A stretch of 64,000 nucleotides of DNA, from NCBI RefSeq assembly GCF_016100975.1, contig NZ_JACFRN010000004.1, positions 186,001-250,000 on the forward strand. Direction: 5' to 3'. This DNA is from Lactobacillus sp. W8174. Its GTDB lineage: Bacteria > Bacillota > Bacilli > Lactobacillales > Lactobacillaceae. Numbering within the stretch: position 1 is the stretch's first letter; each line of letters begins with the position of its first letter. Positions 1-64,000 of this stretch are shown here, piece by piece. Under the pieces are notes generated by a model. The model did no database searches. It had not been told where the DNA came from and was given only the letters and a program-made list of their open reading frames with translations. Made by a program: the position numbers and the translations under genes.

Positions 1-300
1 TATGACTACCTAGCCGAGCATGAACTATATGCTCAGGGTATTGGTAGGGTACTTAATGTAGATGATGACGACAATTGGTACTACGAAAATACAGGATTGT
101 TATGTTTAGTTAAGGATTGCATCGATGAAAATTGTAATCCACTCAAAATAGTAATTTTTGAATCAGATGAATATCAAAAAATCGATTATCAAAAATTAGT
201 TGGCAAGAAAGTAATTGCTGATAATGGGCTATTCTATTGCCCTTTAGGTCTGGAAATACCAACTTATTGTGTAAATAATCTAAGAAAGGCAGATGATTGA
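1..300 (+). CDS. 3' end of an unknown gene, cut by the window edge
   Basis: The frame is open from the first base to a TGA at 298-300, giving about 99 residues of a protein that starts outside the window. It is acidic (a run of four Asp near residue 22) and has scattered Cys. I do not recognise a family. It lies just upstream of an excisionase-like gene and an integrase, so it is probably cargo or control DNA of the same integrated element. A TTG inside the frame at 97 is unlikely to be the true start, because the reading frame continues upstream without a stop. Confidence 0.5.
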   Translation, partial: YDYLAEHELYAQGIGRVLNVDDDDNWYYENTGLLCLVKDCIDENCNPLKIVIFESDEYQKIDYQKLVGKKVIADNGLFYCPLGLEIPTYCVNNLRKADD

Positions 301-301
301 T

Positions 302-496
302 ATGGGAAAATTGTTATTAAATGGCAAGCAATTATGTCAGGAATTAAATATTAGTGCTCCCTTATTGTATAAACTGCGTAGGTCAGGGATGCCCTATCAT
401 CAACTGCCCCACGGGCGAGCATATTACAATTTAGATGAAGTTACTAGTTGGTTGCTAAAAGCGGGATATCACCAAGAAAAAACTTGGTTTAAATAG
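302..496 (+). CDS. Excisionase-like small HTH DNA-binding protein
   Basis: About 64 residues with one MerR/HTH_17-type helix-turn-helix: an N-terminal KQLCQELNIS helix, then PLLYKLRRSG, then the DEVTSWLL helix. Proteins of this size and fold next to a tyrosine recombinase are usually recombination directionality factors (Xis) that bend att DNA and favour excision. An ATG at 293 overlaps the upstream gene. The AAAGG at 285-289 is too close to 293 and better spaced for the ATG at 302. The integrase follows 80 bases downstream. The role is inferred from fold and position; a small repressor is the alternative. Confidence 0.65.
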   Translation: MGKLLLNGKQLCQELNISAPLLYKLRRSGMPYHQLPHGRAYYNLDEVTSWLLKAGYHQEKTWFK

Positions 497-500
497 CAAA

Positions 501-554
501 AAAAGGGTAGACTATGTGTGGGGAATAAATACCCATGCCGTGTGTCTACCTTTT
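501..554 (+). terminator. Hairpin between xis-like gene and integrase
   Basis: An inverted repeat (AAAAGGGTAGAC ... GTCTACCTTTT) with a second, inner GGGG/CCC pairing is followed by a short T run. It could terminate the upstream transcript or attenuate the integrase gene, whose AAAGG ribosome site lies just after it. Confidence 0.55.
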
Positions 555-575
555 GATTTGGAAAGGTAGATATCT

Positions 576-1778
576 ATGATTAAAAAAGTAATGAAAGGCA
601 AAAATCGTAACAAGTATCAAATAAGAATCCAACCTACCGATAGTGTCACGGGTAAACGTATTAGTTGGCCTGTCCAATATGCAGGTTCTAAGAAAGCCGC
701 AGTTAAAATTGAACGTCAAATGTGGCAGGAATACGAAGATGGACTCAATCCCAGTGATTCTACGGTAGTTTTTGCTAAAGATTTCCAGCGGTATGTTGAT
801 CAGCGTGCTAAGTCAATTAGTCCAGTTACCTTGAGCTCATGGCAAAATACTGCTAACTCTGTTAAAAAGTATTTTAAAAATGCTCAAATTAAACAAATAA
901 CTACCCAATTGATCGAAAGTTATGCTCATGATTATGTTAAACAACACCATGCCACAGTCAGCCGTTCCTCAAATATTGCCAAAATCCTGGTTCATCTGCG
1001 GAACTATTTTAAATCACTTGAAGGCAAAATTATTAAAGAAAATCCTGTTCCGGAAAATGCTTTAAAAGTATTTTTCAAACAAAGTGATTTTACGGTACCA
1101 CAAGAATGGCGTATTTTTACGAAGTCTGAATTACAGCAAATTAGGAACTTGATAATGACGGATTTGCAAAATAACCCAGTTCAGTTGAATGGCAGTAAAT
1201 TAGCAATACTAATTGAGAGTTACACTGGCATGCGTGTTGGTGAACTGCAGGCTTTAAAATTCTCTGATATTGTGCACGAAAATGGTTATTGGACTTTTAG
1301 TATAAATGATAGTTGGTCAGATTACACAGAATCGTTTAATGGTTCATTGAAAGCTCGACCAAAAGGTTATTGTAGGAAATTGTTGCCTGTCCCCGAAAGT
1401 GTAATTATACAAGTAAAAAAATATCAAGTTGCGCAAAAAAAATTCTTAACAGAATACAATCTAAGTAATCCGCTTGATTTAATTTTCTTAAGCTTGCATG
1501 ATTATAAACGATCTAGTAATTATCAACCTGTACGTCAGAAGAGTATTAACGATATGCTAAAAGAAATTTGCACTAAGCTTTCAATTGAAGATGAGGGTAA
1601 GCAAATGAGTCTATATTCTTTTCGGCACACAGTTTGTACCCAATTAGCAAGCACACCCGAAATGTCATATCCTTGGGCAGCTGAAAAAATGGGACACTCA
1701 TTAAATATGTTTATGAAAACCTATGTTGGTTTGTCTCAGGATATAGAGCAAAAGATGAATCAGTTATGGGTAAGCTGA
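576..1778 (+). CDS. int: Site-specific tyrosine recombinase (integrase)
   Basis: A 400-residue phage/ICE-type integrase. The N-terminal AP2-like arm-binding domain (about residues 1-60) is followed by a SAM-like core-binding domain (about 65-165) and the catalytic domain. Catalytic features visible are the first Arg in YTGMRVGEL, the second Arg in SLYSFRHT, GH in KMGHSL, and the Tyr nucleophile in KTYVGLS near the C-terminus. Length and motif spacing are normal for the family. The enzyme would integrate and excise the element whose end lies here, with the small HTH gene upstream as the likely directionality factor. The attachment site should lie just downstream of the stop. Confidence 0.95.
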   Translation: MIKKVMKGKNRNKYQIRIQPTDSVTGKRISWPVQYAGSKKAAVKIERQMWQEYEDGLNPSDSTVVFAKDFQRYVDQRAKSISPVTLSSWQNTANSVKKYFKNAQIKQITTQLIESYAHDYVKQHHATVSRSSNIAKILVHLRNYFKSLEGKIIKENPVPENALKVFFKQSDFTVPQEWRIFTKSELQQIRNLIMTDLQNNPVQLNGSKLAILIESYTGMRVGELQALKFSDIVHENGYWTFSINDSWSDYTESFNGSLKARPKGYCRKLLPVPESVIIQVKKYQVAQKKFLTEYNLSNPLDLIFLSLHDYKRSSNYQPVRQKSINDMLKEICTKLSIEDEGKQMSLYSFRHTVCTQLASTPEMSYPWAAEKMGHSLNMFMKTYVGLSQDIEQKMNQLWVS

Positions 1779-1892
1779 TTTACGAACAGATTACGGAACA
1801 CGATCTAGTTATTAAGTTGGCTTAATCATTGATATAAAAGGTTTTGTTTACCAAAAACTCTGATCCTCTAGTCAGCATTCAGAAGAGATGAG
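1779..1892. other. Integrase-proximal junction, candidate att end
   Basis: No gene is visible here. In elements of this type the att core usually lies directly downstream of int. The stretch around 1838-1890 contains no recognisable tRNA or tmRNA 3' end. The other copy of the core would lie outside the window, so the exact site cannot be read. Confidence 0.35.
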
Positions 1893-1928
1893 AAGTCTTT
1901 CAAAAAAATTTTATTGAAAGGCTTTTTT
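1893..1928 (+). terminator. Rho-independent terminator
   Basis: The stem AAGTCTTTCAA / TTGAAAGGCTT, with one G-U pair, is followed by a T run. It closes the integrase transcript and insulates the restriction gene downstream. Confidence 0.75.
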
Positions 1929-1961
1929 GTGTATTTGAGTGAATTTGTATTGTGTGTCTTG

Positions 1962-1967
1962 TATAAT
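1962..1967 (+). promoter_or_regulatory. -10 element of the restriction operon
   Basis: A perfect TATAAT lies about 37 bases before the start of the long restriction gene. No convincing -35 box is present at 16-18 bases upstream, so the promoter may be weak or factor-dependent. Confidence 0.5.
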
Positions 1968-2003
1968 TAAGTTATTAGATCAAGAAGAGTACAGGATATA
2001 GAT

Positions 2004-5000
2004 ATGGAAAGTAATTTTGAATTTCTTAATCAGGATGCATTAACAAGGCAATATTATACAAGAGCAACTCAAGCAGAATTGAGTTATGCCATGGGAATTT
2101 ATCCAGGTGTGCTTACTTCAGTTCGAGTAATTGCAGAAAATATGGCCAGGGATGTTGCTGATCAAAAGTTTCTTAAAATAGGTGATCGTGAAACTTTTGA
2201 CAGTCTTCTTAAAAGGCTTAGACAGGGTGCATATATTGATGACTATGCATTACGAATTTTTTATGATATAAAGGGGCCGGGTAATCTGGCAGCTCATACT
2301 TTAGATAATGTTTCTCAAAAGGAAGCTTTGAAAGGTTTGAAGCAATTATATGCATTAAGTGTATGGTTTGTTGATTCATTTTATGATGAAAAAATTGACC
2401 CAACAAATTTTAACGAGCCTGAAAAGTCAAAATACCTGTATCAAACTACAACATTACAACCATCCAATGCTGAAAAGAATTTAATTTATATTCAAACGGC
2501 AGATAATTCATCTGGTAAGTTTCAGGTTTATGCAAATAGTCAAAAGATCGGAAAAACTGGTGTAGGTGATCTTGCAGAAGATAATTCTGACAACAGTCCC
2601 TATTTACGCTCATGGGCTAAGAAAAGAATTAATCAATATATGAAGACTTCAGGTATTCACGCTAATTTAGAATGGGCTGAATTAGCTTACCGAAAGTCTG
2701 ATGGTTGGTGGTTCTCTGATCATGATGTTCACCATGTACTTGAACGATCAGGAATTAAACATAGCAAGGATTTAGCTGGAAATGAATGGTTTGAAACAGA
2801 TTTAGAAACAGCTAAAAAGGCTATTAAAGCTGTTAAAGAAAATAAAGATAGTCTTGATGGGGTAGATTCACAAGCTAAAATAAAAATAGTATTACGTCCT
2901 GAACAAAATAGAGCAGTTAAAAAGACTATAAAAGGCTTTAATTCTGGGAGAAAGATGCTTTGGAATGCCAAGATGCGCTTTGGCAAGACTTTGACCGCTT
3001 TAGAGCTAGTCAAAGAAGAAAAGTATAAAAAAGTTTTGATTATTACTCATCGTCCTGTTGTTGATGATGGCTGGTTTGATGACTTTAATAAGATAGGAAT
3101 GCCAGAAGCTGGCTATATTTATGGCTCTAAGAAAAAAGGACATAAAAATATTTCTGATTTAGAAAAATCAGGTAATTCGTACATATATTTTGCCAGTATT
3201 CAAGATTTAGCAGGCTCAAAAGCTATAGGTGGTAAAGTATCTGATAAGAATCAAGACCTATTTGCTGTAGATTGGGATTTAGTTATTGTAGATGAAGCCC
3301 ATGAAGGAACTCAGACTGAACTAACAAAAAATATTTTAAGCCTGCTTGTTAAAAAGCATACAAAGGAATTAGATTTGTCAGGTACGCCGTTCAATATTAT
3401 TTCTGATTATGATGAAGATCATATTTTCACTTGGGACTATACTATGGAGCAGGAAGCCAAAGATAATTGGGATAAGGATAATCCAGGGAAAGAAAACCCA
3501 TATGCGAATTTACCTAAAGTTTCAATGTATACCTTTGAAATGAATGAGCACTTTAGGGACCCCCGTTTCACTGGTGAAGGTTTTGATAAATGCTTTTTCA
3601 ACTTTAAGGAATTTTTTAGAACTAATAAACAAGGTAACTTTGTTTACGAAAATGATGTTAAGCATTTTTTAGACAATATTACTAATCCAGGGATAACTAA
3701 CTATCCATTTTCATCACGTAAATTTAGAAATAGGTTGCGTCATACTTTGTGGATTATGCCGGGAATTAAAGAAGCTAATGCTCTAGAAAATTTACTAAAG
3801 CAACATCCCATTTTTGGTACGGAATACAACATTCTTAACATAGTTAGAAACGATAAGTCAGATACTGAAATGGGTACTGATATTGATGCAAAATCCGAAA
3901 ATGAAGCTATTGCTAAGGCTGATAAAGAAGGTAAGAAGACTATAACTCTTACTGTTAGGAAACTTACTACAGGTGCTACTATTCCTGAATGGACAGGAGT
4001 ATTATTCTTGTCCAATACTAGCAGTGCTATGCAATATCTTCAAGCTGCCTTTAGAGCACAAACACCATATTCATCACCTGAATTTGGGAAAAAAGAAAAT
4101 TGCTATATCTTTGATTTCGCACCAGAGAGAGCTTTAACGGTTATGGCAGAATCAACTAGTTTAGCTACTGGAGCTGGAAAAATTCAAAAGAAAGAACAAA
4201 GAGAGCAGATGGAAAAGTTGATGCATTTTTTACCAATTATTGGTGAAAGTAATCAACAAATGAAACCATTTAAGGTCGATAGTCTGCTATCTAAGATTAA
4301 GCGCGCTTATGCAGAAAAGGCAGTTAGAACAGGCTTCGATGATGATTCTATCTATAGTGATGAATTACTTTTAATTAAGGATGCTGACTTAAAAAATTTC
4401 AATAATCTTAAAGGAATTATTGGCACTACAAAGAAAGAAAAAAAGCCATTAACGTTTGATGTTAATCATCAAGGATTAGATGAAGAAGAGTATGATAAGG
4501 CTGAAAAGGCTAAGAAGAAAAAAATTGGTGAGCGTTCAGAAGAAGAACAAGCTGCTATTGATAAGGTTAAAGAGTTAAAGAAACAACGTCGAACAATGAT
4601 CTCTATTCTACGTGGAATATCAATCAGAATTCCCATGATGATCTATGGAATGAATATAAAGTTTGATGAAGACGTTTCAATTAGAAAATTTGTTAACAAT
4701 ATTGACGATGTCTCTTGGAAAGAATTCATGCCTAAAGGTATTACCAAGGAACTCTTCAATAAGTTCATTAAGTACTATGATGCAGATGTTTTTATTGAAG
4801 CAGGTAAAATTATTCGTCGTCAAGTTAAGGAATTAGATAAAGAAGATCCATTAGAACGGGTTGAAAAGATTGCGGATATATTTAGCACCTTTAGAAATCC
4901 TGATAAAGAAACTGTTTTGACCCCATGGCGTGTTGTTAATATGCACTTGGGTAAGACTATTGGTGGTTTATCATTCTATGATAACAATTATCAATACTCG

Positions 5001-6404
5001 TACGAAAATGGTGAATCAGTTAGAAGATGGATTGATACTGAGTACACAGATAAAGTCTTAAATAGAGATGCACATATTTTGGAAATTAACTCTAAAACTG
5101 GTTTATACCCACTCTATATGGTTACTTCCATATATTGGCGTGAGTTCAAAAAAATGAATGACCAAAATGCTGGTAAATTTAACTTTGAAGATGAGTTGCT
5201 GTTATGGCAAAGAATCTTAAGAGAAAATATATTCTTGGTAGCGAAAACTCCAATGGCTAAGGAAATAGCAAAAAGAACATTAATCGGCTATCATGATGAT
5301 TGGTATGTTAATGTAGAATATGTAGAAAATATTGTACAAGATGCTAAAGAAAATGTTAATGATGAAGCAAAGAAAATAAGGGGACTATTTGGGAATATGA
5401 AATTTGATGTTGTGATTGGTAATCCACCTTATCAGCAAGAGTCTAATGGTAGTAGCACTAGAGATGAACCTATATACCATCTATTTGTAAATTTATCATA
5501 TAAATTAGCTGACATATTTACTTTAATTACTCCGGGAAGATATTTATTTAATGCTGGCAGTACTCCTAAAGAATGGAATAAAAAGATGCTAACCGATGTT
5601 CACAATCGAATTGTTTTATATAAGCAAAATAGTAATGAAATATTTCCACATACGGATATAAAAGGCGGGGTAGCAATAGTTTTACATGATAAAACCACTG
5701 AATTAGGGCCTATTGGAACCTTTACCGCGTATTCAGAATTAAATGATATTTTAAAAAAGGTAGTACCATATGTTAAAGATAATGGATTGGCTAGCATAAT
5801 CTATGTTCAGAACAAATTTAATTTAGACATGTTAAATTCGGTTTTCCCTGATAAACCTAGGAAAGACAAAAGATTAGAAAGTAATATTTTTAGTAAGTAT
5901 TCAATATTTACTAAAAATAGGGAAAATGAAAATCAGATAAAGATAATTGGTCTAATTAATAATAAGCGTTTGTTTAGATATGTTGATCAGAAATACTTAA
6001 ATCTTGATCATGAAAATTTATATAAATATAAAGTATTAGTTCCAAAATCAAATGGTTCAGGTGCACTTGGTGAGGTTTTAAGCACACCCCTAATTGGAGC
6101 ACCCCTAATTGGATATACTAGAAGCTTTATTGGTATTGGTGCATTTTCGAAACGGATTGAAGCAGAAAACTTAATGAAGTATATTAAATCTAAATTTGCT
6201 AGAACAATGTTAGGAGTTTTGAAAGTTACACAAGATAATAATGCTGATAAATGGCGTTTAGTTCCAATGCAAGACTTTACTTCAAAATCTGATATTGATT
6301 GGTCAGGAAAAATCCCTGAAATTGATCAACAACTATATAAAAAATACAGTCTTACAAAGGATGAAATTAACTTTATTGAAACTAAAGTTCAGGCGATGAA
6401 ATGA
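2004..6404 (+). CDS. Single-chain restriction-modification enzyme: DUF4145/GIY-YIG-like/helicase/N6-methylase
   Basis: A 1466-residue fusion. Residues about 1-125 look like a DUF4145/HsdR-type N-domain. Residues about 155-285 resemble the GIY-YIG/T5orf172 nuclease fold (KIGKTG at 181-186, EWFETDLE towards the end). An SF2 translocase follows: motif I WNAKMRFGKT (320-329), DEAH at 430-433, SGTPF, and motif VI QAAFRAQ. The C-terminal part is an Eco57I-like gamma-class N6-adenine methylase with a motif I-like segment ILEINSKTGLYPLY and catalytic NPPY at 1140-1143, then a probable target-recognition region. Architecture is like type I-SP/IIG enzymes that cut and methylate in one chain, but with a GIY-YIG-type nuclease. 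A methylase-like gene follows 24 bases downstream. Confidence 0.85.
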   Translation: MESNFEFLNQDALTRQYYTRATQAELSYAMGIYPGVLTSVRVIAENMARDVADQKFLKIGDRETFDSLLKRLRQGAYIDDYALRIFYDIKGPGNLAAHTLDNVSQKEALKGLKQLYALSVWFVDSFYDEKIDPTNFNEPEKSKYLYQTTTLQPSNAEKNLIYIQTADNSSGKFQVYANSQKIGKTGVGDLAEDNSDNSPYLRSWAKKRINQYMKTSGIHANLEWAELAYRKSDGWWFSDHDVHHVLERSGIKHSKDLAGNEWFETDLETAKKAIKAVKENKDSLDGVDSQAKIKIVLRPEQNRAVKKTIKGFNSGRKMLWNAKMRFGKTLTALELVKEEKYKKVLIITHRPVVDDGWFDDFNKIGMPEAGYIYGSKKKGHKNISDLEKSGNSYIYFASIQDLAGSKAIGGKVSDKNQDLFAVDWDLVIVDEAHEGTQTELTKNILSLLVKKHTKELDLSGTPFNIISDYDEDHIFTWDYTMEQEAKDNWDKDNPGKENPYANLPKVSMYTFEMNEHFRDPRFTGEGFDKCFFNFKEFFRTNKQGNFVYENDVKHFLDNITNPGITNYPFSSRKFRNRLRHTLWIMPGIKEANALENLLKQHPIFGTEYNILNIVRNDKSDTEMGTDIDAKSENEAIAKADKEGKKTITLTVRKLTTGATIPEWTGVLFLSNTSSAMQYLQAAFRAQTPYSSPEFGKKENCYIFDFAPERALTVMAESTSLATGAGKIQKKEQREQMEKLMHFLPIIGESNQQMKPFKVDSLLSKIKRAYAEKAVRTGFDDDSIYSDELLLIKDADLKNFNNLKGIIGTTKKEKKPLTFDVNHQGLDEEEYDKAEKAKKKKIGERSEEEQAAIDKVKELKKQRRTMISILRGISIRIPMMIYGMNIKFDEDVSIRKFVNNIDDVSWKEFMPKGITKELFNKFIKYYDADVFIEAGKIIRRQVKELDKEDPLERVEKIADIFSTFRNPDKETVLTPWRVVNMHLGKTIGGLSFYDNNYQYSYENGESVRRWIDTEYTDKVLNRDAHILEINSKTGLYPLYMVTSIYWREFKKMNDQNAGKFNFEDELLLWQRILRENIFLVAKTPMAKEIAKRTLIGYHDDWYVNVEYVENIVQDAKENVNDEAKKIRGLFGNMKFDVVIGNPPYQQESNGSSTRDEPIYHLFVNLSYKLADIFTLITPGRYLFNAGSTPKEWNKKMLTDVHNRIVLYKQNSNEIFPHTDIKGGVAIVLHDKTTELGPIGTFTAYSELNDILKKVVPYVKDNGLASIIYVQNKFNLDMLNSVFPDKPRKDKRLESNIFSKYSIFTKNRENENQIKIIGLINNKRLFRYVDQKYLNLDHENLYKYKVLVPKSNGSGALGEVLSTPLIGAPLIGYTRSFIGIGAFSKRIEAENLMKYIKSKFARTMLGVLKVTQDNNADKWRLVPMQDFTSKSDIDWSGKIPEIDQQLYKKYSLTKDEINFIETKVQAMK
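6085..6113 (+). repeat. Near-perfect 15-bp tandem duplication in the specificity region
   Basis: The unit CACCCCTAATTGGAG is followed directly by the same sequence (last base differs), giving PLIGAPLIG in the protein. Because it is 15 bases it preserves the frame. It lies in the predicted target-recognition part of the fusion enzyme. Confidence 0.7.
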
Positions 6405-6428
6405 TGAAAGAAGAGTTCAGATATATGA

Positions 6429-7157
6429 ATGGTGAAAAAAGCTCTCAGGGTATTGAATATGCCAGAAAAAATCATTAAATCTGTTGATCGGGTAAAAGAT
6501 ATAGGTGAAGTTTTTACACCAAAAAAGACTGTAGACTTCATGCTTGATCAACCAGAAGTAAAAGAAAAAGTGAATTCATTAACTGCTACTTTCCTTGAAC
6601 CCTCAGCAGGTGAGGGAGCATTTTTAGTTGAAATACTCAAGCGTAAATTATTGTATGCAAAATCACTGGCTAACACCGAAAAAGATTTGCAAAATAGATT
6701 TTTGCAAGTTTTATCTACATTATATGGAATTGAATTAATGGAAGACAATGTAAAAATGTTAGTTATTAATATGACTAATACTTTTAGAGACATTTACTTC
6801 AGCACAGTTAAGCTAGAGCAACAGAATCAAAAAGTGTTAAGAAGTGCTAATGTAATTATTTCTGCTAATATGGTGCAAGGGGATGCGTTGACACGTAAAA
6901 CTGCGACTGGCAGTCCTATTATTTTTAGTGAATGGGAACCAGTAGGTAAAAATAAAGTTCAGAGAACAGAATATACCTTTGATTCCATTGTAGAAAATAG
7001 TGAGCCAATTGGGGTAGCGCGAGAACATAGCGAACAGTTAAATTTGTTTGCAGATCATGAAATTGTGCCAAAGAATCCTAAAACTAAGAAGTACATCTCT
7101 GTTAAATGGGAAGATATATACAAACAATTAACGGAAATAGTTCAAACAGACAATTGA
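6429..7157 (+). CDS. Partial N6-DNA methylase-like protein with canonical SAM motif
   Basis: A 242-residue protein beginning like an Eco57I/HsdM methylase: GEVFTPKKTVDFML, then SAM-binding motif I EPSAGEGAF, then an acidic motif II-like YGIELMED. The place where NPPY is expected reads FDSIVENSEP, so the catalytic motif looks degenerate. The C-terminus is short with no target-recognition domain. It follows the fusion restriction enzyme in the same direction and is presumably co-transcribed. It may be a regulatory or helper subunit, or a decayed modification gene. The ATG at 6429 has only a weak, distant AGAAGAG ribosome site. Methylase ancestry is clear; activity is doubtful. Confidence 0.7.
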   Translation: MVKKALRVLNMPEKIIKSVDRVKDIGEVFTPKKTVDFMLDQPEVKEKVNSLTATFLEPSAGEGAFLVEILKRKLLYAKSLANTEKDLQNRFLQVLSTLYGIELMEDNVKMLVINMTNTFRDIYFSTVKLEQQNQKVLRSANVIISANMVQGDALTRKTATGSPIIFSEWEPVGKNKVQRTEYTFDSIVENSEPIGVAREHSEQLNLFADHEIVPKNPKTKKYISVKWEDIYKQLTEIVQTDN

Positions 7158-7420
7158 GATTAATGATGTGAACTCTATTTTATTTATGAGTTAAATTTCA
7201 TAAGCGTTCGTAATCATTTTATATGTTCTAGGTGAGTGACCATTTTTTCTGTAAAAGTAAATAATAGATTGTCCAAAGAAAGTATTTGGTTTGCTTTTTA
7301 ACTCCGTGAAGGAGAATGGATATGAATCTTTAGCAATAATTTAATAAAGTACACTGCTAATTTTAGAGGCTACATAAAATTCAGTAATAAACACAACTTT
7401 TGAAATTATGCGTTTATTTA
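7158..7420. other. AT-rich intergenic region between convergent genes
   Basis: I see no open frame with a ribosome site. A weak CTCCGTGAAGGAG hairpin near 7302 is the only structure, and no strong terminator is present. Confidence 0.4.
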
Positions 7421-7702
7421 CTAATATAAATATTTTTCGATTTCTTTTACTAAGTCTATAAAATCAATTTCTAATGCAATTGATAATTTTTTTAAGGTAA
7501 TTAAACTAGGAAGATTCCTACCATTTTCAATATTTGATAGAGTTTTTTCTGATATCCAACCGTCTGGCAGTAGTCCCATTGAGATACGATCACTAATAAA
7601 GTAATCACGAGAAGTATTTTTTGTTGTAAGAGATTTTCTATGGGATTTTATTATTTTCCCAATTTCAATTATATTTTCTTGAAGCTTTTTCTTTGCAGTC
7701 AT
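7421..7702 (-). CDS. XRE-family transcriptional regulator
   Basis: A 93-residue helix-turn-helix protein. The HTH spans about residues 45-80, with the recognition helix in SEKTLSNIENGRNLPS, followed by LKKLSIALEIDF. A basic N-terminal stretch precedes it. It is transcribed away from the AIPR gene, and a perfect palindrome lies between them, so it is likely the switch for that gene and itself. No good ribosome site precedes the ATG at 7702. A possible -10 (TTATAG) lies close to the start, so the message may be short-leadered. Small size and divergent position are typical of control proteins of defence genes. Confidence 0.8.
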   Translation of the reverse strand: MTAKKKLQENIIEIGKIIKSHRKSLTTKNTSRDYFISDRISMGLLPDGWISEKTLSNIENGRNLPSLITLKKLSIALEIDFIDLVKEIEKYLY

Positions 7703-7729
7703 AATTAGCCATACACATTTCTATAATTT

Positions 7730-7743
7730 GGAACCATGGTTCC
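7730..7743. promoter_or_regulatory. 14-bp perfect palindrome, probable XRE operator
   Basis: GGAACCATGGTTCC sits directly against the -35 box of the AIPR promoter, in the region shared by the divergent XRE gene. Position and symmetry suit a dimeric HTH repressor. Confidence 0.65.
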
Positions 7744-7771
7744 TTGTCTTTTTGCTAACTAATGATATACT
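7744..7771 (+). promoter_or_regulatory. Promoter of the AIPR gene
   Basis: TTGTCT (7744-7749) and TATACT (7766-7771) are separated by 16 bases. The gene also has a strong ribosome site, AAGGAGG, 8 bases before its ATG. Confidence 0.65.
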
Positions 7772-7826
7772 AATAATCAAGGTTTAGCAAATATGCTCAA
7801 ACCTAATAAAAAAGGAGGTCATAAAA

Positions 7827-9005
7827 ATGACTAAAAATAATATGAGTAGATTCAAGGTTGAATCTGTTAGAACAATTAAATCCCCATCAGATCCAGATAT
7901 TCGGACTTACTTTGCTTGGGTAAATTTCAAAGATCTGCCTGATGATTTTTCATTAGAAGTCAATCCAAGAAAGCCTAAAATGACAACGTCTGTTGCAAAG
8001 CAATTGATTAAGGCAGTCAAAGATCCCGATAGTAGCTTTGATATAAATAATCGAGGAATTGTAATGACAGCTAAGAGTGTCGTATTCAATAATTCTACGG
8101 GTATGCTTACTGTTGACTTTGATGACGACATACATCGTTATGGCTTATTAGATGGAGGACATACTTATACTGCTATTATTGAAAATAGAGAATATGTGCC
8201 TAATGATATAGATAAATTTGTTAGACTCGAAATAGTTGTTGGAGATAATTTGGATGTTTCAGCCTTAGCCGATGCTAGAAATACATCTATTCAGGTTAGC
8301 GATATTTCTCTATTTGAATTAGATAATAAATTTGGTTTTATTAAAGACGCCATACAAAATGAGCCATATGCAGATAAAGTAGCATATAAAGACAATGATA
8401 ATAAACCGATTCCAATAGCTAATATTCTGAAACTAATGTTTGCTTTTAATATAAAAAGGTACCCGGATGATAGTCAAGTTCCTATTTCTTCATATTCGGG
8501 GAAGGCTGCAGTATTTAAAGACTACAAAAATGAGTACGATAACAATCCTAATATTTATAAGCAACTAGCGAAAGAAATTCCAACACTTGTTCGATTATAT
8601 GAAACTATACAAAAAGAAATGAGTGATAAATATAATCAATTTAAAGAAGAGGATGGGAAAAAGTCTAAATTTGGGGCAGTTCGTGGTGTTGATAATAAGG
8701 GCAATCTGAAAACTGACTTTACTGGAGAACCAATAAAATATGATATTTCTTCTGGATTTTTAATGCCTATTTTTGGAGCATTCCGGGCATTGCTTTCTAT
8801 GGGCAAAAAAGATGTTCAGTGGGCGGCAGATCCAGTTGAAGTATGGGAAAAAGTAGGAACTAGATTAGTTCAAAATACCTTTGATACAGATACAAATCCT
8901 CAACAAATTGGTAAGAGTAAAACATTATGGCAATCAAATTACCGTATAGTTGATGGGGCTAGAAAAGATTTGTTAATTCAAAAATTAACAAAGCAAAATA
9001 ATTAG
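7827..9005 (+). CDS. AIPR-family (abortive infection phage resistance) protein
   Basis: A 392-residue protein matching the AIPR/DGQHR-like pattern: an N-terminal beta region, then NNRGIVMTAK, GLLDGGHTYTAI and the ADARNTSIQVSDISL segment (about residues 70-170), where the family keeps its G-H/Q-T and N-S/T residues. AIPR proteins occur in abortive infection and near restriction-modification systems; their biochemical activity is poorly known. The gene has a strong ribosome site, its own promoter and a following terminator, so it is a one-gene unit controlled by the divergent XRE regulator. Its neighbours support an antiphage role, but this is inference. Confidence 0.75.
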   Translation: MTKNNMSRFKVESVRTIKSPSDPDIRTYFAWVNFKDLPDDFSLEVNPRKPKMTTSVAKQLIKAVKDPDSSFDINNRGIVMTAKSVVFNNSTGMLTVDFDDDIHRYGLLDGGHTYTAIIENREYVPNDIDKFVRLEIVVGDNLDVSALADARNTSIQVSDISLFELDNKFGFIKDAIQNEPYADKVAYKDNDNKPIPIANILKLMFAFNIKRYPDDSQVPISSYSGKAAVFKDYKNEYDNNPNIYKQLAKEIPTLVRLYETIQKEMSDKYNQFKEEDGKKSKFGAVRGVDNKGNLKTDFTGEPIKYDISSGFLMPIFGAFRALLSMGKKDVQWAADPVEVWEKVGTRLVQNTFDTDTNPQQIGKSKTLWQSNYRIVDGARKDLLIQKLTKQNN

Positions 9006-9020
9006 TATTTAAGATTTAGA

Positions 9021-9062
9021 AAAAAGACTATCTTCTGATTTTAATTGGAAGATAGTCTTTTT
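9021..9062 (+). terminator. Strong rho-independent terminator after AIPR gene
   Basis: A perfect 15-bp stem AAAAAGACTATCTTC / GAAGATAGTCTTTTT encloses a 12-base loop. Confidence 0.9.
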
Positions 9063-9580
9063 AATTGAAGGTAGTAAAGAAATGCTATTTTTAAATTAAA
9101 ACTAAGCGTATTACTTATACAATAACATTTTTGTACATTAAAGTTTTTATTATAGTCTTAAAATAGACATTTTGATGTTAAAAACCTTGACTAGTGGGAA
9201 AATTAGACCATTTAAGACAAGTATTTTGTTTTAGCCTTTTTTAGCATTTTTATTTTTTGCCGAAAATTGCAATTTTGTTGATTTAAGAATTGTTTAATGC
9301 TGTTATTAAATAAATATAAATTTATAAATAATAGTTGGTACAAATTTTATAACTAGTAACGTGTTATATGGGTTAATAATGCCAATGGGCTTTCATTTTA
9401 TTTATTTTAGGATTTTTGTAACGAAAGCTTATGGTAGTGTGATGAAACTATATTTTTTAGCTTATAGCAAATGCTGTAGTTCTTCTGACATCTTTTATAG
9501 TAAAAATCAGGTTACTATACATAAACTTTCTTTTTGTTAATTATTTTAATCTTCGTTTTAAAAAAGGGATGTGAAAAATC
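9063..9580. other. AT-rich gap without a supported gene
   Basis: About 520 bases. A 53-codon frame from 9379 has no ribosome site and no recognisable features, so I do not call it. Nothing else stands out. Confidence 0.4.
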
Positions 9581-9841
9581 ATGAATTATTATAAAGCCTT
9601 TGATGCTGGAAGTAGTATATATCTGGTTGCATTTATGATTGATTATATTATAGAGCTGTTTAGTATTAACAGTTCAGGTATCAAGACTACCGCATTAGGA
9701 CTGAAAATAATTACAAATATGAATGAGCATTCCTTAAACACTACTTTTTCATTAACATGGGGAATATTAATTTCGTATTTAGTATTTATCTTATTTTTTA
9801 TGTCCGCCTTTCATTTCTTTAAAAAGATAAAAACCAGATGA
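9581..9841 (+). CDS. Small membrane protein of unknown function
   Basis: An 86-residue protein with two predicted membrane segments: about residues 10-30 (IYLVAFMIDYIIELF) and 58-78 (WGILISYLVFILFFMSAF), ending in a basic tail (KKIKTR) that would sit in the cytoplasm. No family is recognised. AAAGGGA lies about 13 bases before the ATG, which is a loose ribosome site. It stands alone between two terminators within the defence island. A membrane effector is conceivable, but nothing in the sequence shows this. Confidence 0.5.
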   Translation: MNYYKAFDAGSSIYLVAFMIDYIIELFSINSSGIKTTALGLKIITNMNEHSLNTTFSLTWGILISYLVFILFFMSAFHFFKKIKTR

Positions 9842-9897
9842 CTATATGGCAATGTCAGTTAGAGTAATAGTCTTATTCAGAAGAATCATTTGATCTG

Positions 9898-9949
9898 ATT
9901 AGCCTTGACTTATTAGCATTTTACGCAGATAAGTTAAGGCTAATTTTTT
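9898..9949 (+). terminator. Rho-independent terminator
   Basis: Stem TTAGCCTTGACTTAT / ATAAGTTAAGGCTAA followed by a T run closes the small membrane protein gene. Confidence 0.85.
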
Positions 9950-9969
9950 GTGTAGTAATAAATATTTTT

Positions 9970-10022
9970 CGGTGCAATAAACAAATTTACGGTGCAAAAT
10001 AATTAAATTTTGCACTGATAAA
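9970..10022. repeat. Palindromic repeat upstream of fic (copy 1)
   Basis: It contains two direct CGGTGCAA motifs (from 9970 and 9990), and from the second a palindrome GGTGCAAAAT ... ATTTTGCAC. A related copy lies immediately after the fic stop codon. A further GCACTGATA occurs at 10032-10040, within the promoter region. The repeats may be operators for the Fic protein's own C-terminal winged helix. Confidence 0.7.
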
Positions 10023-10092
10023 CTGTTAAATGCACTGATACTTAGTATAAAATATGTAAGAAGAAACTAGTTTATAAAGGAGACGTAATACT

Positions 10093-11145
10093 TTGAAAGT
10101 TTTTGATTATCAAACTTTAAATGGTTTGAAAGTAACCACGAAAATGATTGAAAAACTAAATCTGATCTATGAGCTTAAAGGTAAAACGGATCATATCTCC
10201 TTAAAGTCGAAAGACACAATGGATAAGTTATTGATGGTCGCAAAGATTGAGAGTACAGACTCATCCAATCGAATTGAAGGAATTGCAACAAGTAATGCAC
10301 GGCTTAAGAAATTAATGGATCAAAAAACGACTCCGAAAAATCGGAGTGAAGAAGAGATCTCTGGCTATCGTGATGTTTTAGCAGTAATTCATGATAATTA
10401 TAAATATATCAAGATTACACCCAATAATATATTGGCATTGCATAAACAATTGTTCGATTTTACTGAAAGCAACTGGGGCGGTCAATTTAAGGACATTGAT
10501 AATGAAATTATTACTACCTTTGCAGATGGTCATAAAGAAACTCGCTTTACTCCACCACCAGCTTGGATGACACCCAAATTAGTCCAAAGTTTATGTGAAA
10601 CTTATAATGATGCAATTTGTGATAATTCTCTTCCGCCATTAATACTGGCGGCAGCATTTATGTTGGACTTTGTATCAATTCATCCATTTAGAGATGGCAA
10701 TGGCAGAATGTCACGCTTGTTAATGCTACTTGAATTACAACAATTAGGTTTCGAAGTTGGTAAGTATATTAGTTTGGAACGTTTAATTGAAAAAACTAAG
10801 GCGCAATATTACCGGACTTTGCTAGAAAGTTCAGGTAAAGCATGGATTAATAATGAAAACGATTATGAACCATATGTTGACTACTTTTTGAGTATCGTTT
10901 TGAAAGCTTACCGTGAATTAGATTCACGAATTGACATCACTAGTGATATGGAAAAGAATCCGGAATCATTGCTATTGAATAAAATTATTAATAGTTTAAA
11001 GCCGTTATCTAGACAGGAACTAATGAATTTAGTGCCTCAATATGGTGAAAGTACCATTAAGCATGCTTTAGCTAGGTTGCGCAAAGAAAGAAAAATAGGT
11101 TTAGTAGGCAAAGGAAAGGCAAGTCGCTATATTGCCAATGACTAA
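10093..11145 (+). CDS. Fic-domain protein (class II, self-inhibited) with C-terminal winged helix
   Basis: A 350-residue protein. Fic enzymes usually transfer AMP from ATP to a protein hydroxyl. The active-site loop HPFRDGNGR is complete at residues 197-205 (His197 the catalytic base, Asp and Asn holding Mg and phosphate). The N-terminal inhibitory motif S-x-x-x-E-G is present as SNRIEG (58-63), making this a self-restrained class II Fic. The last 70 residues look like a winged-helix DNA-binding domain, as in many standalone Fic proteins. The start is TTG at 10093, with AAGGAG about 10 bases upstream. Related repeats flank the gene and suggest autoregulation. The target protein is unknown. 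Confidence 0.9.
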   Translation: MKVFDYQTLNGLKVTTKMIEKLNLIYELKGKTDHISLKSKDTMDKLLMVAKIESTDSSNRIEGIATSNARLKKLMDQKTTPKNRSEEEISGYRDVLAVIHDNYKYIKITPNNILALHKQLFDFTESNWGGQFKDIDNEIITTFADGHKETRFTPPPAWMTPKLVQSLCETYNDAICDNSLPPLILAAAFMLDFVSIHPFRDGNGRMSRLLMLLELQQLGFEVGKYISLERLIEKTKAQYYRTLLESSGKAWINNENDYEPYVDYFLSIVLKAYRELDSRIDITSDMEKNPESLLLNKIINSLKPLSRQELMNLVPQYGESTIKHALARLRKERKIGLVGKGKASRYIAND

Positions 11146-11160
11146 AGCAGTGTAATAAAT

Positions 11161-11202
11161 AAATTATCGGTGCAAAATTTAATTATTTTGCACCGATAAT
11201 TT
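11161..11202. repeat. 17-bp perfect stem palindrome after fic (copy 2)
   Basis: Stem arms at 11161-11177 and 11186-11202 with an 8-base loop; the centre is GGTGCAAAA ... TTTTGCACC. It probably acts as the fic terminator, but its sequence mirrors the upstream repeat: 11148-11178 matches 9970-10000 at 26 of 31 positions. Confidence 0.8.
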
Positions 11203-11807
11203 TAGTAACAGAAGAACTAAGAAAATTGTTCTATATATTAGCATATTATCGTTGACGATCTATTTCTAAAAACAACAAGTTTGTTAAAATTAACAAAATA
11301 ACTAGGTAATATTATAAATTTAATTAAACACTGATCCGAGTGAAGAATGGTTGACAACTATCTTTAGCGCTCTTTAGTAGTTTGGGTATCACGGATTCAT
11401 TGGTATTTCTATTTAAGTATCTCATTTTAATATGAGCATTGCTTATTGTGCCAGACTGTAGAGAGTGTCAATCTGGGGCAGACATATAGCCTGAAGTGCA
11501 ATAGTAAAGCCCCATTAGAAATTTTATCTGATAGTTTATAAGTTAAGATATAGTTTAATGAATATGTCAAAAGCAAACTACTAGATACATCTGAATATAC
11601 CAATAAAAGGATAAGTTTTCTTTTGTTCTGTAAGAAAGATGTAGTCACTGGAATAGCATAGAAACCAAATAACTATTAATAGAATTTATTACAGGGTTAT
11701 TTTATATGATACACTAAGTAAGAAATAGTTGTGCTTTTATAGTTCTGATAAAACACATCAAAGGTTAGTATCTATTAAATAAATTTGTTAGTTTATTTGA
11801 GGGCTTT
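11203..11807. other. Gene-poor spacer, likely decayed sequence
   Basis: About 600 bases without a supported gene. The only long frame, on the minus strand around 11427-11648, starts at GTG without a ribosome site and has no recognisable domain. I see no clear IS ends. Confidence 0.4.
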
Positions 11808-12695
11808 ATGAAAAATAAAAAAGAAGACTTGCATACTGAATTTAAAAGGGCTAAGAAAAGTGTTCCAAAAGATATGTGGCCGACTGTATCTGCTTTTGCT
11901 AATACTGATGGCGGGACTATCTATTTGGGATTCACTGAAATAAAGGAAAATGGAAATGTAAAGGGATATAAAGCTACTGGAGTAATGAATCCTGAAACCA
12001 TGATTAAGGATATTCTTGATACTTCTAATAATCCTAGAAAGCTTTATCCGAATGTTATTGAAGAAAAAAATGTTCAAGTTAAAGAAGTTACTTCGAAAGT
12101 AAAAATTATAGAGGTTTATATACCAAGAGCTCCTTTTAAGGAACGGCCTATATATATAAACGGAGACCAAAAGAATTCTTTCAAACGTGTAGGAACTGGT
12201 GATAAACGAGTAAATTCTGAAGATCTTAAAGCAATACTAAGAGACGCTTATGGCGATGATAGTGCAGAAACATTAGATGGATTTGATTTCACAGATTTAA
12301 ACTTGGTAGATATCCAAAATTATAAAGCTTTTTATGCGGAGCAAAATGAAGAACCTGAGGTAATTGAAGAGGATAATAAACACTTTTTCAAAAGAATCGG
12401 TCTTTACCGAAAAGACAGAAAAGATAAAAAATTCAAAATAACAAGAGCACTATGGAGGACTACGTTTGATGATGTAATTAAACCCCTTCCTAAGGATTGT
12501 CAAGAAACGTATAGTCTCTTAAATGATAAGGTTGTTGTAACATATAAAGATTTGGGACACCTATATTCTAGTAAATGGAAAGGACACCAAATATTAAATG
12601 ATATGATAAACAAAGGCTTAATTGAAAGATCTGGAAAAGGACCAGGAACAAAATATATGATATCGAGGAATTTGCCTTGGGGTAAAAGTGCATAA
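11808..12695 (+). CDS. AlbA_2/Schlafen-type DNA-binding domain protein, short form
   Basis: A 295-residue protein. Residues about 5-150 carry the AlbA_2 (divergent AAA-4, Schlafen) domain: LHTEFKRAKK, then SAFANTDGGTIYLGF, then the FKRVGTGDKRV strand. The C-terminal 60 residues form a winged helix (ILNDMINKGLIERSGKGPGTKY). Family members are usually 450-550 residues; here the N-domain runs into the C-terminal helix soon after KKFKITRALW, so the central region appears deleted. Such proteins are treated as nucleic-acid-binding regulators and are common in defence islands. There is no clear ribosome site other than a weak GAGGG upstream of the ATG. Function is unknown. Confidence 0.75.
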   Translation: MKNKKEDLHTEFKRAKKSVPKDMWPTVSAFANTDGGTIYLGFTEIKENGNVKGYKATGVMNPETMIKDILDTSNNPRKLYPNVIEEKNVQVKEVTSKVKIIEVYIPRAPFKERPIYINGDQKNSFKRVGTGDKRVNSEDLKAILRDAYGDDSAETLDGFDFTDLNLVDIQNYKAFYAEQNEEPEVIEEDNKHFFKRIGLYRKDRKDKKFKITRALWRTTFDDVIKPLPKDCQETYSLLNDKVVVTYKDLGHLYSSKWKGHQILNDMINKGLIERSGKGPGTKYMISRNLPWGKSA

Positions 12696-12739
12696 AAGTA
12701 AGTTTATGACGAAATGGATTGTAATATATTTTGAGAATT

Positions 12740-12855
12740 AAAATCGTTTGATAATCGTTTGGTTTATTTAAAAAATTTGCATACATATTTTTAAAAACGT
12801 TGATAAATCAACATCTAAAAACCAAATAATCATTTGGTGATTGTTTGGTTTAGGA
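12740..12855. repeat. Two imperfect direct repeats with inverted half-sites
   Basis: AATCGTTTGATAATCGTTTG (12743 onward) recurs as AATCATTTGGTGATTGTTTG (about 12828 onward), each followed by GTTTA. AAACCAAAT between them is the inverse of the GTTTGGTTT core. It may be an old mobile-element end. Confidence 0.45.
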
Positions 12856-12921
12856 AGTAAGAATAACTGCTAAATGGCGAGATTTCTTCCTTTTTCACAT
12901 CATTTAGAGTGGAATATGTAA

Positions 12922-13127
12922 ATTAAACTGGAGCACGTTTCATTTGTTTATCCGTTTCCTAAAATGAATTTTTGCATGATTTGAATTTTCAAATTAATCA
13001 AGGTAAAAAAATCGCTGTAGTGAGTGAAAATATTAGTATCTTAGGCTTTGATACATACGAAAAATTAATCAGAACTAATGCTGATTATCGTAAGATGTAC
13101 AATTTACAAAAAGAGGCTTATGTCTAG
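12922..13127 (+). pseudogene. Remnant of an ABC exporter
   Basis: Two frames together give IKLEHVSFVYPFPKMN, then (after a frameshift near 12965) LHDLNFQINQGKKIAVV, then a jump to YEKLIRTNADYRKMYNLQKE and a stop. This is the edge of the nucleotide-binding domain of an MsbA/LcnC-like exporter, with everything from the Walker A lysine to the H-loop deleted. The ending 'nGdYrkMYnLQ' is characteristic of these exporters. The fragment cannot function. Confidence 0.75.
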
Positions 13128-13144
13128 GTATAAATAGATATAAC

Positions 13145-13203
13145 AAAAATAGATAAAACCTATGTTTACTTTAGTGATAAACGCAGATTTTATCTATTTT
13201 ATA
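13145..13203. terminator. Bidirectional terminator
   Basis: AAAATAGATAAAA ... TTTTATCTATTTT forms a symmetrical hairpin. It ends the membrane protein gene read from the right and any transcript from the left. Confidence 0.7.
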
Positions 13204-13222
13204 TTTTAAAACTTTTAAATTG

Positions 13223-13780
13223 TTATTTTACTTCGTCCATATCATCTTCAGTTAAACGGTGATGGTATAAGCTTTGGTCTGTTTTATCTATGTCTGTTGT
13301 TAAAGCTTCCTCAATAGCATGTTGAATATCAATCATGTTTTGCTTGTTGTAAAATGGTACGGATATTTCGTATGCTGAGCCACCCTTTTCAATTGATAAT
13401 TTAGTCATAATACCATTTAAAAAGATGCCGATACCAATTAATAAGACAATAATACCGATTGCTGTATCAGAGTTGAACATTCCTAATCCAATCATTGCTA
13501 TAATCACACCAAAAATGAAGTCTTTAATGGAGTAAGATGTGTCAATTGAAGCATCAGATATGTTTTTTAAGGGAATATTTTGTTTATGTTTACCAGCCGG
13601 AAGGAGCCCCAATACTGTATTTTGCTCCACTATTCTAACAAATCTATAGTCAACTGCCACTGAACCCTTAATCCAAAAAAGTAATGTACTAGCAGAAAAT
13701 TCTTTTTTAAACCATGTCTTATTACGTGACTTATCCACTGCTACTTTCTTTTCTCCTGTTTCTTTTATTATTTCTGGCAT
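13223..13780 (-). CDS. Membrane protein of unknown function with two central TM segments
   Basis: A 185-residue protein. The soluble N-terminal part (about 1-80) has strands FWIKGSVAVDYRFVRIV and TVLGLLPAGKH, resembling a PH-like/YdbT-type fold. Two membrane helices follow (about 86-102 IFGVIIAMIGLGMF and 106-124 AIGIIVLLIGIGIFLNG), then a second soluble strand region and an acidic tail. AGGAGGAAAAT before the ATG at 13780 is a strong ribosome site. It appears intact and single-gene in a region otherwise full of relics. I do not recognise the family with certainty. Confidence 0.65.
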   Translation of the reverse strand: MPEIIKETGEKKVAVDKSRNKTWFKKEFSASTLLFWIKGSVAVDYRFVRIVEQNTVLGLLPAGKHKQNIPLKNISDASIDTSYSIKDFIFGVIIAMIGLGMFNSDTAIGIIVLLIGIGIFLNGIMTKLSIEKGGSAYEISVPFYNKQNMIDIQHAIEEALTTDIDKTDQSLYHHRLTEDDMDEVK

Positions 13781-14388
13781 ATTTTCCTCCTAAATTAATT
13801 ATAAAAAAGCCTTAAGGCCTTAATAAATTCTTATAAATTACTATAGCACATTAAAGCTGTTACTAACAGTGCTCTACAGGCTTTCTAGGCAATTTTTATA
13901 GCATTTTTACTTAAAATGCTGTTGTCGGTTCCCAGAAAGGGGTGATTGAAATAATAAAAAAGTGGGAGTATAAATTGCAAGGAGTATGGTTATTTTTCAA
14001 GCCTGTCAGTCCAATCAAAAATTTTAATGTTACAATTCTAGGACTTTCTGGTAATAACATAACTTCAGTTGCTGTTTCAGCGTTCAACAAAAATTTATTT
14101 AAGTAACATATTAAGCATAAACTATATTTTGATAATTATAAGAATAAACCGTATTTTATATGTTATTTTTTGATAAAAATTAGTTCTTAAATTTCATACA
14201 CTTTAAAGATATATAGCTAAAATTTTTTATGGTATAACGTAATAAAATTTATATATAAAAAGCATTTACAATATAATATACAATTATATAATAGCAAGAG
14301 TAATCATGAAAAATAAAACAAAAAGGTTATTATGTGTTGTGTACACACTTTTTATTTTTAATAATTATTTATTGAAAGGAAAATATTT
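13781..14388. other. Very AT-rich gap left of an IS remnant
   Basis: About 600 bases. A conserved-looking block at 13885-13965 (CCCAGAAAGGGGTGATTG) looks like a leader plus ribosome site but leads to no recognisable gene. A short frame starting at 14307 (MKNKTKRLLCVV...) runs into the IS end and looks like the start of a small membrane or secreted peptide cut by the insertion. Confidence 0.35.
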
Positions 14389-14389
14389 C

Positions 14390-14937
14390 GAAAATTGCAA
14401 TTTTAAGTTGAACACCCTACTTGATCTGATAGATGCAATCTAATCTTCTTTCATATAATTCATCGCGGGTGGTGTGGTAGGCTAAGATCCTGCGGGGCAG
14501 GTTATTGCACCATTCCTCAATGCCATAGATTTGCCTTAAGTCATAATCCTTGATGTACTTGCCTTTAGGAATGAAGCGCCGAATTAACCGGTTGTGCCGC
14601 TCAACCCCGCCCTTCTCACAAGAAGTATAGGGGTGCGCGTAGTAGACCAGCGTCTGCGCTGCTTCTTCTAACTGGGCTAGATCCGCAAACTCAGAACCAT
14701 TATCGGTGGTAATGGTCTTAAAGACTTCGTGCCAGTGTTCCTGGTATTGGCTGCGTAAAACTTGGATAATTATGCGGTCTTGCAAAGCAAGATGTTGGCC
14801 CTTTTGGTGACTAGATATGGTAGAATTAAGGGAGTTCATTGGTAACTTCTTTCTAGAATTAGGTTGGTAATTACATTCTATCAGAGAAGTCCAATGGACT
14901 TTTTTCATTTTCTAATCAGGGCAAGTGTTCAACTTTA
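14390..14937 (-). mobile_element. Defective IS30-family insertion sequence
   Basis: Bounded by inverted ends with the core AAGTTGAACAC (14405) and GTGTTCAACTT (14925-14935). The left end continues into a GAAAATTGCAATTTT palindrome that is also found at the end of the second remnant near 16400. It is about 0.55 kb, half the usual 1.0-1.2 kb, because the transposase gene is internally deleted. Confidence 0.75.
14417..14908 (-). pseudogene. IS30-family transposase, internally deleted
   Basis: 163 codons remain. The N-terminal QKGQHLALQDRIIIQVL (start of the HTH) jumps straight to the C-terminal catalytic half: TTDNGSEF (second Asp), AHPYTSCEKGGVERHNRLIR (region of the catalytic Glu) and RRFIPKGK. 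About 170 residues with most of the HTH and the first catalytic Asp are missing, so it is inactive. Confidence 0.85.
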
Positions 14938-14939
14938 TT

Positions 14940-15673
14940 TTACAATTTACCAAAGAATCTTATTACAGATTTTTAAATGGAGAAATAAAGTCGATAAGTC
15001 GAGGGAAATACAGCCGTGAAAATGAAGGATTGTATATTCATCATATTACGGAAATTAATCATCCAAATTTAGCGAATCGAAACTATATTGGTCACTTAAG
15101 TATGATTTTAAATATCAAGCTAAAGATAGGCTGGTTTATTGCGATTTATTTGAACATATAGCTTTGCATGCTTTAATATTTATTGACAGTGATGGTCATT
15201 ATGGAAGAAATGGTTATGATTTTCTTGGTAATATGGCTATACAATGGTATACAACAGATATGGTGCCTAAGCCAATGTGGATGCAAAAAGTATATGAAAG
15301 AGCTTATTTAAATAAAAAACAGACTACGTGCTTCCTAGAAACGATAGAAAAAGATAAAATGCATGGTATAAAAGCTAAGGGCAATCCACAAGATGATGAA
15401 ATGGCGAGGTTTATGTTTAAAGAGTTATTGCTAAAAAAATTAAAGATTCAAACCCCCGAGGAAGAAGAGAAAGCATGGCAAAAATCACATCCATTACTTG
15501 TAAAGAACAAAATAGATCCTAGGGTACCTCGCAAAAAACTATTAAAGCTGTTATATGAAGCAAAATATTATGAAGACTTTAATAGTCTAAATCTATTTAT
15601 CGATTCCCAATTAAATAAAATTAGGGATGATTTACTTGATGATTATGAAAAAATATTCGAAATCAAAGCATAA
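14940..15673 (+). pseudogene. Frameshifted, 5'-truncated HNH-like gene
   Basis: The first part reads FLNGEIKSISRGKYSRENEGLYIHHITEI. After a one-base shift near 15093-15100 it continues KYDFKYQAKDRLVYCDLFEHIALHALIFID. It then runs as an intact 3' part (from about 15164) to 15673 with a charged C-terminus. The HHI motif and LVYCDLFEH match a family of small HNH-type nuclease-like proteins of Lactobacillus and Streptococcus. The 5' end abuts the IS end and has no start with a ribosome site. Function is lost or uncertain. Confidence 0.6.
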
Positions 15674-15734
15674 CAACTATTAAGTTCGACTTATAAAAAT
15701 CAGTTAGTAACTCAAAAAAATTAACAACATTAAA

Positions 15735-15865
15735 AGAGTCTGGGAAAAAACTCTAACCTAACTAAAAAGGCTGACAAATCACGTCAATAAAACGTTTATT
15801 TGTCGGTCTTTTTAAATTGTAAATTTTTTAATTTAACTTCAAAGAGCACTTTTTTCCCAGACACT
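15735..15865. repeat. Nested palindromic intergenic element
   Basis: Outer arms AGAGTCTGGGAAAAAA (15735-15750) and TTTTTTCCCAGACACTT (about 15849-15865) enclose a second hairpin at 15764-15813. The layout resembles a small non-autonomous repeat that also works as a bidirectional terminator. Confidence 0.55.
15764..15813. terminator. Inner hairpin, terminator-like
   Basis: AAAAAGGCTGACAAAT pairs with ATTTGTCGGTCTTTTT through G-U and A-U pairs. It lies between convergent relics. Confidence 0.6.
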
Positions 15866-15894
15866 TATTTTTTACTCAATTTAACTTAAAATCC

Positions 15895-16401
<507 letters not shown>

Positions 16402-16673
16402 ACAAAAACAAGTACTTTGATAAGTCAGTTAGCAACGGAATTCAAAGCTTTAAATTTAAGACGTTTTATAAAATAGAAAGTTTTATTATTGGCTAATGCT
16501 TTCTTACGCAAATATTAAAGTCCGTTGGGGCTTTTTATACATAAATTTTATGTTATACCGATTTTAATTAATACAATTGTCATATAGTGCACACATTAAA
16601 TTTGATATTTGTAACTGTAAAAATGATCTTCTCGGATTGATTTTTTGCATAAAAATAAAAAGTCACTTGCGTT
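16402..16673. other. Decayed spacer
   Basis: No gene or clear structure is visible; it probably belongs to the same relic region. Confidence 0.35.
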
Positions 16674-17062
16674 TTAGCTGATGCTTCTATACTCTTTTAA
16701 CGCTTCAATTAGAACTTACGAGAAATTAATCTTTTCTTTTTTACCCATTTCGACTAAATATTCAGAAACAGATACATTCTTGCAAACTGTTTTTTCGTTC
16801 AATTTGCGATATTTAATTATGTCCACAATGGCAATAGTTTTTACCGCGTTAGAATTAGTCTTAACATCTTCTAATTTTGAAGATTTATGATAAATAGATT
16901 TAACAACTAGTGAGCCAATGGCATCATTAGCTATACTAATAGCATCGGCTATATTTTCTCCCCCTTAAGTCCAAGTAGCGCCCTGCTCCATTCCTTTTCT
17001 AAGTTCCTTATAGCATAGCGTATTGGCACAACAACTGATTTACTTATTTTTGGATTAAACAT
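16674..17062 (-). pseudogene. HicB-type antitoxin relic
   Basis: Read leftward: ENIADAISIANDAIG, then KLEDVKTN, then VDIIKYRKLNEKTVCKNVSVSEYL, then KINFS, an in-frame stop, then VLIEALKEYRSIS and TAA. This matches the HicB RNase-H-like fold plus its C-terminal ribbon-helix-helix region. There is a stop where the family has Ser/Arg before VLQEAL. The N-terminal part needs a frameshift near 16962 and has a further stop. No HicA toxin gene is visible beside it. Confidence 0.75.
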
Positions 17063-17075
17063 GACCTTATGAGAA

Positions 17076-18182
17076 TTATGAAGTGGCTTTATTCAACGAA
17101 ATCTTGTATTCAGTTTTTAGTTCATTAAAGTAACAATGCTCTATATACCCATCAGATTGCAGTCGTCCCACAATTATTCCAGGGCTAATATTCAACTCTT
17201 CAGAAAAATTTTTAATTGAGTCCACATTAAACGTTTTTTTCTGAAGAAACTTATGGTATTTATTTTTTGGAATAAAGAAGTTTTCTGCAAATTTATCAGC
17301 TTGCTTTTCCTTTAAATTATATTTTTCCATATCTTTATAATTTGAATAAAAATCCTCATGATAAATATGACCTAACTCATGAACAAAAGAAAACCAAAAT
17401 ATATCTGAATATTTATTTTTATCAGTAATTAGTAAAAGTATACTACCATTTTTGAATTTTTTAATAGCACCATTAAGTCTTGCGCCCGGAAGATTTGGAA
17501 ATGCTTCTAAAACAATACCACAATCCAATAATGTATCTTTTAATTTAGGATAAAAATCTTTTGGATCTTGTACAGTCATGCTTTTAATAGTATCAAGCTT
17601 TTGATCTAATTTTGATTTGTTAAATTTATTACTAGTCTTGTTTCTAGCCTTATTAGCAGCTAACTCAAGCATGACATTTGAACATACAATAGATTTTTCT
17701 TCATTTTTTGATTCAGATCTACGATAGCTAACTGAAGAATTGAATTCAAATAATTTAGACAAATTGGAATAGTTTAGTAATTTTCTTAATTCTTTTATTT
17801 TATCTTGAATACTATATCTTTTATTTTCTATGAAATTATTTTTCTTTAAATACGAAAAGTCAATATAATTACAAACTTTCTGTTCTTCAATGTTCTGTTC
17901 ATCAATGTTCTTTTGATTTTCAATATCGGCCATTTTGGCAGAATAGCTTGCTTGAATATTCAACCAGCTTTGCATAGAAATACCTGTTAGTTTGGCTAAT
18001 TTATTAGCCGTGGAATCACTTATGTTTTCCTCCCCATTAATCAATTTGCTTACCAACTTAGCGGATACACCCAATCTATTGGCAAATTCTGCTTGTGTAA
18101 TATTTAAATCTTCTACGATTTCTTCTATATATGAACCCGGATGAAAAGCAATTAAGTCTTTATATTCTATTATATTACTCAT
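17076..18182 (-). CDS. higA: HigA-type antitoxin fused to an ImmA/IrrE metallopeptidase
   Basis: A 368-residue protein. Residues about 10-80 are a HigA/XRE helix-turn-helix (HPGSYIEEIVEDLNITQAEFANRLGVS, the family signature of HigA antidotes). Residues about 200-330 are an ImmA/IrrE zinc peptidase with HELGH at 268-272 and a downstream KQADKFAENFF segment that supplies the third zinc ligand. The gene overlaps the toxin gene upstream by 8 bases, so the two are translated together. The HTH part would bind the operator upstream of the toxin gene. The peptidase may trim the antitoxin or a repressor; that is inferred from the family. Confidence 0.88.
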   Translation of the reverse strand: MSNIIEYKDLIAFHPGSYIEEIVEDLNITQAEFANRLGVSAKLVSKLINGEENISDSTANKLAKLTGISMQSWLNIQASYSAKMADIENQKNIDEQNIEEQKVCNYIDFSYLKKNNFIENKRYSIQDKIKELRKLLNYSNLSKLFEFNSSVSYRRSESKNEEKSIVCSNVMLELAANKARNKTSNKFNKSKLDQKLDTIKSMTVQDPKDFYPKLKDTLLDCGIVLEAFPNLPGARLNGAIKKFKNGSILLLITDKNKYSDIFWFSFVHELGHIYHEDFYSNYKDMEKYNLKEKQADKFAENFFIPKNKYHKFLQKKTFNVDSIKNFSEELNISPGIIVGRLQSDGYIEHCYFNELKTEYKISLNKATS

Positions 18183-18513
18183 AATGTTTGCTGACCTCCA
18201 TTATCCTAATTTGAGTTATGCAATCTGATTTTTTAAATATTTCTTCAATATTATATCCTTCTATACAAATTATTAGTCTATATGGACTTTTTCTTCCGTT
18301 TATATCAATAGCGTAGTTATCAGCTAGATTTCCTTTTAATTTATGAAAATTACATCTAGGACTATTTATAACATCTTCTAGAGTTTCTACATTTTTAATA
18401 AACTCTATTCTCTGAATCAATTTTTTGGCATCTTTTTCAGGAAAGTCTCTCTTAGCACGCATTATTGAAGTACATTGCTTTTTAACTTTTTTATTTTTAT
18501 ACAAAATCTCCAT
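18175..18513 (-). CDS. higB: HigB/RelE-type toxin
   Basis: A 112-residue protein of RelE/ParE-fold type: LRNVETLEDV-like spacing, FHKLKGNLADNYAIDINGRKSPYRLII and a C-terminal strand IRIMEVSKHYE, all typical of HigB family mRNA interferases. It precedes the antitoxin gene, as in higBA systems. It has its own promoter with an operator at the transcription start. The ATG at 18513 follows GAGGATAG. Toxicity is inferred from family and partner. Confidence 0.82.
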   Translation of the reverse strand: MEILYKNKKVKKQCTSIMRAKRDFPEKDAKKLIQRIEFIKNVETLEDVINSPRCNFHKLKGNLADNYAIDINGRKSPYRLIICIEGYNIEEIFKKSDCITQIRIMEVSKHYE

Positions 18514-18533
18514 GTACTATCCTCAATGTCGCG

Positions 18534-18554
18534 AAATTACCTTTTTGGTAATTT
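18534..18554. promoter_or_regulatory. Operator of higBA
   Basis: AAATTACC-5 bases-GGTAATTT lies just downstream of the -10 box, where a bound HigA would block initiation. Confidence 0.65.
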
Positions 18555-18555
18555 T

Positions 18556-18584
18556 ATGATATTACATTACTGTATAAGAGTCAA
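18556..18584 (-). promoter_or_regulatory. Promoter of higBA
   Basis: On the minus strand TTGACT (18579-18584) and TATCAT (18556-18561) are separated by exactly 17 bases. Confidence 0.75.
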
Positions 18585-18801
18585 ATTTTTCAAAGCATGA
18601 TTTATGTTTTGAACCCTTTTTTAGTTAAAATTATTTTTGCTTAATTATTTAACTCATTTAAAATGAAAGTACTAAACCCGCCATTATAAGCAAGAAAAAT
18701 TTTTAAAGGAAATTGCTACTAATTTGTGATAAAACGGATATAACCTAATGATTTATTCAGAAAAATAGTCAAAATAATTTTTTAGGCAGGAGAAAATAAT
18801 A

Positions 18802-19017
18802 ATGAAAAATGTTCAAAGACTAACTACTGTGTTAGCAATTGTTTTGTGGCTTGTTGTGATCGGTATTTTTGCAGTTGCTATCTCTAACAATCAGTTGTGG
18901 AGTATGGGCCCGGTTATTGCATATAATCGACCTCAGAATACTCTTGGCTGGTTAATTGTAGCTGCTATTGCGACAACAGCGGTCAGTGTAATTCTTAAGT
19001 TGACGCAAGATAAATAA
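18802..19017 (+). CDS. Small two-TM membrane protein
   Basis: 71 residues with hydrophobic segments at about 8-30 (TTVLAIVLWLVVIGIFAVAIS) and 48-66 (LGWLIVAAIATTAVSVILKL). A GCAGGAGAAAAT ribosome site precedes the ATG. No known family is recognised. It stands alone, with a terminator downstream around 19150. Confidence 0.6.
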   Translation: MKNVQRLTTVLAIVLWLVVIGIFAVAISNNQLWSMGPVIAYNRPQNTLGWLIVAAIATTAVSVILKLTQDK

Positions 19018-19149
19018 AATTAAAAAAGATTATTGCACCATTAAAATAGGTCAAATTATATATGTAGTTACTGTTAGTCTTTTTAAAAATCTTGCGCACA
19101 TTTCCAAAAAAGAGTGCCACGGCAAGTAATAAATATAACAGAAAACATA

Positions 19150-19182
19150 CCTGACAAGAGTTAAATATTGTCAGGCTTTTTT
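19150..19182 (+). terminator. Rho-independent terminator
   Basis: CCTGACAA ... TTGTCAGG followed by seven T. Confidence 0.8.
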
Positions 19183-19308
19183 GATGAACGACAAATACTA
19201 AAGTATAATTAGCATTAACGTGAACCGTACTAAGATAGTTCAATTTAAGTTTTTTAGATAATGATTAAGTAAGAGAAAAAAGCTTACAAACTAAGGGAGG
19301 GTTAGAAT

Positions 19309-20265
19309 ATGAGTAATATAAAAGTTTTGGTAACAGGAAGAATGCCAGAAGCTGGTTTGACGGAGTTAAGAAAAAACTTTGCTGTGACCCGTAAACCAGA
19401 AAAAGAAGGTAGAGCCTGGGTTTTAGCACATCTATCTGAGTATGAAGGTCTGATACTCATGGGAACACAGGCTGACCGTGAATTAATTGATGCCGGCACT
19501 AACTTGAAAATTATTTCTGCTAGTGGCGTTGGCTATGACAAAATTGACATTGACTATGCAAAGCAAAAAGGAATTGTTGTTGCCAATTGTCCTAAAAGCG
19601 TTCTTATTCCCACCGCTGAAATGACATTTGCCCTAATTTTAGCAACTATGAGACGTTTGCATTTTTATGATAAATCCATTCGCACTGAAAAATGGGTTGA
19701 TGTTTCTAAACCGGAAAATATGGGGACGGGACTCCAGGGAAAAACGCTTGGTATATACGGTATGGGGCGTATCGGCTCTGAAGTAGCCAAGTATGCCCAA
19801 GTCTTTGGCATGAAAGTCATTTACCATAACAGACATCAGTTAAGTTCTCAAGAAGAAGCAAAAAAGAATGTTCATTATGTAGATTTTGATACTCTTGTTA
19901 AAACAGCAGATGTGATTACCCTGCACGCTCCGGCAACTCCTTCTACAACAGGCGTTTTCGATGCTCAAGTATTTAAGCAAATGAAAAAGACAGCTTATAT
20001 TATCAATGTTGCTCGAGGTAAGCTGATTAAACAAAATGATTTAATTGCTGCATTGCAGAACGGTGACATTGCCGGAGCTGGTTTAGACGTATATGAAACT
20101 GAACCAGAAGTGCCACAAGCTTTATGTGAACTAGATAATGTGATTTTGTCACCTCATGCAGGTTCAGGAACACTGTCTGCTCGCACGAATATTGCTGCTG
20201 AGGCTTCACAAAATCTCATTTCATATTTACGGGATCATAAGTCATTAAACCAAGTTAATAAGTGA
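19309..20265 (+). CDS. D-isomer-specific 2-hydroxyacid dehydrogenase
   Basis: 318 residues, NAD(P)-dependent, reducing 2-oxoacids or oxidising D-2-hydroxyacids in the cytosol. The cofactor fold shows GIYGMGRIGSEVAK (about 146-159). Catalytic residues of the family are visible: Arg in NVARGKLI, Glu in YETEPEVP, and His in LSPHAGSG. Closest to the glyoxylate/hydroxypyruvate and phosphoglycerate dehydrogenase-like group rather than to D-lactate dehydrogenase. GGGAGGG before the ATG is a strong ribosome site. The substrate is not readable from sequence. It is monocistronic, with a terminator directly downstream. Confidence 0.88.
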   Translation: MSNIKVLVTGRMPEAGLTELRKNFAVTRKPEKEGRAWVLAHLSEYEGLILMGTQADRELIDAGTNLKIISASGVGYDKIDIDYAKQKGIVVANCPKSVLIPTAEMTFALILATMRRLHFYDKSIRTEKWVDVSKPENMGTGLQGKTLGIYGMGRIGSEVAKYAQVFGMKVIYHNRHQLSSQEEAKKNVHYVDFDTLVKTADVITLHAPATPSTTGVFDAQVFKQMKKTAYIINVARGKLIKQNDLIAALQNGDIAGAGLDVYETEPEVPQALCELDNVILSPHAGSGTLSARTNIAAEASQNLISYLRDHKSLNQVNK

Positions 20266-20294
20266 TCTTTTAATTAGTAAAAATAACCATGAAT

Positions 20295-20322
20295 AAAAGC
20301 CAAGCTTTTACTTGGCTTTTTT
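20295..20322 (+). terminator. Rho-independent terminator
   Basis: AAAAGCCAAG-6 bases-CTTGGCTTTT plus T run. Confidence 0.9.
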
Positions 20323-20387
20323 CTTTTACTGTAATATAATATGAAGCTAACTACATGAAGTATACTTCACATTGCTAAGAAGGTGAG

Positions 20388-20606
20388 ATTATCACAAATT
20401 TAGTTAAAGAAAATAGAAAAAAGCTGCACTTAACGCAACGTGAACTTGCCGCTAAAGTGGATGTCACTGAACGAACGATTATCTCAGTAGAAAACGGTAA
20501 ATACAAGCCCTCACTCATCTTGGCGTATAAACTAGCGCAAGTTTTTAGGACCGATATTGAAACCTTATTTTGTTTACAGGAATATGTAGAAAATGAAGAA
20601 GAATAA
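20388..20606 (+). CDS. XRE-type regulator with a non-standard start codon
   Basis: 72 residues with a complete HTH: VKENRKKLHLTQRELAAKV, then DVTERTIISVENGKYKPS and LAYKLAQVF, the YgzD/Cro-like pattern. No ATG, GTG or TTG exists between the in-frame TAA at 20376 and the conserved domain. The only codons that can give the usual M-I-T-N or M-x-N start are ATT (20388) or ATC (20391), preceded by AAGGTGAG. The gene overlaps the next one by 14 bases. This pairing with a DERDE-type membrane protein is common. Standard gene callers would miss it. Confidence 0.75.
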   Translation: MITNLVKENRKKLHLTQRELAAKVDVTERTIISVENGKYKPSLILAYKLAQVFRTDIETLFCLQEYVENEEE

Positions 20607-21051
20607 GAAAAGAAAGATCAAATATTATTTCGCAGCGTGCTTTTTTGTATTATTAGCACTTCTTGAGTTAGTGCTGATCAGCTTAGAGGTTATGCAGCAC
20701 CGCAGGCAAACCGATATACCGAAAAATATTATTTATGCAGTTTTTGCTATTAGTTTTGCTTTTTATCTTTATTATAAAGCCAAAACTGTGGGTACAGATA
20801 AAGATGATGAAGACGAGCGTGATGAGTTTATTGTAGTAAAAACTGATCACCAAATGTATAAAATAGCTAACTGGTTAATTTATATTCTGAGCCTGGTCTT
20901 TATGACTGGGGCGGCGTTCATGTATGAATCTCAAGGCTTTACGACACCGGTCATAATATTGACAACCATTGCCGCTACTTTAAGCGTCTTATGGAACTTA
21001 TTATTATTAATTGAAATGATTATAGGTATTACCAATGAATTTAGAAACTGA
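20593..21051 (+). CDS. Four-TM membrane protein (DUF2178/DUF3796-like), partner of the HTH gene
   Basis: 152 residues with membrane segments at about 12-30, 44-60, 95-113 and 120-142, and the DEDERDE sequence before residue 80 that is typical of small membrane proteins encoded next to YgzD-type regulators. Translation is coupled: the start lies within the end of the HTH gene, and the GAAGAAG there serves as ribosome site. The HTH gene probably controls both. Function is unknown; a membrane sensor or modulator is likely. Confidence 0.7.
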   Translation: MKKNKKRKIKYYFAACFFVLLALLELVLISLEVMQHRRQTDIPKNIIYAVFAISFAFYLYYKAKTVGTDKDDEDERDEFIVVKTDHQMYKIANWLIYILSLVFMTGAAFMYESQGFTTPVIILTTIAATLSVLWNLLLLIEMIIGITNEFRN

Positions 21052-21239
21052 TGAGACATAAATACTGCTAAATAATATCCAAGCGACTTTGCATTTTAGT
21101 ACAAAATTTTTTCCACTTGCTTTACTGATAATGACCTCTTAGTCAAATAGTATTGTAATCACGGTTCTTCTCAAGTTTAATTAATTTATCATCTTTAATG
21201 AATGAAAAAAATTATTAACAAAACTGAGGGAGAAAAATA

Positions 21240-22811
21240 ATGATTTACCATAACTATTCACATTTAAAATTCTTTTGGCTCAATGTTTTCGGTTTGATAT
21301 ACAGTACTTTAAATATCTTTGCTGCTTATATGCTTAGTAATTTGATCAATATGGCAACTAAGAGACAATTTTCAGTCTTACCTTCTTTAATACTGCAGAT
21401 CATAGTAGCGCTAACTATAATCTTAATTTCAGGCTTACTATTTAATTACTTAAAAACCGATGCCGTTAAGCAAATTAACACTAAGTTGAGATCTAAAGTA
21501 CTGAAAGGAATGCTGCTAAATAAAGAAGAAGACAGCTCTGATTTAGGTTTTTTAACTAACGACTTTAAGTTATTAGAAACTAATCGTTATGAAGCTGAAA
21601 TTGAAATTCTGATCTATGCCTATACCGTTATTTTGGCGCTGGGTTATGCTTTATATTTAAACTGGTTTGTTACCTTGATTTATTTCGTGGGCTCAGCAAT
21701 CCCTACAATCGTCTCCAACTTTTTCCAAAAACCAATTCAAAAAGCTTCAGGTGATTGGACTAAGGCTAACGACAAGTATGTCAGCCAAACCAAAAATATT
21801 TTAGCTGGTACTGGAACTTTTAATTTATACGGCAAGCAAGACAATGCTGTTAAGCAAAATAAGCGTGCAGTTGAACGTCTGGAAGAAAAACTGGCCAAAA
21901 TGAATGTGCTGAATAATAATACTAATACCTACCTTAACATTATCGCGATTGCCAGTGCATTTTTACTACCATTTGCTTTTGGGACATTATTGGTAGTCAA
22001 TGGTCAGATAACATTAGGAGCATTATTTGCCATCACCCAGCTTTCTAATTCTTTTGTTAACCCTATCCTGCAAATTTTAAATGAACGAAACAATTTATCT
22101 ACCACTAAGGGTATCGTTAACAAGATCAATCAGTTTATTGCTAAAGGTGAGCAAAAACCGCAAAACGGTGTTGCTACTGCTGACTTTAAACAATTAGAAG
22201 TGAAAAATCTGACTTTAAAACGGCAGGATAAAGAATTAGCTAGTCAAATTAATTTTGCAGTTGCAAAAGGACAAAAGGTTGCGGTAATTGGACCATCTGG
22301 CTCTGGTAAATCCACCATGCTCCAATATTTAATGTATGGCGATTATGGTCAGGCACAAGAAGAGTTGCTTAATCAAAAGGCCGTTAAACCTGGTACTTTT
22401 ACTAATTTGTTTGCATATTCAAGCCAAAGCGCAGTCATCTTTGCCGACTCATTGTGGTTTAACCTTACGTTAGGTGCCGACATCCCGCAAGAAGAAGTTA
22501 CAGATGTGTGTGAACATTTAGAACTGGGACAGCTGGTTAAAGAAAAAGGTTTTGACTACCAATTAGGTGATAATGCGGATCAATTATCCGGTGGTCAGTT
22601 AGCACGAATTGAACTGGCAAGGGCTATCTTAGCCAAACGACCAATTTTATTACTGGACGAAGTTAATGCCTCATTGGATAAGGCAACTTCTCAGGCGATT
22701 CATGATTACTTGTTTGCGTCTAACTTCACTTTCATTGAGGTTATTCACCATTATGAGCCAGCAGAGTTAAAGCGTTATGATGCTGTAATTGACTTTAATA
22801 ATTATATTTAA
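21240..22811 (+). CDS. ABC exporter, fused membrane and ATPase domains
   Basis: 523 residues: a six-helix type-1 exporter domain (about 1-300), then the ATPase. Walker A GPSGSGKSTM, signature LSGGQ, Walker B LLLDEVNASLD and an H-loop IHHYEP are present. It uses Asn-Ala where most have Ala/Pro-Thr-Ser. GGGAGAAAAATA precedes the ATG. It is a half-transporter and would dimerise. The substrate is unknown. It is a paralogue of the exporter at 30090, and the same type often carries peptides or drugs. It ends at a terminator shared with the surface protein gene. Confidence 0.85.
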   Translation: MIYHNYSHLKFFWLNVFGLIYSTLNIFAAYMLSNLINMATKRQFSVLPSLILQIIVALTIILISGLLFNYLKTDAVKQINTKLRSKVLKGMLLNKEEDSSDLGFLTNDFKLLETNRYEAEIEILIYAYTVILALGYALYLNWFVTLIYFVGSAIPTIVSNFFQKPIQKASGDWTKANDKYVSQTKNILAGTGTFNLYGKQDNAVKQNKRAVERLEEKLAKMNVLNNNTNTYLNIIAIASAFLLPFAFGTLLVVNGQITLGALFAITQLSNSFVNPILQILNERNNLSTTKGIVNKINQFIAKGEQKPQNGVATADFKQLEVKNLTLKRQDKELASQINFAVAKGQKVAVIGPSGSGKSTMLQYLMYGDYGQAQEELLNQKAVKPGTFTNLFAYSSQSAVIFADSLWFNLTLGADIPQEEVTDVCEHLELGQLVKEKGFDYQLGDNADQLSGGQLARIELARAILAKRPILLLDEVNASLDKATSQAIHDYLFASNFTFIEVIHHYEPAELKRYDAVIDFNNYI

Positions 22812-22848
22812 AACATGGTTTCAAATAAAAAATAAATGTATGGTAAAT

Positions 22849-22887
22849 AAAAAGCTTACTTTTTGTAAAAATAAAGTAAGCTTTTTT
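22849..22887. terminator. Bidirectional terminator
   Basis: AAAAAGCTTACTTT / AAAGTAAGCTTTTTT with a 10-base loop lies between the convergent exporter and surface protein genes. Confidence 0.85.
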
Positions 22888-22969
22888 ATGACACCAAGTA
22901 TGTATCTAAATTATTTCCAGCTATTTTTAATACAGTGGCTTTAGTAGTATTGCCACTGACTAAATATAT

Positions 22970-25207
22970 TTATTTTTCTTTCCGTTTACGTGTAAACCAG
23001 CCAATTACAGCAACTGTTCCTGTGACAATTATGCCAGTGAACATTATTATGAAATTGCTTTCTTTACTTTCACCAGTCTTGGCCAATACATTAGTGCGCT
23101 TAGAAGTACTACTTAAGTTATGGCTTTTAATAGTAGAATGCCGAATAATCTGGGATCGCCGACCCGTTTTCTTTACATGATGCTGTTTTGAAACTGCTTT
23201 TTGTGGCATTGGCCTGGTTGGCTTTTTCTGTTTATTTGGTTTTTCTGGTTTGGTAGAAGAATTAATCGGGTTATTAACACTCAGATTATTATTATTTTTG
23301 GTGTAAATATAGGTGACATCTTGAGTCTGTGTACTAAAGAATCCAGTCGCATTTGTCGGTCTGGACTTTAAAGTATAGCCTGCAAAATCTTTGGCTCCAG
23401 TAGTATACCCGTCACCAACGTTACCGCTTAAAACAATGTCGGAAGTAAGTTCGTTACCATTTTCATCTTGGTAGTGAACAATAACATCAGCAGCTTTACT
23501 TGGAAAATTAGGATTTACTGGCATCTTAGTAGGAGCTTTTTTGTAGAGATAAACAACATCAGTTATAGTATTATCAGCAAAGCTACCACTGGCGTTGGCA
23601 GGAGTTTCTGCTAGAGTGTAGCCAGTAATATCTTTAGGCTTTGTGGTATATGGAGTGTTTAATCCACCAGTTTGTACATCATTAGGTGCTAGTTGGTTAC
23701 TGTCTTGGTCTTGATAATGTGTAATAACAGCCGCATTGTATCTCACGTAAGTATCGGCGTCTTTAGCTGGATTATAGTTAGTTAAAAGTTGTGGAGATGT
23801 CCAGCGCTTGTCTTTAAGTGCTTGAGGATGTCCTGTTGAGCCATCACCGACATTAACCCAAATTCCTGGCGTGTCTAAGCCAGTACTTGGTAGAGAATTT
23901 TTAGCACCTAGCTTTAAGTAATTTAAACCTGTCAGTCCATTTAGCATATTATCGCTACTGGTAACCGAGTCCATATTGAAATTACTGATATCAAGGCTGG
24001 TTAAGCCACTATCTCCTGAAAACATTTCCATCATGTCAGTTACCTTGTCCGTGTTAAAGTGACTAACATCTATCTTTGTTAAATTAGTGCAAAAGGCAAA
24101 CATTCCGTTCATGCTGGTAACATTACTAGTGTTGAAGTGGCTGACATCTAATTGATCCAGACTCATACAGTATAAAAACATGCCTACAGTTTGTTCAGCG
24201 CTGCTGGTATCAAAGCTAGCAACATTTAAGTTTGATAACTTAAGGCACATGCCAAACATAGCAGACATATCCGTTACTTTTGCTGTATTGAAGCTACTAA
24301 TGTTTAGTGCCGTCAAGTTTCGGCAGGCATAAAACATAGAATTCATGTTTTCAACATTTTTAGTGTCAAAATTATTCAGATTTAAGTTGGTTAAGCTTGT
24401 GCAAAGATTAAACATAGTACTCATGTCTTTAACTTTTGCTGTATTAAACGAGCTAACATCAAGATTTGTTAAGGCAGAACAAGACTTAAAAAGCTTGTTC
24501 ATATCAGTTACATTACTCGTATTAAAGCTACTCAAATCTAGACTTTTTAAATTTTTATCATTAGAGAACATAGAGGCCATATTCGTAACTTGGCTTGTGT
24601 CAAAGTTAGATAAGCCCTCAAACTCTTCTAAGTTGTTTAAATCACTGAAGAGACCAGCCGCAGATCCCTTGATAGCTAGAGGTCCGTCGATAACAATCTT
24701 TTTGGGTTTATTAGTGAGAAAGAATTGGCTAATTGTTCTAGGTACATCATTACTATCAGATGTTATATTACCAGAAATAGTAGCAACTTCTTGATCAGGA
24801 TCATATGTAAGATGAGCACCATTACTATCAGATGATATTAAGTTGGCTTTTGTAGCAATCTTTTGTTGTTCATTTTCACCATATGTAACTGCAGGAGGCA
24901 CATCTTTTTGATTGGCTGCTTTAGCATCTGCATCAGAATTCTCAATATTTTTCGTAGAAATTACCGGCACACTAATTAATGAAGTTGTCTGATCTTTCGA
25001 GTTACTATCAGCAGCAATATTTTTTTGGTCATTACCCTCATTTGTAGCAATAGGATTTTGTGAATCTATATTAGATTTTGTATCATTTCCAGATACAAGA
25101 TGAGAAGCAGCAAGATGGTCTGCCTTAACTATTTGTGGACTGTTACCTAGTAAGCCGAGACTGACCACAAGCCCACCCAGCAGCAATTTTTCCTTGTTTT
25201 TATTCAT
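22970..25207 (-). CDS. Sortase-type surface protein with DUF285 and MucBP repeats
   Basis: 745 residues. A signal peptide (about 1-29, LLLGGLVVSLGLLGNSPQIVKA) is followed by a Ser/Asn/Asp-rich spacer. Next come about nine BspA-like DUF285 repeats of 24-25 residues (about 175-415; pattern SLDLSSFNTSNVTDMNKLF) and two MucBP-type domains (about 475-545 and 560-630; ITHYQDQDSN, VHYQDENGN). A basic linker, LAKTGE at 708-713, a membrane helix and the RKRKEK tail complete a cell-wall sorting region. The usual motif is LPxTG, so Ala replaces Pro. MucBP domains suggest mucus binding. GAAGGTTAAG is the ribosome site. Confidence 0.88.
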   Translation of the reverse strand: MNKNKEKLLLGGLVVSLGLLGNSPQIVKADHLAASHLVSGNDTKSNIDSQNPIATNEGNDQKNIAADSNSKDQTTSLISVPVISTKNIENSDADAKAANQKDVPPAVTYGENEQQKIATKANLISSDSNGAHLTYDPDQEVATISGNITSDSNDVPRTISQFFLTNKPKKIVIDGPLAIKGSAAGLFSDLNNLEEFEGLSNFDTSQVTNMASMFSNDKNLKSLDLSSFNTSNVTDMNKLFKSCSALTNLDVSSFNTAKVKDMSTMFNLCTSLTNLNLNNFDTKNVENMNSMFYACRNLTALNISSFNTAKVTDMSAMFGMCLKLSNLNVASFDTSSAEQTVGMFLYCMSLDQLDVSHFNTSNVTSMNGMFAFCTNLTKIDVSHFNTDKVTDMMEMFSGDSGLTSLDISNFNMDSVTSSDNMLNGLTGLNYLKLGAKNSLPSTGLDTPGIWVNVGDGSTGHPQALKDKRWTSPQLLTNYNPAKDADTYVRYNAAVITHYQDQDSNQLAPNDVQTGGLNTPYTTKPKDITGYTLAETPANASGSFADNTITDVVYLYKKAPTKMPVNPNFPSKAADVIVHYQDENGNELTSDIVLSGNVGDGYTTGAKDFAGYTLKSRPTNATGFFSTQTQDVTYIYTKNNNNLSVNNPINSSTKPEKPNKQKKPTRPMPQKAVSKQHHVKKTGRRSQIIRHSTIKSHNLSSTSKRTNVLAKTGESKESNFIIMFTGIIVTGTVAVIGWFTRKRKEK

Positions 25208-25462
25208 TATACTTAACCTTCATGTATTAAAAAACAGTATATTATGTACCTAAATGGAGTTTATCATATTTATTATATTAATTAATAATTAAACGCACTT
25301 ATATGTTTTAACAGTTGTAAGAATACTTAAAACAAAGAAAAATAGTTAGAGTGTTTTTAATTACTAACTATTTATATATATTATATATTAATACAATTAT
25401 TTTAATGTTTAAGTATTGAATGAAACACTCTTTCGTCATTTTTCGTTGCACATATGGTTAAG
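25208..25462. promoter_or_regulatory. Upstream region of the surface protein gene
   Basis: Extremely AT-rich, with many TATATTA-like candidates on the minus strand. It surely contains the promoter, but none stands out enough to place. The ribosome site lies at about 25212-25222. Confidence 0.35.
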
Positions 25463-25693
25463 CTAACTAGTTAAAATTGCTATAGCTGTTAGTAATAGTC
25501 TAGCAAACATAACAAATAGACTTTCTTTTTGCTTTTCTACAGTTTTAAACAAATACAGTAGCAGCATTGGTATTTTTAGTAACTTTTTTAAAACCGGAGT
25601 TTTAATTGCAGCCTTATGATCAGCCAGGTATTGACTTACAATATGGTTTACTTTTACTATTGAGGATTGCTGTCTCTTGAACCAATGAAGTTG
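25463..25693 (-). pseudogene. 3' remnant of an unidentified gene
   Basis: An open frame of 77 codons without any usable start: KVNHIVSQYLADHKAAIKTPV, then KKLLKIPMLLLYLFKTVEKQKE, then FARLLLTAIAILTS and a stop. A neighbouring frame upstream (FGTIASTIIGIKKVVSNFIGSR) may be its continuation before a frameshift. I do not recognise the family. Confidence 0.4.
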
Positions 25694-25859
25694 CTAACCA
25701 CTTTCTTAATCCCAATTATTGTTGATGCAATTGTGCCGAATTTATTATAAATGGTGCTCAAGAAACTAACTTTGCTTTTAGCTATAATAAAGCTGAATAA
25801 AATATGATAAAATCATTGTTAATTACTTTTCATTTTTAATAAATCAGGTAGGCATTTCC

Positions 25860-26978
25860 ATGAAGCGAACTTATTTTAAGGCAAATTTTAATATTGCACG
25901 CAAATCAAAGAAAAATATTCTGTTAATGGGCGCTTTGGTTTTATTCATGGTTCTCTTTGTACTAGTGGTTGAAGCTCAAAACTTGGGAGATAACTACCGT
26001 CAGTGGCGCTCATACTATGATTCTCTTGAGGTTAATATCAGTTATTTTGACAGCAGTCTATTACGCAAACAAGAATATAAAGAGACTTATGACAATTTAA
26101 ACGCCCAGGAAGGCAGCATTGCCAGTTTGCAAAATGGAGAAGTTTTAAGTGATCCGCAAACTTATCTAGACGGATCGATCACGTTATTTCAAACCATGTT
26201 AGATGGCTACCGCAATAATTATCTGGGTGCCAGCACATTGAATGTTCCACCCAAATATCAATTGCATCAAAGATTAGTTACGTATAAATATCTATATCGT
26301 CATCATATACCAGCAGCTATGAATTCAAAGGCATCAGCAACGTATCTAATCTATATTCTCAATTTTGTGGCTATTTTTATTTTCTTTTATATTTTGCTTA
26401 TTTCTAATGATGTGTGGATGGTTAAGTTGGATCATGATACGGTTTTACGCAATATCCCTTATCGTGTAGAAGATGAGGTTAAAGGCAAAACCATGATCAA
26501 TTTAGCTTTAGCCTTGGGTCCTTTATTTATTGGACTAGTCGGTGCATATCTTTTTGCCGGCTTACGAAATGGCTTTCGCAGTTTAAATTATCCTAACGTT
26601 TTTTACTTTAATAAAATAATAGCAATCCCTGTCTGGCTGGATTGTTTGCTCTTTTTACTTTATACCGCAGTATTGGTAGTATTTGTGACCAGTTTAACTT
26701 TACTTCTTAACCAGTTGACTAAAAATGTATATCTCTCTACCTTTATTGGTATTGCTCTATATGTATTAACGTATTTGCCTGCCAAAATGCTTAAATTTAT
26801 TGCTTGGCTGCCATCTGCATATTTAAATGTTAATGATGCGCTTAATGGCACTGTGGCAAGTAAAACAGGATTTGCAGGGCTAAACCTTGTCACCAGCGGC
26901 TGTATCCTATTAGTTTGGTCATTTATTTTGATCATGTGGTTCAGACACCTGGTTAATAAAGGAGGTATTGCACGATGA
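25860..26978 (+). CDS. ABC transporter permease-like protein, first of pair
   Basis: 372 residues. One membrane helix (about 20-38) anchors a polar extracellular stretch of about 130 residues, followed by five or six helices (about 158-372). This is the plan of ABC-2-type permeases of bacitracin/lantibiotic-immunity kind. It overlaps the next permease gene by 4 bases (ATGA) and is followed by an ATPase gene. The three form one operon for a heteromeric transporter. The substrate is unknown; an Rgg regulator sits convergently at the end. The start is the ATG after a weak AGGTAGG. Confidence 0.75.
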   Translation: MKRTYFKANFNIARKSKKNILLMGALVLFMVLFVLVVEAQNLGDNYRQWRSYYDSLEVNISYFDSSLLRKQEYKETYDNLNAQEGSIASLQNGEVLSDPQTYLDGSITLFQTMLDGYRNNYLGASTLNVPPKYQLHQRLVTYKYLYRHHIPAAMNSKASATYLIYILNFVAIFIFFYILLISNDVWMVKLDHDTVLRNIPYRVEDEVKGKTMINLALALGPLFIGLVGAYLFAGLRNGFRSLNYPNVFYFNKIIAIPVWLDCLLFLLYTAVLVVFVTSLTLLLNQLTKNVYLSTFIGIALYVLTYLPAKMLKFIAWLPSAYLNVNDALNGTVASKTGFAGLNLVTSGCILLVWSFILIMWFRHLVNKGGIAR

Positions 26979-28237
26979 AATGGCGTTATTTCCTCTTTCA
27001 GTTGAAGGCTTTTTTGGTTAATCCCAAAAATATTGGACTGTTTATTGCTACTGTGATTATGTCTTTATATTTTAGTCTGGTCAGTGTGCCTAACCGCCAA
27101 GTAATTGAACAGGTCGATGCCAAACCTATCAGAAAGGAATATATTGACGATACAGCCTTTCTGAAAGTGGCGAGGCAAGAGATTGCTTATTCCAAAAAGC
27201 CAGGTTATGATTATATTCCTAGCAAAGGGGCGGTGGACGCTGTCAGTACTTACCCGCAGGTCTTATCTTATGATAAAAAAATATTGCGTGCTATAAAGAA
27301 AAAAGACTGGGATGCTTATGCTAAATACGCCAGTGCTCGTTATCAATATATTGACGAGTTAATCTTTGTAGAAGGTAACCAAAACTTTTTGTATCCAGCT
27401 GCGTATAATCAAAATGATAATTTTAAACAAGATGGTCATTTTGGCTATCAACGGACGTATCACTTGTATAACGCACTTTTAGCCGGTAAAAAGGATAAGC
27501 AAACAGGGCTGAATAAAAACATTTTGGAAGAGCGCACAGCATTACAAGTAATTCAAAACTCACTTTCTGGCTGGACAGTCTTAATCATGGTAGTGATAGT
27601 TTGTTTCTTTGCTGCAGACATTGTGACTAATGACAGGAAATATTATACGGTCTTGGAAAATATTCCTTTAAGTAAACGTACCATTTTATGGTTGAAAACT
27701 GGAGTTGTTGAAGTAGGGGTTTTGCTTGACTTTGTAGTAGCTGGGATAATTGCTCTTCTTTGTATAGCACCTAGATATGGTTTGGGATCATTAAGACTAA
27801 ATACTGTTGATTATTTAGGCAAAATAAACTTCAAAGCAACCTTTAGGACTGAAACACTAGGTATGTATTATTTGCAGTTTATCATTTTTGCAATCATTAT
27901 TTCGTTTATCTTTATCAGGTTGACAATTCTGCTAGCAATCCTTTTGCGTAACGAATATGTTGCCGGCATGCTTAGCAGTTTGTTTGCTATCAGTGCGAAG
28001 ATGCTTTACTTCTCATTGGGCATGGGTTTTGTTTACCCGTTTTTGGAAAAATGGCCTATGACTTATTTTTCTATCGGTGACAGTATTACCGGTAACTTGG
28101 CTTATTTGATGGATGCACCCGGATGGGGCTTTACTGCTGGCTTAGGGCCACTCATTTGTCTGGCACTTGTCATTGAAATTTTACTGTTTTTGTTCACGCA
28201 AATTAAAAGCATCCCTTTAGTTAGACGAGGTGATTAA
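26975..28237 (+). CDS. ABC transporter permease-like protein, second of pair
   Basis: 420 residues. An N-terminal helix (about 14-32) is followed by a large polar domain (about 35-200) and six membrane helices, ending TQIKSIPLVRRGD. It has the same plan as the first permease, so the pair probably arose by duplication. GGAGG lies 9 bases before the ATG. The stop overlaps the upstream region of the ATPase gene, indicating tight co-translation. It may import or export; peptide or antibiotic handling is typical for this arrangement but not shown here. Confidence 0.75.
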   Translation: MKWRYFLFQLKAFLVNPKNIGLFIATVIMSLYFSLVSVPNRQVIEQVDAKPIRKEYIDDTAFLKVARQEIAYSKKPGYDYIPSKGAVDAVSTYPQVLSYDKKILRAIKKKDWDAYAKYASARYQYIDELIFVEGNQNFLYPAAYNQNDNFKQDGHFGYQRTYHLYNALLAGKKDKQTGLNKNILEERTALQVIQNSLSGWTVLIMVVIVCFFAADIVTNDRKYYTVLENIPLSKRTILWLKTGVVEVGVLLDFVVAGIIALLCIAPRYGLGSLRLNTVDYLGKINFKATFRTETLGMYYLQFIIFAIIISFIFIRLTILLAILLRNEYVAGMLSSLFAISAKMLYFSLGMGFVYPFLEKWPMTYFSIGDSITGNLAYLMDAPGWGFTAGLGPLICLALVIEILLFLFTQIKSIPLVRRGD

Positions 28238-28238
28238 A

Positions 28239-29108
28239 ATGTTAAAAATAAAAGATGTCACATTGGCATTTGGAAAGAACGTTGTTTTAGATGACGTTAA
28301 CTTGGAATTTAAGCAGGGCGAGATCGTTGGTCTCGTAGCGCCTAACGGTACGGGGAAGTCGACCTTGATCAACGTTATTTTGCATAATCTGACGCCGCAA
28401 AAAGGGTTTGTTGAATATGAAAATACACGTTATCAAAGCCAAAAAGATACGATAAAATTACACCAGGAAATCTGCTCGTTTCCTGAACAAAGCGACCTGT
28501 TTCCCTTTATGACTGGACGAGATCATCTTAATTTATACGCTGATCTTTGGCACAATTCTGAAAAGCCCGTTGAGCAAATAATTACTGACTTGCAAATGGA
28601 AAATTACGTGGAAAAGAAAGTACAGACTTATTCTTTAGGGATGAAACAGCGACTTTGTTTTGCAATGGTAGTAGCAACTGATTCTCCTGTAATGCTGTTA
28701 GATGAAGTAATGAATGGACTCGATCCGCAGAATGTGGCTTTAATTTCACAGATGCTTCTTAAACTAAAGGATGAAAACAAGTTGATCATTATGGCTTCAC
28801 ACCTTTTGTCTAACTTGCAGCAATATGCTGACAGGGTCTTGTTTATGGGTAAGGGACACATCATTGAAGATTTAGACAATAAAAAGCAAAATAAACGGTA
28901 TTTAAAGATGCAGTCTACCCCTGAAACGACTAAGTTGCTAGCCGATTATGATTACGAAACCTTGCCTAATAACCTGATATTAGTTCCTCTAGAAAAAATT
29001 GAGCAGGATAAGCTGACGCAACTTATAGCCAGCTTAGTTAGAGCTGATATTCAATACGCAGTTGAAAGAATTGATATCGAAGACTTATTTAATAAATTTT
29101 ATGATTAG
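28239..29108 (+). CDS. ABC transporter ATP-binding protein
   Basis: About 289 residues. Walker A is APNGTGKST (first Gly replaced by Ala), Q-loop in FPEQSDLF, signature YSLGMKQR, Walker B VMLLDEVMNGLDP, H-loop MASHLL. It energises the two permeases upstream. The ATG at 28239 is chosen over GTG at 28230 because GAGGTGA lies at the proper distance and covers the GTG. It converges with the Rgg gene with stop codons overlapping by 4 bases and no terminator between them. Confidence 0.9.
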   Translation: MLKIKDVTLAFGKNVVLDDVNLEFKQGEIVGLVAPNGTGKSTLINVILHNLTPQKGFVEYENTRYQSQKDTIKLHQEICSFPEQSDLFPFMTGRDHLNLYADLWHNSEKPVEQIITDLQMENYVEKKVQTYSLGMKQRLCFAMVVATDSPVMLLDEVMNGLDPQNVALISQMLLKLKDENKLIIMASHLLSNLQQYADRVLFMGKGHIIEDLDNKKQNKRYLKMQSTPETTKLLADYDYETLPNNLILVPLEKIEQDKLTQLIASLVRADIQYAVERIDIEDLFNKFYD

Positions 29109-29950
29109 TTTAAAGCTTTAACCTGATTTAATATTTGCAGAAAATAAGCAGCCGTAGTTTGCATGTCCATATTAGTTAAAAAATGAATGATTGAGACAGC
29201 TGCTTCATCATTGGCAGTATTGTGGAATGTAAGAATTGCATTTAAAAATTTGCGCCCAACAATTAACAACATTTCGTTATCTGGTAAGTCAATCTGGTTT
29301 ATTCGTGTAAGTAGTTGGTCTGCAAATTTAAACTGACTTTTTGTAATTAAGCCAATTACAGCTTCAAATAATGCTGCTATACTAAAATGAAATGTACCTT
29401 CTCCTGCTTTTTTAATAAAAGAAATATTGCTGATAACCTGAACAGAGATTTGGTAAATAATTCTAGGATTAATAATAGGTATAACATTGGCAAACAGTGA
29501 AAGAAATTCATGGCCCCAAACAGTTATCTTACTTAATTGGTGGTTTAATTCATTTTGCTGGGCTATAGGAAAAATATTATGCTGTGAAGTTTTATAATAC
29601 AAACTACAGGCGATTGCCGCATAATCGAGGTCAAAAGGATCTTGACTTGACTCGTATTTATTTAATGCCGCTTGAGCCAGTTTTTCCAAATAATCTCTGT
29701 CGTGGTTATTCCAAGATTCTTCTAAAATTTGGGCAATGTGATCCTGTGGGTCGAGTTTAGCAAGCGCAATATATTCAGTTGCCGATAAACTAATTCTTTC
29801 GCACAGTTTTAATACCCGGTTAAAATCCATATGGCCTTGATTATTTTCCCAGCGAGAAAGCATTTGAATAGAACAAATGCCTGCGGCAGCTTCTTTAAGC
29901 GTAATATGCTGTTTTTTCCTTAATTGTTTAAATTCAATTCCTGACTGCAT
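29105..29950 (-). CDS. Rgg/GadR/MutR-type transcriptional regulator
   Basis: 281 residues: an N-terminal HTH (about 5-60; ITLKEAAAGICSIQMLSRWENNQG) and an all-helical C-terminal repeat domain, as in Rgg proteins that bind short peptides. It is divergent from the ABC exporter at 30090 and shares with it a region holding an 18-bp palindrome. It likely controls that exporter, perhaps in response to a peptide. I found no convincing pheromone gene next to it. Peptide sensing is therefore family inference only. Confidence 0.82.
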   Translation of the reverse strand: MQSGIEFKQLRKKQHITLKEAAAGICSIQMLSRWENNQGHMDFNRVLKLCERISLSATEYIALAKLDPQDHIAQILEESWNNHDRDYLEKLAQAALNKYESSQDPFDLDYAAIACSLYYKTSQHNIFPIAQQNELNHQLSKITVWGHEFLSLFANVIPIINPRIIYQISVQVISNISFIKKAGEGTFHFSIAALFEAVIGLITKSQFKFADQLLTRINQIDLPDNEMLLIVGRKFLNAILTFHNTANDEAAVSIIHFLTNMDMQTTAAYFLQILNQVKALN

Positions 29951-29984
29951 GTTATTTCGTCCTTTTTAAGATATTATGCACTTT

Positions 29985-30002
29985 TTTCTCATATATGAGA
30001 AA
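29985..30002. promoter_or_regulatory. 18-bp perfect palindrome, likely Rgg operator
   Basis: TTTCTCATATATGAGAAA is centred in the 139-base divergent region between the Rgg gene and the ABC exporter. Confidence 0.6.
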
Positions 30003-30089
30003 TAAAAAAACCAGAAAAATAATTCATGCTTTAATATGTTTAATCAAAAAATATCTTAACCGTTTTAATAATAAAGAAGGAGTAGAAAA

Positions 30090-31688
30090 ATGCAATCTTC
30101 ATTAAAATTTGCACCTAAATGGAAACTCGTTGCCTACACACTTTTAGCAGTAGTAATGGCATTTGGCAATGTGGTAATTGCATATGTCACTAAGATCATG
30201 TTAAATGCAGCGCAATATCGTCAAGGCGATAGTGGCAATTTAATTAGAATTGCCGGCATTGGTGCTGCAACAATCTTAATTATTATGCTGTCTAATTTTG
30301 TGTACCGTTATATCAAGTACGCTATTATTCAGGATGTCAATGTTTATCTTAAAGACAAAACGATGAGCTACCTGATTGAACAACGCAGTGACTCACAAAA
30401 GGATGGTTTAAGTCTGATGACGAACGATCTTAAACAGATTGAGACGTCTAAGACTACAAATGAATTAATGATCATTGCAGAATTAGTATCTTTTTTGCTA
30501 TCAGTAGTAGTTGGTTTAATCAATTCCTGGATTTTAACATTAATTTTTATGGTAACTACTTTAATTCCTGGACTAGTGCAAAGGGCTTTTACCAAAACAA
30601 TTCAAGCCAAAGCAAAAGTTTGGGAGACAAATAACGTCGCATACACTCAGAGTGTAAATGACGGGTTAAACGGAGCGCAGACTGTCGGCTTATACGATGC
30701 CCAAAGTTCGACTATTAGTAAAGTAGTTAATAGTGCCAAAAGAATGGAAGAAGCATTAAAGAACTTAAACTTCACACAAGCTGCAGCGGGAGAAGTCATT
30801 ATGGCTTTTGCAGATATTTTTAGCTTTATATTGCCGTTTCTAGTAGGAGCCATCTTAATGCTGCAAGGACAGATCGGTGTTGGTACTTTAATTATGATAG
30901 TGCAACTATCTAATGAATTTATTAACCCGATAGTTAATATTTTTGAACAATTAAATGCAATCAAGTCTACTAAGCCGATGTGGGATAAAGTAGAGCAGGC
31001 TCTGTCTTTTTCAGCTAACAGTACTAAAAATGCAAAAACTGGTAAATTTACTGGTTTGAAAGTTGAAGATGCAACTTACAGTCAAGGTGGCAGAGCGATT
31101 TTTACTCACCTTAATTTGACAGTTGCTCCGAACGAAAAAATCTTGCTCATGGCACCAAGTGGTTGGGGTAAGACTACGTTGTTAAATTTAATGTTAGGTA
31201 AAATTAAACCTAGTGAAGGTCATGTTTATATTGATGGTGAAGACGTCACTGGCAACTGGACCAAAGTCCACGATAATTTCAGTTACGTTAACCAAAAGCC
31301 GTTTATCTTTGATGATACAATTAAGTTTAATATTCTATTAGGGCGGAAGGCTTCTCCAGCAAGTTTGGCTAAAGCAGTTGAATCGGCGGGACTAACTGAA
31401 CTCGTGGATGAAAAAGGCTGGGATTATCAGGTTGGTGAAAAAGGAGCAAACTTATCTGGGGGACAAATCCAAAGAATTGAAATTGCGCGTGCTTTTCTCT
31501 CTGAACGGCCCGTATTGCTGGCAGATGAAGCTACTAGTGCCCTTGATCCAGAGCTGTCACTTGCAATTCATAAAACGTTATTAAAAAAGCCTAATTTGGC
31601 AGTAATTGAAGTGGCTCATAAAATTTCTACCGCTGAAAAATCGTTGTTTGATCGAATAATTAATTTAAATGGAGAAAATGAAGAATAA
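30090..31688 (+). CDS. ABC exporter, fused membrane and ATPase domains
   Basis: 532 residues: a six-helix exporter domain (about 1-300) and an ATPase with Walker A APSGWGKTT (again Ala in the first position), signature LSGGQIQRIEIARA, Walker B VLLADEATSALD and an H-loop VAHKI. It is a paralogue of the exporter at 21240. AAGGAG precedes the ATG. A DUF2087 gene overlaps its end by 20 bases. The divergent Rgg gene and the shared palindrome suggest regulated export. The substrate is unknown. Confidence 0.87.
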   Translation: MQSSLKFAPKWKLVAYTLLAVVMAFGNVVIAYVTKIMLNAAQYRQGDSGNLIRIAGIGAATILIIMLSNFVYRYIKYAIIQDVNVYLKDKTMSYLIEQRSDSQKDGLSLMTNDLKQIETSKTTNELMIIAELVSFLLSVVVGLINSWILTLIFMVTTLIPGLVQRAFTKTIQAKAKVWETNNVAYTQSVNDGLNGAQTVGLYDAQSSTISKVVNSAKRMEEALKNLNFTQAAAGEVIMAFADIFSFILPFLVGAILMLQGQIGVGTLIMIVQLSNEFINPIVNIFEQLNAIKSTKPMWDKVEQALSFSANSTKNAKTGKFTGLKVEDATYSQGGRAIFTHLNLTVAPNEKILLMAPSGWGKTTLLNLMLGKIKPSEGHVYIDGEDVTGNWTKVHDNFSYVNQKPFIFDDTIKFNILLGRKASPASLAKAVESAGLTELVDEKGWDYQVGEKGANLSGGQIQRIEIARAFLSERPVLLADEATSALDPELSLAIHKTLLKKPNLAVIEVAHKISTAEKSLFDRIINLNGENEE

Positions 31689-31944
31689 AGAAGTATTAAT
31701 GCGCTATGTTGATAATGATGGAGTTGTTAAAGTTTGGCCTGGTAAGGCTAAAAACCGGCTGTTGATTTTACAATATTTGGCAACTAAATTTGAACCAGCA
31801 AAAAAATATTCTGAACAGGAAGTGAACCTGATTTTAATGCACTTTGTGTCAGATTATGTTACCAGAAGGCGAGATTTGATTGAAAATCATCTTTTAAAGA
31901 GAACGGATGATGGTCGAATTTACTGGCTAAATGAGAAAAATTAA
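31669..31944 (+). CDS. DUF2087-family protein
   Basis: 91 residues with the DUF2087 pattern: WPGKAKNRLLILQYLATKFE, KKYSEQEVNLILMHF, YVTRRRDLIENHLLKR and DGRIYWLNE. The fold resembles a winged helix, and the domain is often fused to small DNA-binding regions. It overlaps the end of the exporter gene, so translation is coupled. An internal ATG at 31678 is an alternative start; neither has an ideal ribosome site. It may be a regulator of the exporter operon. Confidence 0.75.
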   Translation: MEKMKNKEVLMRYVDNDGVVKVWPGKAKNRLLILQYLATKFEPAKKYSEQEVNLILMHFVSDYVTRRRDLIENHLLKRTDDGRIYWLNEKN

Positions 31945-31954
31945 GAAATAGAAT

Positions 31955-31995
31955 ATTAATATACCTCCAAATTTAGCAAAATTTGAAGGTATTAT
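31955..31995 (+). terminator. Hairpin after the exporter operon
   Basis: AATATACCTCCAAATTT pairs with AAATTTGAAGGTATT with one mismatch. Only a short T-rich tail follows, so termination may be weak. Confidence 0.5.
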
Positions 31996-32133
31996 TGCGC
32001 TAAAGATAGTTCAAGTGGCTGCAAAATCAAATATAGATTTTAATTTCAAAACTGCAAGCACTTTACCATAAATGACAATAAAATAGCCTTTATATCGTAT
32101 AATAGCTCTGAGAGTCTTACGAGTGAAAATACT

Positions 32134-32556
32134 ATGGAGACAGCGATTAGCAGACTATTAAAGAGTAGGAATATTAATATTGTAGATGTTGCTAAGAAAA
32201 GTGCAGTTTCTGCTAGTACTTTAAGAAAAGCAGCAGTTAGGCCACTTGAAACTTGGTCGGTAAGAGTGCTTAATGCTTTTGCAACTGGTTTAAATGAAAG
32301 AGCGGGCGATCTACTAAATATGTTACAACCCAAAGAATATAAACTTGATATTAACGATGAAAAACAAACTATTCAGGGTGTTTATGTGTCTGACAAAGCT
32401 ATGTATCTTGAGCTAAGAGGAGTTATTGAGGCTAGTCATTTAGAAGGTTGGAACCCAACTAAAAAAGATATTGAGAGCGTATTAGATGGAGTTCTTAATC
32501 CAGACCCAGAGGAGGTTAAAGAAATTATGGAAATTTGGGAGGGCAGCGATGAGTGA
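32134..32556 (+). CDS. HTH-type antitoxin of a Fic toxin (VbhA-like C-terminus)
   Basis: 140 residues. The N-terminal part is a short HTH (INIVDVAKKSAVSASTLRKAA). The C-terminal part contains IEASHLEGWNPT, which resembles the inhibitory helix of VbhA-type antitoxins that blocks the ATP site of a partner Fic protein; the usual Ser is shifted by one residue. The stop overlaps the start of a broken fic gene (ATGAGTGA), which supports the assignment. With the toxin destroyed it may be a leftover, or may still guard against Fic proteins such as that at 10093. This is inference. Confidence 0.6.
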   Translation: METAISRLLKSRNINIVDVAKKSAVSASTLRKAAVRPLETWSVRVLNAFATGLNERAGDLLNMLQPKEYKLDINDEKQTIQGVYVSDKAMYLELRGVIEASHLEGWNPTKKDIESVLDGVLNPDPEEVKEIMEIWEGSDE

Positions 32557-32806
32557 CTGGATTAAAGATACACTATATGACAATGGTGTAATGAAAAATA
32601 AGTGAAATTTTATTTGGCGGTATATCCGATTTGGAAGGTAAATATTGTGCGGGTAATTTTCAAAAAATGGCTATGAACTTTTCGATCGCTCACGCTTTGA
32701 TTACGCAGAGAAAAATATCAATGACATTATTCATGAGCAACAGAAACAGGTAGGTTTAGCAGCAACAGACTATGCCAAATTACTTAAACTTCATGCAATC
32801 ATTTAG
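32549..32806 (+). pseudogene. Broken Fic-family toxin gene
   Basis: It starts MSDWIKDTLYDNGVMKNK and meets a stop at once. In shifting frames it continues ILFGGISDLEGKYCAGNF (Fic family: 'LEGxYCAGxF'), then ELFDRSRFDYAEKNINDIIHEQQ and TDYAKLLKLHAII before a stop. The HPFxxGNGR active site is absent. At least two frame changes and a large deletion are evident. Confidence 0.65.
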
Positions 32807-32856
32807 AGAAGGTAATGGTCTTAGCTGTAAGGTATTTTTGTATGCTAGTTAATATC

Positions 32857-32907
32857 AAAATAACCACTTTACTTTTAATTGAAGCAAAAGTGGTTATTTT
32901 AATTTTT
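32857..32907. terminator. Bidirectional terminator
   Basis: AAAATAACCACTTT / AAAGTGGTTATTTT, with T-rich flanks on both strands. It ends the reductase operon read from the right. Confidence 0.85.
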
Positions 32908-32928
32908 AGAATTTATAAAGAAATTATA

Positions 32929-34740
32929 TTATTTGATTTTTGCTAATGCATCATCTACGGCGCTTTTAACAGCTTTCGATGTCAGCGAAGCCCCAGAAAC
33001 TGCGTCAACATTGGTTGAATTAGATTCAATAATGTTGTGAAGCAAAGGTTTAATGATTTTTTGGCCAATTTCCTTAGTTTCACTTTGTTTGATGACATTG
33101 ATATCTTGGATATTTTGGTTATTTTTATCCATGGTTACTTTGACCACAAACTCATTTCCCATGCCTTGATCACTTTTACCAAGAAACTGATTTGCACCAA
33201 GCTGGTAGTTTTCTGCTTGTTCGTCACTAGCTAGAATTTTAGGGTCAAGTGGGGCAACATTTTCTGCTTTTTCTCCTGGTTCTTGAGTGACATTTTCTCC
33301 AGCAATTTTACCGAATATCAACAGCTCTGCAACATCTTGACCAGCTTGATATTGATTAGTGGTTATACTACCGGCTTCGCCAGCACTATATAAGCCCTTA
33401 ATTACCGAACCATCTGGCTTTAAAACCTCAGCTTTTTCGTTTTTGCGTGGACCTCCCTGAGTGTTTAAAGCTGCAGGCTGCAACTTAATTGCGTATATTT
33501 GTCCATCATCAAGTGGGGTCATTGTTTGGCCGCTTCTGCTAAATGAATAATCCTTACCTAATTTTGCAAGTTCGTTAAAGTCCTTAACTGTGTTGCCAAA
33601 AATGGTTGAATCAAAATTAAGTTTTGCGGCAAGTTCACTAATAGAGGAGGCTGTAATTGCTTTATTTAAAGCAGATTGTAATGCGCCATCCTGTATTTTT
33701 TCCAATTTGGCTTTTTGCTTTTGATCAAAAATAATCCAAGATTGTGTAGTCAAATATGGGTGTCTGCCAAAACCATGAATAAACAGATAGCCGGCTTTAG
33801 AATGCTGGTCTTCTGCAAAGTAACGTGTACCATCATTACCTACAACAAAAATACTGCCTGTGTATAGTTCCGGCCAAGTGTATGCTAAAATGCCCCGCTG
33901 GCCATTTGCAACTGCATAAGTCAAACCGTGATATAAGCCACCGCCATTGTAAACACTTGTGTGCCACTGATCAGCACCAACTTCAATACTTAAATTGATA
34001 GAATCTCCCTTATTATATAGAGTGCCCATTGGCACCATTTTAGGAACACCTAAGTAATCCTGAATTCGCTTAGGATCGTTTTCAAAACCTCCAGCTGTGA
34101 GAACAACTCCTTTTTTGGCGTGGACATATACTTCTTGTCCATGTCTGTGGATTACTGCTCCTACAACTTTGCCGGTTGAGTCTTGCACTAAGTGAATAGC
34201 CGGAGATTCGTACCAAATAGTAATATGATCCAGGCGTTTCATGACCTCATTTCTGAGGACTTTCCATAAAGCTCCGTCTTCAATTTGCTGCCCATCATGT
34301 ACAGTGTATAAGTCATAGTCGGAAGCTCCCGGATAGTCAGGATAATCAGGGAAATCTCCTTTGACCGATTGAACTGCTGGTCTGTCTGGATGTGCTAAAA
34401 AGCTGAAAGGTTCAACATGAAGGTATTTTTTTAAGTAATTAGGCATATCAGCTACGCCATCAACAAAAGTATCTATGATTTCTTGATTAAGCTCAAAGGG
34501 TGCTGTCATTTTGGAATAGTATTTTTGATAAGAAGATTTGCTTTTAGTACCTGCAATCATTTGTCCACAATAACGAGTATTACCACCTTCGTGGCCAACG
34601 GGTGCAACATCTGTTAAAAGCACTTTGCAATGATTGTCAGCAGCGAACCTTGCGGCGGTAGCGCCTGCTCCTCCAAAACCAATAACTATAACATCAAAGT
34701 CAGCCTGCCATTTAAAATTGTTAATTTGTGTTGATAGCAT
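32929..34740 (-). CDS. Flavocytochrome-type reductase with C-terminal FMN-binding domain
   Basis: 603 residues. Residues about 12-480 are a fumarate reductase/succinate dehydrogenase-like FAD domain: dinucleotide motif VIGFGGAGATAARFA, GGFENDPKR, and C-terminal GSITTNQYQAGQDVAELL. Residues about 520-603 are an FMN_bind domain ending VDAVSGASLTSKAV, where the last Ser/Thr of the motif is normally linked to FMN by ApbE. No signal peptide is present, so it acts in the cytosol, using fumarate or a related enoate as electron sink. It is last in the operon, 11 bases after the related gene at 34752. The exact acceptor is unknown. Confidence 0.85.
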   Translation of the reverse strand: MLSTQINNFKWQADFDVIVIGFGGAGATAARFAADNHCKVLLTDVAPVGHEGGNTRYCGQMIAGTKSKSSYQKYYSKMTAPFELNQEIIDTFVDGVADMPNYLKKYLHVEPFSFLAHPDRPAVQSVKGDFPDYPDYPGASDYDLYTVHDGQQIEDGALWKVLRNEVMKRLDHITIWYESPAIHLVQDSTGKVVGAVIHRHGQEVYVHAKKGVVLTAGGFENDPKRIQDYLGVPKMVPMGTLYNKGDSINLSIEVGADQWHTSVYNGGGLYHGLTYAVANGQRGILAYTWPELYTGSIFVVGNDGTRYFAEDQHSKAGYLFIHGFGRHPYLTTQSWIIFDQKQKAKLEKIQDGALQSALNKAITASSISELAAKLNFDSTIFGNTVKDFNELAKLGKDYSFSRSGQTMTPLDDGQIYAIKLQPAALNTQGGPRKNEKAEVLKPDGSVIKGLYSAGEAGSITTNQYQAGQDVAELLIFGKIAGENVTQEPGEKAENVAPLDPKILASDEQAENYQLGANQFLGKSDQGMGNEFVVKVTMDKNNQNIQDINVIKQSETKEIGQKIIKPLLHNIIESNSTNVDAVSGASLTSKAVKSAVDDALAKIK

Positions 34741-34751
34741 TTTTAAATCCT

Positions 34752-36557
34752 TTATTCTAGTCCTAATACTGACTTTGCTGCACGTCTGCCTTGATGAACG
34801 ATGCCACCGATGGCTGTCCCAGAACCAGGGTAGTATGAGCCAAGCCAGCCGCCAGCGTTTAGTCCTGCTGCATATAATCCTGTAATAGGTTGATTATAAA
34901 CATCAAGTACGTTGCATTTCTTATTAATCTTTAGTCCACCTAAAGCGCCTAAATTGCCTGGAGTATTGCGGTATGCGTAGTAAGGTCCGGAAAATGGTCT
35001 TACACCATTTGTTCTGTTGTATTCTGGATCCGCGCCATTAGCGGCATTTTTATTCCAAGTATTAACGCTGTTAACAAGGTTTGCTTTAGGAACATTAATT
35101 TTGTCTGCTAATTCTTCGAGTGAATCGGCTTTAACTACTAAACCGCTTTTTACATCGCTCTCTAATGATTCTGGGTTCCATGGACTAGTTTTTTCATTAA
35201 TAGAATCTGCACCAAAAATCTGATAAGTTGGTTTGTCTAGTTGCTTTTCCTGGTTGAAAATTGCCCGGAATTCATAAGCATAAGTTGCATCTTCGTTAAC
35301 AAATCTTAAGCCATTGCCATTAACAAAAATTGAAGGGATTGTAGGAACACGGTCATCAGTACCATTGCCAGTTCTGGCATCAAAATCAATTGTTCCGCCA
35401 AAGCCGGTAACCGCTGCGCCAATTGCCATGCCCATCACAATGCCATCACCTTGATCCGTTAAGACAGACCAGCAATGATGAGCTTTAACATCTTCATAAT
35501 GTTGAGGACTCAAGTCCTTAGCTAATGCTACATTTTGATCAATCGAGGCTGTGGCCAGAATGACTCCACGGCGTGCTTTTAAATATTTAAGTTGATGGTC
35601 TTTTCCTTCACTAACAACACCAATAACCTTGCGCTCGGTACCATCTCCAGCCGTAATTAATCCTATTACAGCAGTATTATAAGTAATTTCTGCTCCTTGT
35701 TTTAAAGCATATTTGAGGAGATGTTGGGTTAAAATAATACCGTTGCCACTGGCACCGCCATTTTCATAAACATGAATCCGATCCGCAAAATGATCTTTAG
35801 CATAAGGAATCTCAGTGTGTCCGTAGACATTCGTCCATTTAATGCCCATATTGGCCAGCCACTCAATATTTTTCGGAGAATTTTGGGTAAAATCATGTAC
35901 TAAATCTTGGTAAACACGACCTTCACCTGCTTTTAAATATTCCTGCTCATGATTTTCAGGGGTATCGTTTTGATATTTAGTAGATTCTTTTTGTAATTTC
36001 GTACCCGCTGCTTGAATGACACCTCCGGAATAGTTAGTTGTACCACCAGCGATGCCTTGTTTTTCAATTACCATCACAGAAGCGTGATTTTCTGCAGCCG
36101 TAGCAGCAGCGGCTAGACCGGCACCACCGGAGCCTACGACAATTAAATCATATTCACCGTCATATTCGTCTACATCATAATCGGTAACTGTTTCTTTAAG
36201 TAACGGATAATTTGCAATCTCGGGAATCCCGTTTTCTTTTGTGTGAGAATCAGGTTGCGAGGCACCTGATACAGCATCTACATTAGTTTTTGTCTTTATT
36301 CCTGCTTCATTAGCAGCCTTGATAGCAGCCTTTCTTAAAGCACCAGTTGAAATTGAAGCGCCTGAAATTGCGTCAACTTCAACAGAATTTTCTTCATTGG
36401 CTTTTTTCAGCCAAGTTGCAATTCCTGCTGCTCCTACTGTATTGGGCGTAACATTTTCAGCCCAAATCTGCTTAATTTTGTTTTTATTTTCATCAACGTC
36501 AATCACAGCTTTAATTATGCTGTGAAAACCTTTTTCTTCTGCACTATATTGACTCAT
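34752..36557 (-). CDS. Flavocytochrome c-type reductase with N-terminal FMN-binding domain
   Basis: 601 residues with the domain order reversed from its neighbour. An N-terminal FMN_bind domain (about 1-95) ends VDAISGASISTGALRKA. A short linker holds a second copy of the motif, VDAVSGASQPD (about 113-123). The FAD domain follows (DLIVVGSGGAGLAAAATAAENHA; GGTTNYSGGVIQAAG; C-terminal NAGGWLGSYYPGSGTAIGG). It has no signal peptide and is probably a cytosolic fumarate or enoate reductase. AAGGAGG precedes the start. It lies between an SDR and a second reductase in one operon. Confidence 0.86.
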   Translation of the reverse strand: MSQYSAEEKGFHSIIKAVIDVDENKNKIKQIWAENVTPNTVGAAGIATWLKKANEENSVEVDAISGASISTGALRKAAIKAANEAGIKTKTNVDAVSGASQPDSHTKENGIPEIANYPLLKETVTDYDVDEYDGEYDLIVVGSGGAGLAAAATAAENHASVMVIEKQGIAGGTTNYSGGVIQAAGTKLQKESTKYQNDTPENHEQEYLKAGEGRVYQDLVHDFTQNSPKNIEWLANMGIKWTNVYGHTEIPYAKDHFADRIHVYENGGASGNGIILTQHLLKYALKQGAEITYNTAVIGLITAGDGTERKVIGVVSEGKDHQLKYLKARRGVILATASIDQNVALAKDLSPQHYEDVKAHHCWSVLTDQGDGIVMGMAIGAAVTGFGGTIDFDARTGNGTDDRVPTIPSIFVNGNGLRFVNEDATYAYEFRAIFNQEKQLDKPTYQIFGADSINEKTSPWNPESLESDVKSGLVVKADSLEELADKINVPKANLVNSVNTWNKNAANGADPEYNRTNGVRPFSGPYYAYRNTPGNLGALGGLKINKKCNVLDVYNQPITGLYAAGLNAGGWLGSYYPGSGTAIGGIVHQGRRAAKSVLGLE

Positions 36558-36575
36558 AGTTTTACCTCCTTAAAT

Positions 36576-37361
36576 TTATCTGCTTGTACTTTCCATGCCA
36601 TTATCGATTCGTACTGCACCGCCATTAATATGACTTGCTTGATCAGATGCGAGAAAGACCGCTACATCAGCCACTTCTTTTGGAGTAGCGTAACGATTGT
36701 CAAGATAAGCAGCTGCATATTTCTTGTATACTTCTTCATGGGTAAGATTAGGAAAAGCCATTTTTTCGATTCTTTTCATCATATCCGTGTCAATAGCACC
36801 AGGTGACACTGCATTAACGTTAATGCCATGGGAACCAAGTTCTAACGCGACGCTTTTAACTAGACCAAGTGTTGCATGCTTAGAAGAACAATATTGTGAC
36901 ATTTCCGGCGCTCCAACCATTGATCCGTTTGACGCTATTACAACGATATGTCCTGAATTTTGTTTAATCATTTGTGGTGCTGCATATTTCATACAATACA
37001 TGACTCCAAAGACATTAACTGCAAAAGTATGCTCAAAATTTTCATAAGTTTGTTTTTCAATTGGCAAGGATTTGCCTTCATCACCAGCATTTGGTACTAA
37101 AATATCTAAACTACCATAATGCTTAATTGTTTTTGAAATGAACTGTTTAACCTGATCTTCTTTGGTCACGTCAACTATTGACGTTAACAAATGATCTGAA
37201 TCAATATCTAAAGTAGGCAAAAATCTATCTAATTTTTCTTGACTAGTTGAAGAAATGGAAAGTTTTGCCCCTTCTTTTGCAAACTCTTTTACCAGTGATT
37301 GACCAACTCCACCGGTTGCTCCCGTAATTACAACAACTTTATTCTTTAAACCAAAATCCAT
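36576..37361 (-). CDS. Short-chain dehydrogenase/reductase
   Basis: 261 residues, classical SDR: cofactor motif TGATGGVGQS (14-23), NAG, catalytic Ser in VIASNGSMVG, Tyr/Lys in SQYCSSKHA, and SPGAIDTDM after the active site. It is first in the three-gene operon with the two flavin reductases and could supply or use a hydroxy/oxo intermediate of the same pathway, for example making an enoate precursor. It is divergent from the LysR gene at 37470, which probably controls it. Substrate is not evident. Confidence 0.85.
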   Translation of the reverse strand: MDFGLKNKVVVITGATGGVGQSLVKEFAKEGAKLSISSTSQEKLDRFLPTLDIDSDHLLTSIVDVTKEDQVKQFISKTIKHYGSLDILVPNAGDEGKSLPIEKQTYENFEHTFAVNVFGVMYCMKYAAPQMIKQNSGHIVVIASNGSMVGAPEMSQYCSSKHATLGLVKSVALELGSHGINVNAVSPGAIDTDMMKRIEKMAFPNLTHEEVYKKYAAAYLDNRYATPKEVADVAVFLASDQASHINGGAVRIDNGMESTSR

Positions 37362-37469
37362 AATTATCTACTTCCTTTCGCAAAAAACCAAAAGTAGCGC
37401 TTACAGTATTAATTATATGGAATTAATTCTATAATAGAAATAGAAATCTTTTATGGTAAATAAGGAAAA
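37362..37469. promoter_or_regulatory. Divergent promoter region, SDR-reductase operon / LysR
   Basis: It contains GAATTAATTC, a TATAAT (37430-37435 region) for the LysR gene and TAATAGAAATAGA. The last 13-mer recurs upstream of the second LysR gene at about 39025. Confidence 0.5.
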
Positions 37470-38357
37470 TTGATTATGGATATTAATAAACTGAAAATTT
37501 TCGTAAATTTGGTTGAAACTGAAAATTTCACACGAACTGCCCAAAATTTAAATCTCACTCAGCCAAGTGTTAGTTATATTATTAAGTCGATAGAAGATGA
37601 AACAGGTCAAAAATTGTTTGTACGAAATAAACGACATGTAGTACCAACAAAAAATGGTCTTATTTTTTATAATCAAGTTAAGCCATTAATAAATAAGTAT
37701 TATTTAGCCCTTCAAAGTATAAGATCTAATGAAGAAAAAGAAGCAGATATTATTAATATTGGTTGTACAGTAACTCCTTATAATCTAAATAATATCCCAA
37801 AATGGATAAAAAAATTTAATATACAATATCCTAAAACCAAATTTAATATAACGATTTTAGATCATAATAAGTTAAAACAATATTTGGAAAATGAAAATAT
37901 TGACTTGTTTTTGACAAGCAAAGGGGATGCATCAGATCTTAAAAATATACGATTTTACCCTTTACTTAAAGATAAATTTTTTGCCATTGTGCCATATAGT
38001 AATTCTCTGTCCAATAAATCTGAGCTTTCTATTACAGACTTTACTAAGCAGAATCTGATTTTTGTTGACAATGACTTAACCGGAATTGAAATGATTAATT
38101 TACAGAATAAAATTATTAATGCAAATGCAAACCTAAACGTAACATTTACAAATGATTTGGCTGGTGCTCTGATTTTAGTTAGTGCTTTACAAGGAATAAC
38201 AATAGGTTTGAAATTTATTTATACAGATTTTGATGAACAACTAAGAAAAGTGCCATTGGCCCTAAGTCCAATTATCAGCTATGGAGCTGTCGTTAAAAAA
38301 AATAATAAAAGGCAGGTGGTAAAACAATTTATTGATTTTCTGCAAAATGAATTATAG
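37470..38357 (+). CDS. LysR-family transcriptional regulator
   Basis: 295 residues. A winged HTH at about 1-60 (FVNLVETENFTRTAQNLNLTQPSVSYIIKSIE) precedes a periplasmic-binding-like effector domain. The ATG used is the second Met. It is divergent from the SDR/flavin reductase operon and, by the common LysR arrangement, likely its activator. It is a close paralogue of the regulator at 39055, sharing FVNLVET and RNKR in the same places. The effector is unknown. Confidence 0.87.
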   Translation: MIMDINKLKIFVNLVETENFTRTAQNLNLTQPSVSYIIKSIEDETGQKLFVRNKRHVVPTKNGLIFYNQVKPLINKYYLALQSIRSNEEKEADIINIGCTVTPYNLNNIPKWIKKFNIQYPKTKFNITILDHNKLKQYLENENIDLFLTSKGDASDLKNIRFYPLLKDKFFAIVPYSNSLSNKSELSITDFTKQNLIFVDNDLTGIEMINLQNKIINANANLNVTFTNDLAGALILVSALQGITIGLKFIYTDFDEQLRKVPLALSPIISYGAVVKKNNKRQVVKQFIDFLQNEL

Positions 38358-38360
38358 AAA

Positions 38361-38389
38361 AACTCCTCCAAAATACTATTGGAGGAGTT
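38361..38389. terminator. Bidirectional terminator
   Basis: AACTCCTCCAA / TTGGAGGAGTT. T-rich on the minus-strand exit, it lies between LysR and the convergent PAS protein gene. Confidence 0.8.
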
Positions 38390-38395
38390 AATAAT

Positions 38396-38938
38396 TTATG
38401 CTTGCATTGAAGCTCCAGAATCAGCATCTGTAGCTTTTTTATTCTCGTCAGGTACTAATTTTTGACCTGTTTGCTTTAAGTACCAATTAATGATTGGCAG
38501 TAAATCAACAATCCATTCAGTAACTCCAGCATATTGGTCATTTTTATCAGTCATATTTTTAAATGAAGCAACCATGTACTCATCAGCACTTGGCTTGATA
38601 AGCTTATAGGTTTTTCCAGTCTTGGCGTAATCCATTATTTCTTGAACATGAGGCATTGAAGTTTTTTTGTGAACTTCTGATAAAGTTTGTCCTAATTTTT
38701 CTGGCCACCGTGGTGAAAGCAGCATTTTTTTAGGAATTTCGTTATTGCAATATACATAGCGATCATCTTTGTCAATAGTAATCAATTCAAGTGGCAGGCA
38801 GTTGAGTAGTGCATCTAATTGATCAACTGTTAGTAGCCCTTGATCTAATTCTACATAATCTGAACCTTTAGCAGCCTTAACTTTTGTAGCAGTTTCTTTA
38901 ACCCAGGTACTTGTAGCTTCTTCTGTATGTTTAACCAT
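38396..38938 (-). CDS. PAS-domain protein with C-terminal FMN-attachment-like motif
   Basis: 180 residues. A PAS domain of the DUF438-like type spans about 45-150: LLNCLPLELITIDKDDRYVYCNN, RWPEKLGQTLSEVH, YKLIKPSADEYMVASF, YAGVTEWIVD. No output domain follows. The final residues are ATDADSGASMQA, very like the DAxSGAS FMN-attachment motifs of the two reductases nearby. This may make it a target for ApbE, or be coincidence. It is divergent from the LysR gene at 39055, which likely regulates it. Role is unknown; a redox-sensing or flavin-carrying partner is plausible. Confidence 0.75.
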   Translation of the reverse strand: MVKHTEEATSTWVKETATKVKAAKGSDYVELDQGLLTVDQLDALLNCLPLELITIDKDDRYVYCNNEIPKKMLLSPRWPEKLGQTLSEVHKKTSMPHVQEIMDYAKTGKTYKLIKPSADEYMVASFKNMTDKNDQYAGVTEWIVDLLPIINWYLKQTGQKLVPDENKKATDADSGASMQA

Positions 38939-39054
38939 TTTAATCTCCTTATTTTTGTATAAACCGTTTACAAAAATAGTATATTTTATTTATACTTATA
39001 AGTGAAATTAATATCAGTTATTAATAATAGAAATAGATTATAAGAGATATATAT

Positions 39055-39948
39055 ATGGATATTAAAAAATTAGTTACTTTTGTTAATTTAGTAGAAACAA
39101 AAAATTTCACTAAAACGGCTAAAGCAATTCATGCTACGCAGCCAACCGTTACGCATGATATAAATGCTATTGAAGATGAGATCGGTGTTAAGCTTTTTAA
39201 TCGTAATAAGCGCTACGTTAATGTGACGAAGAATGGTAAAGACTTTTATCAGAAAATTAGGCCATTAATTAATAACTATTATTCTGTGGTACAAGAGATT
39301 CAAAAAAAAGATAAAGAAGAAAGCTTGCAAATAAATTTTGGCTATTCATATAATCCATTTAATGATAAATATATTCCCCTGTGGATAAAACAATTTCAAA
39401 TAAAGTTTCCACAAGTTAAATTTGAATTGGTAAATTTAAACCGTAACGAATTAAAACAGCAGTTAGTTTCTAACGATTTGGATATTATGTTAACAACAGG
39501 GTTAGAAGCAAAAGATTTAAGTAACGTTAAAATTTATCCGATAAAATCAGAGTTCTTTAAAGCAATCGTACCTCGAAATAACCCTTTGAGTAAAAGAGCA
39601 ATGGTCAAACTGACTGATTTACAAGATGAAAAATTGCTATTTTTAGATAACAGATGGGCAGCACAGGATATTATTAATCTTCAAAACAAAATTATTCATT
39701 CGAATAAAAATCTGACCATTACTTATGCGGATGAAATATCTTCTTTAAATGTTTTAATTAAGGCTCAACAAGGAATAGGATTAGGACTATATTGTATTTA
39801 TTCTGAACTTGATCACGGCTTGATTTATGTTCCTCTTGATTGGGAGCCGCAAGTTGATTTAGTAGCCATTACGCAGAAAAATAATGAAAAAAGAATTGTT
39901 TACCAGTTTATCAAGTTTATTCAAGAATTCAACTTTGACTTTAACTAG
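39055..39948 (+). CDS. LysR-family transcriptional regulator
   Basis: 297 residues. HTH at about 1-60 (FVNLVETKNFTKTAKAIHATQPTVTHDINAIE), effector domain after. It is a paralogue of the regulator at 37470. Its divergent neighbour is the PAS gene; the 116-base region between contains an imperfect inverted repeat TTTTTGTATAAAC ... GTTTACAAAAA and the 13-mer shared with the other LysR region. The two regulators may cross-talk. Confidence 0.85.
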   Translation: MDIKKLVTFVNLVETKNFTKTAKAIHATQPTVTHDINAIEDEIGVKLFNRNKRYVNVTKNGKDFYQKIRPLINNYYSVVQEIQKKDKEESLQINFGYSYNPFNDKYIPLWIKQFQIKFPQVKFELVNLNRNELKQQLVSNDLDIMLTTGLEAKDLSNVKIYPIKSEFFKAIVPRNNPLSKRAMVKLTDLQDEKLLFLDNRWAAQDIINLQNKIIHSNKNLTITYADEISSLNVLIKAQQGIGLGLYCIYSELDHGLIYVPLDWEPQVDLVAITQKNNEKRIVYQFIKFIQEFNFDFN

Positions 39949-39960
39949 TACAGAAAATAT

Positions 39961-39994
39961 AAAAAGAAAGGCTGACAGGTCAGTCTTTCTTTTT
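39961..39994. terminator. Bidirectional terminator
   Basis: AAAAAGAAAGGCTGAC / GTCAGTCTTTCTTTTT, near-perfect stem, between convergent LysR and treC. Confidence 0.9.
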
Positions 39995-40002
39995 GCATTA
40001 AG

Positions 40003-41655
40003 CTATATTAATAAAGCCAGTGATTCATATGGTTGTAAAGCTAAAGTTTTAGGCACCTCTTGTAAATTTTTATCGTAGTTGCTAATTAGAGTTTGTGCTT
40101 TTTGCCCTTGATAAGAAGCGGGTAAACCGTACGCCACTTTTTGTCCATAAAAATTGTTAATTACTAGTAAGGTTTGTCCCTGGTAAAGTCGGCAATAAGC
40201 AAAAACTTGTGGGTGATCCAAGTCAATGGGTTCATAGCTTCCCTTAGCAATAATTGGGTAATGTTTTCTTAAGTAAATCAGCTTTTGATAATATGGGAAA
40301 ATTTCACCATGATCAAGTTCAGCCGCAACGTTAATTTGTTCTTGATCTTTTGGCTTTAGCCAGGGAGTTCCAGTAGTAAAGCCTGCGTTAACGGTGTTAT
40401 CCCAATGCATTGGCGTTCTGCTATTATCACGAGACTTTGCCTGAATAATTGCCAGAGCTTCGGGGTCATCTAAGCCCTCCTTTTTAAGTTCATCATAAGC
40501 ATTGAGTGTTTCGACATCGACATAATCCGTGATCTTCTGGTAATTGGGATTGATCATGCCGATTTCTTCGCCCTGATAAATATAAGGGGTGCCGCGTAAT
40601 AAGTGCATTACGGTAGCCAGCATTTCAGCGGATTTTTCCCGAAAATGAATGGGATCACCAAAACGGCTCAGCGCCCATGGCTGGTCGTGATTATTCCAAA
40701 ACAGGGCATTCCAGCCACCACCTTGACTCATTCCAATCTGCCATTTATTAAGAGCATTTTTTAAAGCGGAAAAGTTAAAAGGTATTTTGGTCCATTTCTG
40801 ACCATTTTGATAATCAACCTTTAGGTGATGAAATGTGAAAACCATTGATAATTCGTGATTACTTTTTTTAGTATAAGCAACAGAATTAGCAACAGTTGTT
40901 GAGGACATTTCTCCCACAGTAATCGCATCTGGCTCCTGACCAAACGTTTTTTGATTTAATTCTTTTAGGTATTGGTGCACTATCGGCTGGTCTGTATACA
41001 TTAACTTGCTGGCAGTGTTTTTAGGTGCATCAGTGAGTTTTTCATCTTTACCAATAACATTAATCACGTCAAAGCGAAAACCTTTAACTCCTTTGTCACG
41101 CCAAAAATTAACGACCTTAAATAGTTCCTTTCTAACCGCGGGATTATGCCAGTCGAGGTCAGCTTGAGTTTTGTCATATAAATGAAGGTAAAACTTGCCG
41201 GTCTTGCCAAATGGGGCCCAGGCTGGACCACCAAACTTAGATGTCCAATTGTTAGGTAAGCTGCCATCTGGCTTAGGCTCTCTAATGTAGAAAAATTTTT
41301 GATAATATTCGTCTCCGGCCAACGCCTTTTTAAACCAAATGTGATCAGTGGAACAATGATTTAAAACCATGTCGAGCATCACACCAATGTGATTTTGCGC
41401 CAGCTTCGCGACTAATTCTTCAAAATCGGCCATTGTGCCAAATAAGGGATCAATTTCGTAATAATTTGCGATGTCATAGCCATTATCGTTTTGAGGAGAT
41501 ACAAAAAACGGATTAAACCAGATCATGTCGATATTTAGTTTTTTTAAGTAGGGTATTTTTGCGATAATTCCTCTTAAATCTCCGATGCCGTCACCATCAC
41601 TATCGTAAAAAGATTTAGGATAAATTTGATAAATCACTTTGTCAGCTAAACTCAT
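40003..41655 (-). CDS. treC: Trehalose-6-phosphate hydrolase (GH13)
   Basis: 550 residues. It splits cytosolic trehalose 6-phosphate into glucose and glucose 6-phosphate. GH13 motifs: region I DMVLNH, region II GFRFDVIN (catalytic Asp), region III VGEMSS (catalytic Glu), region IV FWNNHDQPW. The calcium-like loop DSDGDGIGDL near residue 20 and the length are normal for alpha-glucosidases of the TreA/oligo-1,6-glucosidase group. Context decides the substrate: it overlaps treR by 4 bases and is divergent from a trehalose-type PTS. The ATG at 41655 follows GGAGGACTT. Oligo-1,6-glucosidase is the alternative. Confidence 0.88.
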   Translation of the reverse strand: MSLADKVIYQIYPKSFYDSDGDGIGDLRGIIAKIPYLKKLNIDMIWFNPFFVSPQNDNGYDIANYYEIDPLFGTMADFEELVAKLAQNHIGVMLDMVLNHCSTDHIWFKKALAGDEYYQKFFYIREPKPDGSLPNNWTSKFGGPAWAPFGKTGKFYLHLYDKTQADLDWHNPAVRKELFKVVNFWRDKGVKGFRFDVINVIGKDEKLTDAPKNTASKLMYTDQPIVHQYLKELNQKTFGQEPDAITVGEMSSTTVANSVAYTKKSNHELSMVFTFHHLKVDYQNGQKWTKIPFNFSALKNALNKWQIGMSQGGGWNALFWNNHDQPWALSRFGDPIHFREKSAEMLATVMHLLRGTPYIYQGEEIGMINPNYQKITDYVDVETLNAYDELKKEGLDDPEALAIIQAKSRDNSRTPMHWDNTVNAGFTTGTPWLKPKDQEQINVAAELDHGEIFPYYQKLIYLRKHYPIIAKGSYEPIDLDHPQVFAYCRLYQGQTLLVINNFYGQKVAYGLPASYQGQKAQTLISNYDKNLQEVPKTLALQPYESLALLI

Positions 41656-42383
41656 AATATAAGTCCTCCATTTTTAGCTTTTCTATGTGCGAAGTCTACG
41701 AATTTGAATTTATCAGGCCGGTGTTGAGAAATAGTGTATTGAAAAAAAGATGTATCTTTTAAATAAGTTAAACTGCGTACGACTACCACTAAGTTAGTAT
41801 CGGTAAGGTGCAGCTGCTCCATTATATCTTTACTTGCCGGCTCTACGGTAATAGTTTTAGTGGCATAATCGATTTCAAGGCCTAAATCATGTTCAAAGTA
41901 GTAGTATAAGGAACTTTTTGCCTGACTAGCTGATATGACAGGCACATATTTTTTTAAAATATAATCTTCGTCAACTACTATTGGCTCCTGATTGATTAAC
42001 CGTAAACGTTCTACGTAGGTTGCAGCAGTTTCTGTTAAGGATAAGTGCTTGCGGATTACAAAAGGCATCTGGGCATCTTTTAAGGCCAATATTTTAGTTG
42101 CAGCATGCATTTGTTTTTGCTTGTTTAGCTCATCAAATGATTCGATATTAGAAATAGGGAAGGCAATCCTTGCTGCATTAATAACTACTGAGCCCTTACC
42201 CTTTATTTTTTGAATTAAGCCAGCATCTAAGAGTACGTTTAAAGCTTTTCTAATTGTTTCACGTGAAACGTTATAAAGCTCTGATAGTGCCGGCTCACTA
42301 GGTAAGAAATCACCTGCAGCATATTGTTTGTGCTTTATTTTGTTTGATAGATCTTCTGCTATTTGTAGATATTTAGCTCTCAT
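41652..42383 (-). CDS. treR: GntR-family trehalose operon repressor
   Basis: 243 residues: winged HTH at about 1-70 (FLPSEPALSELYNVSRETIRKALNVLLDAG) and a UTRA effector domain (about 90-235) of HutC-type, which in TreR binds trehalose 6-phosphate. AAGGTGG before the ATG at 42383 is a good ribosome site. It is in an operon with treC. Candidate operators with CCTGTCTA lie in the divergent region. Confidence 0.88.
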   Translation of the reverse strand: MRAKYLQIAEDLSNKIKHKQYAAGDFLPSEPALSELYNVSRETIRKALNVLLDAGLIQKIKGKGSVVINAARIAFPISNIESFDELNKQKQMHAATKILALKDAQMPFVIRKHLSLTETAATYVERLRLINQEPIVVDEDYILKKYVPVISASQAKSSLYYYFEHDLGLEIDYATKTITVEPASKDIMEQLHLTDTNLVVVVRSLTYLKDTSFFQYTISQHRPDKFKFVDFAHRKAKNGGLIL

Positions 42384-42437
42384 TATTAGTTAGCCACCTT
42401 TTAACAATAATCATACCACCTTACGTTATTTTTTAAA

Positions 42438-42449
42438 CCTGTCTAGACC
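42438..42449. promoter_or_regulatory. TreR operator candidate 1
   Basis: CCTGTCTAGACC contains the palindrome GTCTAGAC. It lies near the treR side of the divergent region. Confidence 0.6.
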
Positions 42450-42497
42450 GATAAAAAATAAATAAAAATTTATTACACCAGCATAATATGCAATATG

Positions 42498-42526
42498 TTG
42501 ACACCTGTCTATACAAGAACTATAAT
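42498..42526 (+). promoter_or_regulatory. Promoter of the trehalose PTS gene, with operator in the spacer
   Basis: Perfect consensus TTGACA (42498-42503) and TATAAT (42521-42526) with a 17-base spacer. The spacer holds CCTGTCTATACA (42504-42515), the second copy of the TreR operator candidate, so the repressor would sit directly between the boxes. Confidence 0.85.
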
Positions 42527-42530
42527 TTTA

Positions 42531-42545
42531 AGGAAAGCGTTATCA
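42531..42545 (+). promoter_or_regulatory. cre site (CcpA)
   Basis: AGGAAAGCGTTATCA matches the cre consensus WTGNAANCGNWNNCW at 14 of 15 positions and overlaps the expected transcription start, so it predicts glucose repression. Confidence 0.7.
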
Positions 42546-42591
42546 ATATATATGACGAGCTTTTATGTTGTAATTTTCTGGAGGCTTAATT

Positions 42592-44568
42592 ATGAGTAGT
42601 ACGATTAAAATACTGGCACCTGTTGCTGGTCAGGTCATTAATCTCAGTGATGTTAATGATCCGGTTTTTTCCCAGAAAAAGCTAGGTGAAGGTTTTGCCG
42701 TTAAACCTAGCTCTGGGGAAATAGTTTCGCCGGTAGCTGGTAAGGTAGTAATGGTTGCTGAAACTAAACATGCACTCGGCTTGCAAACAGCAGAGGGTGT
42801 GGAAGTGATGATTCACCTGGGTATAGATACCGTTGAACTTGATGGTAAACCATTTGACTGGCAAGTAGCAGCGGGCTCTAAAGTAAAAGCAGGTCAACAA
42901 TTGGGGACAATGGATCTGCAAGCGATTAAAGATGCCCAAAAAGATGATACAGTGATCTTGGCGGTTACTAATACCGCTGATGTTTTAGCTGGTATTGATG
43001 TTGCTCTTGGCACTAAGTCTGCTGGTGAAACTGCAGCCACTATCACTTTGAAGCAAACTAAAACTGCCCCTGCAGCTAATAAAGATGAGAATAAATACCA
43101 AACTACAGCGCGCGAAATTGTTAAGGCAGTTGGTGGTGCCGATAATATTAAAAGCGTTATGCACTGCTTTACCCGTCTGCGCTTTACCTTAAATGATAAT
43201 AGTATTCCGCAGGATGACGAGGTTAACAACATTAAAGGGGTAATAGATGTTACCCGCGCAAATAACCAATATCAGATAGTAATTGGTCAAACAGTAGAAG
43301 ACGTTTATGATGAATTAATTAAACTACTTGGGCCAAAATACGCTGGACAGGGTGAGACTGCGCCTGCTGCTCCAGCTCCAGAGACTAACCAATCTATCGG
43401 TGGCAAGATTAAAAATGGCTTCTTCCAGTTAATAGGCGTAATTACCGGCTCTATGATGCCTGTAATTGGTTTGTTGGCCGCCAGTGGTATGTTAAAAGGT
43501 ATTCTTAACATTTTAACTAACTTTTGCCACATGTCTACGGCTTCTCCAACTTACACTATTATTAATGCGATGGGGGATGCATCGTTTTACTTCTTGCCTT
43601 TAATTGTTGGATTTACTGCTGCTCAAAGATTAGGCTCTAATCCAGTAGTTGTTTCTATTATTGGCGGCTTTCTGATTTACCCTGATTTAGTAAAAATATA
43701 TGCCAGCGGTAAATTCAGTTACTTCCTGGCCGGTGTAGGTATTAATGCCAATTTCTTTGGTATTCCAATTCATATTCCGCAATATACTTATTCGATTTTT
43801 CCAATGATTTTTGCGGCTTGGATGGCTGCTAAAATTGAACCGTGGATTAAAAAATGGATGCCAGTCACATTAAGACAAATTTTTACTCCGCTAGTAGAAA
43901 TCTTTTTGGTAGGGATGACAGTCTTAATTATCGTAGGCCCAGTAATTTCATTTATTTCTACGGGAATTGCTAAAGTATTGCAATGGCTGTTAACTGTCAA
44001 CACTGCACTTTCCGGCTTAATCATCGGTGGTCTTTATCAAATACTGGTTATCTTCGGACTGCACTGGGCAGTAGTTCCAATTATTGCGAATGATATTGCT
44101 GCAACAGGACACAGTATTTTAAACGGTATTGTTTCAGTAACTATGATTGCACAAGGTGCTGGTGCACTTGCTGTCTGGTTTAAGACCAAGCATAATCCTG
44201 ATCTAAAGGGATTATCTTTAAGTGCTGCTATTTCTGCAGCTGTAGGTATCACTGAGCCGGCAATGTATGGTGTTAACTTAAAGTACGGTCGTGTATTTAT
44301 GACTTCAAGTCTTGGTGCTGCCATTGGCGGATTGGTAAACGGACTACTTAAAGTTGATATGTACGGCTTTACTGGCAGTTTGATTGGCTTTCCATCCTTT
44401 GTTCCTAAAGCCGGACAAGGCAATCCTAATAACCTGTTAAACTTCTGGATTGCTTCTATTGTGACTATTGTTGCTGCTTTTGCTTTGACCTACTTCTTTG
44501 GTTATAAGGAGAATGACGCTGATAGTCCTAAGACTGCACCCAAGAAAAAGAATTTAGCTGATTTATAA
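42592..44568 (+). CDS. treB: Trehalose-type PTS enzyme II, domains A-B-C
   Basis: 658 residues. It imports trehalose and phosphorylates it to trehalose 6-phosphate. The IIA (Crr-like) domain is N-terminal (about 1-150; phosphorylated His75 in VMIHLGID), then IIB (about 168-250; Cys192 in MHCFTRLRF), then a ten-helix IIC (about 275-640). Many trehalose permeases are B-C only or B-C-A, so an N-terminal IIA is a notable order. TGGAGG precedes the ATG. Expression is probably controlled by TreR and CcpA from the promoter just upstream. Sucrose specificity is the alternative, but the treC/treR neighbours favour trehalose. Confidence 0.88.
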   Translation: MSSTIKILAPVAGQVINLSDVNDPVFSQKKLGEGFAVKPSSGEIVSPVAGKVVMVAETKHALGLQTAEGVEVMIHLGIDTVELDGKPFDWQVAAGSKVKAGQQLGTMDLQAIKDAQKDDTVILAVTNTADVLAGIDVALGTKSAGETAATITLKQTKTAPAANKDENKYQTTAREIVKAVGGADNIKSVMHCFTRLRFTLNDNSIPQDDEVNNIKGVIDVTRANNQYQIVIGQTVEDVYDELIKLLGPKYAGQGETAPAAPAPETNQSIGGKIKNGFFQLIGVITGSMMPVIGLLAASGMLKGILNILTNFCHMSTASPTYTIINAMGDASFYFLPLIVGFTAAQRLGSNPVVVSIIGGFLIYPDLVKIYASGKFSYFLAGVGINANFFGIPIHIPQYTYSIFPMIFAAWMAAKIEPWIKKWMPVTLRQIFTPLVEIFLVGMTVLIIVGPVISFISTGIAKVLQWLLTVNTALSGLIIGGLYQILVIFGLHWAVVPIIANDIAATGHSILNGIVSVTMIAQGAGALAVWFKTKHNPDLKGLSLSAAISAAVGITEPAMYGVNLKYGRVFMTSSLGAAIGGLVNGLLKVDMYGFTGSLIGFPSFVPKAGQGNPNNLLNFWIASIVTIVAAFALTYFFGYKENDADSPKTAPKKKNLADL

Positions 44569-44617
44569 TATGTGGGGTTGTTTAATAGATTAATTTTTAA
44601 AAAATATTGAATTATAT

Positions 44618-44661
44618 AAAAGGGTTCTAAAACTAATAGTGATTAGTCAAGAGCCCTTTTA
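44618..44661 (+). terminator. Rho-independent terminator
   Basis: AAAAGGGTTCT / AGAGCCCTTTT with an inner ACTAAT/ATTAGT pairing, after the PTS gene. Confidence 0.8.
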
Positions 44662-44727
44662 TAATGTATTTTTGAAATACTCGGTTAAATTATAATAAAA
44701 TAGATTATTGTAGATGGAGTGATTGAA

Positions 44728-45405
44728 ATGAAAGTTCTGATAATTGGTGCTCACGGACAAATTGGGCAATTATTGGTAAAAATTCTACAAGAAAGTACGA
44801 ATTGCCAGGTCATTGCAGGCTTGCGCTCCCATGAGCAGGAAAAAGCATATCAAGAAAAGGGAATTGCTACTGCTTTTATTGATCTAGCAGGGTCGCAAAA
44901 AGAAATGGCAAAAGTGATGCAAACGGTCGATACAGTAGTGTTTGCGGCTGGTTCAGGTGGCAAAACAGGTGCTGATGCAACAATGATGATTGATCTTGAC
45001 GGTGCAGTCAAAGCAATTAACGCTGCAAAAGAAACTGACATTCAGCGTTTTATCATGATTAGTGCGATTAAATCTGACGATCGCAGTTTTTGGTCGGATA
45101 ATGCACCAGCAGCAGGACCACAAAATTATTACTATGCGGCAAAATATTATGCTGATCAATGGTTGTTACACAGCTCACTGGACTACACAATTTTACGACC
45201 AGTTGCACTGACTAATCAAAAGGCAACAGGGAAAATTAAAGTAGCAAGTCATTTTACTGATTCTATTGCAGATATGACAATTACTCGTCAAGATGTGGCC
45301 CAAACGATTGCTGACATTATTTTAACGGGAAAATTACACCAAAAGGAATTTGATATTGCTAATGGCACAGTACCTATTAAACAGGCAATTACAAACTTCC
45401 ACTAA
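44728..45405 (+). CDS. NAD(P)-binding atypical short-chain reductase
   Basis: About 225 residues of the YwnB/NmrA-like kind: cofactor motif GAHGQIGQLL near residue 6, VVFAAGSGGKTGAD, MISAIKSDD and a YYYAAKYYAD segment with YxxxK-like spacing, then LDYTILRPV, which is typical. The start is ATG 44728, with TGGAGT 8 bases upstream; the GTG at 44719 lies inside that ribosome site. Possibly a flavin/biliverdin reductase-like or quinone-related enzyme; substrate unknown. It is monocistronic, with a terminator downstream. Confidence 0.8.
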   Translation: MKVLIIGAHGQIGQLLVKILQESTNCQVIAGLRSHEQEKAYQEKGIATAFIDLAGSQKEMAKVMQTVDTVVFAAGSGGKTGADATMMIDLDGAVKAINAAKETDIQRFIMISAIKSDDRSFWSDNAPAAGPQNYYYAAKYYADQWLLHSSLDYTILRPVALTNQKATGKIKVASHFTDSIADMTITRQDVAQTIADIILTGKLHQKEFDIANGTVPIKQAITNFH

Positions 45406-45426
45406 AAATATTTAATCATAAACTAT

Positions 45427-45479
45427 AACAGGCTAATAAATTAATGTTTCATTAACATGATTTATTAGCCTGTTACTTT
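45427..45479 (+). terminator. Rho-independent terminator
   Basis: AACAGGCTAATAAAT / ATTTATTAGCCTGTT hairpin with T-rich tail. Confidence 0.8.
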
Positions 45480-45622
45480 GGGCTAAAACCCAGTAAAAGA
45501 TCAATGACAGAGTACGGCAATTATTGCTGCTTTAAGTTTGATTAAATTAAAAAAGTATTGCTTTTACATGAATGCATATAGTAAAATCAACTTATGTTAT
45601 TATTAGAATAAAGGAGGGAGCT

Positions 45623-46519
45623 ATGCTAAAAGTAGAACATTTAAGTAAGCGCTTTGGTGATTTTCAGGCTCTTAAAGATGTCAACTTTACCATTCAGGCT
45701 GGTGAAATTATGGGTTTGATTGGTCAAAATGGTGCAGGAAAAACCACCACTTTTCACAGTATTTTAAATTTTCTTCATTACAACGGAAAAATCACCTGGA
45801 AAGATCAGCCCATTACTGAAAAAACTTTTGATACAATAGGCTACTTGCCGGAAGAACGCAGTTTACTACCCAAAATGACTATTGAGCAGCAAATTGTTTA
45901 TTTGGCGGAGCTAAAAAGCCGCCCAGCAAAAGAGATAAAACCGCAAATTGATAAATGGTTAAAACGATTTGATGTCCAGGGCAAGAAAAGCGACAAAATA
46001 AAAACACTTTCGAAAGGTAATCAGCAGAAAGTGCAGTTAATTTGTACCTTAATTCATCAACCCCAATTAATTATTTTGGATGAGCCATTTAGTGGTTTGG
46101 ACCCGGTAAATGCAGATTTGCTCAAAAACGCAGTTTTGGATGCTAAAAAGCGTAATGCGGCAATTATTTTTTCCAGTCACGATATGTCAAATGTCGAAGA
46201 AATTTGCGATAGTTTAATCATGTTGAAAAAAGGACAAGTTGTTTTAAGTGGTACAGTTGACGCTGTTCGTGACTCATTTGGTAAAACAGAAATTTACTGC
46301 AAAACTACTAAGTCGCTTGCAGAATTACAGCAGCTCCCTCACGTTAAAAAAGTGGAAAAGAAAGCGCATGGTCAATATCTTTTACGAATTGACGATGAAA
46401 ATAGTGGTGCGGAAGTCTTTGATGCCTTAACAAACGGCGAATATATTGAAGAATTTCGGCAACAACCACCAACACTTGACGAAATATTTAGAATGGAAGC
46501 TGGTGAACAACATGAATAA
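45623..46519 (+). CDS. ABC transporter ATP-binding protein, NatA-like
   Basis: 298 residues. Walker A GQNGAGKTT, Q-loop LPEERS, signature LSKGNQQ, Walker B LIILDEPFSGLDP, H-loop SSHDM, then the NatA-type C-terminal domain (DUF4162-like). The start is ATG 45623, with AAGGAGGG 6 bases upstream; longer frames to 45572 lack a ribosome site. The stop overlaps the permease start. Resembles YhaQ/NatA of sodium or drug efflux ABC-2 systems. Confidence 0.88.
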   Translation: MLKVEHLSKRFGDFQALKDVNFTIQAGEIMGLIGQNGAGKTTTFHSILNFLHYNGKITWKDQPITEKTFDTIGYLPEERSLLPKMTIEQQIVYLAELKSRPAKEIKPQIDKWLKRFDVQGKKSDKIKTLSKGNQQKVQLICTLIHQPQLIILDEPFSGLDPVNADLLKNAVLDAKKRNAAIIFSSHDMSNVEEICDSLIMLKKGQVVLSGTVDAVRDSFGKTEIYCKTTKSLAELQQLPHVKKVEKKAHGQYLLRIDDENSGAEVFDALTNGEYIEEFRQQPPTLDEIFRMEAGEQHE

Positions 46520-47735
46520 GTTATGGACCGTAACGCTGCAAACTTATTGGCATCAAGTTAAATCTTGGTCTTTTCTGCTTTTGATTTTAGGACCGTTTTT
46601 CATAATTGGCTGTAGTGCTTTAGGAGGAGCTATCGGTGCTAGTTCTGATTCAGACAGTCAGATTGCAGTTATCAGTTCCAATGAGCAAGTTCGCCAAAAC
46701 TTTATTAAAAATAATGATAAATATGTTGATTCTAAAATTAAAACCGCTGAATCTGCTAAAAAGGCTGTCAAAAAAGAAAAAGTTGATGGCTACTTGGTAT
46801 TTGAAACGCAAAAAAACCAGGTTAAGGCCATTTATCACGGAGCGTCACCCATTGATGATGAATTGAAACCCAAAGTAAAAAGCTATTTACAAGTCTTGCA
46901 GAGTCAGCTTAATTTGCAGCAAGCGCAATTAGCGCCACGCCAATTTAAAGCCTTACAGCAGCAGCCAAAATATCGCGAAGTACTTCAGAAAAATCATCAG
47001 GGAGATAAATTGGTTAAAATGGTTTCTTTAATTATTGTGATTATGGTCGTTTACATGGTTTTGATGTCCTACAGTAGCATTACAGCTCAAGAAATAGCTT
47101 CTGAAAAGGGCACGAAGATTATGGAAATCATTTTTTCCAGTACAACTGCTGCTAAATATTTCTTAGGCAAAATTTTGGGTATTTTCGGCGTAATTATTAC
47201 TCAACTCGTAATCTATATTGTTGGCGGCTGGGCATCTTACCGTTGGGCATTGCATGCAAAAATTACGGCTTCTTTTATGCATAACAATCAAGTAGTAATA
47301 AATAAAATTTTGGGCAATTTGTTAAATGTCAATCTCATTTTTCTGATTCTTGGTGTAATTATTTATACGATATTGGCAGCTTTTTCAGGAGCTTTAGTAG
47401 CTAAGCCTGAAGATTCTTCAAAAGCTGCTCAAGGTACTACGATGCTTTCTCTGCTTGCATTTTTCCTGTCATTTGCGCTTATTACTAACCCAGAACAAAT
47501 TCTGCCGCAAGTATTATCTTACGTACCTTTCTTTTCCTCATTCATGATGCCGATTCGTATAATTAATGGCCACGTTGATAATATGGAAGTTATTTTGTCG
47601 TTGGTAATTTTAATAGTAAGTATTGTTGCTTTAACAGTATACATTAGTAAAATTTATCAAGGCGTAATTTTACAAACAGAAGATACCAGTTTTTGGAAGA
47701 GACTAAAACGAGGACTGGCATATAGTAGAGCGTAG
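46512..47735 (+). CDS. ABC-2 type permease, NatB/YhaP-like
   Basis: About 407 residues. One N-terminal helix (about 20-40) is followed by a soluble domain (about 45-175; ISSNEQVRQNF), then six helices from about 180, with the characteristic ASEKGTKIMEIIFSSTTAAKYFLGK between the first and second. The start is ATG 46512 inside the ATPase stop (ATGAATAA), so translation is coupled; upstream in-frame starts overlap the ATPase gene too far. It works with the ATPase as an exporter, possibly of sodium or drugs. Confidence 0.85.
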   Translation: MNKLWTVTLQTYWHQVKSWSFLLLILGPFFIIGCSALGGAIGASSDSDSQIAVISSNEQVRQNFIKNNDKYVDSKIKTAESAKKAVKKEKVDGYLVFETQKNQVKAIYHGASPIDDELKPKVKSYLQVLQSQLNLQQAQLAPRQFKALQQQPKYREVLQKNHQGDKLVKMVSLIIVIMVVYMVLMSYSSITAQEIASEKGTKIMEIIFSSTTAAKYFLGKILGIFGVIITQLVIYIVGGWASYRWALHAKITASFMHNNQVVINKILGNLLNVNLIFLILGVIIYTILAAFSGALVAKPEDSSKAAQGTTMLSLLAFFLSFALITNPEQILPQVLSYVPFFSSFMMPIRIINGHVDNMEVILSLVILIVSIVALTVYISKIYQGVILQTEDTSFWKRLKRGLAYSRA

Positions 47736-47774
47736 GTAACAAAAAAGACTAGGACGAATGATATGCTGATATGA

Positions 47775-47808
47775 CCCCCAAATTTAGGACAAATTTGGGG
47801 GTGTTTTT
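47775..47808 (+). terminator. Strong terminator after the NatAB-like genes
   Basis: CCCCCAAATTT / AAATTTGGGGG with a T run. Confidence 0.9.
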
Positions 47809-47945
47809 GTGGCTAAATAAAATTGAAATCTATCATCATTACATGATTATTAAGGTGGTCTTTGATAATAAAAAACAACTAATGCATCCAAAGTTTGATA
47901 TTTGGAAAGACTACCAATAAAGTCTTGCTGTAATTCAATAAACAA

Positions 47946-47982
47946 AGGACTAACTCCGATCAAATTTCGGAAGTTAGTCCTG
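47946..47982 (-). terminator. Palindromic terminator, probably for the small peptide gene
   Basis: AGGACTAACT ... AGTTAGTCCT with an inner CCG/CGG pair. Read on the minus strand it is followed by TTTGTTT, so it would end the leftward transcript from 48269. Confidence 0.6.
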
Positions 47983-48116
47983 AGCTATGATTAAATAATT
48001 TATCATACAAATTAGATAAATAATTATTGATCTAACAATCATCTAAAACAATAATGATAACGCAAGAAACTTGGGTAAGCTTCTATATTTATCTAATACT
48101 TGCAATAATAGTTGAA

Positions 48117-48269
48117 TTACTGTAAAGTAATGTTAACAGATATATGATAATTATTAGTACTAATTGTTCTTTGATCAGGGTATAGTACTAAAAACGGTAT
48201 TATCATAATACTGAGAGTTAGCTTTATTGTTAACTCTTTTTTTGCATGTTTTATCTTTTTATGGTTCAT
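48117..48269 (-). CDS. Unannotated small hydrophobic peptide gene (50 aa)
   Basis: 50 residues starting MNHKKIKHAKKELTIKL: a Lys-rich N-terminus, a hydrophobic helix (about 17-31, TLSIMIIPFLVLY), then a polar tail ending NITLQ. An excellent ribosome site, AAGGAGGTGTAAT, directly precedes the ATG. A consensus promoter with a cre site lies about 85 bases upstream, and a terminator-like hairpin follows 135 bases after the stop. It resembles membrane-acting peptides or leader/pheromone precursors, but no family is recognised. A plus-strand terminator-like hairpin lies within the coding region and could belong to an antisense RNA. Confidence 0.55.
   Translation of the reverse strand: MNHKKIKHAKKELTIKLTLSIMIIPFLVLYPDQRTISTNNYHISVNITLQ
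48212..48245 (+). terminator. Plus-strand terminator-like hairpin antisense to the peptide gene
   Basis: AGAGTTAGC-6 bases-GTTAACTCT followed by eight T on the plus strand. It could end a short antisense RNA; I find no clear plus-strand promoter for it. Confidence 0.5.
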
Positions 48270-48343
48270 ATTACACCTCCTTTCAATATTTTTTAAACTA
48301 ATTCATAATAATGATTATTTATATCTTTAAAAAAGAATAAAAA

Positions 48344-48358
48344 AGTATCCGCTTACAC
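48344..48358 (-). promoter_or_regulatory. cre site over the peptide gene's transcription start
   Basis: On the minus strand GTGTAAGCGGATACT matches the cre consensus at 14 of 15 positions. It lies just downstream of the -10 box. Confidence 0.65.
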
Positions 48359-48363
48359 TTTAT

Positions 48364-48392
48364 AATCTAGCTCTGTACTGAAATTTTGTCAA
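48364..48392 (-). promoter_or_regulatory. Promoter of the small peptide gene
   Basis: On the minus strand TTGACA (48387-48392) and TAGATT (48364-48369) are separated by 17 bases. Confidence 0.7.
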
Positions 48393-48657
48393 TAAAAAAG
48401 CTTTTTTATAGTCTTTTTTGAATTTTTAACTTGATGTATAATAAAATACTATTCAAACCAAATACTGTATTTTTATGATTAGTCTTTAGTGAATATCATT
48501 TGAGTACATTTAAACTTTGTATGTCCAATGGCTGGATTTTAGTAACTGAACAACTCATAGTTACTGATAATAAATATTTCTCTGACTTTTTAATTGTGGC
48601 TGCAAAGACCAAAATATTAGTAATAGTTTTAGACTATGTTTTTCATATGGAGGAAGC
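48393..48657. other. AT-rich intergenic region before the EamA-type gene
   Basis: No gene is visible. ATGGAGGAAGC at the right end is the ribosome site of the next gene. No clear promoter pair could be fixed. Confidence 0.4.
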
Positions 48658-49551
48658 ATGATTATCAGTAATATTTGGTTGATTATTTTTGCCACTATTT
48701 CATCATTTTCCAGGGGAATAATATCAGTTATTGACCGTTATCAAATGGGGTATCGGAAGCAAAGCTCAATTGATGTGAACTTTTTAAATAATATTTGCAG
48801 CTCGGTTTTAGTGACTTTCTTCCTGATTTACGTCCTGCACAGTTTTCCCAGTCCCAGAATAACCAACAACTATATTATTAAAGTCCTTTTATATGCTTTT
48901 TTGGCGCAGATAGTTGCCTATGGTTACAGCTATGTGTTCAAAAAAGTTTCAATTATGCAGTCTGTGCTTTTGAGCAAGGTGACCGATCTTTTTATTCCTT
49001 TAGCCATCTTGCTAACCATGGGCTACTTTAGCAAGTCTTCATATTTAGTTTCTATTATTTCCACTGTAATAGTAGTTATTTATATTGTTTTCGAGCAGCG
49101 CCATAATAATTTAAATTTGAAAAACCTGTTGACGACTTTTGCCGTAATTGCGCCCTTGTTGATTATCCAAGCAGCACTTTCACCGTTATTAACTAAAGGC
49201 CTAATCAAACCGATTGATCTGGTCTTTTTTACTATTATGACAATTTATGTGCGTTGTTTAATTACCTTAATTACTTTTATTTATAAAAACAGGACCCTCA
49301 AGATCAGCGCCGAAAATCTTAAAGGCAAGGTTTACCTGATTTATGGTTCTCGGGCGGTTTTGACTCTTTTAGCGCAAGTAACTTATACTTTGGCAACATC
49401 TTCGCCCAACTCAAGCATTGCCTGGATCTTTTTAAACATGACTTCTTTATACAGCGTCATCTTTGGCGATATTTTCCTTAAAGAAAAGATGAAGTTCGCA
49501 GATATCTTGGTAATTGTGGCCATTTTTATCTTGGCTTTATTTTCAAAGTAA
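48658..49551 (+). CDS. EamA/DMT-superfamily membrane transporter
   Basis: 297 residues with about ten membrane helices in two similar halves, as in drug/metabolite (EamA) transporters: first half ends near residue 135, second begins LLTTFAVIAPLLIIQAALSPLL. The closing SIAWIFLNMTSLYSVIFGDIFLKEKM is typical of the second EamA repeat. GGAGG lies 6 bases before the ATG. The solute is unknown. Confidence 0.8.
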   Translation: MIISNIWLIIFATISSFSRGIISVIDRYQMGYRKQSSIDVNFLNNICSSVLVTFFLIYVLHSFPSPRITNNYIIKVLLYAFLAQIVAYGYSYVFKKVSIMQSVLLSKVTDLFIPLAILLTMGYFSKSSYLVSIISTVIVVIYIVFEQRHNNLNLKNLLTTFAVIAPLLIIQAALSPLLTKGLIKPIDLVFFTIMTIYVRCLITLITFIYKNRTLKISAENLKGKVYLIYGSRAVLTLLAQVTYTLATSSPNSSIAWIFLNMTSLYSVIFGDIFLKEKMKFADILVIVAIFILALFSK

Positions 49552-49624
49552 CTGCAGGAGTTTGGAAAAATAAGAATTAAGCACTATAATTGCGCTATGA
49601 TTTGGAAACGTCGGTTCAAGGTGA

Positions 49625-50143
49625 GTGCTGGTTTTATTTAGGGATGAAACCTGCGTTTTAATTAAACCCGTCAATCCTTTATTTCAGCTTGTTAATGAAC
49701 GTGTGGATGAAGATGCGTGGGGCGTTTTAGTTGTTGCGCTATTGCTGTTAATAATTGTGGATATGCAGTTGCATAATCCGTGGTATATCACGGTCATGTT
49801 TATTTTTATTTCAATTTTTACTTCACTCATCTTTTTGGGATTGGCCGTATTAGGTAACATAGTTTCGCTTTTGTCTAATGGCTTAGGCGACTTGGCAGAA
49901 ACAACGTTTGACTTTTTTGACATGAGTAAATATCCCTTAGCGATCTATTCATCGGTTTTAAGGATAATTATGACTTTTATCTTGCCAATCGGCTGGGTTG
50001 CTTCAATTCCACAAGAAAAAATTGCAGTTAAACTTGAGTGGATATGGTTGCTATTAATTCCTGGCGCCTGTGTATTCTTTTTTGTCATAACTTATCAGTT
50101 ATGGCGAGTATTTTTACAAAAATACCAAAGTACTGGCAGTTAA
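49625..50143 (+). pseudogene. 5'-truncated ABC-2 permease (DUF990-like)
   Basis: 172 codons remain: LIKPVNPLFQLVNERVDEDAWG followed by four helices and YPLAIYSSVLRIIMTFILPIGWVA, matching the C-terminal two thirds of DUF990 ABC-2 permeases (normally about 260 residues). No proper start or ribosome site exists, in-frame stops lie just upstream, and no ATPase partner is nearby. It is probably a relic. Confidence 0.65.
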
Positions 50144-50147
50144 CACT

Positions 50148-50183
50148 AAAAAAGCTCTCTAGCTTATAGCTACAGGGCTTTTT
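50148..50183. terminator. Bidirectional terminator
   Basis: AAAAAGCTCTCTAGCT / AGCTACAGGGCTTTTT, with two mismatches. Confidence 0.75.
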
Positions 50184-50192
50184 AAATTTTAA

Positions 50193-50888
50193 TTACTCTT
50201 TTCCTTTCATTTGTTCTGCTGCTTGATGAATAACTTGTACGCTGTTAATAACAAAGGGAAAGCCAATGTAGGGCAGTAATTGAATTGTTGACCAAATCAG
50301 TTCACTTTCTCTGTTGCCAGCCTTTAAACTGCCGCGAGCATGTGCTTTAATTTGAAAGTCTACATTCATAGTGATTAATGCCAGCAACTCATAGCGTTCT
50401 CTGTCGCGAACATCTAATTCTTGGCGTTTGTAAAAGTCATTGAAGAAGTGCTCTGTTAAGGCATGCGGAATAAAACTGCCGGCTTTATCAGGCAAGTCAT
50501 GCAATAATGTTTTTATTTCAGTACCATAAAGCTTTTCCTGCACTTTTGCCCCATAATTTGGATCTGAATCAATCTGCGGGAAGTTTAATACTATCTTTCG
50601 TTGACTAAAAACAGTTTGCACTTGCTCTAAGGCTTGTTCAACTTTTAGTGTTCCGATCACAGGAGCTAATTGGAATAACATTTCTAATAAAACTTCTGGT
50701 TTTATTTTAGCATCCAAAATTTTTGTAACTTGGTCGGGAATAACAGTTGTTACTCCTTGAACCGTGCTGGCAATTAACGGTATTAGCACGCGGTCTTTTT
50801 GCAAATGCTTTTTACAATTATGTGCTACATCTGTTGCATAACTTTCTATCAAGTCTTGAAATTGATTTGACACATCTTTATTCATCAA
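50193..50888 (-). CDS. Tandem carboxymuconolactone decarboxylase-fold protein without the redox cysteines
   Basis: 231 residues forming two CMD/AhpD-like helical units (about 45-105 and 140-225). The second shows RERYELLALITMN, KAHARGSLKAGNRESELIWSTIQLLPYIGFPFVINS, the standard CMD layout. Neither unit has the CxxC or CxxxH of active peroxidase-type members. GAGGT precedes the ATG (50888 or the adjacent Met codon). Cytosolic, function unknown. It stands next to a LysR gene on the same strand but separated by 100 bases. Confidence 0.75.
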   Translation of the reverse strand: MMNKDVSNQFQDLIESYATDVAHNCKKHLQKDRVLIPLIASTVQGVTTVIPDQVTKILDAKIKPEVLLEMLFQLAPVIGTLKVEQALEQVQTVFSQRKIVLNFPQIDSDPNYGAKVQEKLYGTEIKTLLHDLPDKAGSFIPHALTEHFFNDFYKRQELDVRDRERYELLALITMNVDFQIKAHARGSLKAGNRESELIWSTIQLLPYIGFPFVINSVQVIHQAAEQMKGKE

Positions 50889-50988
50889 AAAACCTCTTTT
50901 TATCTGGTTTAGTAAATCATAAGCTCGTTTAAAACAGTTGTATAATACTTTTTATTCATTAACTGTAATAAGTTTTTTGCATAAAATT

Positions 50989-51870
50989 TTATTTTTTATA
51001 AATTGATTCCTGCAATAATTTTAAAAATAGTTCTGCGACTGGTGATAAATTAACACCGTGTTTCCAAACTACTTTGATAGCTTGATGCAGCTCTGGCTGT
51101 AATTTTCTGAATGTAATGCCTGAGCCTTTAGATGTATCAGCTAATTTATCTAGAGTAAGCATTAATGCGGCATGATTCTTAACCATCAAGGTACCGTTAA
51201 AATTTAAATTATAGCTGCCAATAAAATTGACTGAATCATAGTAATTTCCTAGCCAGTTTTGAAAAAGGTGCATTTTTTGCGCTTGCTGTGAGCCCAATAA
51301 AGAGCGCCCTGGTAAATCTTCTGGTTTGATCACTGCTTTTTGCGCTAGGGGATCATTAGCAGGCATTAAAATCCCCCAAGTATCTCTTTCGGGTAAGGTT
51401 AAAGAAGCATAATTAGCTAAAGGAACGTTCCCAATAATGACTGCAAAGTCAACCGTTCCGTTGTCCAACTTACGTTCGGCATAACTATAATCTCCACTTA
51501 ATAGGTGAATTTTAACAGAAGGATGCTCCTTAATAATTGCGCTGACCACATTCATGACCCGTTGCATCCCAAGACTTTCTCCCGCAGCGATTGTCAAATC
51601 GCCACTAACAAAAGAAGCTTTTGTTAGATTTCTTTTGGTTTTAGCAGATAGGTCTAAAATTTCCTGCGCTTGTTCAAGTAAATAATGACCCGCAGGGGTA
51701 AGAGTTAAATGTCGCGACCTGCGACTGAATAATTTAACACCGAGTTCAGCTTCCAATTCAGCAATTTGTCTTGATAATGCTGGCTGAGAAATAAGCAATT
51801 TTCTTGCAGCACGGGTCATATTGCCTTCTTGGGCCACAGCTACAAAGTAATTTAAAACTCTTAATTCCAT
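50989..51870 (-). CDS. LysR-family transcriptional regulator
   Basis: 293 residues: HTH at about 1-60 (FVAVAQEGNMTRAARKLLISQPALSRQIAELE) and an effector domain from about 90. GGAGAAGATAAC before the ATG is a strong ribosome site. Read in the same direction as the CMD-fold gene downstream, which may be its target. Effector unknown; CynR/GltC-like group by sequence style. Confidence 0.85.
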   Translation of the reverse strand: MELRVLNYFVAVAQEGNMTRAARKLLISQPALSRQIAELEAELGVKLFSRRSRHLTLTPAGHYLLEQAQEILDLSAKTKRNLTKASFVSGDLTIAAGESLGMQRVMNVVSAIIKEHPSVKIHLLSGDYSYAERKLDNGTVDFAVIIGNVPLANYASLTLPERDTWGILMPANDPLAQKAVIKPEDLPGRSLLGSQQAQKMHLFQNWLGNYYDSVNFIGSYNLNFNGTLMVKNHAALMLTLDKLADTSKGSGITFRKLQPELHQAIKVVWKHGVNLSPVAELFLKLLQESIYKK

Positions 51871-52114
51871 GTTATCTTCTCCTTGCTAAATTGTTTATGC
51901 CTCTAAAAAATCTCTTTAATGCAAACAGGTTATATTATTTCATGTTTAATAAGTATTTTACATAAAAAAGTGGTGTGACTAAAATTTTAACTAATCGGAA
52001 AAATAGAAATATAAAAAGTGCCTGTAACTATTAATTATGGGCCACTTTTCAATCAGTATTAGGTAAAACAAGCAAGAAAGATTGCCGTGTTTAACTTAAT
52101 ATATTTTAGCTAAT
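51871..52114. other. Intergenic region between divergent LysR and MerR genes
   Basis: A hairpin AAAAGTGCC ... GGGCCACTTTT at about 52015-52048 is the only structure besides the MerR operator at its right edge. Confidence 0.4.
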
Positions 52115-52140
52115 ACTTAAACTTAGATCTAAGTTTAAGT
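52115..52140. promoter_or_regulatory. 26-bp perfect palindrome, MerR-type operator
   Basis: The half site ACTTAAACTTAGA (52115-52127) is mirrored exactly in 52128-52140, 20 bases before the MerR-family gene. Long CTTARA-type palindromes placed in promoter spacers are typical of MerR regulators. Confidence 0.75.
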
Positions 52141-52160
52141 CACCAGAAAGAAGAATAATA

Positions 52161-52514
52161 ATGAAAATCTCAGAAGTAGCTGAAAGAGTAGATTTGACGC
52201 CTGTAACTCTCAGATACTATGAAAAGATGGGCTTAATACCTGCGGTGAAGAAGGAACACGGTGTCAGAAACTACGAAGAAAAAGATCTTACCTGGATTAG
52301 TTTTATTAAGTGCATGCGTCAAGTTAAAATTCCAGTAAATGATTTGCTGGAATATACTAAATTGATGCAGCAGGGCAGTGATACTAAAAAACCCAGACGG
52401 CAAATTTTAGTCAAAGAATTGCATAGGTTAGAAAAGCAAGATCAGAACATTCAGGCTACTATTGTTCGTTTAAAAAATAAGATTAGTTTGTACGACCAAG
52501 GCAAAATACAATAA
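52161..52514 (+). CDS. MerR-family transcriptional regulator
   Basis: 117 residues: MerR winged helix (about 1-70; SEVAERVDLTPVTLRYYEKMGLIP, EKDLTWISFIKCMRQVKIP) and a coiled-coil dimer helix (about 75-115). There is no Cys-based metal site, so it belongs to the AdhR/YraB-like group responding to carbonyl or redox stress. GAAAGAAG precedes the ATG. It is probably autoregulated through the palindrome just upstream. A similar half-palindrome occurs upstream of the DXS-like gene. Confidence 0.85.
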   Translation: MKISEVAERVDLTPVTLRYYEKMGLIPAVKKEHGVRNYEEKDLTWISFIKCMRQVKIPVNDLLEYTKLMQQGSDTKKPRRQILVKELHRLEKQDQNIQATIVRLKNKISLYDQGKIQ

Positions 52515-52519
52515 GCTAA

Positions 52520-53386
52520 TTACCAGAGAAAGTTAACTAATAAACGGTCAACCTTAGTATTTTCGTGTAGTTTACTGTGTTGAGCGCGAGAACCTCTAAT
52601 TTCTTTTTCCTGATATGAACGGGCACGTTTACTGACTAAGTAACGGTAAGAACGGGCAGAGTTAACGGTAACGTCACCATCACTGCCGCCTCCCGTATCA
52701 CCAAAAATATTCAAAACCTCTGCGTTTTGAGGAAATTTTTTTCTCAAATTTAGAAGTCCGCGGTAGCCTGCACTCATTTTTTGCGGTTTGCCTGCATGAT
52801 TAAGAACAGTTGTTTTAGGAGCCCCCACTTCACCAATATAACCATTATAGTGACCGGCAATTGAAACCTGTTTATTTAAGTGAGGCATGTGTGAATTAGT
52901 GGCATTATTGCGCAAGTAGTAAGCAATTTGTAAATTACCCATCGAATGCCCTACTAAGTTAATGTGGTTAAAACGGTACCTTTTTTGCAGGGCAGAGATT
53001 ACATCTTTAATATAATTACTGCTCTTGTTCATAGCAGTGATTTGATTATTTATTCCAGCAAAAATGCTCTTATTATTTTGGAGGTTAACTTCAACTACCG
53101 GGTTCTTGGCCCGTTTTTTTATTGTTCCAAATAGAGTAACTTTACCGTTAGGATTAACATCGGCACGAATAACAGAATTAGTAGCATGATGTTTTTGGGC
53201 ATAAGCGACCATACTTTCTTCAGCATGGTAACTGCTGCCCCAGCCATGTACAAAAAGTGTTGGCGTATCGATGCGAATGCTGGCACAATTTTCTTTTTGG
53301 TAATTATTTTTTAAAAAGTGAATTCCTAATAGCAGTATGACTATTATTAATGTACTAAAAAGGATGGCCTTACGTTTTCTGGTCAT
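52520..53386 (-). CDS. DUF915 alpha/beta hydrolase, membrane-anchored
   Basis: 288 residues. An N-terminal helix (about 7-24) anchors an extracellular hydrolase. VHGWGSS (oxyanion region), GHSMGN (Ser nucleophile), SDGDV (Asp) and HSKLHEN (His) give a complete catalytic triad. DUF915 proteins are common surface lipase/esterase-like enzymes in lactobacilli; natural substrates are unknown. AGGAGCTG precedes the ATG at 53386. It converges with the MerR gene. Confidence 0.85.
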   Translation of the reverse strand: MTRKRKAILFSTLIIVILLLGIHFLKNNYQKENCASIRIDTPTLFVHGWGSSYHAEESMVAYAQKHHATNSVIRADVNPNGKVTLFGTIKKRAKNPVVEVNLQNNKSIFAGINNQITAMNKSSNYIKDVISALQKRYRFNHINLVGHSMGNLQIAYYLRNNATNSHMPHLNKQVSIAGHYNGYIGEVGAPKTTVLNHAGKPQKMSAGYRGLLNLRKKFPQNAEVLNIFGDTGGGSDGDVTVNSARSYRYLVSKRARSYQEKEIRGSRAQHSKLHENTKVDRLLVNFLW

Positions 53387-53421
53387 TATTAATCAGCTCC
53401 TATTGTAGCCATAGTTTGCAA

Positions 53422-55167
53422 TTACAAAAGCTGTTGCACATCCGCCACAATTTGCTCAGTAGTTAAATGATTTTGCTGGTAAATTTCTTTAACTGGAGTT
53501 TGGTCAGTATAAACGCGGTTTTGACCGTAATTAAGTACTTTAACTTTAGTTTTACCAAGGTAGGATGCCACTTTTTGTCCAAAGCCGCCATCTAACGAAT
53601 TATCCTCAAGCGTAACAATTACTTGATGATTGGCTGCTAACTGATCCAGTGCTTGTTTATCTAAAATATTGGCAGAGAGTGGATTAACTAGGGTAGCTCC
53701 TAATTTAGTTGCCACGTCTTTACCTAATTGATAAAAATCTCCTAGTGCCAAAACTGCCACATCTTTACCTGATTTAACTTGATACTTAATTTCTGAATAA
53801 TCAGTCGCTACTGTTTGTTCGTCTGAATCTGGCACATTAGCCGGCATTTTAATAGCAACGGGGTGTTTTCTTTGGCTAATTGCCCACTTAATCATTGCTT
53901 GTTCTTCTTCTAGTGTAGTAGGTGCTAGGTAAATCCAATTAGGTAAATTAGAAATCATTACTTGGTCAAAGATTCCCAAGTGAGTTTTTGATTGATTAGA
54001 AATTCGTCCGCCAGCTACCAGCATTACAACTGGCAGGTCATTGGCAGCCGTATCGTGAGAAAGTTGGTCAAAAGCACGCTGTAGGAAAGTAGAATTTTCC
54101 ATTAATACAGGGATGCCACCTTCTTTAGCAAAACCAGTGGCGAAAGCAACTGACTCTTGCTCAGCAATACCCACATCAGTGTAATTATTGGGATATTCTT
54201 TTTTGAATTCTTCAAGATCAAAGACACCTGGAATTGCCGCATCTATAGCCATGACATTTTTTCCTGCTTTAATTTCATTTTTAATCACATCAAGAGCAAC
54301 TGAATTGGGGGTAGAACTCTGACTTTCTGGAGCAAGTGGCTGATCATCTTGCAAATTAAAGGGTGAGACCCAGTGGTGAGCTTCTTCATCATTGATTGCT
54401 GGCTCATAGCCTATGCCTTTAAGAGTATTAATGTGTAATAAAATTGGGTGGTCAACATCTTTAACTGCCTTAAAAGCGGCAATCATATCAGCAAGGTTGT
54501 TACCGTCTGCGACATAGCGGTAATCAAATCCCATTGCTGTAAACGGATTTTCGGCAGTCTGGCCATTTGTGTCTCGTAATTTTTTCAGAGCAGTCACTAA
54601 GCCGCCAACATTTTCATCAATTGACCATTGATTATCATTAACTACAACTACCAAGTTATGTTTTTCAATTGCGGCATTGTTTAAACCTTCAAAAGCCAGT
54701 CCGCCAGTCATGGAACCATCACCAATTAAAGCCATAATGTTTTCATGGTTGCCCATTAAGTCCCGCGCTTTAGCCATACCTGTTGCTAGAGCAATAGATG
54801 TTGAAGTGTGACCGATTGAGTAATAATCATAAGGACTTTCATCAGGGTTGGTATATGGGGTAACGTCTTCATAGTGGTCAGGATCAAGCCAAGCCTGTGC
54901 CCGTCCTGTTAACATTTTATGGGGGTAGGTTTGGTGTGAAACGTCCCAAATAATTTTATCTTGTGGAGCATTAAAGACGTAATGATAGGCAATTGTAGCC
55001 TCCACAATTCCTAAATCGGGACCAAGGTGTCCGCCTTCAGCTGCATCTTTTTCTACAATTAAAGTTCTGATTTCTTGGGCTAATTTTTCCATTTCAGAGA
55101 TACTTAATTTTTTTAAATCCTTAGGTCCGGCAATTTGGTTTAGTAAAAAATCTTCATGTTTGTTCAT
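53422..55167 (-). CDS. dxs: 1-deoxy-D-xylulose-5-phosphate synthase-like TPP enzyme
   Basis: About 581 residues (DXS is usually about 620-640). TPP-binding GDGSMTGGLAFEGLNNA ... NDNQWSI, first-domain GGHLGPDLG, pyrimidine-domain Glu in DVGIAEQE, and a transketolase C-terminal domain are all present. The family joins pyruvate and glyceraldehyde 3-phosphate. Lactobacilli mostly make isoprenoids by the mevalonate route, and no other MEP gene is here. The product may serve thiamine or pyridoxal, or the true substrate may be another sugar phosphate. ATG 55167 is 9 bases after AGGAGG; the TTG at 55173 is too close. Confidence 0.8.
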   Translation of the reverse strand: MNKHEDFLLNQIAGPKDLKKLSISEMEKLAQEIRTLIVEKDAAEGGHLGPDLGIVEATIAYHYVFNAPQDKIIWDVSHQTYPHKMLTGRAQAWLDPDHYEDVTPYTNPDESPYDYYSIGHTSTSIALATGMAKARDLMGNHENIMALIGDGSMTGGLAFEGLNNAAIEKHNLVVVVNDNQWSIDENVGGLVTALKKLRDTNGQTAENPFTAMGFDYRYVADGNNLADMIAAFKAVKDVDHPILLHINTLKGIGYEPAINDEEAHHWVSPFNLQDDQPLAPESQSSTPNSVALDVIKNEIKAGKNVMAIDAAIPGVFDLEEFKKEYPNNYTDVGIAEQESVAFATGFAKEGGIPVLMENSTFLQRAFDQLSHDTAANDLPVVMLVAGGRISNQSKTHLGIFDQVMISNLPNWIYLAPTTLEEEQAMIKWAISQRKHPVAIKMPANVPDSDEQTVATDYSEIKYQVKSGKDVAVLALGDFYQLGKDVATKLGATLVNPLSANILDKQALDQLAANHQVIVTLEDNSLDGGFGQKVASYLGKTKVKVLNYGQNRVYTDQTPVKEIYQQNHLTTEQIVADVQQLL

Positions 55168-55302
55168 TATCAAGTGCCTCCTGCACTAATTTATTCAATG
55201 TTTATTAATAATTATAAAATACTTTCCTATAAGAGTGAGCTAGCAATTGGGTAAATTACTCTCACCAGCAACATAAAATTTTATAATTATTAAAATTGTA
55301 GT

Positions 55303-55322
55303 ACTTAAAGTTAAGGTTAAGT
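55303..55322. promoter_or_regulatory. Imperfect palindrome upstream of the dxs-like gene
   Basis: ACTTAAAGTTAAGGTTAAGT resembles the half-sites of the MerR operator at 52115. It lies in the region shared with the divergent Rgg-like gene. Confidence 0.4.
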
Positions 55323-55424
55323 CAAACAGCAAACTAAAATTTTTTATTTAAAAAGAACTTGATACCATTTAAACTATAATTATTGAGTAAGTCGCAAAAC
55401 ACGTAAACTAGTTAAGGAATCAAA

Positions 55425-56276
55425 ATGACAATCGGAGAACTACTAAAAGAATTTCGCATTAGAAATTTAAAAACGCAAAAAGAGTGGACAGCTGGAATTG
55501 TTAGTCCTTCTTATTATTCAAAAGTAGAAAAAGGGATTCACCGCATTACTGCAGAAGATTTGTTGGCGATTCTAACTGCTAATCAGATTAAGCCATGGGA
55601 TTTCTTTAGTAAATTAAGTCCAGATCAAGCTCAGGATAATGCGGCTAGTTTTATAGAAGATGAAGTAAACAGCGCGTATTATCAAAATGACATTCAGAAA
55701 ATTAGACAAATCAGGCAGTATGTAGCAGATGGTGATTTCAAAGATCAAGAAAAAATGCTCTTGCTGATTGACTTTGAATTAGCTGATGCGGAAAATAAGC
55801 TGGCAGATTTAAGTGAAGTTAAAAAGAATAAGTTAAAAATCTGGCTCTTTGATCAAAATGATTTTGACGAAAAAGCATTGCGGATCTATATTAATTTGAT
55901 TCCTATTTATGATTTGAAAAGCAATTTGCTAATAGGTAAAAAGGTAGTTGAAAAATTAAAGAACGTTTCAAAGCCGCGCCAGCAAGAAGAACTATTAGGA
56001 GTGATTTGTAATCTCTTAATGATCTGCATTGAACAACAGGCTTATAATGAAGCGCGTTATTTTGTTAAAGCTGCTAAAAAAGTTAAGACGAGGCCTGAAC
56101 TGTTTTTCTTAAAAAATGTATTAGTATTGCTGGAAAATATGATCAGCTATCATTTTGAGCATAGATCAGAATATTTATCTAAGTGCAAATGGGCTGTTAA
56201 AAATTTTACATTGCTGGGGATGCCGGAATATGGTGAACAAATAAAAATATTTTTTAATGAAAACCTAAATAAATAA
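55425..56276 (+). CDS. Rgg/GadR/MutR-type regulator
   Basis: 283 residues: HTH at about 5-60 (GIVSPSYYSKVEKGIHRITAEDLLAIL) and a helical C-terminal domain as in Rgg proteins. AAGGAATC precedes the ATG. It is divergent from the dxs-like gene and 75 bases before the dehydrogenase at 56351. No adjacent pheromone-like peptide gene was found. Target is unknown. Confidence 0.82.
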   Translation: MTIGELLKEFRIRNLKTQKEWTAGIVSPSYYSKVEKGIHRITAEDLLAILTANQIKPWDFFSKLSPDQAQDNAASFIEDEVNSAYYQNDIQKIRQIRQYVADGDFKDQEKMLLLIDFELADAENKLADLSEVKKNKLKIWLFDQNDFDEKALRIYINLIPIYDLKSNLLIGKKVVEKLKNVSKPRQQEELLGVICNLLMICIEQQAYNEARYFVKAAKKVKTRPELFFLKNVLVLLENMISYHFEHRSEYLSKCKWAVKNFTLLGMPEYGEQIKIFFNENLNK

Positions 56277-56350
56277 AAAACTTGCTTATTAAAGATAAGT
56301 TAGTGGTATGATTAAGTTGTTAAGAAAACGCTTTTATAAGGGAGATGTTA

Positions 56351-57217
56351 ATGATGAAAATAGGTTTTATTGGCACTGGCGTAATGGGCAATGCAATTTG
56401 TCTAAATTTGTTGAAGGCTGGTCATCAGTTATGGGTCTATAACCGGACAAAAAGCAAGACGGATAATTTAGTTGCTCAGGGTGCTACTTGGTGCGAGAAT
56501 CCTAAAGCTGTTGTTGAACATGCAGACACGATTTTTACAATTGTAGGTTTTCCGAAAGATGTTGAACAAGTTTATTTTGGTGATAACGGCATTTTGCAGG
56601 CAGATGTTAAAGGTAAAAATTTGGTTGATATGACAACTTCAAAACCAGCTTTAGCACAAAAAATATTTGCTGCAGGTGAAAAACAGGGCGCTAAAGTACT
56701 GGATGCTCCTGTTTCTGGTGGTGACCTGGGCGCTAAAAATGGTACTTTAACCATCATGGTTGGAGGAGATGAATCTGCTTATCAAAACTTAGAGCCTGTT
56801 TTTAAGGATTTCGGCAAGCAAGTTCACTATTTTGGTCCAGCTGGTGCGGGTCAGAATACCAAAATGGCAAACCAGATTATGATTGCAGGTACGATGACTG
56901 GTATGACAGAAATGCTGGTTTATGCTAAAAAGGCAGGCCTTGATCTCACAGCAGTTCTCAAAACCGTCGGTGCGGGTAGTGCTGCTAACTGGAGTCTAAG
57001 TAATTACGGTCCGAGAGTTTTAAAGGGTGACTATACCCCAGGATTTTTCAGTAAACACTTTTTGAAAGATTTACGTATTGCTTTGGAGACGGCTAAAGAA
57101 ATGAAAATTGAGCTGCCAGCAACCGAAGAAGCTAAAAGATTGTATGAGACTTTGGTTGATGAAAAGCATTTAGGCGACCTGGGTACACAGGGATTGATCA
57201 AACTGTGGTGGCAGTAA
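56351..57217 (+). CDS. Beta-hydroxyacid dehydrogenase (3-hydroxyisobutyrate/6-phosphogluconate type)
   Basis: 288 residues. NAD-binding GFIGTGVMGNAIC at the N-terminus, substrate-binding DAPVSGGDLGAKNGTLT, GPAGAGQNTKMANQ (catalytic Lys in the family's G-x-G-x-x-x-K-x-x-N pattern) and FFSKHFLKDL are diagnostic. Oxidises or reduces a short beta-hydroxyacid, for example tartronate semialdehyde or succinate semialdehyde-like compounds; the substrate is uncertain. AAGGGAG favours ATG 56351 or 56354 rather than 56345. A terminator follows. Confidence 0.87.
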   Translation: MMKIGFIGTGVMGNAICLNLLKAGHQLWVYNRTKSKTDNLVAQGATWCENPKAVVEHADTIFTIVGFPKDVEQVYFGDNGILQADVKGKNLVDMTTSKPALAQKIFAAGEKQGAKVLDAPVSGGDLGAKNGTLTIMVGGDESAYQNLEPVFKDFGKQVHYFGPAGAGQNTKMANQIMIAGTMTGMTEMLVYAKKAGLDLTAVLKTVGAGSAANWSLSNYGPRVLKGDYTPGFFSKHFLKDLRIALETAKEMKIELPATEEAKRLYETLVDEKHLGDLGTQGLIKLWWQ

Positions 57218-57238
57218 AGTATTAATTTTAAATAAATT

Positions 57239-57281
57239 AAAAACGGAGTAGTTTCTTAATTTGAAACCACTCCGCTTTTTT
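57239..57281. terminator. Bidirectional terminator
   Basis: AAACGGAGTAGTTTC / GAAACCACTCCG with T runs on both strands. It ends both the dehydrogenase gene and the leftward B12 operon. Confidence 0.9.
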
Positions 57282-57294
57282 AATATGAGTAAGC

Positions 57295-57837
57295 TTATTT
57301 GATTTTACTTTTGACCTCTGGCACACCATCTAATACGTTGGCGTAGCGTGCTAAGATAAATAGATAATCTGATAGGCGATTAATATATTTTAAACAAGCA
57401 GGAGCAAGCTTTTGCTCCTCAGCGTTCAATTTGGCCATCGAACGTTCTGCTCGTCTGGCAACTGTACGTGCATAATGTAAATGAGTTGCAGTAACCGAAC
57501 CGCCAGGTAGAATGAAATGGGTTGTTTTAGGAATTTGTTTATTGAGGTTATCGATTTGTTTTTCCAGATTTTCTACTTTTCCTGTCGTAATTTCTTCATG
57601 CCTTTTGACAACAATGTCACTTTCAAGTTCATATAAGTCACGTTGCAAATCTTGTAAAGGATCATGCAATTTTTGACATTTAGCAGACAAGTTGGCAATT
57701 ACAACGCCTAGATATGAATCAAGTTCATCAATATCACCAACGGCGACAATTTGCAAATCATATTTAGGAACCATTTTACCGGTAACCTGTTTAGTGAAAC
57801 CTTGATCACCGACTTTGGTATAAATTTTAATTGTCAT
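57295..57837 (-). CDS. pduO: PduO-type ATP:cob(I)alamin adenosyltransferase
   Basis: 180 residues. Makes adenosylcobalamin from cob(I)alamin and ATP. Family signatures: TKVGDQGFT (ATP loop), GDIDELDSYLG, ARTVARRAER and YINRLSDYLFILARY. It overlaps the ECF gene by 4 bases, so it is in the same operon as cobalamin uptake and, further up, the B12-dependent ribonucleotide reductase, which needs its product. It is not near pdu genes, so its job here is to serve the reductase. Confidence 0.93.
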   Translation of the reverse strand: MTIKIYTKVGDQGFTKQVTGKMVPKYDLQIVAVGDIDELDSYLGVVIANLSAKCQKLHDPLQDLQRDLYELESDIVVKRHEEITTGKVENLEKQIDNLNKQIPKTTHFILPGGSVTATHLHYARTVARRAERSMAKLNAEEQKLAPACLKYINRLSDYLFILARYANVLDGVPEVKSKIK

Positions 57838-58352
57838 AACAGCCTCCGTTTATAATGATCTAGAGCAATGTTTAGTGGTTTGTATAAAATGGGATAAAAT
57901 ACTAAATCACCAATTGCATGATAAGTGTCAAAGACTAGGCTGCCGGCCCAGTATGCTAAGAAGGCGTTAAAACCACCGAAAATAGACATACCGAAGTCGA
58001 CAAAGCAGCCATATTCCCAGCCAAGAAAAACGGCGAGAATTAGTTGTAAAGTAAAGTGTTTTTTAAGCGGTGTAAATTTACCTAGCAAAGCAACGGTTAA
58101 AACGCAGCCGCCGTAAGCTAAAACCTGTGACACAGTCCAGATGCCAAAGCCTAAGTAAATGTTGGAGACGACCATGGTTAAAAGAGCTAAGGCAAAGCCA
58201 AAACCAAAACCAATATTTAAAGTTACAATCATTAAGATATCAGTTACTGGCTGGACATTAGGTACAGGTATGATCTTAAAAATTCTTAGTGCTACGCACA
58301 TGGCAGTTAAAATCGCTAATAATGCTAACTTCTTGGTTGAATTACGTACCAT
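57834..58352 (-). CDS. cbrT: ECF transporter S component, CbrT-like (cobalamin)
   Basis: 172 residues with six membrane helices. The N-terminal ALLAILTAMCVALRIFKIIPVPNVQP is the usual S-component start, including a helix-1 Ala-rich segment that contacts EcfT. It would capture cobalamin and use the shared EcfAA'T module encoded elsewhere. Substrate is deduced from context: adenosyltransferase overlapping downstream, DUF4430 proteins and class II reductase upstream. The folate or thiamine S components are less likely. Confidence 0.82.
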   Translation of the reverse strand: MVRNSTKKLALLAILTAMCVALRIFKIIPVPNVQPVTDILMIVTLNIGFGFGFALALLTMVVSNIYLGFGIWTVSQVLAYGGCVLTVALLGKFTPLKKHFTLQLILAVFLGWEYGCFVDFGMSIFGGFNAFLAYWAGSLVFDTYHAIGDLVFYPILYKPLNIALDHYKRRLL

Positions 58353-58360
58353 AGCAAACT

Positions 58361-58753
58361 TTAGAAGTTAGTTTTTGCTAAAGTAAATTTAACCTTGTCT
58401 TTGTTTGCCAATTTTTGAATTGCTGCGCCTTTTTGAGCGAACTTACCATTAATTCTGTAGGTCCAATAGATTTTTTTACTTGGTTTTTGGCTCTTGCCAG
58501 CAATAGAAGTAATAAAACCATTCGTACTCTTTACTTTCCAGCACTTCTTTAAACCGCGCATTACTGTTGAGTGCTTAGGCAATTTAACAGTCTTCTTTTT
58601 GTAAGTCTTGTTGTGTACTTTCAGAGTATAAGTGACTTTAATCTTGCTGCTGGCATCAACCTGTTGGACGTTTTGGGTTGTTTCAAGACCTGCAAACGTA
58701 AAGGTAAAAATAGTGGCAATTCCGGTTAAAACAGATAATTTGCTTTTTTTCAT
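58361..58753 (-). CDS. Secreted DUF4430 protein (transcobalamin-like domain)
   Basis: 130 residues. A Sec signal peptide (about 1-35, no lipobox Cys) is followed by one DUF4430 domain: YTLKVHNKTYKK, LPKHSTVMRGLKK, IYWTYRINGKFAQKGAAIQKL, DKVKFTLAK. DUF4430 is related to the C-terminal domain of human intrinsic factor/transcobalamin. Here it probably presents cobalamin to the S component, whose gene follows 8 bases downstream. It is a duplicate of the next gene upstream. Confidence 0.82.
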   Translation of the reverse strand: MKKSKLSVLTGIATIFTFTFAGLETTQNVQQVDASSKIKVTYTLKVHNKTYKKKTVKLPKHSTVMRGLKKCWKVKSTNGFITSIAGKSQKPSKKIYWTYRINGKFAQKGAAIQKLANKDKVKFTLAKTNF

Positions 58754-58827
58754 ATAAAAACTCCCAATCTATAAATTTTTTGTGCAAGCACTAAAATATT
58801 TCGTACTTAGTCGCTTGCACGGACTTT

Positions 58828-59214
58828 TTATTTCATTTTTGCTAAAGTGAATTTTACTTTATCGTTACTTGCGACTTTTTGCTGGTTAGCACCTTTGGTA
58901 GCGTATTTTCCGTTAACGGTGTAAGTCCAGTATATTTTCTTTTTGGCATTTTGCTTTTTACCATCAATTGCAGTAATGAACCCTTTGTTGCTGTCTACTT
59001 TCCAGGCCTTTTTTAGACCAGTCATAACAGTAGACTTTTTAGGTACTTTGACTGTCTTTTTTTCTGTATCTTTTTTCGTAGCTAAAACATAGCTAACAGA
59101 AATATTAGTGTTTGCTTTAGGTTTTTGCTGGGTCTGATTGTTCTGACAACCAGATAAAGTAAAGGCAAAAATGGTTGCAACACTGGCAATAATTGGCAAC
59201 TTGCTTTTTTTCAT
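58828..59214 (-). CDS. DUF4430 lipoprotein (transcobalamin-like domain)
   Basis: 128 residues. The signal peptide ends in the lipobox LSGC, so Cys23 would be lipidated and the protein held on the outer face of the membrane. The DUF4430 domain repeats the pattern of its neighbour: KKSTVMTGLKKAW, GFITAIDGK, IYWTYTVNGKYATKGA, DKVKFTLAK. It likely binds cobalamin or delivers it to the CbrT-like component. One anchored and one apparently released form are encoded in tandem. Confidence 0.85.
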   Translation of the reverse strand: MKKSKLPIIASVATIFAFTLSGCQNNQTQQKPKANTNISVSYVLATKKDTEKKTVKVPKKSTVMTGLKKAWKVDSNKGFITAIDGKKQNAKKKIYWTYTVNGKYATKGANQQKVASNDKVKFTLAKMK

Positions 59215-59251
59215 AATTATAATTTCGCCTACTTAGATTTGTGTAAATGAA

Positions 59252-61486
59252 TTATTTAACAGGACATGCACCAGATTCACAATCGGTTTGATCAACTAAT
59301 TCCAAGTCTTTTTGATCATCATTTTGCTCGGCAAAGACTTGAGCAACGTCACCGGTAATCTGGGCTTTTCTTTCTTCATACTTCTTCTTGTCGATCGGCT
59401 CTTTTGGCGCTTGCTTGAGTGAACCACCATAGTATGGCAACAGTGAAGTTGACTTAATTACATGACGGTATTGCTTAAAGAGTGAAGTGATCTTGTCGCC
59501 TTCGTCGCTTTGGAAAGTGACGGTACAGCTGACTGCGTTGTCTGACCAGTAAGTTTGCAGAAATGCTTGCGTTGCAAATTGTTCTTCAATTGAAACTGTG
59601 CCAGCTGAAGCAAAGTTTTTACTATCAGCGTGAGCTGCACGTAATGGAAATTCAACACAAGTCGTATTTGGTGAATAAATGTCTGGTTCTGAATAGTAAC
59701 CACATGCGTCCAGTGCTTTAAGCAGAGGATCAGAAGCTTGGAATCTGATTCTTTGAATGAGGTAACCGGCATAGTGGAAATGCATTCCCTCAGAAGCTCC
59801 AGCCAATTTCGCAACAGTACCCGAAGGCTTAACAGTTGTGTGCTTGATTGATTCGTTGCATTTTAAAGTCTTACTGTATTCTTTATCAGCAGCAATGACG
59901 GCTTGGTAAGCATCAGTAACCATTTTAATTCCCTGAGGATCGTAAATCGGTTTCTTAATCTTTTCACCGGTTTCTTTATCAGTGCTGTCTTCAAAGCCGG
60001 TAACAACGCGGTGACCCAAGTCATTTAACAGCCAGTCTTGGATACCTGACATTGAAACGCCGATTCTGCGGTTTTTATAAATGATGTTACGGGAAATTTC
60101 CCAGTCATAGTCACTAAAGGTTACCCGTTTAGCGAAGCGAGTTGCTAATCTGAAAACGTCTTTTAAATCCCAATTTTCTTGTTCGGCAATATATGGAAAT
60201 ACTTCAAACAGGTTGCATGGTTCACCGTTACCCAAGGAAATTTCTCCACAAGGATTAGTACCTTCAACATCACCGTCAATATCTTTTTGATAGCCGTCAA
60301 TAATCCGGCCATAATTGCGGGACAAATCTAGGTTGACTACACCTGGTTCACCGTTTTCTCTAATACCATTAGCTATTGGTTCATACTCATTAAAGTTAGA
60401 GTCAATAGCTACACTGTTATTTGAAGCCCAACGGTGGTGGTAGAGTTTATCTTTATCTTGTTTCATCGTGATAAAGTCTTGGTCAGTACTCGTACCTAAA
60501 GCCAGTTCAGCTGACCTTCTTACATTACCGGCAACGACTGTTTTACCAATTAAATTGCAAATGTCAGTACAATCAACAGAAGTTAAATTACCGCCGACCC
60601 GGTTGTTAATAATGTTGTTAATATCGAAAAACATTTCCACTAACGGCATAGGACCAGAAGCTGTACCGCCAAAGCCGTGAATCTTAGCTCCGTAAGGACG
60701 AATTCTGCTGATGTCAAGTACTAGTTTCGTCTTATTTTCAGAATTGGTTTGGTTAAAGTGCACGTCGATTAAGCGAGCGTTAGCTAAAACCCAGCCTTCA
60801 CGGGTATCGGGCAAATTATAATAAATATAATCTGATTTACCATCGTTTTGCTTGATCCATTCGTCTTTGTCCGTTGCTCCCAGCTTAATTGAATCTGCGT
60901 ATGAGGCACTCTTTTTGTTAATCACGACTGTCAAGTCAATTTTATTATCAACTGCAGGAATCTTTTTAATATTATCTTGGACAACAGAAAAGCCAACGCC
61001 GCCGCCTTTCATTGATTCGTCAAAAAGAAATGAAAAAGGCATTGAAACTGCTTCTTGATCTTGATTTAAATAATCTGGAACTATATGACTGTCACCGTAT
61101 TTTTGCGGACGAATAGCTATGAACCAGCAATTATTCAAAGAGTCACCATTGCGCTTTTGGTAATCTGTACCAGAAACCCACAGATTACGACCAGAAGGCG
61201 TTGCGCCAAGGCCGTAAACCAGTTTAAATAAATCCTTAGCTTCGTTTGTTAATTCGTTGACTACTTCTGTTGAAGGAGAATCTTTGAGACGAGGGTCCAG
61301 ATTAATATTCCCCTCAACTACGCGTTTAACCGTTTCGTCCCAATTTTCAGAACGATTTTTTTCAGGAAGCCATCTGGCATAGGTTCGTTTGTAAGTAACC
61401 CAGCCAAGCTCTCCCCAGTGGGGAGTGACATTTTGTTTCACTTGATCAATGTAACCCTGATCTAAGGTTATGCTCGTATTTTTCAT
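59252..61486 (-). CDS. nrdJ: Adenosylcobalamin-dependent ribonucleoside-triphosphate reductase (class II)
   Basis: About 744 residues, close to the 739 of the L. leichmannii enzyme. It reduces NTPs to dNTPs with a cobalamin-generated thiyl radical. Visible: PHWGELGWVTYKRTYARWLPEK at the start, LNNCWF (first redox Cys), TNPCGEISL (radical Cys and Glu) with EPCNLFE (second redox Cys), and the C-terminal CESGAC pair that re-reduces the active site. ATG 61486 lies 11 bases after AAGGAG; TTG 61490 is 5 bases after it, so the start is uncertain by two codons. First gene of the B12 operon. Confidence 0.95.
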   Translation of the reverse strand: MKNTSITLDQGYIDQVKQNVTPHWGELGWVTYKRTYARWLPEKNRSENWDETVKRVVEGNINLDPRLKDSPSTEVVNELTNEAKDLFKLVYGLGATPSGRNLWVSGTDYQKRNGDSLNNCWFIAIRPQKYGDSHIVPDYLNQDQEAVSMPFSFLFDESMKGGGVGFSVVQDNIKKIPAVDNKIDLTVVINKKSASYADSIKLGATDKDEWIKQNDGKSDYIYYNLPDTREGWVLANARLIDVHFNQTNSENKTKLVLDISRIRPYGAKIHGFGGTASGPMPLVEMFFDINNIINNRVGGNLTSVDCTDICNLIGKTVVAGNVRRSAELALGTSTDQDFITMKQDKDKLYHHRWASNNSVAIDSNFNEYEPIANGIRENGEPGVVNLDLSRNYGRIIDGYQKDIDGDVEGTNPCGEISLGNGEPCNLFEVFPYIAEQENWDLKDVFRLATRFAKRVTFSDYDWEISRNIIYKNRRIGVSMSGIQDWLLNDLGHRVVTGFEDSTDKETGEKIKKPIYDPQGIKMVTDAYQAVIAADKEYSKTLKCNESIKHTTVKPSGTVAKLAGASEGMHFHYAGYLIQRIRFQASDPLLKALDACGYYSEPDIYSPNTTCVEFPLRAAHADSKNFASAGTVSIEEQFATQAFLQTYWSDNAVSCTVTFQSDEGDKITSLFKQYRHVIKSTSLLPYYGGSLKQAPKEPIDKKKYEERKAQITGDVAQVFAEQNDDQKDLELVDQTDCESGACPVK

Positions 61487-61550
61487 ATTCAAAGTTACTC
61501 CTTAAACTAGTAAATTGTTCCACAGACACATCATCTATGGCTACAGTTAG

Positions 61551-61573
61551 AACTATACCACAATATCTTGTAT
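61551..61573 (-). promoter_or_regulatory. nrdJ promoter -10 region with NrdR-box-like site
   Basis: On the minus strand TGGTATAGT gives an extended -10 (61551-61559 region). Immediately before it is CAAGATATTG (61561-61570), close to the NrdR box pattern. Usually two boxes occur; I see only one. Confidence 0.45.
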
Positions 61574-61742
61574 TTACTAGAGTAAAGTTTGCTTTCAAAC
61601 ACAAGTGAAAAGCACTAATTGATGTGCGAGTAAGTTTTAGAGGGTAATAAAAAACATATAGAATTCAGAGCAAGAAAAAAGCACAATAAGTTGAATCTAA
61701 TACTTATTATGCTTGAATATATCTTTAATTTTTTAAGTTAAA

Positions 61743-61928
61743 TTAATGCCTGACCGCAGCAAAGAAAAGGAAGATTAGACCTAGAAAAATGATTGCAGGA
61801 ATAAATAGATGAATTAAGAAAAAGAAAGCAAGAGCACAAGCTAAAAGGAAAAATAGGATTTTGACAATCCCAATTCCCATTTTGACTAAAAGCCAAATGA
61901 GAAACAAAATCAATAATAATGTAAACAT
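61743..61928 (-). CDS. Small hydrophobic membrane protein
   Basis: 61 residues, nearly all hydrophobic, two or three membrane helices (about 1-17, 22-40, 43-58), ending AAVRH. AAAGGGGTGAT lies 7 bases before ATG 61928; the TTG at 61934 is too near. No known function. It is convergent with nothing and read away from the HAD gene. Confidence 0.65.
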   Translation of the reverse strand: MFTLLLILFLIWLLVKMGIGIVKILFFLLACALAFFFLIHLFIPAIIFLGLIFLFFAAVRH

Positions 61929-62121
61929 GCCCAATCACCCCTTTTGCTTAAATTAAAGGATATTATATCTTATTTTGTGAAATAGCAGTAGCAATCTAAG
62001 CAAAATTTAAAAATAGTTAATTATGTTCTTTATCAGTGAAATATTGTTATAATGAATCTCCACACTAATTTTAGTGAATACGCATTATATTCTGTGGAAT
62101 ATTTGGAGAGGAAGAAATTGC

Positions 62122-62832
62122 TTGCGTTATAAACAAATAATTTTTGACGTTGATGATACTTTGATTGACTTTGCTGCTACGGAGAGTTTTGCATTGCACA
62201 GTCTCTTTAACGCGCATCATTGGCAGTTAACTGATGAGATGCAACGTGATTACCATGCATATAATCAAGGACTGTGGCGTAAGCTGGAACAAGGCAAGAT
62301 CAATTATGAGCAGCTGAGTAGAATGGCTTTTACCAATTTTATTAAAGAAAATTTGGGTATTGCAGTTGATGGCTTAGCAATAATGAATGAATATCGCTCT
62401 TATTTTGGTGAGTCGTACAAGTTGTTGCCGGGGGTTATGGATACTTTGCGGTATGCCCGTAAACAAAATTATTGCTTGACGGTCTTAAGCAACGGTGAAA
62501 CCTTTATGCAGAGGCATCGCTTGGAATTAGCGGGGATTAAGGATTATTTTTCCTTAATTGTGACATCGCAAGAAGCTGGTTTTTCTAAGCCTGATACCCG
62601 GATTTTTGATTACTTTTTCGCTCATACTAATATTAGTCCAGAAGATACAGTCTTTTTTGGTGACGGACTGCAGTCAGACATATTAGGAGCAGAAAACTAT
62701 GGTTTTGACAGCATCTGGTATAACCATCGCAGGCGCAAGAATAAAATGAATCTGCATCCGCTGTATGAAGTAACTACTTATCCGCAATTTGTAACTTTAC
62801 TCAAAAGCGACTTTCAAAAACAGCCGCAATAA
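62122..62832 (+). CDS. HAD-family phosphatase, YjjG-like
   Basis: 236 residues. HAD motif I DVDDTLIDF (nucleophile Asp), motif II VLSNGE, motif III Lys in FSKPD, motif IV FFGDGLQSDILGA. The alpha-helical cap between motifs I and II is typical of YjjG/YfnB nucleotidases that remove phosphate from odd pyrimidine nucleotides. The start is TTG 62122, 9 bases after GAGGA; the longer frame from 62074 adds residues without homology style or a ribosome site. Confidence 0.85.
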   Translation: MRYKQIIFDVDDTLIDFAATESFALHSLFNAHHWQLTDEMQRDYHAYNQGLWRKLEQGKINYEQLSRMAFTNFIKENLGIAVDGLAIMNEYRSYFGESYKLLPGVMDTLRYARKQNYCLTVLSNGETFMQRHRLELAGIKDYFSLIVTSQEAGFSKPDTRIFDYFFAHTNISPEDTVFFGDGLQSDILGAENYGFDSIWYNHRRRKNKMNLHPLYEVTTYPQFVTLLKSDFQKQPQ

Positions 62833-62896
62833 TTGCTATTTTTTGCTGTAGAAGTATAGTCCAGTTCGGTATAATAATGGTGAGAGGTAAAAAATT

Positions 62897-63760
62897 ATGA
62901 CTAGTAAAATTCAATCTTTAAATGACACTTATGAATTAAATAATGGCGTCAAAATACCAGTTATCGGACTGGGAACTTGGCAAACTCCTGATGGTGAAGT
63001 TGCTCAAAAAACCGTCGAGGATGCTCTAAGTCTCGGTTATCGCTTAATCGATACGGCTGCTGCTTACGGCAATGAGGAAAGTATTGGTCGGGGCATTAAA
63101 CGAAGTGGAGTTAACAGAGGTGACTTATTTGTAACGACTAAGTTATGGAATGATCATCACGGTTACCAGAAAACTAAAGCTGCAATTGATGAAAGTTTAA
63201 CTAAACTGGATTTAGATTATCTTGATTTATACTTAATCCATTGGCCTAATCCCGCTCCGGTGCGTGATCACTGGGCTGAATTGAATGCAGAAAGCTGGCA
63301 GGCAATGGAAGAGGCAGTGCAAGCAGGAAAAATTCGCGCAATTGGCGTTTCCAATTTTAGACGTAAACACTTGGATGAACTTCTGAAAACTGCTAAGATT
63401 CGTCCTGCCGTTAATCAAATTTATCTTAATCCTAGTGATATGGAAGAAGACGTAACGGCTTATAATAAAGAACTTGGTATTCTAAGCGAAGCATATTCAC
63501 CACTAGGTAGAGGCGGTTTGTTTGCTAATGACACGGTAGTTTCTATTGCGCAGCATTATGATAAGAGTCCGGCACAAGTTTTATTACGCTGGTCGTTGCA
63601 ACATGGTTTCGTTCCACTACCAAAATCAGTTCATCGCAAGCGCCTTGAAGCTAATTTGCAGGTCTTTGACTTTACTATTACTGAGGCTGATATGGCAAAA
63701 CTTGATGGTTTGCACGGAGCAGCTCAAGTAGCAAATGATCCAGATCAAACAGATTTTTAA
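62897..63760 (+). CDS. Aldo/keto reductase
   Basis: 287 residues, AKR fold with the catalytic tetrad visible: Asp in LIDTAAAYGNEE, its Tyr, Lys in TTKLWN and His in LIHWPNP. C-terminal LPKSVHRKRLEAN binds NADPH. Resembles 2,5-diketo-D-gluconate reductases; broad carbonyl reduction in the cytosol. GAGAGG precedes the ATG. A proC-like gene follows 15 bases downstream. Confidence 0.9.
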   Translation: MTSKIQSLNDTYELNNGVKIPVIGLGTWQTPDGEVAQKTVEDALSLGYRLIDTAAAYGNEESIGRGIKRSGVNRGDLFVTTKLWNDHHGYQKTKAAIDESLTKLDLDYLDLYLIHWPNPAPVRDHWAELNAESWQAMEEAVQAGKIRAIGVSNFRRKHLDELLKTAKIRPAVNQIYLNPSDMEEDVTAYNKELGILSEAYSPLGRGGLFANDTVVSIAQHYDKSPAQVLLRWSLQHGFVPLPKSVHRKRLEANLQVFDFTITEADMAKLDGLHGAAQVANDPDQTDF

Positions 63761-63774
63761 AAAGGTAAATGCTG

Positions 63775-64000
63775 ATGAAAATTGGATTTATTGGAGCTGG
63801 TAAGATTGGCTCTGCGATTATTAAGGGCTTGTTAAATGCTCAAAATCCCAGTGAGGACATTTATGTCTTTAATGGTGGACGCCATCATACTGCGCAAAAA
63901 ATGGCAGCTGAACTTCACTTAAGTTTGATTAATAGTTATGAGGACTTTAATGCTTGCCAAGCAGTTATAGTAGCAGTAGGTGGTTCTGCCACTGAAACAA
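63775..64000 (+). CDS. proC: Pyrroline-5-carboxylate reductase-like protein, 5' end
   Basis: The first 75 residues: MKIGFIGAGKIGSAIIKGLL (NADP-binding Gly motif), then VIVAVGGSAT. This fits ProC, which makes proline from pyrroline-5-carboxylate, though other F420/NADP-binding reductases start alike. AAAGGT lies 8 bases before the ATG. The gene runs out of the window. Confidence 0.7.
   Translation, partial: MKIGFIGAGKIGSAIIKGLLNAQNPSEDIYVFNGGRHHTAQKMAAELHLSLINSYEDFNACQAVIVAVGGSATET

Follow-up and report, generated by a model that had tools for sequence, protein, structure and literature searches.

Does one long protein restrict, translocate and methylate DNA by itself, or is its methylase shared with the product of the next gene? 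This question is raised by a locus of Lactobacillus sp. W8174 that lies in the window (the whole stretch of 64,000 nucleotides analysed here), where an earlier note had described GIY-YIG-like nuclease, translocase and methylase activities in a single chain.

Domain layout of the large subunit

The gene at 2004-6404 (forward strand) is an intact open reading frame, which starts with ATG and encodes 1466 residues with no internal stop. All motifs named earlier were located in it and in the order given: KIGKTG (residues 181-186), EWFET (261-265), MRFGKT (324-329), DEAH (430-433), QAAFRAQ (680-686) and NPPY (1140-1143). The corresponding domains, from N- to C-terminus, are a HEPN/DUF4145-like domain, a GIY-YIG nuclease, an SF2 helicase/translocase, a deviant methyltransferase (MTase) N-half, here N2, and an MTase C-half with TRD. 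This series cannot be ascribed to chance, since Pfam matches Eco57I at residues 1074-1214 (E 5.7e-26) and ResIII at 295-463 (E 6.8e-18), and 48 plasmid records contain a single place matching at least 80% of the large subunit; conservation across the family likewise rules chance out. A PDB sequence search with the large subunit gave no match at E≤0.01.

The N-terminal domain (2019-2384, residues 6-127) is helical, with a HEPN fold. DUF4145 stays under the Pfam cut-off in the window protein alone (E 0.011), and the assignment, already made in the earlier note, is supported by relatives, 8 of 12 aligned members matching at E≤1 (best 1.5e-7); shorter large subunits among the relatives are devoid of this domain. 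Further along, the helicase region occupies 2880-4373 (residues 293-790), and its helicase motifs suggest that the large subunit may loop or translocate DNA. A Pfam match to MtrH (E 0.0019) covers a single weak stretch within the end of the helicase and was set aside.

The nuclease domain (2475-2837, residues 158-278) required relatives for its assignment as well. On the window protein alone, T5orf172 scores 16.9 bits (E 0.0093; E 0.048 in a separate Pfam search) against a 20-bit cut-off, but 9 of 12 aligned members match at E≤1 (best 4.4e-5), relatives exceed the cut-off (the L017 large subunit with 38.1 bits, Rhizobium with 25.3 bits), and a profile of the window family finds the L017 T5orf172 domain at E 7.6e-15. 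In 64 related chains, the signature is retained at Y162 (63), K181 (63), G183 (63), R208 (63), H243 (61) and E261 (62), of which the Tyr and the Glu are presumably catalytic, as in GIY-YIG enzymes generally. The Lys variant of the YIG half-motif, and the Arg, are known as catalytic GIY-YIG residues from the passages on R.Hpy188I in PMC2630997. That all signature positions are kept across otherwise divergent chains argues for catalysis.

At the level of the fold, residues 158-278 follow the order strand-strand-helix-strand-helix-helix, and when viral models were searched with Foldseek, T5orf172 proteins filled 7 of the first 10 rows, the best E being 3.1e-3 and no row reaching E≤0.001. PDB fold searches with residues 1-300 listed no GIY-YIG proteins, the list being filled by matches to the HEPN domain. 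The absence of a GIY-YIG fold at residues 150-290, named earlier as fatal to the proposal, is thus not what emerged, given the signature conservation and the T5orf172-headed viral list, for a domain that was modelled together with its neighbours. No Mrr/PD-(D/E)XK family was found among the Pfam matches of the large subunit at E≤1. Altogether, the sequence comparisons support a predicted GIY-YIG-type (T5orf172) nuclease in place of Mrr in a chain with helicase, gamma-MTase and TRD, and this proposal of the earlier note is borne out by a signature present in 61-63 of 64 chains.

Two MTase N-halves and one C-half

The C-half (5382-6401 of the forward strand, residues 1127-1466) combines the catalytic part, with NPPY as motif IV and the Eco57I match, and the TRD. 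The gamma-class m6A MTase features of the large subunit are this NPPY and a Rossmann fold with TRD. Translocase, gamma-MTase and C-terminal TRD are all within one chain, as in Type ISP systems. The MTase region is of the Eco57I type, MmeI_Mtase being found weakly, in small or N2-C proteins of some relatives. A SAM motif I with GxG is absent from the large subunit, which has KTG; the small subunit has GEG.

N2 (4581-5381, residues 860-1126) contains a motif X-like VLTPW (971-975) and, at motif I, ILEINSKTG (1025-1033), in which Lys1031 replaces the first Gly (INSKTG). This motif reads K[ST]G in all 66 related chains (64 by pattern, two by reading), and three further N2 sequences, read individually, also lack the first Gly (69/69 in all). 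In a control set of 20 loci with other Eco57I-type MTases, eight of which had no readable motif, Gly occupied this position in 12/12 readable cases. NPDKETVLTPW and KTGLYPL are invariant in 12 aligned N2 sequences, and the predicted model of the large subunit contains a complete MTase fold in one chain, with CamA, LlaGI and M.TaqI as close overall matches.

The usual SAM motif I is found in the following gene, at 6429-7157 (forward strand). Its product, the small subunit (P0002, 242 residues), is a stand-alone MTase N-half with motifs X (EVFTP, 27-31), I (FLEPSAGEGAF, 55-65), II (LYGIE, 98-102) and III (QGDAL, 150-154), no NPPY, and QLNLF in its tail (203-207). With this protein, a PDB sequence search returned three matches (best E 0.13), and a search for relatives by the small subunit alone yielded 12 new loci, 11 adjoining the other modules and one a 95-residue fragment. 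Given the Lys at the first Gly of motif I and the intact motif I half in the adjacent gene, in the window and in relatives, the earlier claim of a methylase activity within one chain is not supported as it was put. A plain split MTase and nothing more is also ruled out, because the second, deviant N-half in the large subunit completes an MTase fold there.

Among 66 related loci, which include near copies (for example L063/L064, L010/L011 and L123/L124) and are not all independent, 61 contain both N-halves, one C-half (NPPY and TRD) and a helicase. The other five are two that stop at a contig edge, two that are degraded, and L009, with no small-subunit gene nearby and one on another contig of the same genome. 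This module count left out the duplicate short loci L001-L002, L018-L056 and L095-L115 and the 4,495-base contig L094, and the comparison rows of L014 are artefacts (C-half in two frames, a piece without NPPY). A single C-half/TRD in these 61 loci is as expected of Type IIG/IIG-like enzymes, in which one TRD serves both restriction and modification. AIPR was tried as a system partner and rejected, no relative being found among the ORFs of other loci; DUF262 genes lie next to a few systems (by matches in L076, L077, L082 and L092; by annotation or reading in L162, L015 and L163).

The C-half is joined to N2 in 40 one-chain loci and 4 N2-C loci, fused directly to the small half in L089 and L090, and a separate protein in some loci. 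In Aeromonas phage Ah1, gp103 (small half) adjoins gp104 (T5orf172-like with an NPPF C-half), and no N2 was found in either protein. A distance-based test for the partner of the C-half singled out neither the small half nor N2. As read from the aligned chains, the C-half is exchanged among relatives as a block, or cassette, with its boundary at NPPY: in L123 and L124, identity per 50 residues is 92-100% before the break and drops to 12-38% after it, the switch point lying immediately past NPPYQET.

A proposed shared C-half and its alternatives

Our preferred reading, to which we give a probability of nearly 0.6, is a two-subunit, plasmid- and island-borne, ATP-dependent GIY-YIG restriction-modification system, in which the small half and the C-half would methylate while N2 would hold the C-half for restriction. 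Such a system would defend the cell by cutting incoming DNA that lacks the mark, its own DNA being methylated. The large subunit would provide the GIY-YIG nuclease, the SF2 motor and the target-reading MTase half (NPPY and TRD), and the small subunit the SAM-binding half (motifs X-III), which we infer to be the catalytic partner of the C-half; together these two halves would form the methylating unit. N2, which has lost the first Gly of motif I and probably does not bind SAM, would complete the MTase fold in cis and, in the restriction form, keep that C-half in place to read the target. At an unmethylated site, the motor would run and the GIY-YIG domain would cut, the translocation, cleavage and methylation activities all being predicted.

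A fuller version can be offered tentatively. The C-half would be common to two rival N-halves, the SAM-binding small subunit making it a methylase and the dead N2 on the nuclease-motor making it a reader that licenses cutting; one cassette swap at motif IV would change the specificity of both activities, and in part of the family a QL[SDN]LF tail might tether the methylase form to the replication clamp, new DNA then being marked ahead of any cutting.

The entire MTase fold modelled in one chain near CamA, LlaGI and M.TaqI, the strong conservation of N2 (the two invariant stretches, n=12) and the lack of a nearby small-subunit gene in L009 would also fit a self-sufficient large subunit, Type ISP/IIG-like with a GIY-YIG nuclease, in which N2 binds SAM despite its Lys, leaving the small protein a role in regulation or stability. 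We consider this less likely, as the first Gly is absent from 69/69 N2 sequences, the L009 genome does have a small-subunit gene elsewhere, and the small subunit is conserved among relatives with its own motifs X-III, L089 and L090 joining it directly to the C-half. It is still less probable that SAM is bound by both N-halves, which would take turns on a single C-half (for example to methylate each strand or each of two half-sites), or that N2 senses SAM levels: both halves are present in 61/66 loci and N2 is under strong constraint rather than in decay, but it is changed at the cofactor-contacting Gly and there is no sign of a second SAM site. A BREX-like exclusion with a T5orf172 domain that only binds DNA is very improbable with a GIY-YIG signature fully conserved over divergent chains, even though the viral library labels T5orf172 as a DNA-binding domain and BREX-like systems, as mentioned in PMC4752239, work without cleavage.

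If the two-subunit reading is true, the locus would encode a natural m6A methyltransferase divided after motif III and before motif IV, the restriction subunit also containing a conserved pseudo-half, and would offer a direct way to study the use of a single recognition domain for attack as well as self-marking. The NPPY cassette boundary points to an easy way of acquiring new specificities. Since annotation treats each half as a methyltransferase of its own, methylase counts and motif-to-gene assignments can be wrong.

Comparison with known systems

Pieces of the family are already held by PADLOC, which labels each half singly as a IIG enzyme or a Type II methyltransferase: the window large subunit matches PDLC03626 (IIG, 1359 aa; E 1.2e-49) and PDLC03375 (C-half, 348 aa), and relatives match these and PDLC03390 (variant small half, 327 aa). 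A passage of PMC4335053 mentions, as a personal communication, split DNA methyltransferases of a new class, built from two or three subunits; it cites an H. pylori methylome paper, whose "split" passages concern other things, and an M.HhaI fragment paper. Neither the relevant parts of PMC4335053 nor those of the methylome paper describe an MTase that is split at motif III/IV and accompanied by a second N-half. In the open-access literature searched, no description was found of a C-half shared by two N-halves.

Type ISP enzymes (LlaGI, LlaBIII) have an Mrr-like nuclease according to the passages in PMC3874165, where the window system has GIY-YIG and differs further by its deviant motif I and by a separately encoded small subunit, predicted to bind SAM. 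R.Hpy188I, as portrayed in sections of PMC2630997, shares a Lys for the Tyr of the YIG half-motif (K181 in the window) but is a stand-alone Type II enzyme without motor or MTase. In Bacillus subtilis, DnmA-YeeB-YeeC similarly brings together an m6A MTase, an SF2 helicase and a T5orf172 protein in a defence-island setting; in the portions of PMC9973331 that treat it, it differs by its separate genes and its complete single-chain MTase homologous to MmeI, and is reported to be a non-functional restriction relic. The OspHL35III-type Type IIG-like systems, with several hundred REBASE members according to the S4 Fig legend of PMC4752239, likewise combine a GIY-YIG endonuclease, a translocase and an MTase/TRD, a likeness drawn from descriptions; the text on them in that paper presents three distinct proteins and an MTase that is complete and MmeI-like, the window MTase being Eco57I, and mentions no second N-half. 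The combination of GIY-YIG, translocase and IIG-like MTase is therefore already published, as separate proteins, in OspHL35III and DnmA-YeeBC.

Two adjoining genes carrying methyltransferase halves

The large subunit is encoded by an intact ORF on the forward strand (2004-6404, 1466 aa), and 24 bases separate its stop from the start of a second, same-strand ORF (6429-7157, 242 aa) that encodes the small subunit, P0002. In Pfam searches the large subunit was confidently matched to ResIII (residues 295-463) and Eco57I (1074-1214), and weakly to DUF4145 and T5orf172. No significant Pfam domain was found in P0002, which resembles the N-terminal parts of 17 methyltransferase (MTase) or Type IIG models in the PADLOC defence library (best E 1.2e-9). 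It carries EVFTP (residues 27-31), FLEPSAGEGAF (55-65), LYGIE (98-102) and QGDAL (150-154), which in our reading correspond to gamma-class MTase motifs X, I, II and III, and it ends without an NPPY. Judged by sequence anatomy, this is probably a two-subunit system. In the mechanism that we propose, the small half together with the C-half of the large subunit (the part with NPPY and the target-recognition domain, TRD) would form the methylase, while the same C-half together with N2, a deviant MTase N-half within the large subunit, would form a reader on the nuclease-motor; an unmethylated site would then trigger the motor and the GIY-YIG domain. The anatomy is read directly from the sequence, whereas the pairing of the halves, binding of SAM, translocation, DNA cleavage and methylation are predicted. 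The chief rival explanation is that the large subunit performs all activities and the small protein assists.

The tail of P0002 contains the pentapeptide QLNLF (residues 203-207, window 7035-7049). The pattern Q[LIVM][SDNTP][LMF][FLWM] occurs in the tail of 34 of 58 non-redundant small subunits (1.2 expected by shuffling). Among other ORFs of 200-400 aa at the loci, taken from a mechanical ORF list rather than all genes, 9 of 266 have it at any position. It resembles the pentapeptide that binds the replication clamp. Counting against this reading, many other small subunits have E in place of Q; the motif is also missing from the small subunits of three non-Bacillota plasmids and two phages. 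A search of an open-access library found no paper combining the clamp with restriction-modification.

Module layouts across loci

Sixty-six non-duplicate loci (the window, L003-L017, L057-L093 and L116-L128) were scored with HMMs for four modules (small N-half, N2, C-half and helicase), and all four were present in 61. A single helicase-N2-C chain was accompanied by a small subunit in 40 loci (35 standard, 5 with a variant small subunit), some with broken frames (for example L007, L065 and L088). Helicase-N2 came with a separate C-half in 15 loci (8 + 7), counting L014, which has a broken C-half and no true separate gene; helicase alone came with N2-C in 4, and helicase-N2 with a fused small half-C in 2 (L089 and L090). 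Therefore, the C-half can be joined to either N2 or the small half, or exist as a separate protein, starting just upstream of NPPY. The five loci short of four modules are L003 and L069, near a contig edge, the remnants L092 and L127, and L009. No small-subunit gene was found at the locus near the L009 large chain; the sole match in that genome lies on another contig among unrelated neighbours (L161, 6687-7757) and is 54% identical to that of L088. When genomes of the order were searched with the small subunit only, 16 of 246 matched; this added 12 new loci, all but one of which have the remaining modules alongside.

The large-subunit genes of L007, L014, L065, L088 and L093 span at least two frames, often in the C-half or helicase, which could reflect decay, phase variation or assembly errors.

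The C-half and its partners

In profile comparisons, N2 from one-chain enzymes matched N2 from shorter large subunits at E 3.6e-6, and this second N2 group in turn matched the small subunit at E 8.1e-7; when the window's N2 family was compared directly with the small subunit, the match was not significant (E 0.031, probability 1.6%). The small subunit itself has two forms, standard (EPSAGEGAF-like) and variant (EITCGEAPY), which align to each other at E 3.3e-14.

The C-half appears to be exchanged as a cassette. Loci L123 and L124 are 99% identical in the small subunit, 99% in the helicase and 96% in N2, versus 34% in the first 115 C-half residues counted from NPPY. Their large chains show 92-100% identity per 50-residue step as far as residue 1100, and at the DNA level near-identity runs through the NPPYQET codons and collapses beyond. 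The L074/L121 pair is similar in pattern but less sharp. Across the 61 loci, helicase and N2 distances were correlated at 0.95, versus only 0.12-0.19 for the C-half and the other modules.

Partial correlations of the C-half were 0.044 with the small half (65 of 500 permutations as high), -0.161 with N2 and 0.194 with the helicase (3 of 500). The small half is not favoured over N2 or helicase as its partner, and the distance test therefore leaves C-half pairing undecided.

Two phages carry related pairs (L165 and L166). In Aeromonas phage Ah1, gp103 (a small half) adjoins gp104, which has an NPPF C-half and a T5orf172-like start (19.0 bits, cut-off 20); N2 is absent from both proteins. In Prochlorococcus phage P-SSM2, protein 036, which has NPPY and matched neither Pfam nor the C-half HMM, overlaps 037, a small half exceeding the N6_Mtase cut-off. 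Both pairs may be split MTases that lack a restriction motor.

Genomic setting, distribution and known systems

The system is flanked by genes for a tyrosine integrase (576-1778), a SoFic-like Fic protein (10093-11145) and a Schlafen AlbA_2 protein (11808-12695), surroundings that look like a mobile defence island. Beside it lie an HTH gene (7421-7702, reverse strand) and, divergent to it, an AIPR gene (7827-9005, forward strand; PF10592, E 4.6e-35), the latter absent from every other locus examined. A DUF262-type gene adjoins the system in L076, L077, L082, L162, L015 and L163, a possible extra partner of some systems.

Among plasmid records, 89 matched the large subunit, and in 48 of them a single place covers at least 80% of it. 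Matches were also found in 31 of 301 genomes from the window's family and in 7 of 398 from its phylum; each genome count includes the window's own. Through the small subunit, Sphingopyxis, Rhizobium and Arthrobacter plasmids were found with the same module set in different layouts. The system is also carried by the Enterococcus faecium plasmid pDY28-optrA (L016), annotated with optrA and erm(A). A second copy in the window's genome (G000:C16:121919-126298; L002, L057) has its own small subunit and is 61% identical overall; because its TRD stretch (62%) is no more divergent than the rest, the two copies may read similar sites.

Type ISP enzymes match the order of the window's system but have an Mrr-like nuclease (PMC3874165). 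OspHL35III-type systems, with several hundred REBASE members according to a figure legend, combine GIY-YIG, translocase and MmeI-like MTase, but as three proteins (PMC4752239), and DnmA-YeeB-YeeC is a similar combination (PMC9973331). Split DNA methyltransferases made up of two or three subunits are mentioned as a class, via personal communication (PMC4335053), and PADLOC already models pieces of this family, each under its own name. No description of two N-halves with one common C-half was found in searches of an open-access library.
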